From: an uncultured Fretibacterium sp.
GTDB lineage: Bacteria > Synergistota > Synergistia > Synergistales > Aminobacteriaceae
Length of the DNA stretch: 64,000 bases
Assembly: GCA_946186205.1 (NCBI GenBank)
Contig: CAMHMH010000002.1
Coordinates: 434,001 to 498,000 of the forward strand
Direction: 5' to 3'
Every line of letters begins with the position of its first letter. Positions within the stretch are counted from its first letter, which is position 1. Position numbers and translations under genes: made by a program. The notes beneath the pieces are model-generated. The model worked only from the letters and a program-made list of their open reading frames with translations. It searched no databases and had not been told where the DNA came from. Below are positions 1 to 64,000 of the stretch, in pieces.

Positions 1-9
1 CGAATCATT

Positions 10-780
10 TTGAGCATGAAGACTCGAATAATGGCAATTCTGAATCTCACGCCCGACTCATTTTTTGCTGACAGCAGGACGAATGAGCACGGAATAATTG
101 AGCGTGCCGAAAAGTTTTTGACGGAAGGAGCATACATTCTCGACATCGGAGCGGAGTCGACAAGGCCGGGTGCGACTCCCGTGAGCGAGTCTGAAGAGGC
201 TGAAAGGTTGTTGCCAGCATTGAAGGTTTTGCGCCGTGAATTTCCTGACGCTTTGATCTCGGTTGACACGTACAAAGCCGGGATCGCAAAAATTTCTGCG
301 TGTGAAGGAGCTGACCTCATCAATGACATAAGCGGCTGCATGTTTGACTCTGACATGGCCGGAACGATAGCGAGACTCAAGATTCCTTATGTCTTGTCGC
401 ATATTGAGGGGACTCCGTCGGACATGAGCAAGTACGAATCGCATGATGATATTGTGAGCGATGTCCATAAATATTTTGCGTCAAAAATTTCTGAGCTTGA
501 AGGAATCGGATTGAGACCAGGAAACGTGATAATAGATCCGGGATTAGGCTTCGGGAAATCAGCGGGCGATAATTTTTCGGTGTTAAGGGAGATAGAGAGC
601 CTTTCAGTTTTTGGGCGGCCTGTGATGATTGGTCATTCGCGGAAGAGATTCACGGGCGGGCTTTCTGGGAGTCTCGGAGTTACTGCTATGATGTCGGGAA
701 GAGTGAGCCTCATTAGAGTTCATGATGTCGCGGAGAATAACGAGGCTCTGAGAATTGCTGAGGGTATTAACGGCGCGTGA
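10..780 (+). CDS. folP: Dihydropteroate synthase
   Basis: Condenses 6-hydroxymethyl-dihydropterin pyrophosphate with p-aminobenzoate in cytoplasmic folate synthesis; it is the sulfonamide target. Family motifs are all visible: ILNLTPDSF (residues 10-18), the pterin/pABA loop GAESTRPG (47-54), DPGLGFGKS near 177 and IGHSRKRF near 209. The C-terminus is complete. The start is uncertain: TTG at 10 and ATG at 16 are possible, but the frame stays open to the window edge and the usual family length is slightly greater, so the true start may lie upstream. The last 14 bases overlap the convergent glycosyltransferase gene, with no terminator between them. Confidence 0.93.
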   Translation: MSMKTRIMAILNLTPDSFFADSRTNEHGIIERAEKFLTEGAYILDIGAESTRPGATPVSESEEAERLLPALKVLRREFPDALISVDTYKAGIAKISACEGADLINDISGCMFDSDMAGTIARLKIPYVLSHIEGTPSDMSKYESHDDIVSDVHKYFASKISELEGIGLRPGNVIIDPGLGFGKSAGDNFSVLREIESLSVFGRPVMIGHSRKRFTGGLSGSLGVTAMMSGRVSLIRVHDVAENNEALRIAEGINGA

Positions 781-1852
781 GCTTGTGCTTCAGCCGGAAG
801 AACAAATCTTTTGCGAAAAGCCAAACGATCATAAAAGGCTGAAACAGTATCATGACCCTTTTTCCAGTGGAAGCAGCGATACGCTTTAAGCACTGTATGC
901 CATGCCTGTGCATATAGGGAGATGGCTGAACGAGTCCGGCTAATTTGTCAATGATTTCATCGCGGGTCATATTTTCGCCCCATGGACTGCGGATATACAT
1001 TTTCCAATAAATTCGGTCCGGGGCAAATCCTGAAAGGAAACGCCAAGGCTTTTCTATCCACGCGCAATGAATAATGCAGTCAGGCATATCTTCTTGAATC
1101 GATAAAATGTTAAATTTTGCGTCAATAAATTTTATGTCCCCCCGGAATATTGCGTTGAATGCATCCTGATCTGGTAAAATGGGAATATGGGAATGAGACG
1201 TAAGCCAGTTTGAAGCAATACCAAAAAATTTTCCCTGCTCATGAATTTTTGCCAGATTCATAATGAGTACACCCGAATTTATATAATTCTTGCTGTCGCA
1301 TCCCTCAAGCCTCAAACATACATCCCTATAGGAGAATGATTTTATCTTACAGCATATTACATCCTTCACAGCAGCAAGTGTTCTGCCTTCAACATCAATG
1401 TTCCAAAGCTCCTGAATATCCATATTAACAAGAACATCACAGTCAAGATATATAACTTTGCTGACAGCGGCAAGGACATCTGGAATCATCATCTTGTAGC
1501 AGCAGCCTATTGTCCATTGCTCTGCAGCTTTCACAACATCATCACCCAGCGTGCTTTTGTATTCCGTTATATCGTGAAGCTCTAATCCCTGTGAATATTT
1601 CTCTGCTGTGCGAATGAATTTCTTTCTGTTGTCTTCTGTGAGTGTGTCATCATGAAGAATGTGAATAGTAACTTTGCTCTTTGTGTTCTCGAAGATCGAA
1701 GTCATTACGACTCCTGCATGCTGTGAGTAAGTTCCTTGAGGATCATATACACAGAGTGCTACGTGAATTGTGTCATCTGAATTTGGGCATGAGTCTGCGT
1801 TGGGCGTTGGGCGTTGGGCGTTGGGCGCATTATACACAGAATATTCTGACAC
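767..1852 (-). CDS. Family 8 glycosyltransferase (general stress/LPS type)
   Basis: A 361-residue GT8 enzyme, a retaining transferase that moves a hexose from a nucleotide sugar to a cell-surface glycan. The DxD metal/sugar-nucleotide motif YLDCDVLVNMD lies near residue 135, preceded by the family start IHVALCVYD and later GVLIMNL and PDQDAFN. The C-terminus is basic and hydrophobic, fitting membrane association. Start: GTG at 1852 with AAAGGAG eight bases upstream. Residues about 8-20 (rich in N, A, P, Q) are encoded by four perfect copies of a 7-bp repeat and are not part of the GT8 fold, so the ribosome site places the repeat inside the reading frame. The exact acceptor sugar cannot be read from sequence. 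Confidence 0.88.
   Translation of the reverse strand: MSEYSVYNAPNAQRPTPNADSCPNSDDTIHVALCVYDPQGTYSQHAGVVMTSIFENTKSKVTIHILHDDTLTEDNRKKFIRTAEKYSQGLELHDITEYKSTLGDDVVKAAEQWTIGCCYKMMIPDVLAAVSKVIYLDCDVLVNMDIQELWNIDVEGRTLAAVKDVICCKIKSFSYRDVCLRLEGCDSKNYINSGVLIMNLAKIHEQGKFFGIASNWLTSHSHIPILPDQDAFNAIFRGDIKFIDAKFNILSIQEDMPDCIIHCAWIEKPWRFLSGFAPDRIYWKMYIRSPWGENMTRDEIIDKLAGLVQPSPYMHRHGIQCLKRIAASTGKRVMILFQPFMIVWLFAKDLFFRLKHKLTRR
1800..1827 (+). repeat. Tandem heptamer TTGGGCG x4 inside the GT8 reading frame
   Basis: Four exact copies of the 7-bp unit TTGGGCG (+ strand) lie 26-53 bases downstream of the GTG start of the glycosyltransferase gene. Since 7 is not a multiple of 3, gain or loss of one unit would shift the frame, the classic arrangement of a phase-variable locus. 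Confidence 0.9.
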
Positions 1853-1972
1853 TGCAATAGCTCCTTTCGTGCTGGAATAGGCAGATTATAGCACAGTGCC
1901 TTAACTCATTAAAACCATGCTAAAATTATTCGTTTTCACAACACAATTTAGACAGGAGGCAACAAATTATTT

Positions 1973-4501
1973 ATGCCTGACGAAATCACAAACATCAATC
2001 CCACGAACGAAGAAACAAAACCGCAGGGAGAAGACAAAATCTTAACCCTTCCCCTTGTAGGCGAGATAAAAACAAGCTACCTTAACTACGCAATGAGCGT
2101 TATTGTCGGACGTGCTTTGCCTGACGCAAGAGACGGACTCAAACCCGTACAGCGGAGAGTCCTTTATGCCATGTCGGAATTGGGTCTCAAGCACAACACT
2201 GCGTACAAGAAATCCGCGCGTATCGTCGGTGAAACAATGGGTAAGTATCACCCTCACGGTGACTCGGCGATATATGACACGATGGTGCGGCTTGCTCAGA
2301 ATTGGAACTTGCGCTATACACTCGTTGACGGCCAGGGGAACTTCGGTTCGGTCGACGGAGACAGCCCCGCGGCCATGCGTTACACAGAAGCAAGACTCAG
2401 CTGGCCCGGTGAGTTAATGCTCGCTAATCTCGATGAGAATACAGTCGAATGGGGACAGAACTTTGACGAGTCACTCAAAGAACCGATGACTCTCCCGTCA
2501 ATTTTCCCGAATCTTATCGTCAACGGCTCAACGGGAATCGCTGTCGGCATGGCTACGAATATGCCCCCTCACAACTTGCGCGAGGTCGTCAATGTCTTCT
2601 GCTGGCTCATCGATAACGGCATCGAACCTGAAGACGCAAATCTCTCTGACATACTGAAGATCATGCCCGGCCCGGATTTTCCCACAGGAGGAGAAATTTT
2701 AGGGCGTTCGGGAATCATTGAGGCTTACACGACAGGGCGCGGAAAAATTACAGTGAGAGGAAAAATGCACCTTGAAGAGTCAAAACGAGGAAGGCAGAGC
2801 ATAATCATCACTGAGATTCCCTACAGCGTCAACAAAACGATAATGCTTGAAGCTATTGTGCAGGCTGTTCAGGACAAAGAAATAGAGGGAGTCTCAGAAA
2901 TGCGCGACGAGTCAGACAGAGACGGACTCCGAATCGTCATTGACCTTTCACGCGACGCAGACCCGGAATTAATCATGAGGCAGCTTTACAGGCACACTTC
3001 ACTTCAGTCAACATTCGGCGCAATCAATCTCGCACTCGTCAACAAGCACCCCGAAATCTTGAGCTTGAAGCAGCTTCTCTCAATCTTCCTGAATTACCGC
3101 CGCGAGGTAGTAAGACGCAGGACAGAATACAGGCTCAAAAACGCAAAGGCTCGCGAGCATATCATAGAGGGACTCAAGAAGGCACTGACTCACATTGAGC
3201 AGGTAATCAGAACTATACGCTCAACGAACAGCGCGCAGGAAGCAAAATCGAGTCTCCAGTCCGTTTTAGGATTCTCGGAAGCGCAAGCGCAGGCGATTCT
3301 CGAGATGAGGCTTCAGAGACTCACGGGACTCGAACGCAATAAACTTGACGAGGAACAGCAGAAACTTCTTGCTGACATTTCCGGCTACAATGACATACTC
3401 GCTGACAGGAAGGTTCTTGACGGTGTTATACGTTCGGAGCTTGTAGACTTGGCCGCGAGATTCGGAGATGAGAGACGGACGGCAATCGTTGAAGAGGAGC
3501 AGGAAATTTTTGACGAGGATTTAATCCCGGACGATGACATTATCATCACGCTGTCAAAAGACGGGCTAATCAAACGTCAGCCGCTCGCTTCATACAGGCT
3601 TCAGGCAATGGGCGGAAAAGGCAAGAGGGGCGCGAACATTCACGAGGATGACAGCATAGAGATACTCTGCGTTACGACAGCAAGAAAGAGTCTCTACTTC
3701 TTCACAAACGCCGGGAGAATCATGGCCATAAAAGGCTACGAGATTCCCGAAACGAAATCAGGAAAGGGAAAACCTGTAGCGCGTTACCTCCCTCTCGCTG
3801 AGTTTGAACGAATCGTAAACATTGCGGGCGAGGACAGCGGAACATACAAGTACGCATTCTTCATCACACGAAAAGGGATCGCAAAGAAAATTTCTTTTGA
3901 CGAGCTGAAGTACACCAACCGCGCAAAACGAATCATGAAACTTGACGCAGGCGACGAAATAGCGCAGGTCAGACTCACAACGGGCAAAGATGACATTGTT
4001 ATAGTTACCCGCAACGGATTAGCACTGAGAGTCCCGGAGAATGAGTTCAGGCCATTGACACGCACAGCACGGGGAGCAATCGCAATCAGAATAAAGCCTA
4101 ATGACCGCGTGTTAAGCTGTGATGTTGTTGACGACAAGCGCACCATTCTTGTGATAAGCGAATTGGGAATCGGAAAGCGCGTAGAGTTTTCGTCCTTCAT
4201 GCCTCATCATCGCGGCACGGGCGGTATTTGCCTCATGGAACTTACAGAGAAAACCGGCCGTTTGTCCGTAAGCACAACAGTAAAGGACGGCGACGAGATA
4301 ATATCAATCAGCGCGAAAGGCAGAATGATTCGTATGCCCGTTGAAGGAATAACGATAATGAAGCGTCATTCAGTCGGAAATATCATCGTGAGGCTTGACG
4401 AGGGCGACTCGGTTGCGGATTGCAGCGTCATAAAGTCTGATGATGATGATGAACTGACATCCGCGATACCGTTCGAGGCTGCTGAAAATGAAAATAGCTA
4501 G
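1973..4501 (+). CDS. gyrA: DNA gyrase subunit A
   Basis: The 842-residue breakage-reunion subunit of DNA gyrase, which with GyrB introduces negative supercoils. Visible landmarks: the catalytic tyrosine in AMRYTEARL (Y137) and the quinolone region [10 protein letters not shown] with Ser98 and Asp102, the wild-type residues at the E. coli 83 and 87 positions. The C-terminal beta-pinwheel has a degenerate GyrA box (MGGKGKRGA near residue 545), which supports GyrA over ParC, though the box is not canonical. ACAGGAGG lies about 15 bases before the ATG, somewhat far. The acidic tail ends in overlap with psd (14 bases), giving gyrA-psd-pssA as one transcription unit. Confidence 0.95.
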
Positions 4502-5108
4502 AGACGGACTGCCAACGATAATATTTCTCGCACTATGCGCCGGGGCGTTCGCGTTCATTTCGTGGATACCCTGCGCGGTTATGTGCGTACTGTTAGCGGT
4601 TGTTCTATGGTTCTTCAGAGACCCGGAGAGATCAGCAAGCTATGAGGACGGGAGCTTCTATTCACCTGCTGACGGAAAAATAGTAGAGATCTCCGAATGC
4701 GATCACAATTTCGCCGGCCATGCTGTGAAAGTCGGAATCTTCATGAACATTTTCAGCGTTCACGTCAACAGAGCACCTTGCACGGGAAAAGTAGACTACC
4801 TAGAATATGTCCCCGGCAAAAAGATTGCTGCGTTCTCCCCGAAAGCCTCAGAGATTAACGAGCGCAATTATGTCGGACTCTCGACTCAATGGGGGCGAGT
4901 CATGATGGTGCAGATAGCGGGACTCGTGGCAAGAAGAATCGTTTGCAGACTGAAGCGCGGAGATGTATTAGAGGCAGGCCAGCGTTACGGAATGATAAAG
5001 CTCGGCTCAAGGGTTGATTTGTACATGCCAAGTGATACAGTGATAAAGGTGAAGCCCGGCGAAAATGTGAAGGCCGGAGAAACATTAATAGGAGTGATAA
5101 GAGGTTGA
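4488..5108 (+). CDS. psd: Phosphatidylserine decarboxylase proenzyme (short type)
   Basis: Converts phosphatidylserine to phosphatidylethanolamine. The protein cleaves itself at a Gly-Ser bond to make a pyruvoyl prosthetic group; here that site is [11 protein letters not shown] with Gly173-Ser174. At 206 residues it is the short Psd form. Two N-terminal hydrophobic stretches (about residues 9-42) would anchor it to the inner membrane, followed by [10 protein letters not shown] and the [13 protein letters not shown] core. The ATG overlaps gyrA by 14 bases and the stop overlaps the pssA start, so translation is probably coupled. Confidence 0.93.
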
Positions 5109-5866
5109 AAGATTTTCTGAGGATTAAGCGTTTAATGTGCTGGAGGAAGAAAAATCCGATGGAGTTCAGGCACATACTTCCCAACATGGTAACGAGCGGG
5201 AATTTGCTTTGCGGTCTGTTCTCGCTGATATTGACTCTTCATGGCCGTTATGTCCCGGCGGCGTGGCTTGTGTTCTTTGCGGTGATATTTGACGGTTTCG
5301 ACGGAAAAGTGGCGCGTATGCTCGGAGGCGGTACACAGTTCGGGCTTGAGTTTGACAGCCTCGCGGACTTGGTGAGCTTCGGTGTTGCTCCGTCAATTTT
5401 GCTCTATCAGGTCTCAGCAAGAAATCTTCACATCACGGGCGCGGTGATTGCGTGCTTCTTTGCGCTTTGTGTTGCGCTGAGATTGGCGCGGTTTAATGTC
5501 GTTCATGTTCCCGGACCGTTTCAGGGGCTTCCTTGTCCTGCGGGGGGATTGTTCGTTTCGTCGTTCGTGATTGCGGGCGTGAATCTTCCTGCGTCGGTCA
5601 TGGCCGGGGTTATGGCGTTTACGGGCTTCCTTATGATTTCGAGCATACCCTACGCGAACATGAAGAAGCTGACGAAGAAGACTGCTGACGGCATGAAGTG
5701 CGCTCTGCTTTTCTCAATGTTCGTTATGTCATTCGTGTTCTTGAGGAAGGGCGCGCCGCTGTTCCTTTTCGCATTGTATATCGTTAGCGGACTGATTCAT
5801 TTTGACTGGGGGCAGTGGATTCTCAAGCCTGAAGCGCGAGACGAGGCACTAGATCACAAGCAATAA
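5105..5866 (+). CDS. pssA: CDP-diacylglycerol-serine O-phosphatidyltransferase
   Basis: Makes phosphatidylserine from CDP-diacylglycerol and serine; the next gene product upstream, Psd, turns it into phosphatidylethanolamine. The CDP-alcohol phosphatidyltransferase signature is complete: DGFDGKVAR, then GxxFGLEFDSLADLVSFG, within an integral membrane protein of several helices. Start TTG at 5105 overlaps the psd stop and has AGGAG nine bases before it; an internal ATG at 5159 (MEFRHILPNM) is where many homologues begin and is the alternative. The C-terminus is followed directly by a terminator. Confidence 0.92.
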   Translation: MKDFLRIKRLMCWRKKNPMEFRHILPNMVTSGNLLCGLFSLILTLHGRYVPAAWLVFFAVIFDGFDGKVARMLGGGTQFGLEFDSLADLVSFGVAPSILLYQVSARNLHITGAVIACFFALCVALRLARFNVVHVPGPFQGLPCPAGGLFVSSFVIAGVNLPASVMAGVMAFTGFLMISSIPYANMKKLTKKTADGMKCALLFSMFVMSFVFLRKGAPLFLFALYIVSGLIHFDWGQWILKPEARDEALDHKQ

Positions 5867-5880
5867 ATTTTTTCTGAAGG

Positions 5881-5909
5881 GACTCGCTGTAAAAGGCGGG
5901 TCTTTTTTT
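5881..5909 (+). terminator. Rho-independent terminator after pssA
   Basis: GACTCGC and GCGGGTC form a 7-bp stem (one G-U pair) around an 8-base loop, followed by seven Ts. It closes the gyrA-psd-pssA unit. Confidence 0.85.
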
Positions 5910-5971
5910 GTGCGTTAATGTTGCGTATAGTCATCAAATTTTTTGTGAGGCTGTCATTTCTTCAGTGTCAG

Positions 5972-6004
5972 AAAAAATTACCCCCCGAAATTTTTCACGG
6001 AGGG
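5972..6004 (-). terminator. Rho-independent terminator after the PTS permease gene
   Basis: Read on the minus strand, CCCTCCG and CGGGGGG pair (one U-G) around a T/A-rich loop and are followed by TAATTTTTT. It lies 17 bases beyond the permease stop codon. Confidence 0.85.
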
Positions 6005-6020
6005 CAAAATTCATTAACCG

Positions 6021-7889
6021 CTAAATCTCAACAGTCCCGAAAATATTCCCGGCCTCGTAATTCTCTCCTGTCTTGAAGTCCATCACTTTGCAGTCGTCAG
6101 AGTTCGTGATGATGAATGCGCTGGTCGCTGAATGCCCCGCCGCAACAATCGCGCCCATGTCAAACGTCATAATCTTCTGGCCCGCTTTCACCTTGTCGCC
6201 GACTTTCACAAGAGGCTTGAAGCCCTGACCTTTCATTCCTACAGTATCAAGACCGATGTGAATAAGAATCTCCGCTCCGTCGTCAGAGTTAAGCCCGATT
6301 GCGTGAAGCGAGTCAGCTATTGATACTATTTCGCCGTTCACGGGTGAAAACACTGATGAGGCTTCCGGGATTATTCCGCAGCCCTGACCTAACATTCCTT
6401 CAGAGAATACACCGTCAGCAATTTCCTTCAGCGTTATGTATTTCCCCGAAACAGGAGCGTAAAGCATGTTCTTTGTAGCCTGTATCGCTTTGTCCTCGTC
6501 AGCTTTCGCCGCAGAGCCTCCGAGAATGAACGCAACAATCCCAGCTACAACAATTGCAACAGCTACAGCAATCAATATCCCGATTATAGTATCCTGGAAG
6601 ATAGGCACAGCAAGTATCGTGGAATATCCCATAACGTAAGCCCTTGCGCCCAAGAGTCCCGCTACTATTCCTCCGGCCGCGCCCCCTGCCATGACTCCGT
6701 ACATTGGAGTCTTCTTCGGAAGGTTGTTGCCGTAAATCGCAGGCTCCGTAACTCCCGCAAAGATACAGCCGATCCCCAAGCTGATAATTTCCGCGCGCTT
6801 CTCAGGGTCTTTCTCCCTCAACGCTGAACCGAAACACGCTCCGCCCTCTGACATGTTATGAAGCAGGAACGCAGGACGGAATATCGCATCATATCCGGGA
6901 TTCGATATTGACTGAGCCATGAAGGGAACAAGCGCATGATGCATACCGGCCATGATGAGCCAAGGCAGTACGCACGCAAGAACGCCCACAGTGATGAAGC
7001 CGATATTGCCCGCAAGGAACGCAAAGAAATTCCCGATGTATATTCCGAGATAACCGCCCAAAGGAGCAAGAATCGTGAACCCGAAGAACATCGTGATCGC
7101 TACCGTTCCCATGCCGACAAATATAGCCTTGAAGATTCCCGGCACTACTTTGTTCAGCCACTTTTCTGTTTTTCCCGCGCACCACGCAAGCAATAACGCC
7201 GGGACTAATGAGCCGGAATATCTCATAAGCCTTACGGGAATCATCAGCATTGTGATTGGCTCATTGGCCGTAAGAATCGCAAGCCAGTTGTTATGCAGTA
7301 ATGACAGCGCGCAAATCATAGCGTAAGCAGGAGTCCCGCCGAGCTTGTTCGCAGCCCCGTAAGCAACAAATACAGGAAGGAAATAAAACGGAGCATCACC
7401 CGCAATACTCAGCAAGCGATATACGCCAGTCCCGGCAAATTCTGAGGAGATGAGAGTCCCAAGTAACAGAAACACTTTCAGCATACCGCCCGCAATAAGT
7501 CCAGGCACGCAGGGAGCAACAGAAGCCGAAATGAATCCTATTGTGTCAGATATAACGCCTGAAACTGTGAGGGGCTTTTTCTGGGACGGGTCAAGATTCT
7601 CATTGACAGTATCACCCGCAGTGAAGTTGAACTTTTTCTGCACAGCCTCATACACCGGCAACAAGTGCTGTCCTAATATCACCATGTACTCGCCGCTTGT
7701 TGATGTTGCGTCAAAGACTCCAAGAACGCCCTTAACCGCTTTAACGTCTGTTGTGTTTGCTGACTTGGGGTCTTTCAGAAGGAAACGTATACGAGTCATG
7801 CAGTGCGCTACAGCCTTGATATTGTCCGGGCCTCCGACAGCCATAACAATATCGTACGCTATCTGCTCATAGTCGAGTTTGTCCGCCAT
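6021..7889 (-). CDS. PTS beta-glucoside transporter, EIIBCA
   Basis: Takes up and phosphorylates a beta-glucoside using phosphate from HPr. Domain order is IIB-IIC-IIA: the IIB phosphocysteine is C30 in AHCMTRIRF; a ten-odd-helix IIC membrane domain spans roughly residues 100-455; the C-terminal IIA domain (about 470-622) carries the phospho-histidine motif ILIHIGLDTVG. I take ATG at 7889, since GGGAGGA sits about ten bases before it and would be coding if the in-frame ATG at 7907 were used. It starts six bases past the 6-phospho-beta-glucosidase stop, so import and cleavage are co-transcribed. The exact substrate (cellobiose, arbutin, salicin or similar) is not decidable from sequence. Confidence 0.93.
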   Translation of the reverse strand: MADKLDYEQIAYDIVMAVGGPDNIKAVAHCMTRIRFLLKDPKSANTTDVKAVKGVLGVFDATSTSGEYMVILGQHLLPVYEAVQKKFNFTAGDTVNENLDPSQKKPLTVSGVISDTIGFISASVAPCVPGLIAGGMLKVFLLLGTLISSEFAGTGVYRLLSIAGDAPFYFLPVFVAYGAANKLGGTPAYAMICALSLLHNNWLAILTANEPITMLMIPVRLMRYSGSLVPALLLAWCAGKTEKWLNKVVPGIFKAIFVGMGTVAITMFFGFTILAPLGGYLGIYIGNFFAFLAGNIGFITVGVLACVLPWLIMAGMHHALVPFMAQSISNPGYDAIFRPAFLLHNMSEGGACFGSALREKDPEKRAEIISLGIGCIFAGVTEPAIYGNNLPKKTPMYGVMAGGAAGGIVAGLLGARAYVMGYSTILAVPIFQDTIIGILIAVAVAIVVAGIVAFILGGSAAKADEDKAIQATKNMLYAPVSGKYITLKEIADGVFSEGMLGQGCGIIPEASSVFSPVNGEIVSIADSLHAIGLNSDDGAEILIHIGLDTVGMKGQGFKPLVKVGDKVKAGQKIMTFDMGAIVAAGHSATSAFIITNSDDCKVMDFKTGENYEAGNIFGTVEI

Positions 7890-7894
7890 TGCTC

Positions 7895-9376
<1,482 letters not shown>

Positions 9377-9419
9377 TTAGCATATTGTTATTGTGGATGA
9401 TGAAAGTATAACATGCTAA
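9377..9419 (-). promoter_or_regulatory. Interrupted inverted repeat before the beta-glucoside operon
   Basis: TTAGCAT and ATGCTAA are perfect complements, as are the inner GTTAT and ATAAC, separated by about 16 bases. One arm abuts the AGGAGG of the glucosidase gene and the other overlaps a TATACT that could be a -10. It could be an operator or an RNA hairpin hiding the ribosome site; it does not look like the LicT/BglG RAT sequence. Confidence 0.5.
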
Positions 9420-9461
9420 AGAGTGTGGAAAAAGGGAGTCATTTTGCTGAATGTGAGGGGA

Positions 9462-11108
9462 TTATTCTGTCGGGATGCCTTTCTCTTCTATCTCCTTAAT
9501 CAGGTTAAGCATATATTCGGCTTCGGGTGCGTGCTCTACATCACAGGCCATCCTAAAATACTTCTTCGCTTTGTTCAAATTCGGCTCACACCCGCATCCA
9601 AACAAGAAAAAATATCCTGCACATAACGCTGCCTCATGGTTGCCTTCCGCTGCTTTTACTGCATAATAACATGCTCTTTCGTAATTCTGGCATTCATCAT
9701 ACTGATATAATCGAATGAGATCAACCATTGCATCTATCATTTCGATTTTAGCGGCTTTTTCTCCATATTCAATTGCTTTAGCAAAATCTTGTTCAACTCC
9801 TAAGTTATGGCAATAAATCCATTCAAGAAGATATTCTGCTTCAGAATTATTATTATCTGCGGCAATCTTCAAGTACTTTACTGACTGCTCTATATCCTGA
9901 TGAATATTTTTCGATCTTGTTTTCGACATCGGCGGACAAAAATATAATTTTCCTAACGCAACTGCCGCTTCAATATGCTCTTTATCAACTGCTTCTTTGA
10001 AGTAAAACGCTGCAAGAGGTCCATTTGGCTCCGGCGGAGTTGAGTCCACACCTAAAAGATACAATCTTCCTAACCTGTAGGAAGCCACATTGTATATGTG
10101 GTATATCCGGCTGTATAAATCTATTGCACGATCAAATTTACCATATTTTTCATAAAATTCAGCCAAATGGCAAATTACCATAACATCCGCGCTCTCCAAA
10201 TCTGTACTCTCGATAGTGCTAATTATGTCCTCATAATCAAATTCAATACCTGCTCCCCATGACTTCATTAACAAATTTGAAGGAAAATCAAGGCATAATT
10301 TGCTGGCCATCTCTTTATACTTGTAAGACTTCTCAAAAGATTGTTTTTCTCCAGGAACTTCACCGTTATAATACATTGAGCTTATATACCATAACGCATG
10401 AGCCTTGTACTTTTTCACTTCATCTGACTCATCATCAACGCTTAACAATTTTTGCAGCCAGTAATATTCCTTTGCACTGTCTCTTGGGGTATCGCTTAAC
10501 CCGTTTCGGTAAAAAATCGCAAGCTGATACATGGCCGCCGGGCTTCCTTCATTCGCTTCTGCTGTGAGACGGTCAAGCAGCTTTTTCATGTCAGCATATT
10601 TCGGGTCATTCTTCTGATGTCTGAACTTGCCGCCCGCATTGCGCTTTGAGTCAAGTTTTCCGCACAAGAGAATCAGCGGGGATTCCTGCTCAAAGTTCAC
10701 AGGAAGACGGATATTCTCACGAACAGACAAATCACGGACAAGAGAAGTTGCCTCACTCGACAAGCCGGAAAAATTTTTAGGCCAGTCAACACTATCAATC
10801 ATCACAGGGATAATGCTTTTCTTCCGTCTCCTTGCCTCTAACAGTTCTTCCTTCACCCAGTCGGGGCCGTCTGAAGCATCGTCAGCAATCAGCCGCGACA
10901 AACAATCTTTCGTAACAATCAGTAGGAAATCCTTTGCTTTTCGTATGGCAGTTTTCAGGCGTTCGGGAAATTTCCCCCGGTGATTAGCGTCTGAATTGTG
11001 ATAAACGGAATAGCCCATATCTTTCAGGGCATTGGCTACTTTCCTGCTTATCAGTTCCCCGTCGCTGAACCTGTACGAAACAAATACATCCGCAAATGTC
11101 TCATCCAT
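9462..11108 (-). CDS. TIR domain-Sel1 repeat protein
   Basis: A 548-residue fusion. The N-terminus (about 1-125) is a TIR domain: DVFVSYRFSDG, then FLLIVTKDCL and DWVKEELLEA. The glutamate four residues after the Trp (E88) aligns with the catalytic Glu of NAD-cleaving TIRs such as SARM1, so NADase activity is plausible. From about 170 to the end, Sel1-like helical repeats follow (SPAAMYQLAIFYRNG, AAVALGKLY, SEAEYLLEWIY, HEAALCAGYFFLFG), a protein-binding scaffold. Start ATG at 11108 has AGGAG nine bases before it. It is last in the operon that begins with metal-uptake genes, 16 bases after the PHP phosphatase stop. The role is unknown; defence or regulated NAD depletion is a family-based guess. 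No transmembrane segment is seen. Confidence 0.85.
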   Translation of the reverse strand: MDETFADVFVSYRFSDGELISRKVANALKDMGYSVYHNSDANHRGKFPERLKTAIRKAKDFLLIVTKDCLSRLIADDASDGPDWVKEELLEARRRKKSIIPVMIDSVDWPKNFSGLSSEATSLVRDLSVRENIRLPVNFEQESPLILLCGKLDSKRNAGGKFRHQKNDPKYADMKKLLDRLTAEANEGSPAAMYQLAIFYRNGLSDTPRDSAKEYYWLQKLLSVDDESDEVKKYKAHALWYISSMYYNGEVPGEKQSFEKSYKYKEMASKLCLDFPSNLLMKSWGAGIEFDYEDIISTIESTDLESADVMVICHLAEFYEKYGKFDRAIDLYSRIYHIYNVASYRLGRLYLLGVDSTPPEPNGPLAAFYFKEAVDKEHIEAAVALGKLYFCPPMSKTRSKNIHQDIEQSVKYLKIAADNNNSEAEYLLEWIYCHNLGVEQDFAKAIEYGEKAAKIEMIDAMVDLIRLYQYDECQNYERACYYAVKAAEGNHEAALCAGYFFLFGCGCEPNLNKAKKYFRMACDVEHAPEAEYMLNLIKEIEEKGIPTE

Positions 11109-11124
11109 TCTCAACAGCTCCTAT

Positions 11125-11919
11125 TTATGGCACAAGCTCATGATACACCGGCTTCATCTTCTCGAACGTGCAGAATCTCCTGAAGCCGATTGAGCGCAAA
11201 ATATCTCTTGCCTCGCTCATATGATCGCAAATATATTCCGGCGAATGCGAATCGCTTCCGAGAGTCAGAATCTCACCGCCCAAATCACGATATAGAGTCA
11301 GAATCTCCCGGCTTGGCTGTGTGTCTTTGAGTCCGTAACGCCATGAAGCCATATTCATCTCGATTCCCTTCCCGTTATTGATGGCTGTCGTTAATATTTC
11401 GGCTATGATGTCTTTCACCTTGCTGAATGGATATGCCCCGGCCATGTCGTAGCGCACCATCAAATCAAGATGTGCAAGAACAGAATAATCTTGATACCTC
11501 CGCACAACCCGCAATAGTTCCTCGTAGTAGCCTCTGTTGTATTCTGACTGAGATTTTCCCGATTGATATTCCTGATTCCAGAAGCATAAATTATCGACCT
11601 GGTGAACGCTCAGAAGAATAAAATCTATATCGTTGCTGTAAGTCTCGTAAAGTGATTCATATTGCGGTATCGTGTGAACCTGAACGCCGCACTCAAGCCC
11701 GGAGCGAACAACAATTTTTCCCGCGTATTTCTCCCGGAGCCTCGCAATTTCCGCAAAGTATCGCGGGTAATCTATATCCTCATATCTCACGCCGTAATCT
11801 ACATGATCAGTAAAGCATATCTCATCGAGTCCAAGTTCGCACGCACGCTTTATCTGACGCTCCATTGATGTATTGCTGTCGTCGCTGTAATAACTGTGAA
11901 CGTGATAATCACATCTCAT
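11125..11919 (-). CDS. PHP-family histidinol-phosphatase-like phosphoesterase
   Basis: A 264-residue metal-dependent phosphatase of the HisK/HisJ type. Metal ligands are visible throughout: DYHVHSYYSDDS (N-terminus), CFTDHVD (about 39), SGLECG (76), SVHQVD, VLAHLDLMVRY and GSDSHSPE near 228. Histidinol-phosphatases of histidine synthesis belong here, but no his gene is nearby and the family also hydrolyses other phosphomonoesters. Start ATG at 11919 shares one base with the stop of the upstream gene (TAATG) and has GGAGG eight bases before it. Its dependence on divalent metal fits its place downstream of a metal importer. Confidence 0.85.
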   Translation of the reverse strand: MRCDYHVHSYYSDDSNTSMERQIKRACELGLDEICFTDHVDYGVRYEDIDYPRYFAEIARLREKYAGKIVVRSGLECGVQVHTIPQYESLYETYSNDIDFILLSVHQVDNLCFWNQEYQSGKSQSEYNRGYYEELLRVVRRYQDYSVLAHLDLMVRYDMAGAYPFSKVKDIIAEILTTAINNGKGIEMNMASWRYGLKDTQPSREILTLYRDLGGEILTLGSDSHSPEYICDHMSEARDILRSIGFRRFCTFEKMKPVYHELVP

Positions 11920-12458
11920 TATATGTTCCTCCATAACGCAATCAAGAAATCTACAAAGCTGTTTACCGTAAAAAATCTCACCATAAACGCAATCAATGAT
12001 ATTACGACACAGCACAGCACAAAATTTACTTCACCGCGACTCATTTCGCCGATCTTCTTCGACATGTGAAATACGTGCATTCCTACGCTCCTCTTCCACG
12101 GAATCAAAAACGGAACTGTTCCGCACCACGCATCCTCCAGAATATGAAGCACACAGCCCATTAACCAGAAGCCAGCGCATGACCACACATCAAGATGTGC
12201 ATTAGTACCGTCAACCAAAACTGACAGACGAGGCACAATCCATCCGGAACGCTGAAAGCAAACCAGTGCCATCAACAGCCACGGGATAAACCAATGTGTA
12301 TATCTCCTGTGATACCTGTTGCGACGCTTGCCGAAAAATACATACTCAGATGAGTCAGGAAATGTGCTGCCCAAAAAACTGAATGTCGCCGCCAAGGGTG
12401 AGCCGGTAGCACCCAAGACAAACGCAAATGTAGAAAGCCTATGACCTTTGCCAGTCAT
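11919..12458 (-). CDS. YdjM-like membrane-bound metal-dependent hydrolase (DUF457)
   Basis: A 179-residue membrane protein resembling YdjM/DUF457, a family of putative inner-membrane metal-dependent hydrolases. Seen here: TGKGHRLSTF at the N-terminus, FPDSSEY, RYHRRYTHWF (the His-rich signature near residue 50), and LHILEDAWCGTVPF in the middle, separated by hydrophobic helices. The biochemical role of the family is not settled. The start overlaps the ABC permease stop by four bases (ATGA) and its own stop overlaps the PHP gene by one, so the three are translated from one message. Confidence 0.75.
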   Translation of the reverse strand: MTGKGHRLSTFAFVLGATGSPLAATFSFLGSTFPDSSEYVFFGKRRNRYHRRYTHWFIPWLLMALVCFQRSGWIVPRLSVLVDGTNAHLDVWSCAGFWLMGCVLHILEDAWCGTVPFLIPWKRSVGMHVFHMSKKIGEMSRGEVNFVLCCVVISLIAFMVRFFTVNSFVDFLIALWRNI

Positions 12459-13258
12459 GATTTATTTATCACCTTCACGAGAATTAGTATTAATGCGTTC
12501 GACAATATTACACCCGCCCCCGCAGGAATGTTGAAGACGAATGACACAATCAGCCCCGATATAAACGCAGCGAATGATATTGCACCCGAAATTATTACGA
12601 GCGAACGGAAGCCACGCGCTATTATTTTTGCTGACACTGCCGGGAGAATTATTACCCCCGAAATCAAAAGCGTTCCCGTTATCCTCATTCCCATTACTAC
12701 AACGAGAGCCGTCAAGACTGATACGATTAATTGATACATTGCCGTGTTTATTCCGAGCGTCTTCGCGTAGTCCTCGCTGTATGTGATGATGAATAACCTG
12801 TTATAGAGAATCACGAATGAAGCAATCACTATCACCGCCAAAATCAATGAGAGAATCAAATCTCCCTCGCTCACTGCAAGAACACTCCCGAAAAGATACG
12901 AACTCATGCTTGATGATTTCCCTGACGCTGAAGAGATGACAATTCCGAGTGCTAATGCTACTGATGATGCTATTGCTATTGCCGTGTCTCCTGCGGTGCG
13001 GTATTTCCTGCTGACGTACATAATGATGAATGAAGCTGATATTACCGCCGGGGAAGCTATATACATCGGCTGAATGTTCAGAGCTGACGACAAAGACAAT
13101 GACGCGAAGCCGATCTCAGATAACCCATGACCTATTAGCGAGTAATGCTTGAGCACGAGAATGACTCCCAATATTGACGCGCAAACAGAGATTAACGAGC
13201 CTGCAATCAACGCCCTGTAAGCAAACGGGTATGTGAGAATTTCGAGAAGGTCATTCAT
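12455..13258 (-). CDS. Zinc/manganese ABC transporter permease
   Basis: The integral membrane subunit of a cluster-9 metal importer (ZnuB/MntB/TroC family), 267 residues with about eight hydrophobic helices. The family region IGHGLSEIGFASLSLS lies near residue 42 and LALGIVISSASG near 105. It overlaps the ATPase gene by eight bases and the downstream YdjM-like gene by four, consistent with a single operon. Confidence 0.92.
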   Translation of the reverse strand: MNDLLEILTYPFAYRALIAGSLISVCASILGVILVLKHYSLIGHGLSEIGFASLSLSSALNIQPMYIASPAVISASFIIMYVSRKYRTAGDTAIAIASSVALALGIVISSASGKSSSMSSYLFGSVLAVSEGDLILSLILAVIVIASFVILYNRLFIITYSEDYAKTLGINTAMYQLIVSVLTALVVVMGMRITGTLLISGVIILPAVSAKIIARGFRSLVIISGAISFAAFISGLIVSFVFNIPAGAGVILSNALILILVKVINKS

Positions 13259-13907
13259 GATTGAGTCCTCCGTGTGAAATGTCCTGCGAGATTCTACCGT
13301 GAGAGATTCGAATCACTCGGCCTTCCGGGATTCCGTCAATGTCCGAAATGTCATGCGTAACCATTACGACAGCGCAGCCATCCGCCAACAATCCCCGCAA
13401 TATTCCGAACAATGTATCATGGCTCTGAACGTCGAGTCCTGCGCAAGGCTCATCAAGCAACAAAAGCTCAGGATTCCCGCACAACGCCCGCGCAAGAAAC
13501 ACACGCCGCAATTGACCGCCCGAAAGAGTCCGAATCTCTTTGTCCGCAAGCCCGTAAATGTTAAGCTCCTTCATGGCCGAGTCTGCCCTCTCACGGTCTG
13601 AGCGAGTCGCGAACAATTTTCCCGGCTTCTGAGTCCCGGTCAAAACAATCTCACGGACTCTTGCGGGAAAATCACGGTCAGCGTCTTCATATTGCGGCAC
13701 GTAAGACATTCGCGGAGTCCTCACGAGAGTCCCGGACGATAACGGAATGAGGCCCGCGATACCTTTCACTAGAGTCGATTTTCCCGAACCGTTAGAGCCT
13801 GTTATGAATATCATCTCGCCGGCATTCGCAGTGAGCGTTACTCCGTCAACAGCCGCTATATCTCCGTACTTTATGACAGCGTCAACAAGCCGTAATCTTT
13901 CAGTCAT
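13251..13907 (-). CDS. Zinc/manganese ABC transporter ATP-binding protein
   Basis: The ATPase that powers the metal importer, 218 residues. Walker A GSNGSGKSTLVKG (about 36-48), Q-loop YVPQYEDADRDFP, signature LSGGQLRRVFLARAL, Walker B LLLLDEPCAGLD and switch histidine MVTHD are all present. It is slightly short for the family because the C-terminus is trimmed. It overlaps its neighbours by eight bases on each side. Confidence 0.93.
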   Translation of the reverse strand: MTERLRLVDAVIKYGDIAAVDGVTLTANAGEMIFITGSNGSGKSTLVKGIAGLIPLSSGTLVRTPRMSYVPQYEDADRDFPARVREIVLTGTQKPGKLFATRSDRERADSAMKELNIYGLADKEIRTLSGGQLRRVFLARALCGNPELLLLDEPCAGLDVQSHDTLFGILRGLLADGCAVVMVTHDISDIDGIPEGRVIRISHGRISQDISHGGLNHE

Positions 13908-14724
13908 TCATTGCCTCGTTAATGTTCTCGTAGTTGTCATTCATGATTTGCAGGAACGTAATATCATCATCGGGAATCATGTGGCCTGTTCCGAACGTGA
14001 GAATCTTTGCACCTGTCTGCGCGCTGATCTCTCTTGCGACTGGTGAATGTTCGTTTATGTCGGTGAAAATATATTTTGCTTCATGCTCGTTAATGTACCT
14101 GATAATTTCCGCAAGCCTCTTAACAGACGGTTCATTCTCGCCCTCGTAAGCAGTGAGATATTCAAACCCGTAACGCCTCACGAAATATCCCGCTGAAAAT
14201 TCGCCCGCAAAAATTATCGCCCTGCCTTTGTCAATGCCATAAAATTTTTCGTCAAGCTCACGGAATTTCCCGCAGAGTCTCTCAGCATTCTTTGTGTACT
14301 CTTCTGCATGGCCGGAGTCAGCCTCGCAAAGTCCGCGCAAAATGTTCATCACCATTCTTTCAGCAAGCGACAAGTCAAGCCATATATGCGGGTCATTGTC
14401 GGTCAAAGTTATTCCCTCTGAAGCGTCAACGATATGCACATTTCTGAGCGACTGAGAAATTTTGACAGCCCACGATTCCATCTCAGCGCACGTGAATATG
14501 AACATGTCAGAGTCGTGAAGGGCTTTAATGTCTCGCGGTGAAGGCTCGTATTCATGCGGCTCAATTCCGGGAGGGAGCAGCAGTTTCACGTCAGCAAAAT
14601 CACCCGCAATGCTCCGCGTGAAATCATAAACAGGAAACAGGCTGCACATCACCGAGATATTAGCATGAGCAGCTGAGGCCGTAAAAATGAACAGCGCAAC
14701 AAAAATTAGAGTCTTGAGTTTCAT
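13900..14724 (-). CDS. Zinc/manganese ABC transporter substrate-binding protein
   Basis: The periplasmic metal-binding component (cluster A-I; ZnuA/TroA/PsaA family), 274 residues with a cleavable signal peptide (residues 1-21, ending ASAAHA). Likely metal ligands: His in GIEPHEYEPSP, His in DPHIWLDL, and the later site FAGEFSAGYF, where zinc-type ZnuA normally has a His but manganese-type PsaA/MntC has a Glu. No His-rich loop is present. I therefore keep zinc and manganese open, leaning to manganese. First gene of the six-gene minus-strand operon; AGGAT precedes the ATG. Confidence 0.88.
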   Translation of the reverse strand: MKLKTLIFVALFIFTASAAHANISVMCSLFPVYDFTRSIAGDFADVKLLLPPGIEPHEYEPSPRDIKALHDSDMFIFTCAEMESWAVKISQSLRNVHIVDASEGITLTDNDPHIWLDLSLAERMVMNILRGLCEADSGHAEEYTKNAERLCGKFRELDEKFYGIDKGRAIIFAGEFSAGYFVRRYGFEYLTAYEGENEPSVKRLAEIIRYINEHEAKYIFTDINEHSPVAREISAQTGAKILTFGTGHMIPDDDITFLQIMNDNYENINEAMND

Positions 14725-14755
14725 CTGTAAAAGTTATCCTGAAGAAAAAATTTTT

Positions 14756-14774
14756 GAGCTATTATAGCAAAATG
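14756..14774. promoter_or_regulatory. Divergent, nearly symmetric promoter between the metal operon and cobU
   Basis: GCTAT-T-ATAGC is a perfect 5-bp inverted repeat. On the minus strand it gives the extended -10 TGCTATAAT for the metal-uptake operon; on the plus strand the overlapping TATTAT (14760-14765) would start cobU. The two -10 boxes share the same bases. Its flanks (TTGAGCTATTATAGCAAAA) also look like a dyad operator for a Fur/Zur/MntR-type regulator, which is inference. Confidence 0.55.
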
Positions 14775-15293
14775 ATAACGTTGATATTCGGTGAAGCGTC
14801 AAGCGGGAAGAGTCGTTACGCGGAGTCGAGGCTCTCAGAGGCAAACGGGAGTCCCAAAATCTATATGGCAGTCTCAGAAGTATACGATGAGGAAATGAGA
14901 GAGCGCGTGAAAATTCATCAGGCCATGAGGAAAGATAAAGGCTTCATTACGATCGAACAGCCTCGTGATTTGGGAGCTGCGAAAATTCCGGCGGGTTCTT
15001 CAGTGATGATTGAGAGTCTCACGGCGTGGGCTGCTAACGAGATGTTTACGGCTGAAGGAGTGAAGGACTCCGGCCATGTCGTGAAGAAAATTCTTGCTGA
15101 CTTGTCGGTGATAGCAGAAGGGGTTTACAATGTTTTGATAGTGGTTGACAATTTATTTTGCGACGGTGAAGAATATGACTCTCTCACTGAAAATTACGTG
15201 AAGACTCTTGCTGACTTGGTGAGGAAAATTGCGGCTGATTCTGACGAGGTAATAGAAATCGTTTCGGGCTTGCCAATCATCTGGAAGCGTTGA
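14772..15293 (+). CDS. cobU: Adenosylcobinamide kinase/guanylyltransferase
   Basis: Phosphorylates adenosylcobinamide and then transfers GMP to it in assembly of the cobalamin lower ligand loop; 173 residues. P-loop GEASSGKSRYAE at the N-terminus; the guanylated histidine corresponds to KIHQAMR near residue 47; the C-terminal EIVSGLPIIWK matches the family end. The central TNEVG motif of CobU is altered (VVDNLFCDG), so assignment is good but not perfect. The ATG at 14772 has no ribosome site and lies only six bases after the -10, suggesting a leaderless message. No other cobalamin gene is in the window. Confidence 0.8.
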   Translation: MITLIFGEASSGKSRYAESRLSEANGSPKIYMAVSEVYDEEMRERVKIHQAMRKDKGFITIEQPRDLGAAKIPAGSSVMIESLTAWAANEMFTAEGVKDSGHVVKKILADLSVIAEGVYNVLIVVDNLFCDGEEYDSLTENYVKTLADLVRKIAADSDEVIEIVSGLPIIWKR

Positions 15294-15937
15294 ATGACTC
15301 GCACGCAAATCATCATGTCAAACTCTGAAGACTCGCCGCCGGGAAGCATGACATTAAGATTCCTTACGCAAGCATAACCGCCCGTTAGAATCTGAACCGC
15401 ACGGCAGTATGTCCATATCTCAAGCCATCCGCCTGAAATGAACCTGTAGTGAGTACTGAAACTCTTTGCGGTCATTGAGCGTTGACTTTACTGCTGAATA
15501 GAAAGACTTTAACGCCTGAAAATTATTGCCGAGAAACAAAGCTGTGCTGACTGCTGCGGGGCTTTCCTGCTCATTCTGTGATTTTCCGGGGATTACGTTA
15601 TGCCTTCTGAGATAATCCGCAATGAAGTCTGATGAGTTTTGAGAAAAGAAGCTGCCTTCATGTATTGCTGGTGCGACAAGAATCTTTACGCGCCTTCCGT
15701 CTGACTCCGCATGTGTCGCAATGATGAATGAGTCCTCAGCTGACCTATGAATCCGTAAACGTCACGGATATTAACGCCGATTGATTCCGAAAGTGCTTTA
15801 AGGTTAATGACACCTTCATTTTTACCGCCGAGAACATCACGCAATACCCACAAGAATCCGAGAGACTCAAAATCTCCGCCGAGCTTCTCAAGAGCTGACA
15901 TGCTGATAAAATTTTCGCGCGAATACAGATCACCCAT
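15294..15937 (-). pseudogene. Frameshifted, truncated DUF1887/Card1-like nuclease gene
   Basis: Three minus-strand pieces continue one another in different frames. Piece 1 (from ATG at 15937) looks like a winged-helix region (ALEKLGGDFESLGFLWVLRD). A shift near 15735-15743 leads to piece 2 (EDSFIIATHAESDG to NNFQALKSFYSAV). A shift near 15448-15458 leads to piece 3, RFISGGWLEIWTY and SSEFDMMIC, which resembles the GGWLE and (N)EFD motifs of DUF1887 PD-(D/E)xK nucleases. The distal ExK part is missing because cobU occupies the space. The order is what an intact protein of that family would show. Family naming is by motif memory only. Confidence 0.55.
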
Positions 15938-16021
15938 TGCCGAATCCGCTTCCTTTAATGAGAAATGATAATTGATTATAATAACATCAAAAATTTTTCG
16001 GGCGTATAAAGTTATGAAAGT

Positions 16022-16543
16022 ATGAATGAACGTTCAGGGCTGAATCTCAATGTGAATAATGACGGGACATCAGACTACGAAAATTTAGTGTCTCAGATTC
16101 TGGCGAGGGTAAACAATTTGTCCCCCGCAGGTTTTGAGCAGCTTGTTACGGACTTGCTTATACGCATGGGCTATGAGGTCTTCAAGAACGCGAAACGGCG
16201 AACGAGCGCAGGAGCTATTCAGGGGATAATCATTGAGGACAGACCCGGCTATAACCCGATATACATTCAGACACGCAAACTTGAGAAGGGCAGCATAATA
16301 ACAAGCTGGAACATGCAGAGCTTCGGGGACGCAATAGAGAGAAAAGCGGGGCGCGGGCTTATGGTAACAAACGCTAATTTCTCAAAGCCCGCACAGGATT
16401 ACGCGAAGGAAAAACGAATCATACTCATTGACGGCCACATACTAGCGCGGTTAATGATCGTTCACAATTTCTGCATCAATGTCCGCGAGGTTGTAGAAGT
16501 GAAGTCTCTTGATCCGTCAGCATTCAGAGACTACGAAATCTGA
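16022..16543 (+). CDS. Mrr-like restriction endonuclease fold, catalytic residues lost
   Basis: A 173-residue protein aligned by eye to the Mrr catalytic domain: LSPAGFEQLVTDLLIRMGYEV (34-54), then the sheet-forming region, VTNANFSKPAQDYA and LIDGHILARLMI at the end. In active Mrr the middle reads GDGGIDGI followed by QAK; here it is SAGAIQGI with Q67 in place of the Asp, and Q83-T84-R85 in place of QxK. It is therefore probably unable to cut and may act as a DNA-binding or decoy protein, or be decaying. TATAAT at 15977 and TATAAA at 16005 are possible promoters. It ends 13 bases inside the convergent glf gene. Confidence 0.75.
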   Translation: MNERSGLNLNVNNDGTSDYENLVSQILARVNNLSPAGFEQLVTDLLIRMGYEVFKNAKRRTSAGAIQGIIIEDRPGYNPIYIQTRKLEKGSIITSWNMQSFGDAIERKAGRGLMVTNANFSKPAQDYAKEKRIILIDGHILARLMIVHNFCINVREVVEVKSLDPSAFRDYEI

Positions 16544-17634
16544 GAGGCAATCTCAAGCGCGCGGCCTATAGCAGCGTCCATGTCATAATATTTGTACTCG
16601 CCGAGTCTCCCTGCAAAGATTACGCCGGGGCATTTCTCCCTTGCAAGTGCCTTGTACTGTTCGTAGAGTGAGTTGTTCTTTTCGTTGTTGACGGGGTAAT
16701 AAGGCTCGCTTCCCTTTGTCCATTCCGATGAATATTCGCGGGTTATCACAGTGCCTTTGACATCAAGTCCCGGGTAGAAGTGCTTGTGCTCAATGCAGCG
16801 CGTGTACGGTGTCTCGATGTCCGTGTAATTCACAGCAGCGTTGCCCTGAAAGTTATCCGTGTCATTGAGAATTTCCGTCTCAAAACGCAGCGTCCTGTAC
16901 TCAAGAACGCCCAGCGAGTAATCAAAGTATGCGTCAATCTGCCCGGTGAAGATAATTTTTCCCGCAATCGACTCAAGGCTTGCCCTGTCAGCAAAGTAAT
17001 CACAGTTCAGTCTCACGTCAGTGCCTTCAAGCATCCTGCGTATGATTTCGGTGTAGCCTTCTTCCGGGATGCCCTGATAGAGCGCGTAATAATAATTGTT
17101 GTCGTATGTGAATCTTACGGGAAGCCGCTTGATGATGAACGCGGGAAGCTCTGAGCATGGCCGGCCCCATTGCTTTTCGGTGTAGCCCTTTATGAGCCGT
17201 TCGTAGATGTCCCGTCCCACGAGGCTTATTGCCTGCTCCTCAAGGTTGCGGGGTTCTGTGATGCCTGCTTCACGTTTCTGCGACTCAATTTTTGCGCGCG
17301 CTTCGTCAGGAGTAATAACGCCCCACATTTTGTTGAACGTCCACATGCTGAAGGGCAATGAATATATTTCTCCGTGATAATTCGCGACGGGAGTATTCGT
17401 GAACCTGTTGAACTCTGCAAACTGGCTGACGTACTGCCAGACGTTTCTGTCATTCGTGTGAAAGATATGCGGGCCGTAAGTGTGAACGTGAATGCCGTTT
17501 ATGTTCTCTGTGAAAATGTTGCCTGCGATGTGATTCCGTTTATCAATGACGAGAACGGATTTCCCGCGCTTGTGTAACTCATGGGCTATTACTGCTCCCG
17601 TGAGTCCTGCTCCGACGATGAGATAATCATACAT
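16531..17634 (-). CDS. glf: UDP-galactopyranose mutase
   Basis: Flavoenzyme converting UDP-galactopyranose to UDP-galactofuranose for cell-surface polysaccharide. N-terminal FAD-binding GAGLTGAVIAHEL (residues 8-20), then GPHIFHTND, WTFNKMWG, and the C-terminal signature RAKCPG-like REKCPGVIFAGRLGEYKYYDMD; 367 residues, normal length. I place the start at ATG 17634 because AAAGGAG lies upstream of it and would be inside the gene if an earlier start were used. With the GT8 gene at 0.8-1.9 kb it is the only surface-glycan gene seen. Confidence 0.94.
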   Translation of the reverse strand: MYDYLIVGAGLTGAVIAHELHKRGKSVLVIDKRNHIAGNIFTENINGIHVHTYGPHIFHTNDRNVWQYVSQFAEFNRFTNTPVANYHGEIYSLPFSMWTFNKMWGVITPDEARAKIESQKREAGITEPRNLEEQAISLVGRDIYERLIKGYTEKQWGRPCSELPAFIIKRLPVRFTYDNNYYYALYQGIPEEGYTEIIRRMLEGTDVRLNCDYFADRASLESIAGKIIFTGQIDAYFDYSLGVLEYRTLRFETEILNDTDNFQGNAAVNYTDIETPYTRCIEHKHFYPGLDVKGTVITREYSSEWTKGSEPYYPVNNEKNNSLYEQYKALAREKCPGVIFAGRLGEYKYYDMDAAIGRALEIASQIS

Positions 17635-17688
17635 GAAAGTGATTGCTCCTTTTTGGGATTGTCTTTTCACGTATAATTTACCACAGAT

Positions 17689-17817
17689 TCATTCTGTCTC
17701 ATTGCTTTTGAATATGACAGTCAGAAAATTTTTCACCTTACACGCAAGGCACCACAGAAAATAAACAATCACTGCAAGCCCCCATGTACCAACGAAACAC
17801 CACACAAGCTCTTCCAT
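17689..17817 (-). CDS. Possible 42-residue single-helix membrane protein
   Basis: An ATG-initiated frame of 42 residues with one strongly hydrophobic stretch (about residues 4-26, containing GTWGLAVIVYFLW) followed by a short basic/polar tail. CAGGAGG lies upstream but about 14 bases away, longer than usual. It sits 54 bases upstream of glf in the same direction, so it could be co-transcribed. I recognise no family. The compact TM-plus-tail layout favours a real small protein, but chance cannot be excluded. Confidence 0.4.
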   Translation of the reverse strand: MEELVWCFVGTWGLAVIVYFLWCLACKVKNFLTVIFKSNETE

Positions 17818-17962
17818 AGCGCAGAATAAATCCTCCTGTAAGCGAAAAGGAAATACGGCCGGTATGTGAAGGGCGAATGCATAATGCCTAAAGAGTGCTG
17901 TTTTAATAAAAACCCGCCGTACTCCGTGCAGAAAGTTTACAATATGTAATCCGCTGTAGTAT

Positions 17963-17997
17963 ATTTCTGGGCATGTGTGGTATTATTTCCGGCATGT
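17963..17997 (+). promoter_or_regulatory. Direct repeat before the first LytTR regulator gene
   Basis: ATTTCTGGGCATGT and ATTTCCGGCATGT recur with a spacing of about 21 bp, two helical turns, around a TATTAT -10 candidate. LytTR proteins bind direct repeats with this period. The element ends about 34 bases before the proposed start codon at 18031. Function is inferred from spacing only. Confidence 0.4.
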
Positions 17998-18030
17998 TCA
18001 GTTAGTTTTTCAACAAGGCAAGTGATTCGT

Positions 18031-18597
18031 ATGTATGATATAGCAATCTGTGAAGACAACCCTTCAGACGCAACAGAGCTTCTAAATATTTTGGACGACT
18101 ATGAAGAAACATTGCATGAAGAACTGAGAGTAAAGCACTTCAGCACCGCAGAGTCTCTCTTGCAGTCAATCACTTCTGAAAGTTATAGGCCAGATATAAT
18201 TCTTACAGATATAAATCTTCCGGGTATTTCAGGAATAGAAGCGGTGAAAAGACTCAGGGAAAGCAAATTTTCCGGAGATGTCATATTCATTACAGCGTCA
18301 AAAGGATTCGCCCTCGATGCATGGGAGCTTTGCGCCCGGCAATATATCGTGAAGCCAGCCGCGAAGGATAAAATATTTTCGGCACTCGGCAGAATTTTCC
18401 CGGCAAAAGAATTTATCATCGTCAAGCACAAAAGAACCATCAGAAAGATTCTGTTACGCGAGATTCTTTACTGCGAGACTCACGGAAAGTATCAGGCAAT
18501 AATAACGCGGTCTGAAAATATTTCTGTGAGGATTACGGCGCACGGAATGAAAAACTTATTGCCCCCCCCCCCCGCAAGAGTAATTTTACTGAATTAG
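18031..18597 (+). CDS. LytTR-family response regulator, frame broken by a C12 tract
   Basis: Receiver domain with the acidic pocket CEDN (7-10), phospho-acceptor D60 in LTDINLP, ITASKG and the conserved Lys in YIVKPAA, followed by the first half of a LytTR DNA-binding domain (IVKHKRTIRKILLREILYCETHGKYQAII). After residue about 177 the frame runs through CCCCCCCCCCCC and stops 24 bases later. The other half of the domain (AYLINLENVRML, RRRFRKVMHDF) continues in another frame to a stop at 18731. With 10 or 13 Cs the two halves join into a normal LytTR protein (232 residues with ten). So the protein is OFF in this sequence. The ATG at 18031 is preferred because receiver domains start there; its ribosome site is weak. 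Confidence 0.85.
   Translation: MYDIAICEDNPSDATELLNILDDYEETLHEELRVKHFSTAESLLQSITSESYRPDIILTDINLPGISGIEAVKRLRESKFSGDVIFITASKGFALDAWELCARQYIVKPAAKDKIFSALGRIFPAKEFIIVKHKRTIRKILLREILYCETHGKYQAIITRSENISVRITAHGMKNLLPPPPARVILLN
18562..18573 (+). repeat. Homopolymeric tract of 12 C
   Basis: Twelve consecutive Cs inside the LytTR DNA-binding domain. This is the longest mononucleotide run I see in the window, and its length decides whether the regulator is full length. Confidence 0.9.
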
Positions 18598-18731
18598 GGT
18601 CAGCATATCTCATTAATCTTGAGAATGTGAGAATGCTTAATGACGGGAGAATTATTTTTGACGATGGAAAAGAGTTAATTATTTCGCGGAGGAGATTCCG
18701 AAAAGTCATGCACGATTTCATGAGCATGTGA
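18574..18731 (+). other. Out-of-frame C-terminal half of the LytTR regulator
   Basis: Translated from AAG at 18576, this gives KSNFTELGSAYLINLENVRM, then a GRIIFDDGKELIISRRRF segment and a TGA at 18729-18731. It matches the second half of a LytTR domain (compare NRGIIINMDCVSSL in the regulator at 22 kb) and is reachable only if the C tract changes length. Confidence 0.8.
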
Positions 18732-18732
18732 A

Positions 18733-18763
18733 GAAAAAAGCCCCCCGCTGTTTTGGGAGGCTT
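18733..18763 (-). terminator. Terminator between the convergent LytTR and PepSY genes
   Basis: AAGCCCCCC and GGGAGGCTT pair with one mismatch. On the minus strand the hairpin is followed by a run of six Ts, ending the PepSY gene; on the plus strand the tail is only weakly T-rich, so it may work both ways. Confidence 0.8.
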
Positions 18764-18786
18764 CATAATTTTCGGATGACTGAGTC

Positions 18787-19125
18787 TTAGTCGTCAAGTC
18801 TGCACTTCAGCACTTTGCCCGTAACAGCGTCAACGTCAATGTCATACTCCTGGCCGCCTGCTATTGCCTCGAAAGTCCACACGGGCTTGAAATCTCCTTG
18901 TTTTGTGTAGTAGTCGTCTTCGTCTTCAAGCTCTACTTTCGTGAATCGGACATCTTTTGCGCTGAGCTGGGCTGTCGCGATTTTCGTCGCTTCTTCCTGC
19001 GTTATCAGCTTCATGTTACGGCGGGCGGCTTTCTCGCGGACGTAGCGTTCTTCATGGCCGTGTGCAAATGCTGCTCCCGACACCGCAAGAACAATAACCA
19101 TAACCGCGCACAATAACTTCTTCAT
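18787..19125 (-). CDS. Secreted PepSY-domain protein
   Basis: A 112-residue exported protein: signal peptide 1-22 (ending GAAFA), then a single PepSY-like domain with ITQEEATKIATAQL and a C-terminal strand YDIDVDAVTGKVLKC. PepSY domains are small periplasmic or surface modules, often linked with peptidase inhibition or envelope sensing. ATG at 19125 follows GGAGG; the upstream in-frame extension lacks its own ribosome site. It lies downstream of three PAP2 genes on the same strand. Confidence 0.8.
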   Translation of the reverse strand: MKKLLCAVMVIVLAVSGAAFAHGHEERYVREKAARRNMKLITQEEATKIATAQLSAKDVRFTKVELEDEDDYYTKQGDFKPVWTFEAIAGGQEYDIDVDAVTGKVLKCRLDD

Positions 19126-19168
19126 GTCTATACGCCTCCTGTATATTAATGCCCGCAAGTTTCACAGG

Positions 19169-20122
19169 TCATTTTCCGCAAACTTTTTTGATGACGAAAG
19201 GCCATAACGCCGCAACAAATATCATCATCAAGAAATCAATCACGAAACACCCGCCCAATTCGGTGATGAAAGGAGCAAAGAACTTCACGCTGTAACTTTC
19301 CATTGAATATATGAATCTGAATATGCCGTAACCTACAGCCGCAAGAATTATCCCCTTCACACTTAATCCCGCAGGAGTGAACCTGATATATTTTCTCTCA
19401 ATGAGTCGCCCCGCAATTATACCTGCAAGACTCCCGCCGTAATAATATACTCCGCTGATCATTTTCGGAACGTTCACTAAGGGTTTTCCGTTCGCGCCAA
19501 AATCAACGTGATACGGCTTGAGACTCACATACGCAAGACCCGCTATTACCGACAAGATTCCGAGAAGCGCAAACGTATTCTCATGCTCAGGGTGAGACAT
19601 CATCACATTCACCACGTAAAGAACAATCACGCTCAGAATAAGCCCGGCAATAACATCCTGCGGGGTATGCGCTCCCAAGTAATTCCGCGAGAACATCACA
19701 GCAAGAATCATCACGGGACATAACAGCCACGTAAGAAATATATTTATGCGGGAAGGGTGCATATACTCTTCATGTGACAATGACGCAAGACCGCCCAATA
19801 TCGGAGCAGCCGTCATAGTATGCCCGCTCGGAAATGAATAACTAGATGACTTATGCCCGTAAGGTATGACTCTCGGATCACGGATAAAAGGACGATAAAC
19901 GCAGAATGTCATCTTGATTACGTTCGCAAGAAACTGGCTGATGCCCATCGACAGAAGAAGGAACATTCCCCCGCGCTTGCTCATACACCAGTACACAATG
20001 AAGGGAACTATCAGCAAGACTCCTTCTGCGAAGTCATCCGATAGCCACACCATGAACGGAGTCAGAATTTCCCCGCAAGAGTCCCGGAGATTCTGAAGCC
20101 ACAACAAATACTCAATGTCCAT
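19169..20122 (-). CDS. PAP2-superfamily membrane phosphatase (copy 3)
   Basis: A 317-residue integral membrane phosphatase. The tripartite PAP2 active site is complete: K-x6-RP in IKMTFCVYRP, SFPSGHTM, and SRNYLGAHTPQDV (roughly residues 69, 98 and 150). The C-terminal half adds five or six further helices beyond the minimal PAP2 fold. Members dephosphorylate undecaprenyl pyrophosphate, phosphatidate or phosphatidylglycerophosphate; sequence alone does not choose. Its ATG overlaps the stop of copy 2 by one base. Third of three adjacent paralogues sharing the N-terminal MDIExLLWLQ. Confidence 0.88.
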   Translation of the reverse strand: MDIEYLLWLQNLRDSCGEILTPFMVWLSDDFAEGVLLIVPFIVYWCMSKRGGMFLLLSMGISQFLANVIKMTFCVYRPFIRDPRVIPYGHKSSSYSFPSGHTMTAAPILGGLASLSHEEYMHPSRINIFLTWLLCPVMILAVMFSRNYLGAHTPQDVIAGLILSVIVLYVVNVMMSHPEHENTFALLGILSVIAGLAYVSLKPYHVDFGANGKPLVNVPKMISGVYYYGGSLAGIIAGRLIERKYIRFTPAGLSVKGIILAAVGYGIFRFIYSMESYSVKFFAPFITELGGCFVIDFLMMIFVAALWPFVIKKVCGK

Positions 20123-21060
20123 TACTTTTTAGCCTCCGTCAGCTTTATCACACACGGCCAGATTGCTACAGTCCAGAACGTGAGAATGACTCCCATCACG
20201 AAACGCCCGCCCTTAACGCCGAATATTGAGCCGAGAAAGTCATAAAGAAACTTGTAATCCCCCGCGAATGTCCACGCTATAAAGTAAACAGGAACAAGGC
20301 CAATCACAGCAAGAATTATCCCGCGAATGTTCAGACCTGTTGCGCTGAAGCCGATATACTTCCGCTCGACGAAACGCCCGGCAATGAATCCCGCCATAAG
20401 TCCCACAGCATAGAACGTATCAAGCATCATCTTTGCAGGGTCAACAAGAAGTTTACCGTCAACGTAATCCATCGGGTAAGGCTTGAAGGCCGTATATATC
20501 ACTCCGAGAACGCAGAGAAGCAGCCCGGCCATGAGGAACGAGGTTTCACGCTCAGGACGATTCATTATGAATGACGCAAGCCATACCGCAAAAAGCCCCG
20601 CCAATGTCCCGCAAATTACATCCTGCGGAGTGTGGACTCCCAAGTACATACGAGAGAACGCCACAAGAATTATTACGATCCCGCAGAGCCACGCAAAGAG
20701 TCGCGATTTCTTGCGAGTAAGAACAATCAGCCCGCCTAATATCGGTGAAGCCCACATCGTATGACCGCTCGGAAATGAATACCCAGATGGCTTATGACCC
20801 GCAGGAATTATACGGGAGTCCCTCACAAAAGGACGGTAAGCGCACGCCGTAACTTTCATGATACCGTTGAGGAATCTGCTCAGGCATACGGACATTATCA
20901 TGAAAAGTCCCGCCTTCTTGCTTATGCACCAGTACACAAAAAACGGCACGAACAATAGCCACGTTATAGCCGCGTGTGAAAGCCAGTTCACAAACGGAGT
21001 CAATATATCGCCGGTTGCTATGCGGAAATCCTGAAGCCAGAGCAGAATCTCAATGTCCAT
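20122..21060 (-). CDS. PAP2-superfamily membrane phosphatase (copy 2)
   Basis: A 312-residue paralogue of its neighbours with the same layout: MKVTACAYRPF, SFPSGHTMWA and SRMYLGVHTPQDV provide the catalytic Lys/Arg/His set. The long C-terminal membrane part is shared among all three copies, as are the phrases GYSFPSGHTM and YxAFKPYPMDY. One base separates its start from the stop of copy 1, so expression is probably coupled. Different loops and C-terminal helices argue for old duplications with separate substrates. Confidence 0.88.
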   Translation of the reverse strand: MDIEILLWLQDFRIATGDILTPFVNWLSHAAITWLLFVPFFVYWCISKKAGLFMIMSVCLSRFLNGIMKVTACAYRPFVRDSRIIPAGHKPSGYSFPSGHTMWASPILGGLIVLTRKKSRLFAWLCGIVIILVAFSRMYLGVHTPQDVICGTLAGLFAVWLASFIMNRPERETSFLMAGLLLCVLGVIYTAFKPYPMDYVDGKLLVDPAKMMLDTFYAVGLMAGFIAGRFVERKYIGFSATGLNIRGIILAVIGLVPVYFIAWTFAGDYKFLYDFLGSIFGVKGGRFVMGVILTFWTVAIWPCVIKLTEAKK

Positions 21061-21061
21061 T

Positions 21062-22027
21062 CTACTTTTTGCCCTGTGTCAGCCTTATCACGCAAGGCCA
21101 TACGAATATCGCCCAGAACATCGTCAGGAATCCGATCACCATATATGCCCATCTCTTTGTGAGCATATCAACAAGCGGATTCATTATGAATGTGTATGTC
21201 TTCACAAAGTTAAACACAAGGCAGTAATACGGAATGAATCCCACAACAGCGAGTATTATTCCCTTCACGCCGAGCCCGGTCGCTTCAAACTTCACGTACT
21301 CGCGCTCAAGGTAACGCCCGGTAATCAGAGCCAGCATCATACCGATTCCGTGAAATGGATCGTTCATCATCGCTACAGGGTCAACAAGCAATGAGCCGTC
21401 AGCCTTGTAGTCTATCGGGTAAGGCTTGTACATGATATACAGCAAATCAGCAGCGCAAAGCACAAGGCCTATCACCATAAACATGTTCTCTTTGTCGGGA
21501 TGAGCGAGAATTTTTGACGAAAGCCACACAGCGCAGAGTCCCAATGTTACGCCGACAACGACATCCTGCGGAGTGTGAACACCGAGATAGTTGCGCGAAA
21601 ACGCCGTGAGCAATAACAGAATCACGCAGAGACACGCAAACCAAGGGGCGCGCTTCCTCGTAAGCACCGTGAGTCCTCCGTAAACAGGCGAGCTCCACAT
21701 AGTATGACCGCTCGGGAACGAGTAACCGCCCGCTGTCTTTATTGCGTCGCCAGCCGGGATTATTCTTGCGTCGCGAATCCACGGACGATAGGCGCAGGCT
21801 GTCATCTTCACAAAGCCGTTGAAGAACCAGCTTATTCCCATTGAGACGAGAAGGAAGAGTCCGTTTCTCTTGCTGATTGTCCAGTACACAAGAACAGGAA
21901 TGAAGATCAGCCACGTTAATGCGAAGAACGACAATTCCTCAAAGAAAATGCTGACCGCCTTGCTGTCCAACGCCGCCTCGATTGAGTTCCTCAAGTCCTG
22001 AACCCAAAGCAAATATGCCATATCCAT
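21062..22027 (-). CDS. PAP2-superfamily membrane phosphatase (copy 1)
   Basis: First gene of the PAP2 cluster, 321 residues. Active-site motifs: VKMTACAYRPW, GGYSFPSGHTMWS and SRNYLGVHTPQDVV. It has a short insertion near residues 18-30 relative to copies 2 and 3. It starts 208 bases from the divergent LytTR regulator gene, with the regulator's putative binding repeats in between, which suggests that this envelope phosphatase set may be under its control (inference). Confidence 0.88.
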   Translation of the reverse strand: MDMAYLLWVQDLRNSIEAALDSKAVSIFFEELSFFALTWLIFIPVLVYWTISKRNGLFLLVSMGISWFFNGFVKMTACAYRPWIRDARIIPAGDAIKTAGGYSFPSGHTMWSSPVYGGLTVLTRKRAPWFACLCVILLLLTAFSRNYLGVHTPQDVVVGVTLGLCAVWLSSKILAHPDKENMFMVIGLVLCAADLLYIMYKPYPIDYKADGSLLVDPVAMMNDPFHGIGMMLALITGRYLEREYVKFEATGLGVKGIILAVVGFIPYYCLVFNFVKTYTFIMNPLVDMLTKRWAYMVIGFLTMFWAIFVWPCVIRLTQGKK

Positions 22028-22134
22028 TGTGTTAATTTTTTCCTCCTTACGACATTTTCATGCCGCAAAATTTTCGCAGGTAAAAATAAATCACATCATC
22101 AAATTTTTCAAGGCCGCAAAGTTTTTGATGACTC

Positions 22135-22171
22135 TTTTTCGTGAACGTCATTTATTTTTCGTGAATGTCAT
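22135..22171 (+). promoter_or_regulatory. Tandem 17-bp direct repeat, candidate LytTR binding site
   Basis: TTTTTCGTGAACGTCAT and TTTTTCGTGAATGTCAT, differing at one base, start exactly 20 bp apart. They lie between the PAP2 cluster and the LytTR regulator, 65-100 bases before the regulator ATG. Direct repeats with two-turn spacing are the usual site form of LytTR proteins. Confidence 0.65.
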
Positions 22172-22235
22172 CTTCACCCTATTGTTATTACTTGTTGACA
22201 GTGAAATAATTTCTTCACGGCAAGGAGGGCTGATT

Positions 22236-22994
22236 ATGTTTCAGGAGATTTCCTGCAATGTAGCAGTAGTTGATGACAAACGAAATGACAGCGGAAAATT
22301 GCAGCGGACTATTCAGAGATGGTTCGCGGAAAATCACAGACCCGGTTCATTCTCTTGCTTCAATGACGGATTATCACTCCTGAAAGTCTTTGAGCCTGAA
22401 AAGTTTCAGATCGTCTTCATGGACATCATCATGGACAAACTGAGCGGCATTGACACAGCCCGGAGACTCAGAGACTCAGACAGCAGATTATTGATAGTGT
22501 TCACGACAGCTTCAGATGAGTTTGCGTTTGAGGCATTCCCCCTTCACCCTTTCGACTACGTTATGAAGCCATACAGCACGGAGAGAGTCGGCCATGTCCT
22601 TAGCGAGGCTGTGAAATTTCTTGAGACCCCTGAGCCTTTTTTCGCGGCAAAAGTTTCACGCAGCACATATTACATACCATTCAGGAAAATTTTGGCGGTC
22701 TTGTCTAACGATCATTTTGTTGAAGTCGTTATGTCTGACGGAAATTCTATGCTCTGCTCTATGAAGTTCTCAGAGGCTGAAGAGTCGCTCATGAATGACT
22801 CAAGGTTTCTCATGTGCAACAGGGGAATCATAATCAACATGGACTGCGTGTCATCGTTGTCGCGGGACAAGTCATCAATCATCATGGCCGACGGATCATA
22901 TTACCCCGTGAGAGTCAGGGGGCGCGGCGAAATAATACAGGCCTTCACTCAGTACCAAATATCGCGGATGAAGAGAGGCGTTAATTTTTGCTGA
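22236..22994 (+). CDS. LytTR-family response regulator
   Basis: A 252-residue AgrA/LytR-type regulator. Receiver domain with VVDDK (11-15), phospho-acceptor D63 in FMDIIMD, FTTASDEFAFEAF and the Lys in DYVMKPY; then a LytTR DNA-binding domain (ILAVLSNDHFVEVVM, CNRGIIINMDCVSSL). The ATG at 22236 has AAGGAGGG eight bases before it; the longer frame upstream has no such site. The stop overlaps the kinase gene start by seven bases, a coupled two-component pair. Confidence 0.93.
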   Translation: MFQEISCNVAVVDDKRNDSGKLQRTIQRWFAENHRPGSFSCFNDGLSLLKVFEPEKFQIVFMDIIMDKLSGIDTARRLRDSDSRLLIVFTTASDEFAFEAFPLHPFDYVMKPYSTERVGHVLSEAVKFLETPEPFFAAKVSRSTYYIPFRKILAVLSNDHFVEVVMSDGNSMLCSMKFSEAEESLMNDSRFLMCNRGIIINMDCVSSLSRDKSSIIMADGSYYPVRVRGRGEIIQAFTQYQISRMKRGVNFC

Positions 22995-24292
22995 CAGTAA
23001 GATACGCTCTCGAGCTCGCAATAATTATACCCGCCGTGATTTTCGGACTAATGCCCGTTATCGACTCGCTGAGAATCAAATTGCCGTTCGCATTCTGGGC
23101 TTTCGGAATCGCAATGGCCGTTATGATTCCTGGAGGGTCATTCATCGGCGTGAAGTATGGAGTCAGAGTCAGGGCTTTGCTTCTTACGTTCTCGGCTGTG
23201 ATCTTCGCGGTGTATTTCTGTGTCATAGATTCTGACGCGGGAAAAAAGTTATTCTGCCTCTTCAACTCGGCTATGCTCTGTTTGTTATGCCCGATGTACA
23301 CGATATACATCAACGCGCCTTACGAGCTTGCGAATGATTCGGGAGTGTTCCTGCTGTCATCGGGAGCAATGAGCTTGATAATTTCCGTCATGATTGGCGC
23401 GGTGTTCTTCAGGACTCTTGCGGTTAAGATTCCCTTTGTGCTTAAGGAAGACTCAATCCGTGATATTTGGCGTTACATGTTCATGCTTCCTCTTGCAATG
23501 TCGGCTGTGATTTACTGGATGACTCCGAACTTCCCCGCAGTAGTTCTTACGGGTCGGGTCAGGCCGGTGGGATTCATTCTCGTTATGTTCCTGACGGCGG
23601 GAATATTTATCTTCTGTCATATCTTCTGGCATATAGTCTCAAGGATCACGGAGCGCGCGAAACTTCAGCAGGAAAATAATTTGTTGACGATGGAAGGCAA
23701 ACGGTACAAAGAGATGTGCTCATACATGGAGTTTACGAGGGCATTGCGGCACGACTTCAGGCAGCATATTGTTGTGATGAATGAGCTTCTTCAGGCCGGG
23801 AAAATTTCGGAGCTTGAAGCGTATATCTCACAGCTTGCAGATAATGCCGGGAAAAGCTACAAGTCATTCTGCGCAAACGGGGCTGTTGATGCTATAGCGT
23901 CTCATTATGACAGGCTCGCGGATGAAGAGGGCGTTAAAATTTCGTGGAGGCTCGGACTTCCTCAAACGCTCCCGGTGAAAGAAACTGAATACTGCGCTGT
24001 GCTGGCCAATCTTGTTGAGAATGCTTTGCGCGCCGTGCAGAGTCTTTCACAAGATAAACGCAAGATTAATGTAGTATCCTCAATGTTGAGCGACTCAATG
24101 CTGGGTCTTTCGGTCGACAATGAATATTACGGCTCAATAACGCTCAACAAAAACGGACTGCCTGAAACGACTCGCGAGGGTCATGGGATGGGGTTGATCT
24201 CGGTGATGAATACGGTGAATCATTACGGAGGGACTATGAGCATAAGCACGGACAATAATATTTTTTCCGTCAACATAATTTTATGTTTGTGA
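22988..24292 (+). CDS. GHKL sensor histidine kinase (AgrC/NatK type)
   Basis: A 434-residue kinase partner of the preceding LytTR regulator. Six or so N-terminal membrane helices (residues 1-210) form the sensor; a short coiled coil leads to the phospho-acceptor histidine in ALRHDFRQHIV (near 255), an N-box NLVENALRAVQ and a G-box GHGMGLISVMN. This layout is typical of peptide or membrane-state sensors. Start is TTG at 22988 with AGAGG in good position. The first small secreted-protein gene begins 60 bases downstream. Confidence 0.92.
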   Translation: MLTVRYALELAIIIPAVIFGLMPVIDSLRIKLPFAFWAFGIAMAVMIPGGSFIGVKYGVRVRALLLTFSAVIFAVYFCVIDSDAGKKLFCLFNSAMLCLLCPMYTIYINAPYELANDSGVFLLSSGAMSLIISVMIGAVFFRTLAVKIPFVLKEDSIRDIWRYMFMLPLAMSAVIYWMTPNFPAVVLTGRVRPVGFILVMFLTAGIFIFCHIFWHIVSRITERAKLQQENNLLTMEGKRYKEMCSYMEFTRALRHDFRQHIVVMNELLQAGKISELEAYISQLADNAGKSYKSFCANGAVDAIASHYDRLADEEGVKISWRLGLPQTLPVKETEYCAVLANLVENALRAVQSLSQDKRKINVVSSMLSDSMLGLSVDNEYYGSITLNKNGLPETTREGHGMGLISVMNTVNHYGGTMSISTDNNIFSVNIILCL

Positions 24293-24293
24293 G

Positions 24294-24352
24294 TATCATT
24301 GCGGGCAAATTTCCGCGTGGTATTAATACATTAACAGGAGGAATTTATCATC
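24294..24352 (+). repeat. Duplicated leader, copy A
   Basis: Begins TATCATTGCGGG, includes a short inverted repeat (GCGGG...CCGC), the perfect 10-bp palindrome GTATTAATAC (24320-24329) and AACAGGAGGAA. It recurs almost unchanged 513 bp further on before the next paralogous gene. Confidence 0.8.
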
Positions 24353-24799
24353 ATGAAACGTTCTTTAGCATTGGCGGCAATACTGGCAATTGTGATTTCG
24401 TCAGCGGCATTCGCGGGAGTTCAGGATTTCGGAAAGTTCACGGTTGACGTTGTGCAGGGATGGACAGCAGATAACCAAGACGGTACAGCCATAATCACAA
24501 AGAATGACAGCTCGGCGCAGCTCACAATAGCGATTGCGGACGCGGGCGGCTCAACAAAGGCACAATTAGCGGAAGCATTCGTCAGCGAATTCAAGAAGTC
24601 CGGGACATACACGAAAATCACAGCACCTGAAGCGGACAAGGACGGTGATTACTCGTGGGACATGACAACATCAGCAGGAGCCGAATCACATGCAATGCTT
24701 ACGATTGAGGGAAAAGATTTCGTGCTTCTCGTCATGACGAACGTACAGAACGCGCCCGATGACTTCACGAAAATGCTCGGCTCAATCAAGCAGAAGTAA
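24353..24799 (+). CDS. Small secreted protein, paralogue 1 of 3
   Basis: 148 residues with a signal peptide (1-21, ending SAAFA), then about 125 residues predicted as alternating strands and helices: FGKFTVDVVQGWTAD, AAITKNDSSAQLTIAI-type strand, and a central helix FVSEFKKSG, ending KMLGSIKQK. The pattern (a strand pair with conserved GW, a helix, a final helix near a Met-Leu) resembles DUF1795/PsbP-like folds; I recognise no precise family. It lies between the kinase and two further paralogues, so it may be a regulated periplasmic product of this two-component system. Confidence 0.75.
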   Translation: MKRSLALAAILAIVISSAAFAGVQDFGKFTVDVVQGWTADNQDGTAIITKNDSSAQLTIAIADAGGSTKAQLAEAFVSEFKKSGTYTKITAPEADKDGDYSWDMTTSAGAESHAMLTIEGKDFVLLVMTNVQNAPDDFTKMLGSIKQK

Positions 24800-24806
24800 C
24801 ACTGAA

Positions 24807-24868
24807 TATCATTGCGGGGATTTTCCCCTGATGGTATTAATACATTCAACAGGAGGAACAACTCTATC
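24807..24868 (+). repeat. Duplicated leader, copy B
   Basis: Second copy of the leader found at 24294, with GGGGATTTTCCCC in place of the first inverted repeat, the same palindrome GTATTAATAC (24834-24843) and AACAGGAGGAA before the next gene. Compensating changes in the first hairpin suggest the pairing matters. Confidence 0.8.
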
Positions 24869-25303
24869 ATGAAACGTTCAGCAGTATTAGCGGCAGTATT
24901 GGCACTCGCAATCGCGTCGGCGGCATTTGCTTACGATTTCGGAGCGTTCACAATGGACGTGGCTTCGGGCTGGTCAGCGTCAGTAAACGGCCCTACAGGA
25001 ATCGTCATGAAGGACGATAAGACAGCTTCACTCTCAGTAACGATAACACCTGCTGAGGGGAACACGGCGAAAACATTTGCTGAAGCATTTGCGGCGGAGT
25101 TCGGGAAATCATTTGCGAAAGTCAGCACGCCTGAAGCTGATTCGGACGGCTCATACTCATGGGAAATGACAACGGCAGCAGGAGTCGAATCACATGCAAT
25201 GCTCGCTGTTGAGGATGGCAAGTGCAAGCTCGTAGTTATGACCGGGCTTGAAACAGCAGGCGGAGAAATGGCATCAATGCTCGAAACCATCAAAGAGAAA
25301 TAA
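24869..25303 (+). CDS. Small secreted protein, paralogue 2 of 3
   Basis: 144 residues from the ATG at 24869 (AGGAGG upstream); the longer frame upstream would run through the leader. Signal peptide 1-21 (SAAFA), then YDFGAFTMDVASGWSAS and SWEMTTAAGVESHAML, closely matching paralogue 1 (SWDMTTSAGAESHAML). High similarity in both gene and leader points to a recent tandem duplication. Function unknown. Confidence 0.75.
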   Translation: MKRSAVLAAVLALAIASAAFAYDFGAFTMDVASGWSASVNGPTGIVMKDDKTASLSVTITPAEGNTAKTFAEAFAAEFGKSFAKVSTPEADSDGSYSWEMTTAAGVESHAMLAVEDGKCKLVVMTGLETAGGEMASMLETIKEK

Positions 25304-25320
25304 ACGGCAACACATTTTCA

Positions 25321-25352
25321 GGCCCTCGGAGAAATTCGGGGGTCTTTTCTTT
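25321..25352 (+). terminator. Terminator between secreted paralogues 2 and 3
   Basis: CCCTCG and CGGGGG pair (one U-G) around an 8-base loop, followed by TCTTTTCTTT. The next gene begins only 19 bases later, so some read-through is likely. Confidence 0.75.
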
Positions 25353-25370
25353 ATACGGAGGTGAAAGAAG

Positions 25371-25808
25371 ATGAAGAAATTTTTGCTGACTGTGATAATT
25401 TTTGCGATGGCTGTTCCTTCAGTGGCAGGCGTGAAACATTTCGGCCCGTTAAGCGTTGAAGTCCCAAAAGGATGGACAGCATCACAGCAAGGCTCAGCAA
25501 CCGTAATAAAGTCTCTGAGGTCAAACGCTTCTGTTACTGTCGCTGTGAATCCTATGGGAGAAGCCTCGCTCGGAGAAATTGCCGGGAGACTCTGCGAACA
25601 GATGAACGGCCATGACCTTGAACGGGACTCGGAAGGCGATTACACGTTCTTGTTCACGAATCACGCGGGGGCAGGGTGCTTTGCGCTTCTCACTGACGCT
25701 GAGGACGGGCGGTATATTCTTCTGTCAGCTTCAGGCGTTGACTCATGCAGCAATAACGAATGCTCCGAGATTGAAGCGGTTATTGACTCTCTCGAATGGA
25801 ACGAATGA
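25371..25808 (+). CDS. Small secreted protein, paralogue 3 of 3
   Basis: 145 residues with signal peptide 1-19. It keeps FGPLSVEVPKGWTAS and the downstream (D)YTFLFTNHAGAGCFALL segment corresponding to SWxMTTxAGxESHAML of the other two, but is more diverged and lacks the duplicated leader. GGAGG precedes the ATG. Its last 13 bases overlap the M48 protease gene, so the two are probably translated together. Confidence 0.72.
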   Translation: MKKFLLTVIIFAMAVPSVAGVKHFGPLSVEVPKGWTASQQGSATVIKSLRSNASVTVAVNPMGEASLGEIAGRLCEQMNGHDLERDSEGDYTFLFTNHAGAGCFALLTDAEDGRYILLSASGVDSCSNNECSEIEAVIDSLEWNE

Positions 25809-26482
25809 AGCGGGCAATAATTTTCGCGGTGCTTTGTGTGCTTCTGACGCGCTCGGAATCGTTCGGCGGAATTGCGCGGGGGACAGCAGAGTCAGCGTGG
25901 CGGAAAATAACTGAGGCTGACGACTTCAGAATGACACCGATAATTTATGATGATGACTCAGAGCCAAATGCTTACGTGAAGTTTCAGGACGAGGAAAATT
26001 TTACGTTTCATGTTACGGCGGGCTTGCTGAAAATTCTTGAGACTGAAGACGAAATAGCCGGGGTATTGGGACATGAAATCGGCCATGTGAGGCTCGGACA
26101 TTACGCGAATATGATTCTCACGGACACAGCGCAGACTCTCATGAACACGAACGCGGATAACATAGATCCACTTGCGCTTGAGATCGGGCGAATTGACTCG
26201 GAGCTTAGAGAGATGAGATTCAGCCGTCAGCAGGAAACTGAAGCGGACGATTACGGCGTGAAACTTCTGCGCAAAGCTGGCTTCAACGTCTGGGGACTCT
26301 ACAATGCAATGAAGCGTTTTGACGATAACGGCTATACTTCAGGGCAAAGCGGCTTCAACTCGCACCCTTCATCACACGAGAGACTCTCACACCTCGCTGA
26401 CATGGCCGGAAAATTTCAGCCCCGCAAAAAGTCTCAGCATGATTCCGTGAATGAGCTTGCCGATATATTAATGGGAAAATGA
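25796..26482 (+). CDS. M48-family zinc metalloprotease, copy 1
   Basis: 228 residues, exported (signal peptide 1-21). Zinc site HEIGHVRLGH near residue 98 (HExxH), with the third ligand in ETEADDYGVKLL near 155. This is the minimal M48 catalytic domain without the membrane helices of HtpX or the TPR of BepA, so a soluble periplasmic protease or chaperone is likely. C-terminal FNSHPSSHERL is also typical. It starts inside the third secreted paralogue. Confidence 0.88.
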   Translation: MERMKRAIIFAVLCVLLTRSESFGGIARGTAESAWRKITEADDFRMTPIIYDDDSEPNAYVKFQDEENFTFHVTAGLLKILETEDEIAGVLGHEIGHVRLGHYANMILTDTAQTLMNTNADNIDPLALEIGRIDSELREMRFSRQQETEADDYGVKLLRKAGFNVWGLYNAMKRFDDNGYTSGQSGFNSHPSSHERLSHLADMAGKFQPRKKSQHDSVNELADILMGK

Positions 26483-26552
26483 TAATGCTTTTGCGTTTAT
26501 GCGTAATATGCGTTATGATTGTCTAAGTAATTTACATTAGGAAGGTGCAAAC

Positions 26553-27215
26553 ATGAGAGCCGCAACAAAAATTTTCGCCGTAATATTTATCCTCACACTT
26601 TTCACATCATCATCACACGCCGAAATCAGCAAGATAACCGTCAATAAAGCATGGAAGCGAATAACGAAAGCTGATAAATTTCCGCGCATACCGATAAATT
26701 TTGAGAAGGACAAAACCCCGAACGCCTGGGTAAAATTTGACGAGGCCGGGAACTATACAGTCCACGTAACAAAAGGATTGATGAATATTCTTGACACTGA
26801 GGACGAAATAGCCGGCGTGCTCGGACATGAATTAGGACATATACAGCTTGGGCATTACAGGAGCAACGCTTCAGCCGGGAACGTGCGAACAGTTATCGGG
26901 ATAAACAGCGAGCTTCACGCAATGAACAACCGTCCGGGCGAAAACTCTTTCAGCAGGAAGCAGGAGACTCAAGCCGACGATTACAGCACGGCATTGTTGA
27001 GGAAGTCGCGTTATTCTCCGAGGGGTCTTTATGACGCGCTCACTAAGATTAACGACAAGGGTTACACGAATCAGAGCAGAGGCTTCAATTCACACCCTGC
27101 ATCACGCGAACGTCTTGCGAGTATTGCGGAGAAGGCCGGAATAACATCAAGCATAAAGATTAACAGCCTAATAGGCATGGAAGACATTGCGGAAATAATG
27201 TTAGGGCGTAAATAG
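26553..27215 (+). CDS. M48-family zinc metalloprotease, copy 2
   Basis: 220 residues, signal peptide 1-24. HELGHIQLGH near residue 93, third ligand in ETQADDYSTALL, and GFNSHPASRERLA at the end; a clear paralogue of the preceding gene (both begin with a TxxxAWRKIT/KAWKRIT segment before the domain). AGGAAGG precedes the ATG by eight bases. Seventy bases separate the two copies, and a strong terminator follows. Confidence 0.88.
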   Translation: MRAATKIFAVIFILTLFTSSSHAEISKITVNKAWKRITKADKFPRIPINFEKDKTPNAWVKFDEAGNYTVHVTKGLMNILDTEDEIAGVLGHELGHIQLGHYRSNASAGNVRTVIGINSELHAMNNRPGENSFSRKQETQADDYSTALLRKSRYSPRGLYDALTKINDKGYTNQSRGFNSHPASRERLASIAEKAGITSSIKINSLIGMEDIAEIMLGRK

Positions 27216-27230
27216 CTGACGATAAAGACA

Positions 27231-27267
27231 GAGTCCCCCGCGTAAAAGTGAGGGGCTCTTTTTTTGT
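27231..27267 (+). terminator. Terminator after the M48 pair
   Basis: AGAGTCCCC and GGGGCTCT form a strong stem with a 12-base loop, followed by eight Ts. Confidence 0.85.
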
Positions 27268-27448
27268 GTGAAAATTTTCAGGCTCAGAGCATCGCGCATG
27301 CTTGCGGAAGATTGCTTTGTCGCAAAAAATTCTGTTTTATGAGATAATGCCCATCAATAAATCCATTCACTAATTATATTTTCGCAGGCGGTTAATTTTT
27401 TTTTGACCAGTCTGCTTATAGTTTCAGAAAGGAGTCAGCAAAAGACAG

Positions 27449-29212
27449 ATGATTCAGAGACTTCACAGAAGCGACCTCGGCAACTCACTAAGGACGCTGA
27501 TGGAAAATGACCCTGCTTTCCGTCCTGTCGCTTATTTCTCGATGGAAGTCGGACTTAAGGAGTCAATCCCAACATATTCAGGCGGCTTAGGAGTTCTTGC
27601 AGGAGACATCTTAAAGAGCGCGGCTGATTTGGGCGTACCTATGGCAGGCGTAACGCTCTTATACCGCAAAGGCTATTTCGTTCAGGAGTTCAACAATGAA
27701 GACTGGCAGATAGAAAAACCCGTAGTATGGGATCCGTCAAAAGAATTAACGCTTCTCCCCAACAAAATATCAGTAACATTAAGAGGACGTGAGATACAAG
27801 TCGGCGTTTGGGTATATGAATGCATAGGCGCGACAGGTTACCCGCTGCCGGTATATTTCCTTGACACAGACTTTGACGGAAATCACCCCGATGACAGAAA
27901 ATTATGCTGGTATCTTTACGGCGGAGACAATCATTACAGGCTTTGCCAGGAATTTATACTTGGTGTCGGCGGCTTGAGAATGCTCCGTGCATTAGGCTAC
28001 ATGAACATTGATACGTTCCATCTTAACGAGGGGCACGCGGGATTCCTCACGCTTGAGCTTATGCGTGAGCTTGGCTACTATGACCCCGACAAAATCCGCG
28101 AGCAGGTAGTTTTCACGACACATACCCCCGTTCCGGCAGGCCACGACTATTTTACGTTCAGCGAAATTGACAGCGCATTTCCCGATGACGCAAAAGCAAC
28201 GATTCACAAAATGATTCCAGACAAACCCGGCGTATCAATGACAGACTTAGGATTACGCTACAGCAGGTACGTCAACGGAGTCGCAAAGAAACACGCGGAA
28301 GTCAGCAACGCAATGTTCCACATGGAGACGGTAGACTGGATCACGAACGGAGTACACCCGACAACGTGGGTAAGCTCAGGAATGCGCAAGCTCTACAACA
28401 AGCACATACCCGGCTGGGAGCTTGACCCGGGAAGGCTCGTGCAGGCTCTCACGATTCCGAAAGATGAGATATGGTCAGCGCATCAGGCTTCAAAGCTGAG
28501 ACTCTTTGCGCGCATAATGGAGACGAACGGAATACAGCTTGACCCGAATGTATTGACGCTCGGTTTTGCGAGAAGGGCAGCGACATACAAGAGAGCCGAT
28601 TTGCTTCTGACTGACATTGAACGCCTCAAGAAAATTGTCGGCAAAAACAAAGTGCAGTTCATTTTCGCAGGCAAATCACACCCGAAAGACGACGGCGGAA
28701 AGAAATTACTTCAGAGAATCCGCCAGGCCTCGCAGACTCTCAAAGACAGCATAACAATCGTGTTCATTGACAATTACAACATGGAAATAGCGTCACTCTT
28801 GACACAGGGCGTTGATGTCTGGCTGAACAACCCTATACGCCCAAGAGAGGCAAGCGGCACTTCCGGCATGAAATGCGCCATGAACGGCATAATGAATTTC
28901 AGCGTTCTTGACGGCTGGTGGATTGAAGGATGGATTGAAGATGTAACAGGCTGGTCAATCGGCCCTGAGCCGCAAGAGGCAGAATTGAGCACGGCCGGTT
29001 CACAGCAGCAGCATTACGACGAAAGCAAAGACGCTGATGACTTGTACGACAAGTTAGAGCGCAAAGTTATCCCTACATACTACAACGACCATGACAAATG
29101 GGTTGACATGATGAGACATACGATAGCCCTTGACGCGAGCTTCTTCAACACGCACAGGGTAGTACATGAATATGCGTCAAAAGCCTACTCGATAGACTTC
29201 CGGGGCATGTAG
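27449..29212 (+). CDS. glgP: Alpha-glucan (glycogen) phosphorylase, short type
   Basis: Releases glucose-1-phosphate from glycogen or maltodextrin; 587 residues, the short GT35 form rather than the 800-residue type. N-terminal FSMEVGLKESIPTYSGGLGVLAGD, central HLNEGHAGF, and the pyridoxal-phosphate lysine motif EASGTSGMKCAMNG near residue 470. AAAGGAG lies about 14 bases from the ATG, a long spacing. First of the three glycogen genes, separated from glgA by only 35 bases. Confidence 0.93.
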   Translation: MIQRLHRSDLGNSLRTLMENDPAFRPVAYFSMEVGLKESIPTYSGGLGVLAGDILKSAADLGVPMAGVTLLYRKGYFVQEFNNEDWQIEKPVVWDPSKELTLLPNKISVTLRGREIQVGVWVYECIGATGYPLPVYFLDTDFDGNHPDDRKLCWYLYGGDNHYRLCQEFILGVGGLRMLRALGYMNIDTFHLNEGHAGFLTLELMRELGYYDPDKIREQVVFTTHTPVPAGHDYFTFSEIDSAFPDDAKATIHKMIPDKPGVSMTDLGLRYSRYVNGVAKKHAEVSNAMFHMETVDWITNGVHPTTWVSSGMRKLYNKHIPGWELDPGRLVQALTIPKDEIWSAHQASKLRLFARIMETNGIQLDPNVLTLGFARRAATYKRADLLLTDIERLKKIVGKNKVQFIFAGKSHPKDDGGKKLLQRIRQASQTLKDSITIVFIDNYNMEIASLLTQGVDVWLNNPIRPREASGTSGMKCAMNGIMNFSVLDGWWIEGWIEDVTGWSIGPEPQEAELSTAGSQQQHYDESKDADDLYDKLERKVIPTYYNDHDKWVDMMRHTIALDASFFNTHRVVHEYASKAYSIDFRGM

Positions 29213-29247
29213 TGAAATTTGCAGTGAAAGGAATGCGTTAGACAGCA

Positions 29248-30708
29248 ATGACGAAAAGCGGTAGTGCTGTAAAAGTATTGTTCGTAACAACAGAGCTTGC
29301 GCCGTTCTCGAAAGTTGGCGGCTTGGGTGATGTTGCGGGTTCTCTTCCGAAGGCACTCAGGCAGGCGGGCGTTGACGTTAGAGTCGTTACACCTGCATGG
29401 CCGGGAGTCCTTGAGAAGGCGGCGGCTGCGGGCCTCAAAACTACAACGGTTAAGACTAAAGTTTACGCGGCTTATGACTGGCGGATTCACAAGGCCGAAG
29501 TCATCAAAGCTGAAGTGAAAGGAGTACCGACATATTTCCTCAAAGCAGAAGATTACACCGGGGATATGTACCCTTCACAGCTAAACTTCTGGACGGCCTC
29601 ACCGTTTGCGGTATTCTGTATGCAGGCACTTGAGCTGAAAGACGCTATAGACTGGGAGCCGGATATATACCACTGCCACGACTGGACATCAGCATTCCTC
29701 CCCTGCGCGCTTGCGTGGCACAGGCACTACCGGCAGACGGGCGGCAAATCAATAATGACCCTCCACAACGTAGCGTATCAGGGAATATTCGAGCCTTCAC
29801 CGTTCCTTGAGGCATCCGGGCTTGAGCCGTGGAGCTTCAGTTCGTCAACAATGGAATTTTACGGACAAGTGAATCTGCTTAAGGGCGGAATAGTCGCAGC
29901 GTCAGCAGTAAGCACAGTATCACCGACATACGCGAACGAGATTCAGACCTACGAGTCAACCCGCGAACTGTCCGGAATACTCTATCAGCAGAGAAGCAAA
30001 CTGCGCGGAATCCTCAACGGACTCGACGTGAAATTCTGGGATCCCGCCGGAGATAAAGAAATTCCCGCAAAGTTCACCGTAAAAGATCTCAAAGGAAAAG
30101 CGGCCTGCAAGAGAGAATTATTATCACGCGCCGGACTCGATCCCAACACAGAAGCGCCCGTGATTGTGTGCGTGAGTCGTCTCGTTGAACAGAAAGGCTT
30201 TGACATGGTATTCAGCGCGGCGAGCCAGATTGCAGAGACGGGAGCAAAGCTGCTCATTCTCGGTTCGGGAAATGACTGGATAGAGAACGGAATCATGCAG
30301 GCTTCTGAAGCATACCCGCAGAGCATAAAACTCTTCAAGGGATATGATGAGCCTTTGTCGCACCTGATGTACGCGGGCGGTGATATATTCCTCATGCCGT
30401 CAGTGTTTGAGCCTTGCGGACTCTCTCAGATGATCTCAATGCGTTACGGCACAGTGCCTGTAGTGCGTGAGGTTGGCGGACTGCGTGATACAGTTTTCGA
30501 TGTTGACAGACCAGAAGGCGGAAACGGATTCACGTTCCAGACATGCGACGCTGAAGGAATGATGTGGGCATTAAGGAGAGCTGTTGACCGCTACAACAAT
30601 GACAAAACCGCGTGGAAGAAAATCATGCTTGAAGGAATGCACGAGGACTTCACGTGGGACAAGTCAGCCGGACTCTACAAGGATATGTACGAAGATTTGA
30701 TGCAGTAG
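29248..30708 (+). CDS. glgA: Glycogen synthase (ADP-glucose)
   Basis: Extends alpha-1,4-glucan from ADP-glucose; 486 residues, GT5. KVGGLGDVAGSLP near residue 22 is the ADP-glucose-binding KxGGL motif; the second nucleotide region is PSVFEPCGLSQM near 390. Ribosome site is AAAGGA, rather far from the ATG. With glgP and glgC it forms a glycogen storage/turnover unit; branching and debranching enzymes are not in the window. Confidence 0.93.
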   Translation: MTKSGSAVKVLFVTTELAPFSKVGGLGDVAGSLPKALRQAGVDVRVVTPAWPGVLEKAAAAGLKTTTVKTKVYAAYDWRIHKAEVIKAEVKGVPTYFLKAEDYTGDMYPSQLNFWTASPFAVFCMQALELKDAIDWEPDIYHCHDWTSAFLPCALAWHRHYRQTGGKSIMTLHNVAYQGIFEPSPFLEASGLEPWSFSSSTMEFYGQVNLLKGGIVAASAVSTVSPTYANEIQTYESTRELSGILYQQRSKLRGILNGLDVKFWDPAGDKEIPAKFTVKDLKGKAACKRELLSRAGLDPNTEAPVIVCVSRLVEQKGFDMVFSAASQIAETGAKLLILGSGNDWIENGIMQASEAYPQSIKLFKGYDEPLSHLMYAGGDIFLMPSVFEPCGLSQMISMRYGTVPVVREVGGLRDTVFDVDRPEGGNGFTFQTCDAEGMMWALRRAVDRYNNDKTAWKKIMLEGMHEDFTWDKSAGLYKDMYEDLMQ

Positions 30709-30721
30709 AGAATCATGCTTT

Positions 30722-30810
30722 AGTGAAAGTGAATAGTGTGTAGTGTGTAGTGTGTGGTGCTTAGTTTTTACGCTGTACACTGCTCACTTATCACTAGCCA
30801 CTGATATTAA
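30722..30810 (+). repeat. AGTG heptad array forming an imperfect inverted repeat
   Basis: Between glgA and glgC, AGTG recurs every 7 bases (AGTGAAT AGTGTGT AGTGTGT AGTGTGT GGTG), followed after a short loop by CACT at the same 7-base period (CACTGCT CACTTAT CACTAGC CACTGA). The arms can pair as successive 4-bp stems separated by 3x3 internal loops. The unit length matches the heptamer in the GT8 gene. No coding sequence is seen here. Confidence 0.7.
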
Positions 30811-30842
30811 AGCGTTGTTAATATAAGGGAGATGAAATTTTC

Positions 30843-32171
30843 ATGTACACAGGCAAACACGGAAGAGTGTTAGGTATAGTGCTTGCCGGGGGAAAAGGAG
30901 AACGCCTCATGCCCCTGACGAGTTACCGCGCTAAACCCGCCGTATATTTCGCCGCAAAGTATCGTATCATTGATTTTGCACTCTCCAACCTCATCAACAG
31001 CGGAATCTACTCAGTTTACGTTCTCACGCAGTTCAAAAGCCAGTCCCTTAACGAGCATATAGAGCGCGGCTGGCAGTTCGGAGGAGCTATGCGCGGCCGT
31101 GATTTCTTTGTTACGACAATTCCCGCGCAGATGTGGAGCGGTGAGCATTGGTTCCAGGGAACAGCGGACGCAGTTTATCAGGCAAAGCACATGATTACGC
31201 GCTACAGAGCCGATAAAGTCTGCATATTCGCGGCAGATCACATCTACAAGATGGACGTTGATCAAATGCTCTCGTACCATGACGCACAGCACGCAGATGT
31301 AACAATCGCGGCTAATGTCGTACCTGTTGAAGAGGCTACCGCGTTCGGCTGCATTAAGACCGACAAGAACGGACGAATCATTGAGTTCATGGAGAAGCCG
31401 AAAGACCCGCCGGAGATTCCGAGCAAGCCGGGATTCTCGTACGTCTCAATGGGAAATTATGTTTTTGACCGCAAAGTTCTTGAAGAAGCCCTTGACGATG
31501 ACGCAATGAAGGAAGAAACGAGTCATGACTTCGGCAAAGACATTATCCCCGACCTTGTAGCGCACGGAATGAAGGTATGCGCTTACGACTTCTCAACGAA
31601 CGTACTTCCGCACCCGTCAGCAGAGACTGAACTCATTCACCAGTGGAGGACGGACAAGCCTTACTGGCGCGACGTAGGGACTCTCTATGCTTACTGGAAA
31701 GCGCACATGGAGCTTATCGGCCATGAGTCTGAAATGTCGTTCTACAATCCCATGTGGCCAATCAGAACAGTGTCTTACGGTGATCCCCCCTCGTATTGCT
31801 ATCCTGACAGCGGACACCCCTGCAACATTAACAGGGTCATGCTCTCGGAGGGAAGCAGGATTTTCGGCGCGGATGTGTCAAATTCGGTTTTGGCTCGCAA
31901 CAGCCTCATTCAGGCGGGAAGCGTCGTTGAAGAAAGTATCATCGGCCATGATGTTGTAATCGGCAGGAATTGCAGAATCAAGCGCGCAATCATTGACGGC
32001 CATAACATTATCCCGGACGGTACTGTTATCGGCGAGGACCCCGAACTTGACGCAAAGAATTACTTTGTTGATCCGAAATCGGGAATCGTTGTGGCAGGAG
32101 TCCCGAAAGAACTTTATCTCAGCGGAAGCGACCAGATCGAAGAGGGTCAGAGCTGGGACACAATGGGCTAA
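30843..32171 (+). CDS. glgC: Glucose-1-phosphate adenylyltransferase
   Basis: Makes ADP-glucose from glucose-1-phosphate and ATP, the controlled step of glycogen synthesis; 442 residues. Nucleotidyltransferase start LAGGKGERLMPLT (15-27), RIIDFALSNLINSGI, and YVSMGNYVFD; the C-terminal part is a left-handed beta-helix with HDVVIGRNCRIKRAIID. AAGGGAG lies ten bases before the ATG. Last gene of the glycogen cluster, followed by a terminator. Confidence 0.95.
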   Translation: MYTGKHGRVLGIVLAGGKGERLMPLTSYRAKPAVYFAAKYRIIDFALSNLINSGIYSVYVLTQFKSQSLNEHIERGWQFGGAMRGRDFFVTTIPAQMWSGEHWFQGTADAVYQAKHMITRYRADKVCIFAADHIYKMDVDQMLSYHDAQHADVTIAANVVPVEEATAFGCIKTDKNGRIIEFMEKPKDPPEIPSKPGFSYVSMGNYVFDRKVLEEALDDDAMKEETSHDFGKDIIPDLVAHGMKVCAYDFSTNVLPHPSAETELIHQWRTDKPYWRDVGTLYAYWKAHMELIGHESEMSFYNPMWPIRTVSYGDPPSYCYPDSGHPCNINRVMLSEGSRIFGADVSNSVLARNSLIQAGSVVEESIIGHDVVIGRNCRIKRAIIDGHNIIPDGTVIGEDPELDAKNYFVDPKSGIVVAGVPKELYLSGSDQIEEGQSWDTMG

Positions 32172-32191
32172 ACTCAAAGCGTGAAATCTCG

Positions 32192-32227
32192 CAGCATCTC
32201 TCAGAAAATGGGAGGTGCTGTTTTTTT
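32192..32227 (+). terminator. Terminator after glgC
   Basis: CAGCATCTCTC pairs with GGGAGGTGCTG around a 7-base loop, followed by seven Ts. Confidence 0.85.
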
Positions 32228-32257
32228 GTGCGTGTGAAAAATGAATGAGTGAAAAAA

Positions 32258-32310
32258 TTATGTGAGGGTATAACAAAAAAGACAAAGTTTATGCTATAAT
32301 TCGTTTGTCA
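32258..32310 (+). promoter_or_regulatory. Promoter of the pilin-like gene, copy 1 of a duplicated element
   Basis: The conserved block TTATGTGAGGGTATAAC, then AACAAAAAAGACAAAGT, leads to TGCTATAAT (32292-32300), a perfect extended -10. The -35 is poor, as expected with an extended -10. The same block, with few changes, is present on the minus strand at 44.3 kb. Confidence 0.75.
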
Positions 32311-32319
32311 AAACAGTAC

Positions 32320-32403
32320 GCACACAATTAGTGCGGTGCACATTCTTTGTCTCTGGAAAAATTATATCACAAAGGCAAGGGATTATGTGAATTAGTTGTG
32401 TGC
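32320..32403 (+). ncRNA. Structured leader RNA of the pilin-like gene, copy 1
   Basis: GCACACAA (32320-32327) pairs perfectly with TTGTGTGC (32396-32403), closing an 84-base domain. Inside it, CTTTGT can pair with ACAAAG, and TCACA with TGTGA, around the loop AAGGCAAGGGATTA. The 5' strand can instead fold locally (GCAC with GTGC), which excludes the closing stem. After the domain comes AAAAAATTTTTCC, then about 130 bases to the start codon. I match it to no known riboswitch; the c-di-GMP-I (GEMM) core is absent. All paired segments are preserved in the second copy. Confidence 0.6.
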
Positions 32404-32536
32404 AAAAAATTTTTCCGTTTCACAAAGTAACAAGCATCAAGCGTCAAAGGGTTTGCAGTAACCAGTCTGCAAGAGGATTCATTCGTAAATAGGCGGCGGA
32501 TGATGCAAGGAAAAATTCACAGGAGGAAAATTTCAC

Positions 32537-33061
32537 ATGAAGAAAGCACGCAAAGGATTCACGCTCGTAGAACTGTTGATAGTCGTTGCGATCATGGCTT
32601 CACTGTCAGCAATGATGATGATGGCAAGTTCCGAATCAATAGACATCGCAAACGCAAATGCAATTCTGGGCAATCTTCAGAGCATGAAAGTATCAGCATA
32701 CGAAATGTATATGACAGTCCCGGAAGTCGCAGCTCTTGATGCTATAACGGGTAATACTCAGGAGGTAACACTAACAGGAGAAACTACAGCTACAACAGTC
32801 GGAAAAATACTTGCGGGACGCATGGGCAGAAAAGCACTTATCGCAACTGACGCATACAGCATTGTAGGAGATGACGAACACTGGTATGTTGTCTATAAAC
32901 TTCAAGGCACTGACAGCCCGTTAGTCAAACAGATTCTCGCAGACAAAGCAGCACAGGCAGGATTATTAGGCGGTGAAGCAGGAACAGCAGCAACCTTTAA
33001 TGTAGATACTCCGCTAGACTTTGTAACTACTCATACACACGCTGCTTTAATGGTGCGCTAA
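32537..33061 (+). CDS. Type IV pilin-like protein
   Basis: 174 residues. The N-terminus has a short basic leader and GFTLVELLIVVAIMASLSA, the class III signal cleaved by prepilin peptidase before the Phe and methylated; the helix beyond it packs into pilus fibres. The rest is a small globular domain without visible cysteines. CACAGGAGG lies about ten bases before the ATG. No pilus machinery gene (pilB, pilC, pilD) is near. The gene stands alone with its own promoter, a 230-base structured leader and a terminator, so strong separate control is likely. Major pilin versus pseudopilin cannot be decided. Confidence 0.88.
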   Translation: MKKARKGFTLVELLIVVAIMASLSAMMMMASSESIDIANANAILGNLQSMKVSAYEMYMTVPEVAALDAITGNTQEVTLTGETTATTVGKILAGRMGRKALIATDAYSIVGDDEHWYVVYKLQGTDSPLVKQILADKAAQAGLLGGEAGTAATFNVDTPLDFVTTHTHAALMVR

Positions 33062-33110
33062 CCACACACGAACAATCGACAAACCTATAACCAAACAACA
33101 CAATACATTT

Positions 33111-33148
33111 TTAGAGTCTCTCACGCCTATGAGGGACTCTTCTTTTAT
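33111..33148 (+). terminator. Terminator of the pilin-like gene
   Basis: AGAGTCTCTC and GAGGGACTCT pair around ACGCCTAT, followed by TCTTTTA. The loop sequence and the 35 bases before it recur on the minus strand at 44.1 kb. Confidence 0.8.
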
Positions 33149-33156
33149 CACAGCGC

Positions 33157-33187
33157 AAAAAAATTCCCCCGGCAAATCTTCCGGGGG
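33157..33187 (-). terminator. Terminator after the LprI-type gene
   Basis: CCCCCGG and CCGGGGG form a perfect stem; the minus-strand tail is a run of seven Ts. Confidence 0.85.
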
Positions 33188-33200
33188 CGTTCTCATTCTC

Positions 33201-33953
33201 TTATTCCTGCAGCGGCGTAATGTACTCGGTGAATTTGTCCATCGTCTTTTGTGTCGTGTCCGTGTCTGACTGCGTGAGACGTATGCTCTTGATTTTCCCG
33301 TTCTCAGTCATGAAGACCGTCCATTGATGAATCCCCCCGGCTGAATACGAGTCTAAATCGTCCTTGCGTATTGAGCCTCCGAAAATTTTCAGCAGGTCAG
33401 ACTCACTCATTCCCACTTTGATTCCCTCCGCAAATGTCATGCTCTCGTCAGCCGTGAAGAACTCCGCAAGATATTTACCCGCCTCAACAATAACGTACTT
33501 GTCCCCCTTCCAGATCCGCGAGTCTCCGTCCGTGAATGCCGGCTTGCCTTTCGTGAGAGTCGGCACAAGTTTCTTTATGCTCGCTTCAAGTTCGCCGTAT
33601 ATGTCTCTGTCCGGGTCTGAAGGAATGAGGGCGCGAATATCCCCGGCGCGGTCATCTGTTATGAGGGTGTATGCTTCTGTGAGAGTCAAATTTTTCCCGG
33701 CATTGATGGAGCGCAAATTCTTCACTTCCTCATCGCGTCCCTTCTTGAGCCATTGCGCCTGATCTTTCTTGAGCTTGGCAAATTCTGCGGGCGATAATGA
33801 TTCTTTTGCGGCGTTCCATGCGTCATTGAGATTCTTGTCGGCCTGAGCAAAGCCCGGATCTTTCATCATCTCGCTGTAATCCTTGTCGCTTAATGCCAAC
33901 GCCTGATACGCAATGCACATCACAATGATTAATGCTGATAACGTTCTCTTCAT
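33201..33953 (-). CDS. Secreted protein with LprI/DUF1311-type domain
   Basis: 250 residues, signal peptide 1-20 (QALA). Residues about 20-105 match the helical DUF1311/LprI pattern (AQADKNLNDAWNAAKESL, QAQWLKKGRDEEV), a domain of periplasmic or lipid-anchored proteins, one of which inhibits lysozyme. The second half (YGELEASIKKL to the end) is not recognised and contains a repeat-like beta segment with FAEGIKVGMSESDLLKIFG. ATG at 33953 follows CAGGAGG. Lysozyme inhibition is a family-based possibility only. Confidence 0.7.
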   Translation of the reverse strand: MKRTLSALIIVMCIAYQALALSDKDYSEMMKDPGFAQADKNLNDAWNAAKESLSPAEFAKLKKDQAQWLKKGRDEEVKNLRSINAGKNLTLTEAYTLITDDRAGDIRALIPSDPDRDIYGELEASIKKLVPTLTKGKPAFTDGDSRIWKGDKYVIVEAGKYLAEFFTADESMTFAEGIKVGMSESDLLKIFGGSIRKDDLDSYSAGGIHQWTVFMTENGKIKSIRLTQSDTDTTQKTMDKFTEYITPLQE

Positions 33954-33983
33954 GTTAATGCCTCCTGTGAAATTTTGCGGACA

Positions 33984-35027
33984 TTATATTACAGCCGTAA
34001 TCGTTCCTCCGCCGATAACATATTCACCGTCATATATCACTGCCGCCTGACCTACAGCAGGACTCTTCACTCGCTCCGAAAACTCAATCACAATTTCATC
34101 ATCACAGGTCTGATTCACAACGCAGGGAATCTCCTTCTGCCTGTAGCGAGTTTTGACGCAAGCCCGGAAGTTTCCCGGCAATTTCTCGCACGCAATCAGA
34201 TTCACACCACGCGCAATCACACCGCGAGCATAAAGCCCGGAGTCAGTCTCAGGCAATAACATTATGTCGTTCGTAACCGTGTCAATTTTGGCAACATAGA
34301 GCCGCGATTTTCCCGCAACACCCAAGCCCCTGCGCTGCCCAGTCGTGTAATGTATTATCCCATTGTGAGTACCGAGAATTTTCCCGAAAGCGTCAACGAA
34401 ATTCCCCGCCGGATAAGTTTTCCCAGTGTATGAAGCTATGAATGACCCGTAATCACCGTCAGGCACAAAGCATATATCCTGCGAGTCGCTCCTCTTTGCG
34501 TTCACGAAGCCGAGAGACTCAGCAAGACTCCTCGCGTCAGATTTCAGCATTCCGCCCAAAGGAAAATCAACGCGCCTCAATATTTCCTGTGTCAGCATGT
34601 ACAGCACGTAGCTCTGATCTCTCGACAAATCGACAGCCTTGCGCAGAAGGTAACGCCCGGAGTTTTCACGCTCAATTCGCGCATAATGCCCCGTCGCGAT
34701 TCGTTCATGGCCGGAAGTAATCGCGTGAGTCAGAAACTCGCCGAACTTTATTGACCTGTTGCACTCTATGCAGGGATTCGGAGTCCCGCCTGACTCGTAA
34801 ACGTCAACAAACTTCCGAATCACTTTGTCCCGGAAATTTTCACGCATGTCTATTACTTCATGGCCGATATTGAGAGTCTCGCACACAGACCGGGCATCAC
34901 TGACATTTTTCCCGCCGTCATCAGCAAGAAGCATTGTAGCTCCCATGCACGCGCCGTATTTTTCGCGCACAAGAAAAGCGGAGACGCTGCTGTCAACGCC
35001 CCCGCTCATAGCTGTTAGTATGCTCAT
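33984..35027 (-). CDS. mnmA: tRNA-uridine 2-sulfurtransferase
   Basis: Thiolates U34 of tRNA Lys, Glu and Gln. PP-loop SGGVDSSVSAFL (9-20), the first catalytic Cys in NPCIECNR near 90, the second in DSQDICFVPDGD near 185, and the downstream GLGVAGKSRLYV. At 347 residues it is normal length. The ATG starts eight bases after the aminotransferase stop without a clear ribosome site, so coupled translation is likely. Confidence 0.94.
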   Translation of the reverse strand: MSILTAMSGGVDSSVSAFLVREKYGACMGATMLLADDGGKNVSDARSVCETLNIGHEVIDMRENFRDKVIRKFVDVYESGGTPNPCIECNRSIKFGEFLTHAITSGHERIATGHYARIERENSGRYLLRKAVDLSRDQSYVLYMLTQEILRRVDFPLGGMLKSDARSLAESLGFVNAKRSDSQDICFVPDGDYGSFIASYTGKTYPAGNFVDAFGKILGTHNGIIHYTTGQRRGLGVAGKSRLYVAKIDTVTNDIMLLPETDSGLYARGVIARGVNLIACEKLPGNFRACVKTRYRQKEIPCVVNQTCDDEIVIEFSERVKSPAVGQAAVIYDGEYVIGGGTITAVI

Positions 35028-35035
35028 GAAAATTT

Positions 35036-36214
35036 TTACTTCACCATTGCGCCGAGTTTCTGAAGTCTTGTTACTGCCTCCGAAAGTATGTCCTCAGTCC
35101 TCGCGAAATGGAAGCGTATCAAGTTGTTGATTGGCTCACGGAAGAAGCTCGACCCCGGCACCGCCGCGACTCCGATGTTCTTTATCACCCATTCGCAGAA
35201 CTCAAGATCACTCCAGCCCTTGAACTGCGGAAGCTCTAAGAACTCTGACACGTCAACCATCACGAAATATGAGCCTTGCGGGACATTGTGCTTCAGTCCG
35301 GCCTCGTCAAGTCCTTCAAGGAACATATTGCGGAGTTTCGTATACTTGTTCTTGAGTGCTTCATAATACTCAGGGGGCAGCTTGAACGCATTAACGGCGG
35401 CTTCCTGCAATGGCGCGGCAGCTCCTACCGTCAAGAAGTCGTGTACCTTCCTCGCTCCGTCAACAACATCAGCAGGCCCGATAAGATAGCCCAAACGCCA
35501 GCCCGTGATAGAGTACGTTTTTGACATTGAGTTGCATGTTATTACGTGGTCGAAAAGCCCCGGCAATGCTGAGGCGTATACGTGCTTGTATGGGTCAAAG
35601 ATTATATGCTCGTAAACTTCATCCGTTACTATGAATGCGTCATACTTCACGGCAAGCGCGCCGATCTCGGTCAGTTCTTTCTCGGTGAAAACTTTTCCGC
35701 AGGGGTTCGACGGGTTGCAGATTACTATAGCTTTCGCCCCGTTCCTGAAGCCGTCCTCAATCAAGTTAATGTCATAGTCATATGTCGGTGGGACTAACGG
35801 AATGTATATAGGACTCGCGCCCGAAAGTATAGAGTCCGCGCCGTAATTCTCGTAGAAAGGTGAGAACACCATGACTTTATCGCCGGGGTTGCATATCGTC
35901 ATCATTGCGGCCATCATTGCCTCGGTTGATCCGCATGTGATTACTATTTCGGTCTCCGGGTCAATCTCGCGGCCGATTGCTTTGCTCTGTTTGGCGCATA
36001 TTGCGTCGCGCAAGTTCTTTGCTCCGAATGTTATTGCGTACTGGTGCGGGCCTGTATGGGCGGCTTTTGCGAGGGAGTCCATCATCTCGGACGGAGGATC
36101 CCAATTCGGGAAGCCCTGAGAGAGGTTAATTGCTCCGTGCTTGTTGCAGATTCGTGTCATTCGTCGGATTACGGAGTCTGTGAATGTTCCTACCCTGTCG
36201 CTTAATTTGGGCAT
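35036..36214 (-). CDS. Class I/II pyridoxal-phosphate aminotransferase
   Basis: 392 residues from ATG 36214 (AAGGA upstream); the longer frame has no ribosome site and would lack homology. PLP features: GSTEAMMAAMMTI, the Tyr in VFSPFYENYG, NPSNPCGKVF, the Asp in IVTDEVYEHI and the Schiff-base Lys in SMSKTYSITGWRLGY near 235. The pattern suits the aspartate/kynurenine-type subgroup; amino-acid specificity cannot be fixed. Upstream of mnmA in the same direction and divergent from the phospholipase-D-like gene. Confidence 0.9.
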   Translation of the reverse strand: MPKLSDRVGTFTDSVIRRMTRICNKHGAINLSQGFPNWDPPSEMMDSLAKAAHTGPHQYAITFGAKNLRDAICAKQSKAIGREIDPETEIVITCGSTEAMMAAMMTICNPGDKVMVFSPFYENYGADSILSGASPIYIPLVPPTYDYDINLIEDGFRNGAKAIVICNPSNPCGKVFTEKELTEIGALAVKYDAFIVTDEVYEHIIFDPYKHVYASALPGLFDHVITCNSMSKTYSITGWRLGYLIGPADVVDGARKVHDFLTVGAAAPLQEAAVNAFKLPPEYYEALKNKYTKLRNMFLEGLDEAGLKHNVPQGSYFVMVDVSEFLELPQFKGWSDLEFCEWVIKNIGVAAVPGSSFFREPINNLIRFHFARTEDILSEAVTRLQKLGAMVK

Positions 36215-36337
36215 GGATTCTTCATATCCTTTCATTAAGTGTGTCTTGCGTGAAATTTTACGTTTGCTTTTGACAATTTGCAATATTTTTACAGCGCACA
36301 GCCCGCGATTTTCCGTCAAATTCACCGTTCAATAGCA

Positions 36338-36355
36338 TATAATAATCTCATTATG
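36338..36355 (+). promoter_or_regulatory. -10 element just before the phospholipase-D-like gene
   Basis: TATAAT at 36338-36343 lies nine bases before the ATG at 36353. Transcription would begin at or within a few bases of the start codon; no ribosome site is present. This suggests a leaderless or near-leaderless message. Confidence 0.5.
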
Positions 36356-37423
36356 CGTAACTCAATCACTTTCAGCAAGAATACACGTTTGCTTCTTAAC
36401 GGCAGGGAAACTTTTTCGGCTGTCAAAAACGCTCTCAAACGCGCAGAGTCTTTCATCAACCTCGAATATTTTTCATTCCATGATGATGACACAGGCCGGA
36501 CAATCGCGCATATTCTCTCGCACAGAGCCTCGCACGGCGTTAAAGTAAGAATGCTAACTGACGCTGCCGGAAGCTGGAGACTCACACGCAAATTTATTCA
36601 TGGCCTCAAAGAGTCGGGGATTGAGTTCCGCAGGTTTACTCCTTTCACGTTTCACAGGGATCACAGGAAGATTATTACGGTTGACGGCGTTACGGGCTTT
36701 CTTGGCGGCTTCAACATCGGCGATGTATATCTGCGACAGTGGCGCGACACTCACATAATGATCAACGGGGAAGCGGTGAATACTCTTGACGGGATATTTG
36801 CTGAGATGTGGCGGAAATCGGGCGGGAATTTTTTGGACTCTCCGAGAGTCTTTGAGCCTTCAGAAGATGACGTGCCGTTGAGAATCATTGCGGGCGGAAC
36901 GGGAAAAGATTTCAGGGCTATAGCTGACGAGTTCATACGGATAATTTCTCGTTCGTCAAAAAGACTCTGGATCACGACTCCATACTTTGCGCCGGACAAA
37001 AAATTTCTTGACGCTCTCTATCACGCTTCATCAAGGGGAGTCGACGTTAGAGTCATAATTCCGTCGTGGTCAAATCATGCTGTAGTCTCGTGGGCCTCGC
37101 AGTCATATATTGACGCTCTTATTGAGAACGGAGTCAGGGTCTTCACGTACGAGGGAAGATTCATTCACGCAAAGACGTTAATCGCTGACTCACATGTCGC
37201 TTCAGTCGGGACTGCTAATCTTGACGCGCTAAGTTTCGGGATAAATTACGAGGTTCAAGCGTTCGTGTATTCTGTAAGGCTTGTGAAGGAGCTTGAGAGG
37301 GTATTTCTTGATGACCTGAAAAGCTGCACTGAAGAGACTAAATCAACGCGGGAAAAACGAAAACGCCCGGCCATGATGAGACTGAAAGAATTTGCCGGAC
37401 GATTATTATCACCTATACTGTAA
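36353..37423 (+). CDS. Cardiolipin synthase-like phospholipase D family protein
   Basis: 356 residues with two HKD catalytic motifs: FHRDHRKIITVDG near 103 and RFIHAKTLIADSH near 277. These form one active site that joins two phosphatidyl groups in cardiolipin synthesis. Unlike the classic ClsA there are no N-terminal membrane helices, as in ClsB-type enzymes. Start set at ATG 36353 because the frame upstream runs through the divergent promoter. It ends one base before the convergent TVP38 gene. Confidence 0.85.
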   Translation: MRNSITFSKNTRLLLNGRETFSAVKNALKRAESFINLEYFSFHDDDTGRTIAHILSHRASHGVKVRMLTDAAGSWRLTRKFIHGLKESGIEFRRFTPFTFHRDHRKIITVDGVTGFLGGFNIGDVYLRQWRDTHIMINGEAVNTLDGIFAEMWRKSGGNFLDSPRVFEPSEDDVPLRIIAGGTGKDFRAIADEFIRIISRSSKRLWITTPYFAPDKKFLDALYHASSRGVDVRVIIPSWSNHAVVSWASQSYIDALIENGVRVFTYEGRFIHAKTLIADSHVASVGTANLDALSFGINYEVQAFVYSVRLVKELERVFLDDLKSCTEETKSTREKRKRPAMMRLKEFAGRLLSPIL

Positions 37424-38158
37424 TCAACGCTTAATCTTGAGAAAATCATAGATCCGCGACTCTATAATCTCCCAGAAAAGCCAAAGCAATACGGACAATA
37501 CCATCATTACGCCGAAAAGAATCTCAACCCATAACGTTAAGCCGTCAGCAAAACCCGCGCCAGTCAGCGACAATACAGCCATCCCCGGAGCGCGTCCCAA
37601 TAAGCACACTAACGACAACGGCAGCAGCTTTAATTTTGTGAGTCCAGCGAGGAAGCATACAGCATCATCAGGCAGTGCAGGCAGCAAGAATATCATGAAG
37701 AATGTCATATATCCGCCGTCAGAGATCACAGAGTCAAAACGCTGTATTATCGACTCGGGAACTACTTTGCGCACCAACGATATGCCCAAGAGTCGCGCTA
37801 ATGACATTGCTACAAGACTGCCGATTACGAGTCCGAGTGTCGTTAATGCCCAGCCTTTCCAGAAGCCGAAAATGAATCCCCCTGCGAATGCCGCCGCCTG
37901 CCCGGGTATCGGAGCTATTACGACCTGCAAGACCTGTATCAATATGAATAGCCACTCTGAACCCTCGCCGAGTTTGCGCAGTTCTGAAGGGTTGTCGACA
38001 TAGTACGAAATTTCCGCAAGCCATTCTTCCGGGATAACGAAACGGAACGCCCATATAAGCCCGCCGATTATCACGGTGATAACGAACGAGGGAATCAATA
38101 TCATTATGAGAGATGAGAATTTGCGCTTGAGAAGGTTAATGAAATCTTGTTTTGTCAT
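37424..38158 (-). CDS. TVP38/TMEM64-family membrane protein
   Basis: 244 residues, about six helices, with the DedA/VTT-domain signature PIPGQAAAFAGGFIFG near 92 followed by GxxxG-rich helices. The family is linked to lipid scrambling or transport across the inner membrane. Its start overlaps the DUF2442 gene by four bases (ATGA). It is convergent with the cardiolipin-synthase-like gene, with no gap. Confidence 0.85.
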   Translation of the reverse strand: MTKQDFINLLKRKFSSLIMILIPSFVITVIIGGLIWAFRFVIPEEWLAEISYYVDNPSELRKLGEGSEWLFILIQVLQVVIAPIPGQAAAFAGGFIFGFWKGWALTTLGLVIGSLVAMSLARLLGISLVRKVVPESIIQRFDSVISDGGYMTFFMIFLLPALPDDAVCFLAGLTKLKLLPLSLVCLLGRAPGMAVLSLTGAGFADGLTLWVEILFGVMMVLSVLLWLFWEIIESRIYDFLKIKR

Positions 38159-38412
38159 ATAACAGTACCTTTCATGTATAAAGTATCGGGGCTTATGTCA
38201 ATGCCGCCGGGCCACGTTACTGTGCCGTATTCAACCCTTGCCGAACGGAAAACTTTTGCAAGATTCTTGTACATCGGGAAATTCAGCAATGGTTTTGTGT
38301 CATAGATTCTGCGCTCGCCGTTCCTGAATGTTACGATGATGTTATAGTCTTCAGCAGTTTCAACAGATAAGACTCTCGGCAGCATTTTTTCTTTTCCGTG
38401 AATAACGTCCAT
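38155..38412 (-). CDS. DUF2442-domain protein
   Basis: 85 residues: LPRVLSVETAEDYNIIVTF, GERRIYDTKPLL, TVTWPGGIDISPDTLY, the compact beta-rich DUF2442 pattern with its characteristic WpgGiDisPDtLY end. AAGGGG precedes ATG 38412. Genes of this family are very often paired with DUF4160 genes, as here, in arrangements proposed to be toxin-antitoxin modules; this is not proven. It also overlaps TVP38 by four bases. Confidence 0.85.
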   Translation of the reverse strand: MDVIHGKEKMLPRVLSVETAEDYNIIVTFRNGERRIYDTKPLLNFPMYKNLAKVFRSARVEYGTVTWPGGIDISPDTLYMKGTVI

Positions 38413-38425
38413 AATGACACCCCTT

Positions 38426-38692
38426 TTAACGCAGCGGATCAATCCTGAAAGTTTCTTCGCCGTTCAGCGCGAGCTTCCAGTTTGCATTAAGATCTTCCTC
38501 ATGAAGTAATGCCCAAGCCTTAACTAAAGCAGCCTGCTTTTTAGGGAAATCCCCGGCGATGATCTCTCCGTCAAGCGCAAAAACAGCTTCATATTCTCCG
38601 TAGTAAGCGTGCATGTGAGGTGTCTTGTGTTTGTCGTTATCATGCCAGAACATTCTTATGATGATTCCAAAGAACAAACTTATTGTCGGCAT
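38426..38692 (-). CDS. DUF4160-domain protein
   Basis: 88 residues with the family signature GIIIRMFWHDNDKHKTPHMHAYYG split around residues 9-32 (note the HxxPHxH triad, a possible metal or catalytic site) and an Ala/Leu-rich helix KKQAALVKAWALLHEEDL. GGGGGG lies before ATG 38692. The DUF4160-DUF2442 order and 13-base gap are typical. Function unknown; a toxin-antitoxin role is only a proposal from synteny. Confidence 0.85.
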   Translation of the reverse strand: MPTISLFFGIIIRMFWHDNDKHKTPHMHAYYGEYEAVFALDGEIIAGDFPKKQAALVKAWALLHEEDLNANWKLALNGEETFRIDPLR

Positions 38693-38714
38693 ACTGTAAT
38701 CCCCCCTTAATTAC

Positions 38715-38751
38715 AAAAAAAGGACATCAGCAAAATTTTTCACTGATGCCC
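38715..38751 (-). terminator. Terminator after the secreted-protein gene
   Basis: GGGCATCAG and CTGATGTCC pair around a T/A-rich loop; the minus-strand tail is a run of seven Ts. Confidence 0.85.
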
Positions 38752-38779
38752 GGAAATGTTCATATTGTTTCAGCGTTAT

Positions 38780-39187
38780 TTATTTCCAGCCGATTGAAGC
38801 GAGGCTTACCCATTCGCCGTCCTTGAAGAATCTTGCGCCGCGGAGATTCATTCCGTTTGTGTCCTTGATTACGTTTACTTTCACTTTCCTGTCTTCTGTG
38901 CGCAAGTCAATCTCGACTTCCATTGAATGCTTCTGAATCCATCCTGAATAGAATATGCCGACTTTAGCCCGGATTACGCCGTCCCCTTTGTAGAAAGGCT
39001 CTTCAATGTAATTCGCTTCTGCCTCTTCAACCTTCACTGTTGGATGGAAATCGGGGAGCACCCTTTCTTTCGCAAACGTGAGGAAATCAAATCCAGCTTT
39101 TTCCGCCGCGCTGTCCGCCGCAAATGCCGCGCCTGCCATAACGAGCGCAAGAACCATAACTAGCAATATGCCGATTACTTTCTTCAT
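38780..39187 (-). CDS. Secreted protein of unknown function
   Basis: 135 residues with signal peptide 1-23 (GAAFA), helical segment AGFDFLTFAKERVLPDF and a beta-rich remainder (RAKVGIFYSGWIQKHSMEVEI, split here only by description). No cysteines after the signal. I recognise no family. CAGGAGG precedes the ATG. It has its own terminator and lies downstream of, but separated from, the thiamin operon. Confidence 0.7.
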   Translation of the reverse strand: MKKVIGILLVMVLALVMAGAAFAADSAAEKAGFDFLTFAKERVLPDFHPTVKVEEAEANYIEEPFYKGDGVIRAKVGIFYSGWIQKHSMEVEIDLRTEDRKVKVNVIKDTNGMNLRGARFFKDGEWVSLASIGWK

Positions 39188-39251
39188 TCCTGTAATACCT
39201 CCTGAAAAATTTTGTGTCTGAATTTTACCATATCACAGCAAAAATCAAACC

Positions 39252-39875
39252 TTAACGCCTCACGCAAACAAGCAATAAATTTCCTTCACTCAGAGAAATT
39301 GAAGCCTCTTCACCCGGGAGAGTCTCATTGCTTATTCCGTACTGGTATTCGGAGGTAATTGCTCCGTCATCGAGGGGATATTTTGCGCCCTTTATCGTTA
39401 TTCCTGAAGCTGTGCCGGAAATGTTCAGCAGCGAGAAGCAACGCCAGCCGTCAGCAACACGCACAGACTCGCCCGCCGTTATCATGCTCATCTCTGAATA
39501 ATCACTTGCAATCATGGCCGGGATTCCGTGACTCTTCAGCATTAGGAGCGCGCAAATATTTCCGAGTGTCATATCTTCACGCCCTCCAGTTACGCCGAGC
39601 ATTAAGACTTCACTAAATTCCCGGCGAATCGATTCTTTCACGGCAAAAATTGTATCAGTGTCATCTTTCACGCACGGCAAAATTATCACGTTGTGCGAGT
39701 CTCGCGGCATTGGATGTGAGTCAAAATCGCCAATGATTAATGAGGGACTCGCGCCGAGAGAGTCTGAATGCCTCAATCCGCAGTCGCAATACACAGTAAA
39801 GTCATCAGGCTTAAGATACGACCTTATGAGCGCATAATTCTTTATCTCCGCGCCTCCGACGATCACGCACCGCAT
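39252..39875 (-). CDS. thiN: Thiamin pyrophosphokinase
   Basis: Transfers pyrophosphate from ATP to free thiamin, making the active cofactor. Family motifs: CDCGLRHS, LIIGDFDSH near 47, DDTDTIFAV near 70 and GVTGGREDMTLGN near 93; 207 residues. The ATG overlaps the ThiD-TenA stop by one base. As the end step in a salvage operon it needs unphosphorylated thiamin, which bears on the role of the HAD protein two genes upstream. Confidence 0.93.
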   Translation of the reverse strand: MRCVIVGGAEIKNYALIRSYLKPDDFTVYCDCGLRHSDSLGASPSLIIGDFDSHPMPRDSHNVIILPCVKDDTDTIFAVKESIRREFSEVLMLGVTGGREDMTLGNICALLMLKSHGIPAMIASDYSEMSMITAGESVRVADGWRCFSLLNISGTASGITIKGAKYPLDDGAITSEYQYGISNETLPGEEASISLSEGNLLLVCVRR

Positions 39876-41332
39876 TATTCAGCCCATCCCATATCCCAGA
39901 AGCCGGACTCATAAAGCGAGCATTCCCGGAAAATTTCCGCAAGGTGATTCATCTGCGACTCGCTGTAGTTCTCCGCTGACCTCTCAAGGAATGACACTAA
40001 CACGCCGTTAAGCCCGCAATATTCTTCCCCTGAATATGTCCTGACCCATGAGCCGTATAACTCGTGATTCACCGCGTTGGGATTCCGCCTGACGATTTCC
40101 CGCGCAATGTCCTCATAGCTTAACGCGCACGAGAGAATAGCCGCTAAGATTTCGGGCTCTCCTTCCTCGTAAGCGACTCTGAGCATGTACGATGTGTACG
40201 ACAGGTTAGCGAGCTCACGCGATGCCGAGTCTAATTCCTCCTGAGTGACTCCGAACTTGGCCATGTAGCCTTTGTGCACATTCATTTCAACGTTTGCTAT
40301 TGCGTCAATGACCGATGAGAACAAGCGCATTGTTTCGAGGCTCTTTGCTTTTGCGATTCCGACGGCGAAAACTTTTGCGTACTCGTTGAGATATAAATAG
40401 TCCTGTATGATGTAGCGTCTGAATTTCTGAGGGTCAAGACTCCCCGTCTCAATTCCTTTCACAAAGGGGTGATTATTGTATTCCGGCCAAATGTCTGAGA
40501 CTGAAGCCATGAGAGTCCCGCGCAAGTCTTTTTTCCCGGCAAATTTCCCGGTGAGACAAAACGCATGATTCATAGGGCCGCTTCCCTTCCCTAAGTCAAG
40601 CATTGCGCCCAAAGCACCCGAAATATATTCCTTTGCGAGCCTCACAGAGTCAGCGAGGTTATGACCTTTTGCGAGATTCGCGGCTATTGCGCTTGAGAGA
40701 GTGCAGCCCGTTCCGTGAGTGTTCGTTGTGTTGATGCGTTCGCCGTGAAACCACGTGAATTTGTCAGCACCTTCACACAGTAAATCATCAGCATCATTCA
40801 CGCAATGACCGCCCTTAACGAGTACTGAGCAGCCGTAAAGAGCGTTGATTTTCGCGCCGGCCTTCTGCATGTCATCACGTGCGCTAATCTTCATGCCCGA
40901 AAGAATTTCAGCCTCCGGGATATTCGGAGTCGCAACGACAGCGAGAGGCAAAAGTTCATCCGCAAGAGTCCTCACAGCGTCATCATCAATCAATTTCGCG
41001 CCGCTCGTCGAGACCATAACGGGATCTGCTACGATATTGCGGGCCTCGTAGAATTTCAGCGCGTCTGATATGACCCGGATAAGCCCGGAGCTTGACACCA
41101 TTCCGATTTTCACAGCGTCCGGGAAAATATCCGTAAATACCGCGTCAATCTGCTGCCTCAAAAATTCCGGCGTTACCTCCATGATACCCGCGACTCCCGT
41201 TGTGTTTTGCGCCGTTAATGCTGTTATTGCGCTCATGGCATAAACACCGTTCATTGTCATTGCTTTTATGTCAGCCTGAATCCCGGCTCCCCCGGAAGAG
41301 TCCGAGCCTGCTATAGTAAGCGTAGTGTTCAT
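39875..41332 (-). CDS. thiD: Bifunctional hydroxymethylpyrimidine kinase ThiD and thiaminase II TenA
   Basis: 485 residues in two domains. ThiD (1-265): LTIAGSDSSGGAGIQADIKA and the C-terminal anion-hole GTGCTLSSAIAANL, making HMP-pyrophosphate from salvaged HMP. TenA (about 275-485): FVKGIETGSLDPQKF, IQDYLYLNEYAKV with the active-site Tyr and Asp, a helical enzyme that recovers HMP from damaged thiamin bases. Such fusions are known. Start is ATG 41332, with GGGAGGA upstream and overlapping the HAD gene by four bases. Confidence 0.93.
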   Translation of the reverse strand: MNTTLTIAGSDSSGGAGIQADIKAMTMNGVYAMSAITALTAQNTTGVAGIMEVTPEFLRQQIDAVFTDIFPDAVKIGMVSSSGLIRVISDALKFYEARNIVADPVMVSTSGAKLIDDDAVRTLADELLPLAVVATPNIPEAEILSGMKISARDDMQKAGAKINALYGCSVLVKGGHCVNDADDLLCEGADKFTWFHGERINTTNTHGTGCTLSSAIAANLAKGHNLADSVRLAKEYISGALGAMLDLGKGSGPMNHAFCLTGKFAGKKDLRGTLMASVSDIWPEYNNHPFVKGIETGSLDPQKFRRYIIQDYLYLNEYAKVFAVGIAKAKSLETMRLFSSVIDAIANVEMNVHKGYMAKFGVTQEELDSASRELANLSYTSYMLRVAYEEGEPEILAAILSCALSYEDIAREIVRRNPNAVNHELYGSWVRTYSGEEYCGLNGVLVSFLERSAENYSESQMNHLAEIFRECSLYESGFWDMGWAE

Positions 41333-41973
41333 GAAACAATCCTCCCTCTGAAACTTTCTATTGTGTAGTCTGCTGTTGACTGTATGATTTCCCATTGATG
41401 AATATTCGAGTCATCTTTGACTCCGAACGTGATGAAGCCCGCCCGTTTTGCCGTTTCAATTGCGAACAATGCATCCTCAAACACTCCGATACTTTCAGGA
41501 CTCAGGCTCAAAAACTCAGCGCATGACATGAAAATATCCGGCTCATGTTTCGTTGTGTTAAGCTCCGAGCATGTGAATATCTCCGCAAAATATTCTGCTA
41601 TGTCGTTCCGTTCGAGTGCTGACGATAGAAGCTCACGACTCCCGGACGTAGCAATTACCATCGGTATACCCTTGTCATTCATGGCCGAAAGAAATTCCCG
41701 GACTCCATCCTTCAGCGTTACTTCATCACGGTAAAATCCCTCAATGATTCCGAGAATGCCCGACTGTATATCGCCCTCCGAGTCTCTGAGTCCGTAATGA
41801 GTCTTGAGATACTTGCAGGACTGCTCAAGAGTCATGGGATAAAGTTTGCGTGATAATCCTTCCTCCGGCGTAATGTTCATGCTCTCAAGGTAACGCGCTC
41901 CGAGTTCGTGCCATATGTGCATGGAGTCCAATAATGTCCCGTCAGCGTCAAAAATTGCTCCCCTAAGATTCAT
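41329..41973 (-). CDS. HAD-superfamily phosphatase in the thiamin operon
   Basis: 214 residues from ATG 41973, a Cof/phosphoglucomutase-like HAD. Motif I AIFDADGTLLDS with both nucleophilic Asp residues, motif II VIATSG, motif III Lys in the NTTKHEPDIF segment and motif IV GVFEDALFAIETA. The four-helix cap lies between motifs I and II. It overlaps thiE by 11 bases and thiD by four, so it belongs to the pathway. Because the operon has ThiE (product thiamin phosphate) and ThiN (needs thiamin) but no ThiL, I infer it dephosphorylates thiamin monophosphate; HMP phosphate is the alternative. Confidence 0.85.
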   Translation of the reverse strand: MNLRGAIFDADGTLLDSMHIWHELGARYLESMNITPEEGLSRKLYPMTLEQSCKYLKTHYGLRDSEGDIQSGILGIIEGFYRDEVTLKDGVREFLSAMNDKGIPMVIATSGSRELLSSALERNDIAEYFAEIFTCSELNTTKHEPDIFMSCAEFLSLSPESIGVFEDALFAIETAKRAGFITFGVKDDSNIHQWEIIQSTADYTIESFRGRIVS

Positions 41974-42610
41974 GGGCGAAATATTTCTCCGACAATCTGA
42001 GAAGCTCACGTGCTGCGCCGCGTATGTCATATTGTGCGAATATTGCGCTTATCACTGCGACTCCCTCAATGCCCGAACCCGCGAGAAGATGTATATTCTT
42101 TGCGCTGATTCCTCCGATTGCGACAACAGGAATTTTTACAGCCTCGCAGATCTCGCATAAAGCCTCGTGTGATACGTCTGCCGCGTCAAGTTTCGTTCCT
42201 GTGTGAAAGACCGCGCCCGCTCCGAGATAATCCGCGCCATGACTCTGTGCTAATCTCGCCTCGTCAGCATTCCTCACTGAGACACCGAGAATTTTCCCCG
42301 GCCCGATAATCTTGCGGACATCAGACGCTCTCATATCATCCTGCCCAACGTGGACTCCATCAGCAGAAATTTCACGCGCTAACTTCACGTCATCATTAAC
42401 GATGAAGGGTATATGACTCTCCCGGCAAACCGCTTGTATCTCGAGTGCCTGAGACTTGAACGACTCATAGCCGAGACTCTTTTCGCGGATCTGAATCATC
42501 GTCGCGCCTCCTGCAATTGAGTCCTTCACACAGTCAGCAAGAGTCCGACCGTTAAGCCATGTCCTGTCTGTTACAGCGTAGAGCCTCAAACTTTCAGCCG
42601 ATAATCTCAT
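41963..42610 (-). CDS. thiE: Thiamin-phosphate synthase
   Basis: Joins HMP-pyrophosphate and thiazole phosphate. LYAVTDRTWL (10-19), QIREKSLGYESF near 40, VNDDVKLA, GVHVGQDD, LGVSVRNADEA and GAGAVFHTGTK: the full TIM-barrel set; 215 residues. It overlaps thiM by 17 bases and has no separate ribosome site, so it is coupled to thiM translation. Confidence 0.95.
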   Translation of the reverse strand: MRLSAESLRLYAVTDRTWLNGRTLADCVKDSIAGGATMIQIREKSLGYESFKSQALEIQAVCRESHIPFIVNDDVKLAREISADGVHVGQDDMRASDVRKIIGPGKILGVSVRNADEARLAQSHGADYLGAGAVFHTGTKLDAADVSHEALCEICEAVKIPVVAIGGISAKNIHLLAGSGIEGVAVISAIFAQYDIRGAARELLRLSEKYFAHES

Positions 42611-43418
42611 ATTTCGCGCCCCTATCTAAAATTTCGCCCGTCATGTTATAGATTGCGTCAATGATTCGATTCCTGTAAGTCGCATTGCCCTCGTTATTCT
42701 GCAAGTTAGAGTACCCGATTTCACCCGCGAGTCCCATCATGCAGACAGCCGCCGCGCAGGCCTCAAGAACATTCCCCGGATTAGCTGCTGCGAATGCGGC
42801 CATGATTCCCGACAGCATACAGCCCGTGCCCGTAATGCGTCCCATTTCCGCCCGGCCGTTGCGTATCGCGTAACACTTCCCGCCTTCAGCAACAATATCA
42901 ATCGCGCCGGTGAGAGCCACGACAGCCCCGGAATTACGCGCAAAATCTTTCACGAACCCGGCCATGAATGCGAGATTAGAGTCATTAACCGCGTCTGCTT
43001 TGTCTGCGTCAACGCCGTGAGTTTTCCCCGAACCAAGCGCAAGTGTCTTAATCTCTGAGGCATTCCCCCGGATAACGTCAAACTTTATTTCCTTCATGAG
43101 ATTTACGGCTGTGTTTGTTCTGAGACTGCTCGCCCCGGCTCCTACAGGGTCAAGAAGAGTCGCATGCCCGAGTTCTGAAGCCCTCTTCCCTGCCCTGAAC
43201 ATTGACTCAATCGTCCGTGAATTGAGAGTGCCTATGTTGATGTTTATCGCATTGCATATCGCGGTGATCTCGTATGCGTCTTCAGGCTCATCGGCCATGA
43301 TTGGACTCGCTCCGGCTGCTAAGATTGCGTTTGCGACATCGTTGACAGTAACATAGTTCGTGATGCTGTGTACGAGCGGTGAAGATGCCCGGACATTTTC
43401 GAGGCATGTGGATAACAT
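42594..43418 (-). CDS. thiM: Hydroxyethylthiazole kinase
   Basis: Phosphorylates salvaged 5-hydroxyethyl-4-methylthiazole. SPLVHSITNYVTVND near 15, SPIMADEPED, TLLDPVGAGASSLR and the catalytic region MGRITGTGCMLSG near 203; 274 residues. I use ATG 43418 since AAAGGAG is seven bases before it and only one base before the ATG at 43424. First gene after the TPP riboswitch. Confidence 0.94.
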   Translation of the reverse strand: MLSTCLENVRASSPLVHSITNYVTVNDVANAILAAGASPIMADEPEDAYEITAICNAININIGTLNSRTIESMFRAGKRASELGHATLLDPVGAGASSLRTNTAVNLMKEIKFDVIRGNASEIKTLALGSGKTHGVDADKADAVNDSNLAFMAGFVKDFARNSGAVVALTGAIDIVAEGGKCYAIRNGRAEMGRITGTGCMLSGIMAAFAAANPGNVLEACAAAVCMMGLAGEIGYSNLQNNEGNATYRNRIIDAIYNMTGEILDRGAKYEIIG

Positions 43419-43473
43419 TTTCATTCTCCTTTTTGCGGGAAGCCCTTTGCGTGTGAGTGTGTGCGATTGTATG

Positions 43474-43560
43474 AAGTTCCTTGCGCCGGCATTACCCGGA
43501 TCAAGTTATGATGGTCGGAACATGGACAAAAGTTCCCTCTCAGCCTGCTAACAAGCTCCC
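43474..43560 (-). promoter_or_regulatory. TPP riboswitch (THI element)
   Basis: On the minus strand: GGGAGCTTG (P1 5' side), GCTGAGAGGG, then TGATCCGGGTAATGCCGGCG and CAAGGAAC. The conserved CUGAGA and GAUCCGGGUAAUGCCGGCG cores of the thiamin pyrophosphate aptamer are both present. A TATAAT -10 lies upstream at 43586-43591. It controls thiM-thiE-HAD-thiD/tenA-thiN, most likely by masking the thiM ribosome site, as no terminator stem is obvious. Confidence 0.95.
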
Positions 43561-43661
43561 ATAAATTTTTGATTGCGATGACGATATTATAGCCTAAAAT
43601 TTTTTGCTTACGTTCAGAAATTATTGCGTACTTTGTATATTATGCGTGAATCTTTTCTCAC

Positions 43662-43690
43662 TTGACAGATTTTCTTAAAGAATGTAATCT
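43662..43690 (+). promoter_or_regulatory. Sigma-70 promoter of the cold-shock gene
   Basis: TTGACA (43662-43667), exact 17-bp spacer, TAATCT (43685-43690). The transcript would begin near 43697, leaving a leader of about 65 bases, as is common for csp genes whose leaders control cold expression. Confidence 0.75.
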
Positions 43691-43761
43691 AGCCTTTACA
43701 AATTGATGTACCTATATTTGCGAAACATTTTTTATTATCATTATCAGGAGGCTTTTTTTTC

Positions 43762-43962
43762 ATGGCACAGGGAACTGTAAAATGGTTCAACGAAACAAAG
43801 GGCTACGGCTTCATCACCGTAGACGACGGCAAGGACGTATTCGTCCATTTCAGCGCAATTCAGGGCGAAGGCTTCAAGACCCTTAACGAGGGACAGAAGG
43901 TAACGTTCGACATCGTAAACGGCGAGAAAGGCCCCCAGGCTGCCAACGTCGTAAAACAGTAG
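43762..43962 (+). CDS. Cold-shock protein (CspA family)
   Basis: 66 residues, one OB-fold. RNP1 KGYGFITV and RNP2 VFVHFSAI are both present, followed by the conserved [17 protein letters not shown]. It binds single-stranded RNA/DNA and melts RNA structure. CAGGAGG lies upstream of the ATG. Strong codon bias and its own promoter and terminator fit high expression. Confidence 0.96.
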
Positions 43963-44023
43963 CGAGAAGGTCTCCTGCAAAACACCTACAATACTTCCAT
44001 CAGACGCAGCAGAGAATAACCAG

Positions 44024-44063
44024 TGAGAATCTTGCGGAACATTCGCGGGGTTCTCATTTTTTT
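44024..44063 (+). terminator. Terminator after the cold-shock gene
   Basis: TGAGAATCTTGCG pairs with CGCGGGGTTCTCA (several G-U pairs), followed by seven Ts. Confidence 0.85.
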
Positions 44064-44097
44064 ATGAGGCACAATAATCACATGTACAGGAAAAGGA

Positions 44098-44163
44098 GAG
44101 AGTCCCCATAATAGGCGTAGGGGACTCTCAAAATGTATTGTGTGTGTTTGGTTATAGGTTTGG
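44098..44163 (-). terminator. Copy 2 of the pilin 3' region and terminator, without the gene
   Basis: On the minus strand, AAACCTATAACCAAACA, then ACACAATACATTTT, matches the sequence following the pilin-like gene, and is followed by GAGAGTCCCC and GGGGACTCTC, a perfect 10-bp stem with the shared loop start ACGCCTAT. No pilin coding sequence lies between this and the copy 2 leader. Confidence 0.8.
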
Positions 44164-44220
44164 CATTTATTCATGTGGAGCTGCACAGGTGTGATGATTT
44201 AATATCCTAGTCAAAATTTT

Positions 44221-44306
44221 GCACACAACTAACTCACATAATCCCTTGTCCTTGTGTTATAATAACTGCCAGACAAAGAAAAATGCTGACACACTTAATT
44301 GTGTGC
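44221..44306 (-). ncRNA. Structured leader RNA, copy 2 (no downstream gene)
   Basis: An 86-base domain closed by the same GCACACAA/TTGTGTGC pairing as copy 1. CTTTGT pairs with ACAAGG (A to G change giving a G-U pair), and CACA with TGTG around AGGACAAGGGATTA. The local alternative here is CACAC with GTGTG. It is followed by AAAATTTT and about 55 bases of unrelated sequence, then the copied pilin 3' region. It may be an independent small RNA or the relic of a second pilin cassette. Confidence 0.6.
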
Positions 44307-44326
44307 TTTTTTTATTTCGCGAATAA

Positions 44327-44369
44327 ATTATAGCATATACTTTGTCTTTTTTGTTATGCCTTCACATAA
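44327..44369 (-). promoter_or_regulatory. Copy 2 of the pilin promoter
   Basis: Minus strand: TTATGTGAAGGCATAAC, then AACAAAAAAGACAAAGT and TGCTATAAT, differing from copy 1 at only a few positions. The extended -10 is intact, so this locus is probably transcribed. Confidence 0.75.
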
Positions 44370-44424
44370 AACTTTCACGAATCACATGCCTGTTATAATC
44401 CTTACCATCAAAGGAGAGCAGGAA

Positions 44425-45573
44425 ATGAACAGCAGAAATCTCACAGTCTCACATCGAATCGCGCAGGAAGTTCACGACTCAGGCGGAAGAGTCTTTTACG
44501 TCGGAGGATATGTCCGTGACAAAATTTTGGGACGCTCATGCAAGGACATCGACATAGAGATTCACGGCATCACAGAATCGACTCTCGTCAAAATTCTTCA
44601 CGCAATCGGTGAACCTCTGAGCATGGGCGCGAGCTTCGGCATTCTGGGACTCAGGCATTACACCGTTGATATTGTCCTTCCGCGCTCGTTAATCACGGGC
44701 AAGATTGATCCTTTCACGGGCTATATTGACGCGGCAAAGCGCAGGGACTTCACAATGAACGCATTAATGCAGGACGTTTTGACGGGTGAAATACTTGACT
44801 TTTACGGCGGAGTTGACGACATTAACAATCACATTATCCGGCATGTTGACGACTCTACGTTCCTTCTTGACCCGTTAAGAGTGATTCGCGCCGCAAGATT
44901 TTCGGCCTCGCTGGGATTTGATGTTGACGAAAGCACGAGGGCTGTTTGTTCGTCAGCAGACATTTCACGAATTGCCCCTGAGCGAGTATTCTCGGAGCTT
45001 GAGAACGCAGTCACCAAAACAGAGTCGCCGTCAAAATTTTTCGCTGAGCTATCACGGATGAATCAGGCTCATAAATGGTTCGCTGAAGTCGCAGATTCTA
45101 ACATGAACATTCTCGACATGGCCGCAAAATTCCGGGACAAATCCTCATACGTAACAGGCTTCATGCTGGCTTTGCTGTGTCATGGACTGCCTGAAATTGA
45201 TACAGCGCGTTTTCTCTCACGTCTCACAAATGACTCTCATCTCACAAGATACGTGCTCAACATGGCCGGATTGTCGCAAAAATTTTCACGCATGACATTG
45301 CTGCGTCTGTTTGACGAGTCCGAATCCCCTGATGATTTCTCGCTGATGTCTGAGATTCTCACGGGCGACTCACATTCTGACGTTCTGAGACTCTATCATG
45401 AGCGGATGAGCCAGCCTTTTGTCACTGGAGCTGACATTCTGAGTCTCGGAGCGAGTCCCGGCCCTTTAGTCGGTGAAATCCTGAAGCGCATTCACTCATT
45501 GAGGCTTGAAGGAGTCCCGAAGGCTGTACAATTGCGCGAGGCCATGAAATATATTGAGGAGGCGAAATCATGA
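44425..45573 (+). CDS. CCA tRNA nucleotidyltransferase / poly(A) polymerase family
   Basis: 382 residues. The class II nucleotidyltransferase head is clear: YVGGYVRDKILG (27-38), then KDIDIEIHG with the catalytic Asp pair, RRDFTMNALMQD and LDPLRVIRAARF. The tail is helical without a clear HD phosphohydrolase domain. It adds or repairs CCA at tRNA 3' ends, or could be an A-adding partner enzyme. Start ATG 44425 has AAAGGAG nine bases upstream; the longer frame would run through the pilin-like promoter copy. Confidence 0.88.
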   Translation: MNSRNLTVSHRIAQEVHDSGGRVFYVGGYVRDKILGRSCKDIDIEIHGITESTLVKILHAIGEPLSMGASFGILGLRHYTVDIVLPRSLITGKIDPFTGYIDAAKRRDFTMNALMQDVLTGEILDFYGGVDDINNHIIRHVDDSTFLLDPLRVIRAARFSASLGFDVDESTRAVCSSADISRIAPERVFSELENAVTKTESPSKFFAELSRMNQAHKWFAEVADSNMNILDMAAKFRDKSSYVTGFMLALLCHGLPEIDTARFLSRLTNDSHLTRYVLNMAGLSQKFSRMTLLRLFDESESPDDFSLMSEILTGDSHSDVLRLYHERMSQPFVTGADILSLGASPGPLVGEILKRIHSLRLEGVPKAVQLREAMKYIEEAKS

Positions 45574-46496
45574 TTGACGTAACATTAATCGGAACGGCCG
45601 CGCTTGCTCCCATTCCCGGCCGGGCTTTGTCGTGCGCTTATCTCACTTGCGGGGGGCATTCTGTTTTGTTCGACTGCGGGGAAGGCACTCAGTCAGCGGC
45701 GAGGAAGGCAGGAGTCAGCCTCATGAAGACGGACATTATCGCCCTGACTCACTATCACGGGGATCATATTTTCGGTCTTCCCGGACTTTTGCAGACAATG
45801 TTCAGCGCGGGACGTACTGAGCCGATTTATATCACCGGGCCTGAAGGTTTGTCCGTCATAATGTCATTGATGCTCGGCCTTACTGGAAATCTTCCTTTTG
45901 ATGTGAGACTCTTTGAGATTCCTGCTGACGGTCTGAGACTCTGCGAGATGATTCCGGGCTGGCCTTATGAGTGCGTTTTGTCGTCATTCCCCGTAAAGCA
46001 CAGGTGCACAGCTCAAGGCTATTCGTTCGTGTTGAACCGCACCGGGAAATTCGATCCGTCAAAAGCTCAGGAGTTAGGAGTCCCGGTTGCTATGTGGAAA
46101 ATTTTGCAGAAGGGAGAGTCTGTTAATGTTGAGGGAAAAGAGATTCTGCCGTCTCAGGTCTTAGGTGAAAAACGCAAGGGGATAAAAGTAATCTTCACGG
46201 GAGATACGGCCATGTGCGACTCGCTTGTTGATGCCTCGAAAGGTGCTGACTTGATGATCTGCGACTCTACATACGGGAATGACTCGGAAGCCGGGAAGGC
46301 CATTGATCGCGGGCATATGACATTTTCACACGCGGCTGAATGCGCTAAAATTGCGGGGGTAAAAAAATTGTGGCTGACTCATTACTCGCAGACCGTTACA
46401 GACCCGGCAATATTCCTCCCGAACGCGCAGAGAATTTTTCCTGAGACTGTTTGCGGCTATGATGGCATGTCTGAGACTCTGAGATTTGAGTCATAA
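45570..46496 (+). CDS. rnz: Ribonuclease Z
   Basis: 308-residue metallo-beta-lactamase-fold endonuclease that trims tRNA 3' trailers. Zinc motif LTHYHGDHIFGLPGLL near 60-75, VFTGDT-type site IFTGDTAMCD near 210 and LTHYSQT near 270. The start overlaps the preceding nucleotidyltransferase by four bases (ATGA); the two act in succession on tRNA 3' ends, so the pairing makes functional sense. Confidence 0.93.
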   Translation: MIDVTLIGTAALAPIPGRALSCAYLTCGGHSVLFDCGEGTQSAARKAGVSLMKTDIIALTHYHGDHIFGLPGLLQTMFSAGRTEPIYITGPEGLSVIMSLMLGLTGNLPFDVRLFEIPADGLRLCEMIPGWPYECVLSSFPVKHRCTAQGYSFVLNRTGKFDPSKAQELGVPVAMWKILQKGESVNVEGKEILPSQVLGEKRKGIKVIFTGDTAMCDSLVDASKGADLMICDSTYGNDSEAGKAIDRGHMTFSHAAECAKIAGVKKLWLTHYSQTVTDPAIFLPNAQRIFPETVCGYDGMSETLRFES

Positions 46497-46518
46497 TTCA
46501 CACAAGGGGGTTGTTACA

Positions 46519-46959
46519 ATGTCAGAAGCAATAACACGGTTTCGCGGTGAGTATGAATTTCTCAGCAACTTTTACGAATGCCCGGTAACGTTTGAGGGAT
46601 TGACCTACGGAAGCTCGGAGGCAGCTTTTCAGGCTCAGAAGTGCAATACAGACGAGGAGCGCAGAGCCTTCACGGAGTACAGGCCGATGGACAGCAAGAA
46701 AGCCGGAAGAAATGTATCACTCCGCCCGGATTGGAACTCTGTGAAAGTCGGACTGATGGAGGGGATAATACGCGCAAAATTCACGCAGAACGCCGAACTC
46801 GCTGAGAAGCTCATAGCTACAGGCGACCGCGAATTAGTAGAGGGAAATAATTGGCACGATTTATTTTGGGGTGCTGACGGTAAAACGTTAGAAGGCGAGA
46901 ATCATTTGGGGCGTATACTCATGAAGATTCGCGATGAGATTAGGAGGTCTCACTCGTAA
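46519..46959 (+). CDS. NADAR-family protein (YbiA-like)
   Basis: 146 residues: FRGEYEFLSNFYECPV, SSEAAFQAQKC, RPDWNSVKVGLM, GDRELVEGNNWHDLFWG and NHLGRILMKIRDEI, the full NADAR pattern. The family includes N-glycosidases acting on riboflavin intermediates and hydrolases that remove ADP-ribose from guanine. ATG 46519 follows AAGGGGG. It lies 22 bases after rnz and overlaps the convergent truA end by ten bases. No ADP-ribosyltransferase is adjacent. Confidence 0.9.
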   Translation: MSEAITRFRGEYEFLSNFYECPVTFEGLTYGSSEAAFQAQKCNTDEERRAFTEYRPMDSKKAGRNVSLRPDWNSVKVGLMEGIIRAKFTQNAELAEKLIATGDRELVEGNNWHDLFWGADGKTLEGENHLGRILMKIRDEIRRSHS

Positions 46960-47690
46960 TTAACGCGCCAGAACCATAACCCGCAGGCCGGGACAGTCAT
47001 GGCCGACTCTGTTCTCTCGCTCCCGGTCAATAACTCCTCAAGCCACGCAAGACTCTTTTTCCCCGTCGCAACGCTGTCAATATTCCCCGTGATTATCCGC
47101 ACCATGTTTGTGAGGAATGACTGGGCCTTCACGCTGATGACTGAGAGATTATCCCGCGTCCTTATGCGTAATGAGTCAATCGTCCTGAAGGGGTCATCAG
47201 GGCATTCACCAGCCCGGCAAAACGCCCTGAAGTTATGACGACCCTGAATCATATTGCAGGCCTCACGCGCGAGACTCATATCCCATTTCACGCTTGATTT
47301 TCTGTGCCACACGAAATTATTCATTACCGGCGGGCAGACATGGCCGTGATACACAAAGTACTTATACTCCCTCGATAATGCCGAGTACCTTGCGTTGAAA
47401 TCTTCCGGGACGTAACGCGCTCTCATTATGCGGATGTCATCAGGAAGGTAGAAATTTATTGCGAGCCTTAATTTGTCGGGCTGAATGTTCTTGTCCATGC
47501 TGAAAGAAGCGACCTGCCCCCAAGCGTTTACGCCTTTGTCAGTTCGTCCTGCTCCTGTGATTCTTACCGGGACTCCTGCGATTTTTGCGAGTGCTGACTC
47601 TATTTCTTCCTGAATGCTTAATGCGTCCGGCTGAATCTGCCACCCTGAATAATTTTTGCCGATGTACGACACCTTGACCGCGTAATTCAT
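46950..47690 (-). CDS. truA: tRNA pseudouridine(38-40) synthase
   Basis: Isomerises uridines 38-40 in the tRNA anticodon arm. Catalytic Asp in GAGRTDKGVNAWGQV near 50, YSGWQIQPDALSIQ near the N-terminus and FLTNMVRIITGNI near 200; 246 residues. ATG 47690 lies two bases past the EcfT stop, so it is the last gene of the ECF-truA unit. Confidence 0.93.
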   Translation of the reverse strand: MNYAVKVSYIGKNYSGWQIQPDALSIQEEIESALAKIAGVPVRITGAGRTDKGVNAWGQVASFSMDKNIQPDKLRLAINFYLPDDIRIMRARYVPEDFNARYSALSREYKYFVYHGHVCPPVMNNFVWHRKSSVKWDMSLAREACNMIQGRHNFRAFCRAGECPDDPFRTIDSLRIRTRDNLSVISVKAQSFLTNMVRIITGNIDSVATGKKSLAWLEELLTGSERTESAMTVPACGLWFWRVNYE

Positions 47691-47692
47691 TC

Positions 47693-48469
47693 TCACATAC
47701 CCAGCGCGAAAAATATCCCGACTCCCGCCGCGCTCATAACAACCGCAAGTGAGTCGCGCCACGTCCATACTAACGGCTTTCGTCTCGTGCGACCTTTACC
47801 GCCGTCATACCCTCGCGCCTCCATAGCAACGGCAATCTCATCGGCCCTCCTGAAGATTATCACTATCAGCGGAATCAGCACAGGCATGAACGATTTGACC
47901 CTCTGGAAAATATTACCCTGATCCAGTCTTGCGCCCCGCGATAATTGCGCCCTCATAATCTTGTCTGTTTCCTCCATCAATAACGGTATGAATCTCAGTG
48001 CCATTGCGATCATCATTGATACTTCATTTGCGGGGAATTTGAATCTCTCAAGCGGCCTGAAAAGTGAGTCTAGACCGTCGGCAAGCTCAAGCGGTGAAGT
48101 CGTAAGAGGCAGCATTACCGCGAACATCATCAATATCACGAGTCTGACCGCCATGAACGCACCCGGAATTATCGAGGCTGTAATATTTTTGTCCCTGAAA
48201 ACCCCGGCGATAATGTGAAACACGAACGTGAAGACAGCGAGAAGGAATACGGGTTTTGCTGACCTTATCACTGAACGCCACGAAATTTTTGACAGTCTCA
48301 CAATCACCGCGAGGACTCCGGCGCATATCAAGACTCCCCAGTAAGTTTTTGACGGGAAAACGGCTGATATTAGTATGAGCATTGAGAATAATTTTGCGCG
48401 CGGGTCAAGCCTGTGAATGATTGATCCTGTCGGTACGTACTGGCCCAGATTCATGTTTATTGCAGGCAT
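47693..48469 (-). CDS. ecfT: ECF transporter transmembrane subunit EcfT
   Basis: 258-residue membrane scaffold of an energy-coupling factor vitamin/metal importer. N-terminal GQYVPTGSIIHRLDPRAKL, central helices, and the coupling motifs with Ala-Arg-Gly (SRGARL and MEARGYDG) in the cytoplasmic helices that meet the ATPase. The start overlaps the ATPase gene by 13 bases. No substrate-binding S component is in the window, so this is likely a shared group II module. Confidence 0.93.
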   Translation of the reverse strand: MPAINMNLGQYVPTGSIIHRLDPRAKLFSMLILISAVFPSKTYWGVLICAGVLAVIVRLSKISWRSVIRSAKPVFLLAVFTFVFHIIAGVFRDKNITASIIPGAFMAVRLVILMMFAVMLPLTTSPLELADGLDSLFRPLERFKFPANEVSMMIAMALRFIPLLMEETDKIMRAQLSRGARLDQGNIFQRVKSFMPVLIPLIVIIFRRADEIAVAMEARGYDGGKGRTRRKPLVWTWRDSLAVVMSAAGVGIFFALGM

Positions 48470-50133
48470 TTTGCGAACTCCTCATAGTCATATATTAACG
48501 GGAAATCGGGATTAACTTTGCGTATCTCGTCTGAAATTCTCAGGACTTCCGGCCATGCTTCCGGCTTTGTCGCGTCCATGATGTCGCGTATGATTTCGTC
48601 CGGCCTTCCCTCATTGATTACCCGCGAGTCCCTGAGCAATAAAATTCTGTCGCTGTAATGAAGTGCCATGTCAAGATCGTGTGTTACTGTTACTACAGTC
48701 CTTCCCTCGTCGCGGAGTCTTGTGAGCATTCCGAGAATTTTGCGCTGATATGAAGCGTCGAGTCCCGCTAAAGGCTCATCAAGCACAATGACTTCAGGTT
48801 TTGCCGACAGCACCGACGCAATAGCAACGAGCCTCCGTTCACCGCCTGAAAGCGCAAGAGGACTCCTTGTGAGAAAGTCCCGGCTTAATCCGGCGCATTC
48901 GAGTCCGAAAATGACGGCTTGATTCAGTGCCTCGCCTTTGAAGCCCGCGTTTTTCGGCGCAAACTCTAATTCCTCTTTAACCGTTGCTGAGAATAATTGA
49001 TCTTCCGGGTTCTGAAAAACGAGTCCCGTTCTTTGTCGCAGGGTGTGAACTTCCTCGCCCTTTTGCGGCAATGGCAGACCGTCAAAAAAAATTTTCCCTT
49101 CCTGAATCTTGTACAGCGCGTTAAGGTGCTGAACTAGAGTCGATTTTCCTGACCCTGAACGCCCGATTATCGAAAGCCATTCGCCCGCGTGAATATCTGC
49201 GTGAATGTCTCTTAGCGCGTAAGATTTCTCGTCATACTTGAACGACAGCCCTTCAACAAGAAATTTATCGTTCTCAGATTCTTTTGCTGACTCTTCTTTT
49301 TGCTGACGGTGAATAATCCCTGCGAGGCCTTCCGGGAAAATTATCCCCTTTGAATAGCAGAGCCGTTCAATTTTGAGACTGTCGGGAACGGTGAAGCCTA
49401 AAATTTCTGCGTTGTCCCAAAACTCATTAGTAGTCCCCTGCCATTTCACAGAGCCTTCCGAGAGTACTATAACTTTCTGAATGTCGCTGAAACTTTCTGC
49501 CTCAAGCTGATGTGTGATCTGTATGATTGTCATTCCGTCCGCGTGAAGGAGTCGCAAAACTTTCTCGATCTTCCTGCGTCCTGAAGGATCAAGCATAGCT
49601 GTAGGCTCGTCAAGTATGAGGCATTCGACATTTGCGGCGAGGACTCCGGCGAGAGCTGCCCGCTGTTTTTCGCCTCCTGAGAGAGCAGAGACGGCCGAAT
49701 CTTTTTTCTTGAGCATGTCAGTTTGAGCTAGTGCCATATCGACTCTCAGCTGAATTTCGTCAGGAGTCAGCCCCTGGTTTTCCGGCGCGAACGCAACATC
49801 ATCTTCAAGCATGGCCGCGACGATTTGATTCTCCGGGTCTTGAAACAACATGCCGATTTTGCCGCGTAACTCTCTGAACTCCATCTCCTGAATATTTTTG
49901 CCGCTGATGAAGCAGAAGCCTTCCGACGGGTCAATGATGCCTCCGATAATTTTCGACAATGTAGATTTTCCGCTTCCGTTATGACCGAGTATAGCAACCC
50001 GCTCGCCTCTGGTTACAAAAAACGAGACGCGGTTTAATGCACGTCCCGTATTATTTTTGCCGTATGAGAAAGAGACTGAGCGAACCTCGATTAACGGGGG
50101 ATCACTTCTGCTCTTCTCTCTCAACAAGTTCAA
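48457..50133 (-). CDS. Fused ECF transporter ATPase (EcfA1-EcfA2 in one chain)
   Basis: 558 residues holding two complete ABC domains. Domain 1: GHNGSGKSTLSK, LSGGEKQRAALAG, LILDEPTAMLD. Domain 2 (from about 295): GRSGSGKSTLVQH, LSGGERRLVAIAS, VLDEPLAGLD. Usually these are two genes, ecfA1 and ecfA2; here they form one protein joined by a linker rich in E, K and Q. The start is unclear: TTG at 50133 overlaps rplQ by 32 bases, and TTGs at 50127 and 50124 are alternatives; none has a strong ribosome site, so coupling to rplQ is likely. Confidence 0.92.
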   Translation of the reverse strand: MNLLREKSRSDPPLIEVRSVSFSYGKNNTGRALNRVSFFVTRGERVAILGHNGSGKSTLSKIIGGIIDPSEGFCFISGKNIQEMEFRELRGKIGMLFQDPENQIVAAMLEDDVAFAPENQGLTPDEIQLRVDMALAQTDMLKKKDSAVSALSGGEKQRAALAGVLAANVECLILDEPTAMLDPSGRRKIEKVLRLLHADGMTIIQITHQLEAESFSDIQKVIVLSEGSVKWQGTTNEFWDNAEILGFTVPDSLKIERLCYSKGIIFPEGLAGIIHRQQKEESAKESENDKFLVEGLSFKYDEKSYALRDIHADIHAGEWLSIIGRSGSGKSTLVQHLNALYKIQEGKIFFDGLPLPQKGEEVHTLRQRTGLVFQNPEDQLFSATVKEELEFAPKNAGFKGEALNQAVIFGLECAGLSRDFLTRSPLALSGGERRLVAIASVLSAKPEVIVLDEPLAGLDASYQRKILGMLTRLRDEGRTVVTVTHDLDMALHYSDRILLLRDSRVINEGRPDEIIRDIMDATKPEAWPEVLRISDEIRKVNPDFPLIYDYEEFAKCLQ

Positions 50134-50473
50134 TCACTGCCATCGGTGAGCCGTCGCCTTTTCTCGCGCCGAGCTTGATGATTCTTGTGTAGCCGCCCTT
50201 GTCAAAGCTCTTGTACTTGGGTGCTATCTCCTGAAATAATTTCGTTGCCGCCTGTTTGTGGGGCATTTTCGCGAACACTACGCGGATGTCATGAACAGAA
50301 CCGCCTCTTGCGCGTGTGATGAGTTTTTCCGCGACTCTGCGTAACTCTTTAGCGCGTGTTACTGTTGTGGTAATGCTGCCGTTGAGGAAAAGACTTGCGG
50401 CCATGTTGCCGAGCATTAATTTTCTGTGGCTTCCGTAGCGTCCGAGTGTCCTGTGGTCAACATGATGTCTCAA
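50102..50473 (-). CDS. rplQ: 50S ribosomal protein L17
   Basis: 123 residues, complete: RTLGRYGSHRKLMLGNMAASL at the start (family HRKLGR-type), TTTVTRAKELR and the C-terminal GDGSPMAVIELVE. L17 lies near the peptide exit site. The initiation codon appears to be TTG at 50473, with no strong ribosome site nearby. Unusually, 267 bases separate it from rpoA. The ECF ATPase gene overlaps its end. Confidence 0.94.
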   Translation of the reverse strand: MRHHVDHRTLGRYGSHRKLMLGNMAASLFLNGSITTTVTRAKELRRVAEKLITRARGGSVHDIRVVFAKMPHKQAATKLFQEIAPKYKSFDKGGYTRIIKLGARKGDGSPMAVIELVEREEQK

Positions 50474-50740
50474 TTTGCGCTTGCACCGTTACAGAAGACT
50501 TACAAAAAGTTATCAGCTCTTATGCTCCCTTCCTCGTTCACCGCGTCCGCTTTTACGATGTTCTGCTACTCACGTTTGATATAACGCTCCAGAGGCTTTA
50601 ATTCCCCGCTAACGTACGGGTATGATTTGTTTTTCACTTGGTATCGCTTCAGAAGCCAAGAAAATTTTACCTCATACGAAAGCTGAACATAAAAGCTAAA
50701 GTACTTAAAGTTTCTGTAAACGGTTTACCTCCTTTCTTAA
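50474..50740 (-). other. 267-base gap inside the alpha operon with an orphan ribosome site
   Basis: Between rpoA and rplQ, which are normally only tens of bases apart. AAAGGAGGT (50728-50736) lies right after the rpoA stop but no start codon follows at a proper distance. The rest holds a short hairpin (CCCGTACGTTAGCGGGG) and only tiny frames, the best being a GTG-started 23-residue frame at 50566-50637 without a ribosome site. No promoter or terminator is clear. I see no gene here. Confidence 0.6.
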
Positions 50741-51856
50741 TTACTCTTCTGTTTCTTGATTTTCTTCTGTGATTTCGGAGTCGCTGTCGTTTTCAGGCTC
50801 TTGATTTTCGTCTGAAGCTGATGACTCTGGGTTCTCGTCTTTTTTCAGCTCATAGCCTAAAGTTTTGAGTCTGTCTTCTATTTCGTTGAGAGATTTTTTG
50901 CCGAGGTTGCGAATCTTCAGAAGCTCCTCGCGTGATCTCTGCAGCAATTCGCCGACAGTCTGAATCCCTCCGCGTAACAGGCAGTTTTCACTTCTGATTG
51001 AGAGTTCAAGCTCATGTATCGGGTGAGAGTACTGCTCTGTTTTTACTTCCTCAGGATCTTTCTGCGGTTCAGGCTCTTCAACTTTTGTTTCAATCGGTTC
51101 TCTTATTGCCTGCGGTGCTGTTGTTACGGTGTTAGCGATATGCCCGAAGCAGTCCTCAGCGATTCTTGCGGCTTCTGTTACGGCTTCTTCAGGAGTTACA
51201 GCTCCGTTTGTCCACACCTCAATAATGAGCCTCTCATAGTCAACAGTCTGGCCGACTCTCGCATTCTCAATCGTATAGTTTACGCGCTTGACGGGTGAGA
51301 ATATAGCATCAGCGAGCATTGCGTCAACGGGCAGCGGAGGCTGTGAAGGTCTCTCACGTTCCGCCGAAAGATAGCCGACTCCCTGCTCAACGTAAATCTC
51401 CATCAGCAAGTGCGCTTTAGGCTCAAGAGTGCAGAGAACGCCGTCCCCGAAAAACTCGAAATCACTGTCCCACGGCATATCTTTTGCGGTGATGACTCCG
51501 GGATTTTCTTTGCGCGTGAAGAAATCTTTGGGCAGATCGTCCGAGTCGAGCGTGATTATTTTGTAGCCCTCTGAAATTGACTCTGTCTTGTCAGCTTTTG
51601 TCCTTATGGGAATGTGCTTAAGGTTCATGAGAATCTCTATAACGTCCTCGCGTATTCCCTTTATCGTGCTGAACTCGTGCAAAATTCCGTCAATCCTCAC
51701 GGCAGTAACGGCAGCTCCCCTTATTGATGAGAGAAGAAGCCGCCGCAGTGCATTTCCGATAGTATCACCGTAACCGCGTTCGAGAGGCTCAATAAAGAGT
51801 CTCCCGTAATCCTGTGTTTTTTCCTCGATATATACCTTAAACTTGGTGTTCTCCAA
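50741..51856 (-). CDS. rpoA: RNA polymerase alpha subunit
   Basis: 371 residues. N-terminal dimerisation/assembly domain with RGYGDTIGNALRRLLLSSI (split across 28-46) and GAAVTAVRIDG; C-terminal DNA-binding domain with LELSIRSENCLLRGGIQTV and LRNLGKKSLNEIEDRL-type core. A highly acidic tail of about 35 residues (E, D, N, S) extends beyond the normal end, longer than the usual 315-330 residues. Located after rpsK. Confidence 0.96.
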   Translation of the reverse strand: MENTKFKVYIEEKTQDYGRLFIEPLERGYGDTIGNALRRLLLSSIRGAAVTAVRIDGILHEFSTIKGIREDVIEILMNLKHIPIRTKADKTESISEGYKIITLDSDDLPKDFFTRKENPGVITAKDMPWDSDFEFFGDGVLCTLEPKAHLLMEIYVEQGVGYLSAERERPSQPPLPVDAMLADAIFSPVKRVNYTIENARVGQTVDYERLIIEVWTNGAVTPEEAVTEAARIAEDCFGHIANTVTTAPQAIREPIETKVEEPEPQKDPEEVKTEQYSHPIHELELSIRSENCLLRGGIQTVGELLQRSREELLKIRNLGKKSLNEIEDRLKTLGYELKKDENPESSASDENQEPENDSDSEITEENQETEE

Positions 51857-51879
51857 ATTTAACGCTCCTTGCTGGAAAT

Positions 51880-52278
51880 TTAGACGCGTCTTCTTTTGGG
51901 AGGCCTGCAGCCGTTGTGCGGAATCGGTGTAGCGTCCTTGATGAGATTCACCTGAAGTCCTGCGCTCTGCAATGCTCTTATTGCGCTTTCACGTCCCGGC
52001 CCCGGTCCTTTCACGATAACGTCAATCTCCGTTACTCCCTGATCCTGCGCTCCTTTTGCGACCTGACCCGCTGCCATCTGAGCGGCAAAAGGTGTTGACT
52101 TCCTCGCGCCCTTGAAGCCTACGTTGCCGCCTGAAGCCCACGTGATTATGTTCCCGGCCTTGTCGCTTATGCACATAATCGTGTTGTTGAATGTCGAGTA
52201 GATGTGCGCGACTCCGTAATTAATATTTTTCTTTTCGCGTCTCTTGCCTTTTCTGGCCTGAGCTGTCTTTTTCGGCAC
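51880..52278 (-). CDS. rpsK: 30S ribosomal protein S11
   Basis: 132 residues: [30 protein letters not shown] and the conserved C-terminus [10 protein letters not shown]. Part of the 30S platform, contacting mRNA near the E site. It lies between rpsM and rpoA in the standard alpha-operon order. The basic N-terminal [12 protein letters not shown] precedes the core. Confidence 0.97.
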
Positions 52279-52305
52279 TTTGCTTTACCTCCTGTTATGC
52301 TGCCA

Positions 52306-52683
52306 TTACTTTGTGGCCATCTTCTTGTTTGCGACGGTTCTGCGCGGGCCTTTGCGTGTTCTTGCGTTGGTCTTTGTGCGCTGGCCTCTTACGGGGAGTC
52401 CGACCTTGTGCCGCTGCCCCCTGTAGCACCCAATATCAATGAGCCTCTTAATGTTCATTGACACCTCGCGCCTGAGATCGCCCTCAACTTTGTGATTGTC
52501 TTCAATCTCGCGGCGTAATTTCTGCGTGTCCTCTTCGCTGAGATCCTTCACCCTGATGTCAGGATTTACGCCTGTTGCGGCAAGAATCTTCTGCGATGTT
52601 TTGAGTCCGATTCCGAAAATGTACGTGAGTCCGATCTCGACTCTTTTGTCTCTGGGAAGGTCAACGCCTGCTATACGTGCCAT
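52306..52683 (-). CDS. rpsM: 30S ribosomal protein S13
   Basis: 125 residues: [20 protein letters not shown] at the start, then [13 protein letters not shown] and the C-terminal [20 protein letters not shown]. It forms subunit bridges at the 30S head. CGTAAGGAGG, part of the rpmJ coding end, is its ribosome site. Confidence 0.97.
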
Positions 52684-52687
52684 GATG

Positions 52688-52813
52688 TTACCTCCTTACG
52701 CCCTGGCGCTGTTTGTGTCGTGGATTCCGCGAGCAGATTACGCGGACGACTCCATGACGGCGGATTACCCTGCAAAATTCGCAGATAGGCTTTACTGAAG
52801 GCCCTACTTTCAT
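52688..52813 (-). CDS. rpmJ: 50S ribosomal protein L36
   Basis: A 41-residue gene, ATG at 52813 to TAA at 52688-52690. It begins [14 protein letters not shown] and ends [13 protein letters not shown]. Zinc ligands are kept as C11, C14, C27 and H32, so this is the zinc-binding (C+) form. Its last codons (AGG AGG) double as the ribosome site for rpsM. Sits between infA and rpsM as in many bacteria. Confidence 0.93.
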
Positions 52814-52824
52814 TTGTCTATCAC

Positions 52825-53055
52825 CTATTTATACCTGTAAATTATTCTGCCCCTCGTCAAATCATAAGGGGAAATTTCAACAAGCACCTTATCACCCGGA
52901 AGTATCCTGATGAAGTGCATTCTCATTTTTCCGCTGACATGCGCGAGAACCTTATGCCCGTTTTCAAGCTCAACTCTGAACATTGCATTGGGCAGCGGCT
53001 CTGTGATTACGCCTTTGACCTCGATTACGTCCTCTTTGCCGGAGTTATTCGCCAT
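52825..53055 (-). CDS. infA: Translation initiation factor IF-1
   Basis: 76-residue OB-fold: [36 protein letters not shown] and [13 protein letters not shown], diagnostic of IF-1. It binds the 30S A site during initiation. Its start overlaps the KOW-protein gene by 11 bases. Confidence 0.97.
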
Positions 53056-53308
53056 CCGTTAAGCTCCTGTGAAAATATCCCGCATCAATGTTGTTACCTG
53101 CCTTTATCTTTTCTGCTAATTTCTCTGCGATTCTTGACGTGCCTTGAAGGTGCTTAGGGTTTTTCTTTTTGGGATTGCTGACGTTGAATCTTTCCGGCCT
53201 TATGAGCTTTAATCTTCCGTCAGACTCGAATCCCGCGACTACATACTCAAGCCCCGCATCTTTTCCGCGCCGTGAGATAACTATCTGCCCTACAGAAAAC
53301 TCTGCCAC
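53045..53308 (-). CDS. KOW-domain (L14e-like) RNA-binding protein
   Basis: 87 residues: [21 protein letters not shown] forms the KOW strand set at the N-terminus, followed by a basic segment [21 protein letters not shown]. Proteins like this are encoded between map and infA in many Firmicutes and Synergistota and are annotated as L14e/L27e-like; their role is not well defined but the place implies translation. It overlaps map by 19 bases and infA by 11. Confidence 0.85.
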
Positions 53309-54069
53309 GGTGTCAAAATCTCCGGCCCGCCGTCAAGAACAGCTATCGAGCGTTCAAAATGTGCTGCGTCAGACCCGTCAACTGTTGAAACTGTCCAGCC
53401 GTTTGAGCCTGTTTTCACTTTCTCGCGCCCGGACATAATCATAGGCTCAATTGCTATAGTCATGCCAGCTTTGAGCGTCATACCCTGACCCGCCCGGCCG
53501 TAATTGGGAATCTGCGGAGCCTCGTGCATTTTCTGGCCGATCCCGTGTCCTGTGTAATCTCGGACGATCCCATATCCCAGCGGTTTAAGGTAACTTTCTA
53601 CTGCATTGCCAATGTCGCCTAAAGTATTTCCCGGCACTGCCTGAGCAATAGCCCTCTTCAGCGACTCTTCTGTAACCTCAAGAAGTTTTCTGCGCTCCGG
53701 GCTTATCTCGCCGACAGGAAACGTGCAGGCGGCATCCCCGCAGTAACCGTTCACAATCGCGCCAACGTCAACGCTTATGATGTCGCCTTCCTGAAGTATT
53801 CTCCTGAAACTCGGAATCCCGTGCACAACTTCTTCATTGATTGACGCGCAAATAGTCCCGGGAAAAGGAGTCATGCTCGACATTGGGCGGTAATTCTTGA
53901 ATGCCGGGACTCCGTTGTTCCTGCGTATATGTTCCTCTGCAAGCTGATCAAGTTCACCCGTAGAGATTCCGGGCCTCACAGCCTCGCGCATTATCTCTAA
54001 CACTTCAGCCGTAACGCGCCCGGCGATTCTCATGAACTTTAATTCTTCCGGAGTTTTCAGCTTAATCAT
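53290..54069 (-). CDS. map: Methionine aminopeptidase, type I
   Basis: Removes the initiator Met from nascent proteins; 259 residues from ATG 54069. Metal ligands: SVDVGAIVNGYCGDAACTF (two Asp), GHGIGQKMHEAPQIPNYG (His), and Glu in TIAIEPMI plus the C-terminal one. The longer frame upstream lies inside adk and is not homologous. Overlaps adk by eight bases. Confidence 0.96.
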   Translation of the reverse strand: MIKLKTPEELKFMRIAGRVTAEVLEIMREAVRPGISTGELDQLAEEHIRRNNGVPAFKNYRPMSSMTPFPGTICASINEEVVHGIPSFRRILQEGDIISVDVGAIVNGYCGDAACTFPVGEISPERRKLLEVTEESLKRAIAQAVPGNTLGDIGNAVESYLKPLGYGIVRDYTGHGIGQKMHEAPQIPNYGRAGQGMTLKAGMTIAIEPMIMSGREKVKTGSNGWTVSTVDGSDAAHFERSIAVLDGGPEILTPWQSFL

Positions 54070-54679
54070 TTTCCAGAGTCTCAATAACCCGCGTAAAAAC
54101 TTCATCGGGCATCCCCGTCGCATCGATCTCAAGGAGCAAATTACGTGTCCTGTAGAAATCAACAAGTGATTCTGTCTGCTCATGGTAGACTTTCAGACGC
54201 TCCCTTATGGTTTGTTCGTTGTCATCATCGCGCCTGTAAAGCTCTCCTCCGCAGGCCGGGCATTTGTCATGTTCGTGAATGTTCGTAACGTTACCGCAAT
54301 TTTTGCACACAGCGCGGCTTGTGAGTCTCTTCACGATTGCTTCATCAGGAACTTTGAACATAATAACGCCGTCAAGTTTCGTCTGAGTTTCGAGAAATTC
54401 CGCCTGAGCCACTGTGCGCGGGAATCCGTCAAGCATGAATCCTTCACCGGGTTTGAACTCTGAGAGCTTCGCGCCGACCATCTTCATGACGATTTCGTCC
54501 GGGACTAACTGCCCTGCGTCCATAAATTTTTTGGCTTCGAGTCCGAGCGGTGTATTGTCCTTGAGGTTCTGACGGAAAATATCACCCGTTGAAATGTGCG
54601 CTAAGTTGTGGCGTTCTTTGAGAAGTACGGCCTGAGTACCTTTACCGGCCCCAGGCGCACCTAACAATACAAGTCTCAT
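54062..54679 (-). CDS. adk: Adenylate kinase, zinc-lid type
   Basis: Balances ATP, ADP and AMP. P-loop GAPGAGKGTQAVLL (7-20), FMLDGFPRTVAQAEFL near 82, and a lid with two CxxC pairs (CKNCGN and CPACGG), so the lid binds zinc as in Gram-positive types; 205 residues. It lies between secY and map as in most bacteria. Confidence 0.97.
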   Translation of the reverse strand: MRLVLLGAPGAGKGTQAVLLKERHNLAHISTGDIFRQNLKDNTPLGLEAKKFMDAGQLVPDEIVMKMVGAKLSEFKPGEGFMLDGFPRTVAQAEFLETQTKLDGVIMFKVPDEAIVKRLTSRAVCKNCGNVTNIHEHDKCPACGGELYRRDDDNEQTIRERLKVYHEQTESLVDFYRTRNLLLEIDATGMPDEVFTRVIETLEND

Positions 54680-54681
54680 GA

Positions 54682-55983
54682 TTAACCCCTCAGCAGACCG
54701 CGGCGGCCGCCCCCGGATTTCTTGAGTATTCCGTCATAATGCCGCATGAGCAGCTGCGCTTCAATCTGATTCACCGTGTCCATCGCAACGCCCACAACGA
54801 TTAATACCGCCGTTCCTCCAAAGTAGAAGCTGTTGATGTTGAGGATTGACGACATAACGTTAGGGATTAACGCGATTACAGCGAGGAAGACAGCACCGCC
54901 GAGAGTGATACGCTCCATAACGCGCGTGATGTAGTCTGAAGTCGGCTGCCCCGGGCGAATGCCGAGAATGAATCCCCCGTATTTCTTCATGTTGTTTGCG
55001 ATGTCTGTCGGGTTGAAGACAACCGCCGTGTAGAAGTACGAGAAGAAAATAATCAGAGCCACATAGCACAGAATATAGAAGAAACTGTTCGGCGTGAACA
55101 ATGCGCTGATGAATCTTCCTGTTGAACTCTCACTGAAATAATTTGCGATCGTATAGGGGAAAATCAGAAGGGAGCTTGCGAAAATTATCGGGATGACTCC
55201 TGACTGATTCACTTTCAGCGGGATAAACGTACTCTGGCCGCCGTAGATCTTATTTCCCACGACTCTTTTTGCGTACTGAACCGGCAATCTCCGCTGGCCT
55301 TCCTGCAAGAGAATACAGCCCGCAATGACTATGACCATCAGGACAATGCCAATAAGGAGACCGATAACGCTCATCGAACCGAGTCTGACCATGTTCCACG
55401 TCTGAAGGATAGCCTCTGGGATTCTCGCAACGATACCCGCAAAGATTAAGAGTGAAATACCGTTGCCGATTCCGTGATCTGTCAGTTCTTCGCCTAGCCA
55501 CATAACCGCGACTGATCCCGCAACAAGCGTAATGATTACCAGCAGCCAGTCAAGAAATCCTCCCTGCATAATGCCGAGACTCCCTAACCAAGCTGTCATT
55601 CCTATAGCCTGAACGACCGCGAAAATCACAGCACCGTAGCGAGTCCACTGCGTAATCTTCTTGTGTCCGTCTGTTGAGTCCTTCTGCAACTTCTCAAGGT
55701 ACGGGAAAATCACAACAAGGAGCTGCATAACGATGCTTGAGTTGATGTACGGAGCGACACCAAGCGAGAATATACCGAAACGGCTCAAAGCTCCCCCTGA
55801 GAACAGGTTGAGGAAGTCCATCATTCCCCCGCCTGTGCTGAAGAGGCTTGCGAGCGCGGCACGGTCAACGCCGGGGCTTGGGATGTATGCGCCGAGCCTG
55901 AATATGAACAGAATGAAGAGTGTGAAGAATATTCTGCGCTTCAGATCCGGCAGCCTGAAAATATCACCCAGAGACCCGAACAT
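54682..55983 (-). CDS. secY: Preprotein translocase subunit SecY
   Basis: 433 residues, ten membrane helices. LFRLPDLKRRIFFTLF-type N-terminus, FRLGAYIPSPGVD and the later GxxPTSDYI region (IRPGQPTSDYITRVM near 360). It forms the Sec channel with SecE/SecG. The ATG shares one base with the rplO stop (TAATG); adk follows two bases after. Confidence 0.97.
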   Translation of the reverse strand: MFGSLGDIFRLPDLKRRIFFTLFILFIFRLGAYIPSPGVDRAALASLFSTGGGMMDFLNLFSGGALSRFGIFSLGVAPYINSSIVMQLLVVIFPYLEKLQKDSTDGHKKITQWTRYGAVIFAVVQAIGMTAWLGSLGIMQGGFLDWLLVIITLVAGSVAVMWLGEELTDHGIGNGISLLIFAGIVARIPEAILQTWNMVRLGSMSVIGLLIGIVLMVIVIAGCILLQEGQRRLPVQYAKRVVGNKIYGGQSTFIPLKVNQSGVIPIIFASSLLIFPYTIANYFSESSTGRFISALFTPNSFFYILCYVALIIFFSYFYTAVVFNPTDIANNMKKYGGFILGIRPGQPTSDYITRVMERITLGGAVFLAVIALIPNVMSSILNINSFYFGGTAVLIVVGVAMDTVNQIEAQLLMRHYDGILKKSGGGRRGLLRG

Positions 55984-56432
55984 TAGACTACCTCATGAGT
56001 CCCGCCGGCTGACTCGATTTTCTTCAAAGCACCCGCGCTGAATGCTCCGGCCTTAATCTTGAGGGCTTTTGTCAGTTCACCGTCAGCAAGAACTTTCACG
56101 GGGATTCCCTTCTTGCGGATGATCCTCGCGGCGTACATTGCTTCAGCGTCAACTTCTGCCCCTGCGTCAAATTTCTTCTCTAATGCGTCAAGGTTTACGA
56201 CCTGAAAGACTTTCGCGAATCTTGCGTTGTTGAATCCGCGCTTGGGAGTCCTTCTTGTGATGGGCATCTGTCCTCCCTCAAAGCCCGGCTTAACTCCGCC
56301 GCCTGTCCTTGCCTTGTCGCCCTTGTTGCCTTTTCCGGAAGTTTTGCCCGTTCCGCTCCCGATACCCTGACCGAGTCTCTTGGCCTTGTGGGTCGAGCCT
56401 TTAGCGGGGTGCAAATCCTGTAACGTTATCAT
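55983..56432 (-). CDS. rplO: 50S ribosomal protein L15
   Basis: 149 residues from ATG 56432 ([13 protein letters not shown]). The Gly/Lys-rich GQGIGSGTGKTSGKGNKG and GFEGGQMPITRRTPKRGF segments are typical of L15. The few upstream codons are not conserved. It overlaps rpmD by four bases. Confidence 0.96.
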   Translation of the reverse strand: MITLQDLHPAKGSTHKAKRLGQGIGSGTGKTSGKGNKGDKARTGGGVKPGFEGGQMPITRRTPKRGFNNARFAKVFQVVNLDALEKKFDAGAEVDAEAMYAARIIRKKGIPVKVLADGELTKALKIKAGAFSAGALKKIESAGGTHEVV

Positions 56433-56611
56433 TCGACAACCTCCCATTTCACGAGGTGGCGCACGTGTTCAATCATTCCGCGAATCTGCGGCGTGTCGTC
56501 ATGCTCTACTTCTGAGTTCAGCTTGCGGAATCCGAGAGCCTTTATTGTGCGCTTCTGCCTTTCGGGGAATCCTATTGCGCTTTTGATCCACTTTGCTTTA
56601 ATTTTCGCCAT
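56429..56611 (-). CDS. rpmD: 50S ribosomal protein L30
   Basis: 60 residues from ATG 56611: [20 protein letters not shown], the short bacterial L30 fold, ending [11 protein letters not shown]. Start chosen over the upstream codon at 56620 by comparison with the family. It overlaps rpsE by 14 bases. Confidence 0.94.
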
Positions 56612-57131
56612 GTGAATCACCTTCTGCTTCTGCGCTGTCTTCTCCGACCAAGCCCCTGAGCTTCATTATTTCGTCCTCAGTTCTTGTTATCCTTATGGCC
56701 TCAAGTGTAGCGTGCGCGATGTTGATTGCGTTTGACGTTCTGCCTGTAACTTTCGTAACAACGTCCTTCACTCCGCCAAGCTCCATAATTGCGCGAACGA
56801 CTCCGCCCGCGATGACTCCCGTACCTTCAGGGCAGGGCTTGAGTAGGACTCTTGCTGCTCCGAACTCACCGACAACGGGATGAGGAATCGTATTGCCCGC
56901 GTGTTTTACGGAGACCATATTCTTTTTGGCCTTCTCGATTCCTTTGCGGACAGCTTCGGCGATCTCCTTAGCCTTGCCGATTCCTGTTCCTACTTTTGAT
57001 GAGCCGTCCCCGACAACTACGAGAACTGCGAAACGGAATCTTTTTCCGCCCTTTACGACTTTGCTGACGCGGTTAATCGCTACTACACGTTCCTGAAGCT
57101 CTGCTGCCTCTGTCTCATTTCTTCTGGGCAT
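56598..57131 (-). CDS. rpsE: 30S ribosomal protein S5
   Basis: 177 residues. [21 protein letters not shown], then the S5 double-stranded RNA-binding fold, [19 protein letters not shown] and the C-terminal [10 protein letters not shown]. It has a role in decoding accuracy. Shares one base with the rplR stop. An acidic tail of about 15 residues follows the core. Confidence 0.97.
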
Positions 57132-57496
57132 CAGAATACAAGCCCTCCTTCTCTGGCAGCCTCAGCCACCGCCATAACTTTACCGATATAGGCATGTCCG
57201 CCCCTGTCGAACACAACATTGCTGATACCTTTTGCCTTTGCGCGCTCGGCGATTGCTTTGCCGATTACTTTTGCGGCTTCAACGTTGCAGTGTCCTTTGA
57301 GTTCGGGCTGCAATGACTTGTCGAGGGTTGACGCTGATACGAGCGTGTGTCCTTTGTCGTCATCGATAACCTGAACGTAAATATTCTTGAGGCTTCTGAA
57401 AACGCAAAGACGCGGCTTTTCTGCTGTACCTGCGAGCGTCCTGCGTAATCTCTCATGCCTTAATACGCGCATGTCATTTCTGCTTCTCTTCTTCAT
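57131..57496 (-). CDS. rplR: 50S ribosomal protein L18
   Basis: 121 residues: [39 protein letters not shown], ending [15 protein letters not shown]. It binds 5S rRNA with L5. Standard place between rplF and rpsE. Confidence 0.97.
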
Positions 57497-57502
57497 GATG
57501 AT

Positions 57503-58042
57503 TTATTTCGCCCCAGTCTTGCCGGCCTTGCGGAGGATATATTCATTCTCGAACTTGATTCCCTTTCCGTGATAAGGCTCCGGCGGTCTGAATTTCTTAA
57601 TCAGGGCGCATGTCTGGCCAACTAATTCCTTGTCGATTCCCTTCACATGAAACTTGATGGGATTTTCTACTACGATTTCGATTCCTTCAGGGGGCGTGAA
57701 CTCTATCGGGTGTGAATATCCGAGATTAAGCACTAACTTTTTGCCCTGAAGCGCAGCTCTCCAGCCTACCCCGACGATCTCCATTGTCTTTGAGAAACCA
57801 GCCGTAACGCCCGTAACCATGTTCGCGATTAATGCGCGTGTCATTCCGTGCCAGGCTCTTGTCTGCTTATCCTCGTTTGAGCGTGAGACCTTCACGAGTC
57901 CGCCGTCAACATCAACAGCGATTCCGGGCATCAACTGAGCGTGAAGCTCGCCTTTCGGGCCTTTCACAACAATGTCAGTGCCTTTGACTTCAACGCTTGC
58001 GCCTTTTGCGATTTCTACTGCTTTGCGTCCGATACGAGACAT
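57503..58042 (-). CDS. rplF: 50S ribosomal protein L6
   Basis: 179 residues: SRIGRKAVEIAKGASVEVKG at the start and RPPEPYHGKGIKFENEYI near the end, the L6 signature. Two repeated L6 domains can be seen. GGAGGA lies before the ATG. Confidence 0.97.
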   Translation of the reverse strand: MSRIGRKAVEIAKGASVEVKGTDIVVKGPKGELHAQLMPGIAVDVDGGLVKVSRSNEDKQTRAWHGMTRALIANMVTGVTAGFSKTMEIVGVGWRAALQGKKLVLNLGYSHPIEFTPPEGIEIVVENPIKFHVKGIDKELVGQTCALIKKFRPPEPYHGKGIKFENEYILRKAGKTGAK

Positions 58043-58054
58043 GATTTATCCTCC

Positions 58055-58465
58055 TTACCAGACATAGCAGAGGACTTCCCCGCCGAGACCTAATTTTCCG
58101 GCTTCGACGCTGGTCTTGAGTCCTTTTGACGTTGAGAGAATCGCGAGGCCGAGTCCGCCCATGACGACGGGTATCTTGTCGCGGCCTACATAGATTCTTC
58201 TTCCGGGTTTGCTGATTCTGCGGAGTCCCTGAATGACTCTCTCCTTGCTGCTGCCGTATGAAAGGTAAATGCGAATCTCTGCATACGGTTTTGCGGGGTC
58301 AGTAATCATTCTGAAATTCCTGATGTAGCCTTCGTCCTTTAAGATTCTGGCTAATGCTAACTTCATTTTGCTTGAAGGAACGTCAACGCTTTCAGCATAG
58401 GTCAAATTTGCGTTGCGAATCCTCGTAAGCATGTCTGCAACCGGGTCATTAACGTACAATTTCAA
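58055..58465 (-). CDS. rpsH: 30S ribosomal protein S8
   Basis: 136 residues: [20 protein letters not shown] and the C-terminal [22 protein letters not shown]. Both possible starts are TTG (58465 or 58459); the second has GGGGG at a better distance. S8 is the usual translational repressor of the spc operon. Confidence 0.96.
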
Positions 58466-58475
58466 CCCGCCCCCT

Positions 58476-58661
58476 TTACCAGCTTGATTTGACGACTCCG
58501 GGGAATAATCCCTCGCGAGCCATCTTCCTGAAGCAGCAGCGGCACATATCGAACATACGGATATAGCCGTGAATCCTTCCGCATAACGGGCAGCGGTTGT
58601 GCTGTCTTGTGCTGAATTTCGGGGGGAGCTTTGCCTTCAACTTTAATGCTTTTCTTGCCAT
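58476..58661 (-). CDS. rpsN: 30S ribosomal protein S14, zinc type
   Basis: 61 residues with [21 protein letters not shown] holding the two zinc CxxC pairs, then [18 protein letters not shown]. This is the short, zinc-binding S14 rather than the 100-residue form. Confidence 0.97.
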
Positions 58662-58669
58662 TTTGTTAT

Positions 58670-59227
58670 TTATGCCCCCTGATTTCCTGTCCTGAACGGC
58701 ATTCCGAGTCCCTTTAACAGCGCAAATGCTTCTTCATCCGTCTTTGCTGTTGTAACGATTGAGACATTCATACCGCGTGAACGTATTACTTTGTCATAGC
58801 TTATCTCAGGGAAGATTAACTGTTCGCGTAATCCCAAGTTGAAATTTCCGCGACCGTCGAATCCTTTGCGTGAAATTCCCTGAAAGTCTTTGATGCTCGG
58901 CAGTGCCAACGATATAAGCCTGTCGAGAAATTCCCACATCTTTGCGCCCCTGAGAGTTACACAGCAGGCAACCGGCATATTCTGTCTGACTTTGAATCCT
59001 GCGATTGATTTCTTTGCGCGTTTCAACAAGGGCTGCTGACCTGTTATCGCTCTGAGTTCCGCTATTGCCGCGTCCATGAATTTAATGTCGAGCTTTGCAT
59101 CGCCGACTCCGATATTCACGACAACTTTCTCGATTTTGGGCATCTGCATAACGTTCTTGTACCCAAATTCACGGAGCATTGCGGGCGCAACTTCATTCTT
59201 GTACTTCTCAAGCATTCTCGGTGTCAT
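58670..59227 (-). CDS. rplE: 50S ribosomal protein L5
   Basis: 185 residues: [32 protein letters not shown], and [16 protein letters not shown] near 135. It binds 5S rRNA and contacts the 30S head. Starts four bases after rplX. Confidence 0.97.
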
Positions 59228-59230
59228 GGC

Positions 59231-59560
59231 TTAAAGTCCTCCGCGATCAATAATTTCTCCGCACTTTTTGCAGACGCGGACTTTCTTGCCGTTCTCAAGG
59301 AATGACGCTCCGACTCTTGTTGCCTTCCCGCACTGAGGGCAGACAAGCATAACTTTGCTGGCATAAATCGGAGCTTCCTGCTTGATGATGCCGGACTGCG
59401 GGTTGTTCTGGCTGGGTCTGACATGGCGCGAAACCATATTTACGCCCTCGACAACTACAAGATCTCTTTCGGGAATCCTGCGGATGATTTTGCCTTCCTT
59501 CCCTTTGTCCTTGCCGGTGATAACTTTCACACGGTCATTCTTCTTCAGTCTTACTGTCAT
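59231..59560 (-). CDS. rplX: 50S ribosomal protein L24
   Basis: 109 residues: [20 protein letters not shown] (KOW motif), [15 protein letters not shown], and a C-terminal zinc-ribbon-like CPQCGK...CKKCGE. It starts 50S assembly. Confidence 0.97.
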
Positions 59561-59573
59561 GATTGCGATTCTC

Positions 59574-59942
59574 CTATACTACTTCAGGAGCGAGGGACAA
59601 TATACGCATGTATTTCTTTGCTCTCAGCTCGCGACCGACAGGCCCGAAAATACGAGTCCCGCGGGGTTCGCCGTTTGCGTCAATCAATACTGCTGCATTG
59701 TCGTCAAAGCGCACGTAAGTCCCATCTCTGCGCCGGACTTCTTTCTTTGTCCGAACGATTACGGCCTTAACCACGCTTCCTTTCGCTATGTTGCTGTTCG
59801 GAATGGCTTCACGGACTGACGCGACAATAACATCGCCGATCGTGCCGTAACGCCGTTTGCTTCCGCCCATAACCTGAATGCAGAATAACTTTCTTGCTCC
59901 CGAATTATCAGCGACATTCAGGACACTCGTAAGCTGTATCAT
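59574..59942 (-). CDS. rplN: 50S ribosomal protein L14
   Basis: 122 residues: [20 protein letters not shown] and [19 protein letters not shown]. Fully typical length. It lies at the subunit interface. Immediately follows rpsQ, with no gap. Confidence 0.97.
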
Positions 59943-60230
59943 TTATTCCTGAACCTCCTCTGATTCTTCCGCCTCACTGCCGAATACAGGAGCTTTCCTC
60001 ATTACCTCGACAAGCTCCCAGCGTTTTGTTTTGCTGAGGGGTCTCGTCTCGCGGATTCTCACTTCATCGCCCATCCCGCAGACGTTCTCCGCGTCATGAG
60101 CGACATATTTCTTTGCGCGCTTGATTCTCTTTCCATAAAGCGGGTGTTCCGCCATTCTCTCAACACGGACGACTATTGTCTTGTCCATCTTGTTGCTGAC
60201 GACTATACCCGTTCTTACTTTACTCGGCAT
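59943..60230 (-). CDS. rpsQ: 30S ribosomal protein S17
   Basis: 95 residues: [39 protein letters not shown] and [17 protein letters not shown], an OB-fold 16S rRNA binder. It has an acidic C-terminal extension ([10 protein letters not shown]). Overlaps rpmC by 11 bases. Confidence 0.97.
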
Positions 60231-60450
60231 TGTCGGCTTCCTTTTCTGGCTTACTTGCTGCCTTCTCGGATGCTATAGTCATGAGCCTTGCGATTGTCTT
60301 CCTGACTTCGCGTATACGGCTTGTGTTCTTGAGGTGTCCTACAGCATTCTGAAAACGCAGGTTGAATAATTCTGTCTTGTACTCCTTGATTTTTCCGGCT
60401 ATCTCTTCGCCCGTTAATTCTCTGAGCTTTTCCGGCTTTACGCTCGCGTC
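60220..60450 (-). CDS. rpmC: 50S ribosomal protein L29
   Basis: 76 residues from ATG 60450 ([13 protein letters not shown]). Two-helix hairpin [20 protein letters not shown] and [15 protein letters not shown]; the tail is longer and more acidic than usual. The frame upstream lies inside rplP. Overlaps rplP and rpsQ. Confidence 0.95.
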
Positions 60451-60457
60451 CATCAGG

Positions 60458-60874
60458 CTAATCACTCCCTCCGCTGCGTACAAAGCGAACCTTCAGGGGC
60501 AGTTTGTGGCTTGCTGTCCTGAAAGCCTCCTGCGCTACGTCCTCAGTAATCCCGGAGAACTCGAACAGAACGCGGCCTCTCTTCACTGCTGCAACCCAGT
60601 ATTCGGGCGCGCCTTTTCCTTTACCCATACGAGTCTCAAGAGGCTTCTTTGTGTACGGTCTGTCAGGGAAAACGCGAATCCAGATTTTTCCGCCCTTCTT
60701 CATTTTGCGGGAGATTGCGACACGTGCCGCCTCAATCTGACGCGCTGAGAGCCATACATTTTCGAGAGCCTGAATCCCGTAATCACCGAACGCTATTGTT
60801 GTGCCTCCCTTTGAGATTCCTCTGAGCGGGGATCTGTGGGACTTGCGGTATTTCACACGGCTGGGCATTAACAT
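60458..60874 (-). CDS. rplP: 50S ribosomal protein L16
   Basis: 138 residues: [40 protein letters not shown] and [20 protein letters not shown]. It contacts tRNA at the A site. AAGGGGG lies ten bases before ATG 60874. Confidence 0.97.
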
Positions 60875-60879
60875 TGTGA

Positions 60880-61563
60880 TTACGCCCCCTTATTGGCCGG
60901 CCTGTTACGCGCCGGACGTGCCGGAGCTGCTGCCTTCTCGTTTTTGCGGTCGCGGTAAATCCACACTTTGCACCCTATAACGCCGTACATTGTTACAGCC
61001 TCTGAGAATCCGTAATCAATATCAGCCTTAATTGTTGACAGGGGCAGCTGGCCTTCGTTGTACCATTCTGTGCGTGCGATTTCTGCACCGCCGAGTCTCC
61101 CTGCAACCTGAGCTTTGATTCCCTTAACGCCTGCTTTTGTTGCGCGGAAAATTGCCTGCTTCATTGCCCTGCGGAATGATACGCGGCGTTCGAGCGAGCT
61201 TGCGATTCCTTCTGCTACTAACTGTGCTTCAACGTCAGGATTCTTTATCTCGTGGACATTCACCATGACTTTGCCGCCTGTGATGGCCTGAAGCTCATTC
61301 TTGATGTTCTGAATCTCATTGCCGCCCTTGCCGATCACAACGCCCGGACGAGCTGTGTGAATCGTGAAGCGCACAACAGGCCCGACGCGCTCAATCTCAA
61401 TGCGTGAAATTCCTGCGCCTTCCCATTTCTTCATGATGTACTTGCGGAGCTTTATATCCTCATGAAGTTTCTTCGCGTAATTCTTCTTGTCGGCGTACCA
61501 TCTCGACTGGCATTCGGTCGATACTCCGAGACGGTAGCCGATTGGGTGTACTTTCTGTCCCAT
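60880..61563 (-). CDS. rpsC: 30S ribosomal protein S3
   Basis: 227 residues: [22 protein letters not shown] domain with [16 protein letters not shown], and [20 protein letters not shown]. Part of the mRNA entry tunnel. A basic Ala/Pro/Arg tail closes the protein. Confidence 0.97.
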
Positions 61564-61566
61564 TCT

Positions 61567-61926
61567 CTATTTTGCCTCCTGCTGACGTTCGCAGAGTTTC
61601 ACCGTTATGTGCGTTAATTTGTGGACGTAGGGGTGAGCGCGGCCCATTGATACGGGTCTGAATCTCTTCATTACCGGCCCCTGATCCGCAAACGCCTCGT
61701 GAACATACAGCTTGTCCATGTCCATGCCGTAATTGTGTTCTGCGTTCGCCATTGCGCTGTTCAGAACCTTCAGGATTATCCCTGCGGCTCTCTTGTCGCT
61801 GAATTTCAGTATTACCTGTGCGCGTTCGGCTGATTTTCCGCGTATCAGCGCAAGAACCTGACGGACTTTGTACGGTGATATTCTGGCGTTCTTTGTCTTT
61901 GCTACTGCTGTTTTGATGTCTGCCAT
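61567..61926 (-). CDS. rplV: 50S ribosomal protein L22
   Basis: 119 residues: NARISPYKVRQVLALIRGKS and KRFRPVSMGRAHPYVHKLTH. Its extended loop reaches the peptide exit tunnel. Three bases before rpsC. Confidence 0.97.
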   Translation of the reverse strand: MADIKTAVAKTKNARISPYKVRQVLALIRGKSAERAQVILKFSDKRAAGIILKVLNSAMANAEHNYGMDMDKLYVHEAFADQGPVMKRFRPVSMGRAHPYVHKLTHITVKLCERQQEAK

Positions 61927-61935
61927 TGTTCACAC

Positions 61936-62205
61936 CTACTTCTTTTTGTCCTGGCCTGCGTGATGCCCGAATCTTCTTGTCGGAGCGAACTCGCCCAGCT
62001 TATGCCCCACCATGTTCTCGCTGATGTACACAGGGAGGTGCATTTTCCCGTTATGCACAGCGATTGTGTGTCCTATCATCTGAGGCACTATCATTGAACG
62101 CCTTGACCATGTTTTGATTACTTTCTTTGCGCCGGAGACGTTCATTGCTTCGATTCTGTCGAGGAGCCTCTGTTCAACAAAAGGCCCTTTCTTACTTGAG
62201 CGCAT
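61936..62205 (-). CDS. rpsS: 30S ribosomal protein S19
   Basis: 89 residues: [40 protein letters not shown] and [20 protein letters not shown]. Complex with S13 at the head. Confidence 0.97.
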
Positions 62206-62222
62206 TTATTTTTCAGCTCCTT

Positions 62223-63050
62223 CTACTTGTCATAACGCCTACGGATAATAAGCCTGTCTGACGGCTTGCGCTTGCGTGTCCTATAACCCTTCGCAGGAGT
62301 CCCCCAAGGTGATACGGGGTGCTTGTTGGACTTTGATTTTCCTTCACCGCCGCCCATCGGGTGATCTACGGGGTTCATTACCATACCTCTTACTGACGGC
62401 CTGCGACCCTTCCAGCGGGTTTTTCCGGCTTTGCCCCACGAAATATTATCGTAGTCTTCATTGCCGACCTGCCCGACCGTAGCCATGCACTCAAGAAGAA
62501 TGAGTCTGAGTTCACTGCTCGGCATTCTGATATAGGCGTATTTGCCCTCTTTTGACATGAGCTGCGCGGAAGTTCCTGCTGCCCTCACGAGTTTTGCGCC
62601 GTTACCGGGCTGAAGCTCAATGTTGTGAATGAACGTACCTACAGGAATGTCCTTGAGCTTTAACGCATTGCCGGGGGTAATGTCGCTCTCAGGGCCTGAG
62701 AAAATCACATCGCCGACATTGAGGTCTTTCGGCATGATGATATAGCGTTTCTCACCGTCAGCATAATGAACCAGTCCGATTCTTGCGTTGCGGTTAGGGT
62801 CATATTCGATCGTCGCAACTTTTCCGGGTATGCCGATTTTGTCGCGCTTGAAATCTATTATGCGGTAAGCTCTCCTGCTGCCCCCTCCGATATGGCGCAT
62901 GGTGATTCGGCCTGTGTTGTTTCTGCCTCCATGCTTGCGGAGATGGACGACTAACGAGCGTTCCGGCTTGTCTGCCGTAATGTCCTCGCGCCCCTGAATT
63001 GACATATGACGGCGGGCGGCTGTATACGGCTTAAACTGTTTGATTGACAT
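62223..63050 (-). CDS. rplB: 50S ribosomal protein L2
   Basis: 275 residues: [40 protein letters not shown], and the peptidyl-transferase-near [20 protein letters not shown]. Needed for peptidyl transfer and subunit joining. Confidence 0.97.
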
Positions 63051-63068
63051 GTTCCGTTTTCTCCTACT

Positions 63069-63365
63069 TTATATCGATGCACCCTCGAAGAACTCTATGT
63101 GCTGATCCGGCTTAAGGGCAACGATAGCTTTCTTCCATGAGCGCGTGTAACCTACTGTCCTTCCGCGCCTGCGGATTTTGCCCTTCACGTTGATTGTGTT
63201 CACTCCGTCTACTTTCACATTGAAGACTTCCTCAACGGCCTTGCGAATCTGAATCTTGTTCGCGCTCTTGTGAACCTCAAACGTGTATTTGTTCATCGCC
63301 ATCAGTGAGCTTGATTTCTCCGTGATTACAGGGCGTATGATTATGTCGTGAGCGGTCAGATTCAT
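63069..63365 (-). CDS. rplW: 50S ribosomal protein L23
   Basis: 98 residues: [20 protein letters not shown] and [20 protein letters not shown]. It docks trigger factor and SRP at the tunnel exit. Overlaps rplD by four bases. Confidence 0.97.
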
Positions 63366-63988
63366 CTTGAATAAACCTCCTCAATTTTCGCTACAGCTTC
63401 GGGAGTAACAATCAGATTCTTTGCGTTCAGAATGTCATAAACGTTAATGCTTGCGACGTTGATGCACTTTGCGCCGGGTAAATTTCTCACCGAGCGGACT
63501 ACATTCAAGCCGTTGTTGTGATAGATGACTAACGTTTTTCCGAATCCGAGTGCGTCAAAAAGATTCTTCACGGCCTTTGTCGAGGGCTTCTCGATTGCGT
63601 CAAAACCTTTCACGACAGCCATCAACTCTTCGCGTACCTTGTCGGACAAAACGCTTCTCAACGCAAGACGCATAACCTTCTTGTTGACTTTCTGATGGTA
63701 GTCCCTAGGGTGCGGGCCATGTGCTACACCGCCGTGTACCCAAATCGGCGAACGTGTACTTCCCTGACGCGCACGGCCTGTGTGCTTCTGTCTCCAAGGC
63801 TTTTTGCCTCCGCCGGAAACATCGCCGCGTGTCTTTGTGCTGTGAGTACCCTGACGGCAATTCGCAAGGTGAGCCACAACTACCTGATGTATCGCGGGCA
63901 TATGCACAGGAACATCAAACACCGCTGACGAAAGCTCCATTTCCCCGGCCCTGTCGCCGCTGAACTCATATACTTTTACGAAAGGCAT
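63362..63988 (-). CDS. rplD: 50S ribosomal protein L4
   Basis: 208 residues: [40 protein letters not shown] and [20 protein letters not shown], the L4 tunnel loop. L4 represses the S10 operon in E. coli. The start at 63988 is 12 bases from the window edge; rplC should follow outside. Confidence 0.96.
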
Positions 63989-64000
63989 AGTATTTTTTCC

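Follow-up and report, generated by a model that had tools for sequence, protein, structure and literature searches.

An empty pilin cassette on the minus strand of the window

The stretch of DNA analysed here (the window, 64,000 nucleotides) belongs to the 2.75 Mb, 99.7% complete genome of a Synergistaceae gut bacterium, and at 44098-44369 of its minus strand the start and end signals of a pilin gene stand without the gene. This raises the question of whether the locus is merely what a deletion left behind, or whether it still produces RNA of its own. Read along this strand, the segment starts with a pilin leader, which some 50 unrelated bases separate from a shared 3' element and a terminator with a perfect 10-bp stem. 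By BLAST inside the window, the leader matched the pilin leader at 32249-32407 with 79% identity over 163 nt (E 2e-30), and the 3' element together with the terminator matched 33065-33140 with 84% identity over 79 nt (E 6e-17). These matches bear out the first-pass annotation, which had described a copied promoter and leader on this strand and a 35-base sequence shared with the 3' side of the pilin gene. The complete cassette of the window (leader, 3' element, terminator) lies at 32264..33145 of the plus strand and encodes a 174-aa pilin (32537-33061, plus strand) with the type IV pilin N-terminal methylation motif (PF07963); pilus-type ATPases (PF00437) are also present in the genome.

In the empty cassette, the unrelated sequence (44164..44212, minus strand) replaces half of the leader, the ribosome-binding site and the pilin gene. 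This junction of approximately 50 nt, first estimated at about 55 bases, has no match elsewhere in the genome, except for the conserved 3' element at its edge. The coding sequence is indeed missing: neither a pilin gene nor any ORF with a ribosome-binding site was found between the leader and the terminator, and a hidden small protein in the empty cassette is thereby rejected. The shared 3' element, normally located 3' of pilin genes, occupies 44130..44163 and the terminator hairpin 44098..44129, both on the minus strand. The stem, formed by GAGAGTCCCC (44120-44129) and GGGGACTCTC (44098-44107), has 10 perfect pairs out of 10, as had been noticed earlier, the loop TACGCCTATTAT keeps the invariant CGCCTAT, and the U-tract that follows is modest (TCCTTTTCC).

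The earlier picture of a family of two cassettes proved too small, as at least 14 pilin cassettes with common start and end signals are scattered over the genome. Leaders of the pilin type number 15, one of them being that of the empty cassette, and because so many of the same kind exist, the pattern at 44098-44369 is far beyond chance. When about 50 leaders were read, the empty cassette had the sole pilin-type leader, among those read far enough, that is not followed by a pilin. The pilins vary widely, sharing 31-61% identity with that of the window where they align best, and the main-type leaders are 76-92% alike. In the pilin cassettes, a leader hairpin with the invariant loop AATAGGCG (approximately 32470-32500 in the window) is complementary to the terminator loop CGCCTAT of the same mRNA (approximately 33117-33143). 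A hairpin loop ATAGGCG is found in 10 of the 14 pilin leaders of the genome, and the stems of this hairpin covary (CATCTG/CAGGTG, CATCCG/CGGATG, TATCTG/CAGATA). A 5'-3' kissing interaction between the leader hairpin and the terminator loop is possible.

Comparison with related genomes supports loss of the pilin gene

The empty cassette is flanked by a cold-shock gene (csp) and cca. We compared this locus in related genomes, which had been proposed as a check, and found that in the nearest relative having it (G010) the same leader and terminator enclose the gene of a 169-aa pilin, again flanked by csp and cca. Aligned with G010, the locus matches without a break as far as the leader; the match starts again at the 3' element and ends in the csp terminator that both share. 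In a further species (G029) a pilin cassette adjoins cca too, while in two more distant species csp adjoins cca without any cassette between them. Because the same locus is intact in G010 and the cassette of G029 also adjoins cca, the empty cassette is a deletion derivative, whose pilin was lost in this lineage. The clean deletion of a pilin gene, one of the two possibilities first considered, is thus supported. Together with the pilin, the second half of the leader was lost, including the hairpin with the AATAGGCG loop and the ribosome-binding site.

The leader of the empty copy is of another type (AGACAAAG) than that of G010 (AGATAAGG), and for this reason gene conversion between cassettes at some point is likely. 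An orphan pilin-type 3' element with a terminator, but with neither a pilin nor a recognisable leader, lies at C1:165369 (L023, G000). It is a decayed cassette; no further remnant was seen in the genome.

Other RNA elements are located in the window. According to Rfam, a TPP riboswitch stands before thiamine genes (43461-43572, minus strand, 66.3 bits) and a RAGATH-18 RNA (50530-50595, minus strand, 65.3 bits) lies between the genes for ribosomal protein L17 and RNA polymerase alpha. The mRNA of the cold-shock gene (approximately 43581-44056) scores 61.7 bits with the cspA thermoregulator model, whose cut-off is 78 bits.

The leader contains two promoter motifs facing each other

Two extended -10 promoters (TRTGnTATAAT) stand face to face in the leader, about 75 bp apart. 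In the empty cassette, the sense promoter P+ (TATGCTATAAT) is at 44327..44337 of the minus strand, with a predicted start near 44320, and the convergent antisense promoter P- (TGTGTTATAAT) is at 44253..44263 of the plus strand, with a predicted start near 44271. The first-pass annotation was right about the intact -10 and overlooked the second, opposite promoter as well as the paired helices described below. All 15 leaders of the genome have TRTGCTATAAT or TRTGTTATAAT on the sense strand, and all 15 have the P- motif on the opposite strand. P- was also present in every leader found via BLAST or via the pilin protein, that is, without use of the inner motif. No -35 hexamer accompanies the extended -10 promoters, and a consensus promoter scan calls neither of them.

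It could be argued that the leader is a ligand-binding riboswitch, in which the inner TRTGnTATAAT serves as a conserved RNA segment rather than as a promoter. The strong folding of the sense RNA and the tolerance of its C-C' helix to wobble pairs in the sense strand (see below) would agree with this. However, the segment varies solely at R and n, the positions that are free in an extended -10, and this holds on both strands. Moreover, part of the A-A' helix is upstream of the sense start, wobble in this helix is tolerated in the antisense strand, and the leader gave no riboswitch, known regulatory RNA or other relevant match in Rfam at either gathering or relaxed thresholds. We therefore regard a riboswitch as improbable, and treat the inner motif as a putative promoter in what follows.

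Crossed helices predict one RNA from each strand

Around the promoters, two helices are arranged in the crossed order A C A' C'. In the empty cassette, A' (AGACAAAG, 44271..44278, plus strand) forms the 5' end of the predicted antisense RNA, and A (CTTTGTCT, 44340..44352, plus strand), which is wobble-compatible in the antisense strand, precedes its U-tract. C (GCACACAATTAA, 44295..44306) and C' (TTAGTTGTGTGC, 44221..44232), both on the minus strand, close a rod-shaped leader in the sense RNA, where the segment D (GACAAGG, 44244..44250, minus strand) is the pairing partner of A'.

Of 51 leaders, 46 have a perfect A-A', and the two strands of this helix change in pairs (GACAAAG/CTTTGTC, GACAAGG/CCTTGTC, GATAAGG/CCTTATC); a partner swapped in from a leader whose A differs fits in just 4%. 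C-C' comprises 10-12 pairs. In an alignment-free helix search that treats both kinds of wobble alike, scores for A of at least 8 were obtained in 74% of real cases versus 13% with shuffled flanks, and scores for C of at least 8.4 in 71% versus 7%. Counted over distinct helices, G-U pairs in C-C' number 108 in the sense versus 29 in the antisense strand, and those in A-A' number 45 in the antisense versus 11 in the sense strand. The mean fold z-scores of the 51 leaders against shuffled sequence were -3.9 (sense) and -4.2 (antisense), and the sense rod of the empty copy reached -4.6. When RNAalifold was applied type by type, it returned C-C' with A'-D in the sense alignment and the A-A' closing stem in the antisense alignment, the consensus index of the sense rod being 0.81 versus 0.51 in the reverse-complement control. 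An unselected alignment of all 50 leaders yielded C-C' only; A-A' was not recovered, as the middle is too variable to be aligned.

In the antisense RNA, a run of U follows A, and A' is no more than a few bases from the predicted start. Given the strand-specific wobble in C-C' and A-A' and this U-tract, the leader is predicted to yield a sense RNA and a discrete antisense RNA of about 70-100 nt. For the empty cassette, the latter would be about 82 nt long (44271-44352, plus strand), with a closing stem and a terminator at helix A. As this closing stem is A/U-rich, termination of the antisense RNA may be leaky.

The module precedes many surface-protein genes in one genus

Face-to-face promoter elements occur in 33 of the 43 genomes of the genus, each from one species, and elsewhere in the family in 3 of 40 genomes, with one element each; reversed-pattern controls gave 0 or 1. 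Copies are numerous: about 30 in G029, 22 in G033, 20 in G010 and 16 in the source genome. As the elements were found by pattern, they share the -10 motifs by construction, which does not apply to the helices, the U-tract or the downstream gene. Of 102 elements, 87 have the A-run that corresponds to the antisense U-tract on one side only, and 81 of these 87 have an ORF with a ribosome-binding site on the other; in 37 cases there is also an ORF running the other way, as divergent neighbours would produce. The genes 3' of the elements encode pilins, exported proteins, lipoproteins, an acyltransferase-like protein and small Cys-rich peptides (example: MAYSKPKTVAKSAKKSSFVAGCPEKGRQGHNCLNCERTQ), all of which, pilins excepted, were named by eye from sequence. 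One exported-protein family is recurrent and has YWNEGHSGTEADPYVIDTNADL after the signal peptide. In other species of the genus, the element was seen before non-pilin genes at L049, L091, L133, L134, L136-L138 and L193-L220. The stricter pattern of the pilin-type leader matched 7 of 183 Synergistales genomes, all of one genus, and in two of the seven (G006 and G026) a pilin was not shown downstream of the match. Judged from its sequence, the leader is a previously undescribed, putative regulatory element of this genus that stands before many surface-protein genes, and it is a more important find than the empty cassette.

Dispersed copies with similar ends and divergent contents might also be expected of a mobile element or a recombination cassette, in which case the empty copy would be a transposition footprint. 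However, the neighbours of several cassettes (cca, glgC and a sugar dehydrogenase gene) are kept across species, no transposase was found, and the orientation is fixed, with the module toward the gene and the U-tract on the far side in the 81 of 87 elements mentioned above. On these three grounds the transposon origin of the cassettes was rejected, and we consider any mobile-element reading highly improbable.

Proposed working of the module and state of the empty copy

We think it probable that the locus is a pilin cassette minus its gene and half of its leader, in which a complete two-promoter module remains, from which both RNAs are made, and that in intact cassettes this module gates the pilin. 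Transcription from the sense promoter would give an RNA with a 5' rod, closed by C-C' and with A'-D as the inner stem; in the empty cassette it would run to the terminator and measure about 230 nt. The antisense promoter would give the RNA of about 82 nt that starts at A' and ends in the stem with A followed by the U-tract. The predicted starts are about 50 nt apart and face each other, and the two RNAs should therefore be complementary over about 50 nt of their 5' parts, and the polymerases would meet head-on. In intact cassettes, pilin expression would most likely be set by this opposing transcription, by antisense pairing with the leader, or by both. Collision, or pairing with the nascent leader, would determine how frequently the sense RNA reaches the gene, and by occupying C and A' the antisense RNA would prevent the sense rod. 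A self-standing small RNA of about 220 bases that competes for a sensor of the pilin leader, the other possibility first considered, may exist. However, a sensor of this kind is probably an incomplete picture; as the leader holds a convergent antisense promoter, its likely partner is its own antisense RNA.

The opposite possibility is that the pilin was recently deleted and that the leftover promoter, leader and terminator are functionless and have simply not decayed so far. We give this a little less than an even chance. The deletion itself is evident from the same locus in G010, the orphan terminator at C1:165369 shows that cassettes decay, and the divergence of the empty copy, somewhat greater than that of its paralogues, could mark the onset of decay: the copy deviates in 8 of 107 type-1 columns versus 0-3 in paralogues, and 3 of the 52 columns invariant in the other leaders differ in it, none of them in a promoter. 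On the other hand, P+, A, C, A', P- and C' are all present in its leader, and the promoters, the helices and the 10-bp terminator stem are intact despite 18-24% divergence from the closest paralogues in the genome. For this reason, production of both RNAs most likely continues at the empty cassette. The intact motifs fit continued transcription, but are no proof of selection.

Could the RNA of the empty cassette act on other loci? As a stand-alone trans regulator, it might pair as an antisense RNA with the C1:86 kb pilin cassette in its leader, soak up antisense RNAs as a sponge, or bind the AAUAGGCG hairpin of pilin leaders through its terminator loop CGCCUAU. The C1:86 kb cassette is the best target, its leader (C1_86) offering 28 nt of perfect, contiguous complementarity, and the complementarity of the conserved terminator loop to the hairpin loop of 10 of the 14 pilin leaders also points this way. 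Against it, none of the remaining leaders offers more than 13 nt of complementarity, and paralogues have mostly diverged in their overlap segments, with a median identical run of 7 nt, whereas the flanking C' and P- hardly vary. Such divergence looks like insulation in cis rather than action in trans and suggests that each antisense RNA is intended for its own leader. A trans role of this kind thus seems unlikely to us. We are equally doubtful of the broader proposal that an undescribed crossed-helix module, amplified to about 15-30 copies per genome in several species, is a common control of surface genes while the empty copy acts in trans on C1:86 kb or titrates antisense RNAs.

The reading that we prefer, with a module that gates the adjacent gene, makes the two-promoter leader the shared front end of the surface repertoire in this genus. 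On this reading, every pilin or surface gene would be under the control of an antisense RNA of its own, and the diverged overlap segments would insulate paralogues from each other; in this way surface proteins might be expressed one at a time or variably from cell to cell, with no need to rearrange the DNA. The empty cassette, with a promoter, a leader and a terminator and no protein, is a natural test object.

Comparison with known regulatory systems

Our search of the literature on pilins with convergent or antisense leaders, and on Synergistetes pilins or small RNAs, returned nothing relevant besides papers on Neisseria. In N. meningitidis, an antisense promoter 3' of pilE produces an RNA that spans the whole gene and affects antigenic variation (PMC4402397), and a pilE-linked small RNA has been described in gonococci (PMC3547852). 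Noncoding transcription at a type IV pilin locus, which is predicted here, is common to these cases. In contrast to the meningococcal RNA, the antisense promoter motif of our cassettes sits in the 5' leader and not 3' of the pilin gene, the predicted RNA is short, and no silent pilS-like copies were seen.

Structured 5' leaders ahead of pilin genes are also known in the form of c-di-GMP riboswitches, e.g., that of pilA1 in Clostridioides difficile. Unlike these, the leader described here matches no Rfam riboswitch, and its opposite strand carries a conserved promoter. Type I toxin-antitoxin modules, e.g., par of pAD1, likewise have small, convergent, structured transcripts. However, the genes under putative control here encode pilins, secreted proteins and lipoproteins rather than small membrane toxins, and the sense RNA of the empty cassette, which is devoid of coding sequence, carries no small toxic membrane peptide.

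Antisense control of leaders is known from plasmids and single genes, and plasmid replication leaders are under the control of antisense RNAs such as CopA/CopT of R1, RNAI/RNAII of ColE1 and RNAIII of pIP501. The predicted countertranscript resembles these in being short, structured and complementary to a structured leader, and the opposite promoters are likewise close together; as in CopA/CopT, a promoter motif of the opposite strand is located inside the leader. For the antisense RNA of our module, a closing stem with a U-tract is predicted. There is no sequence relation, and here crossing helices would close both RNAs, each reaching past the opposite promoter. Unlike the plasmid systems, the module is chromosomal, has many paralogues per genome and stands mostly before genes for surface proteins.
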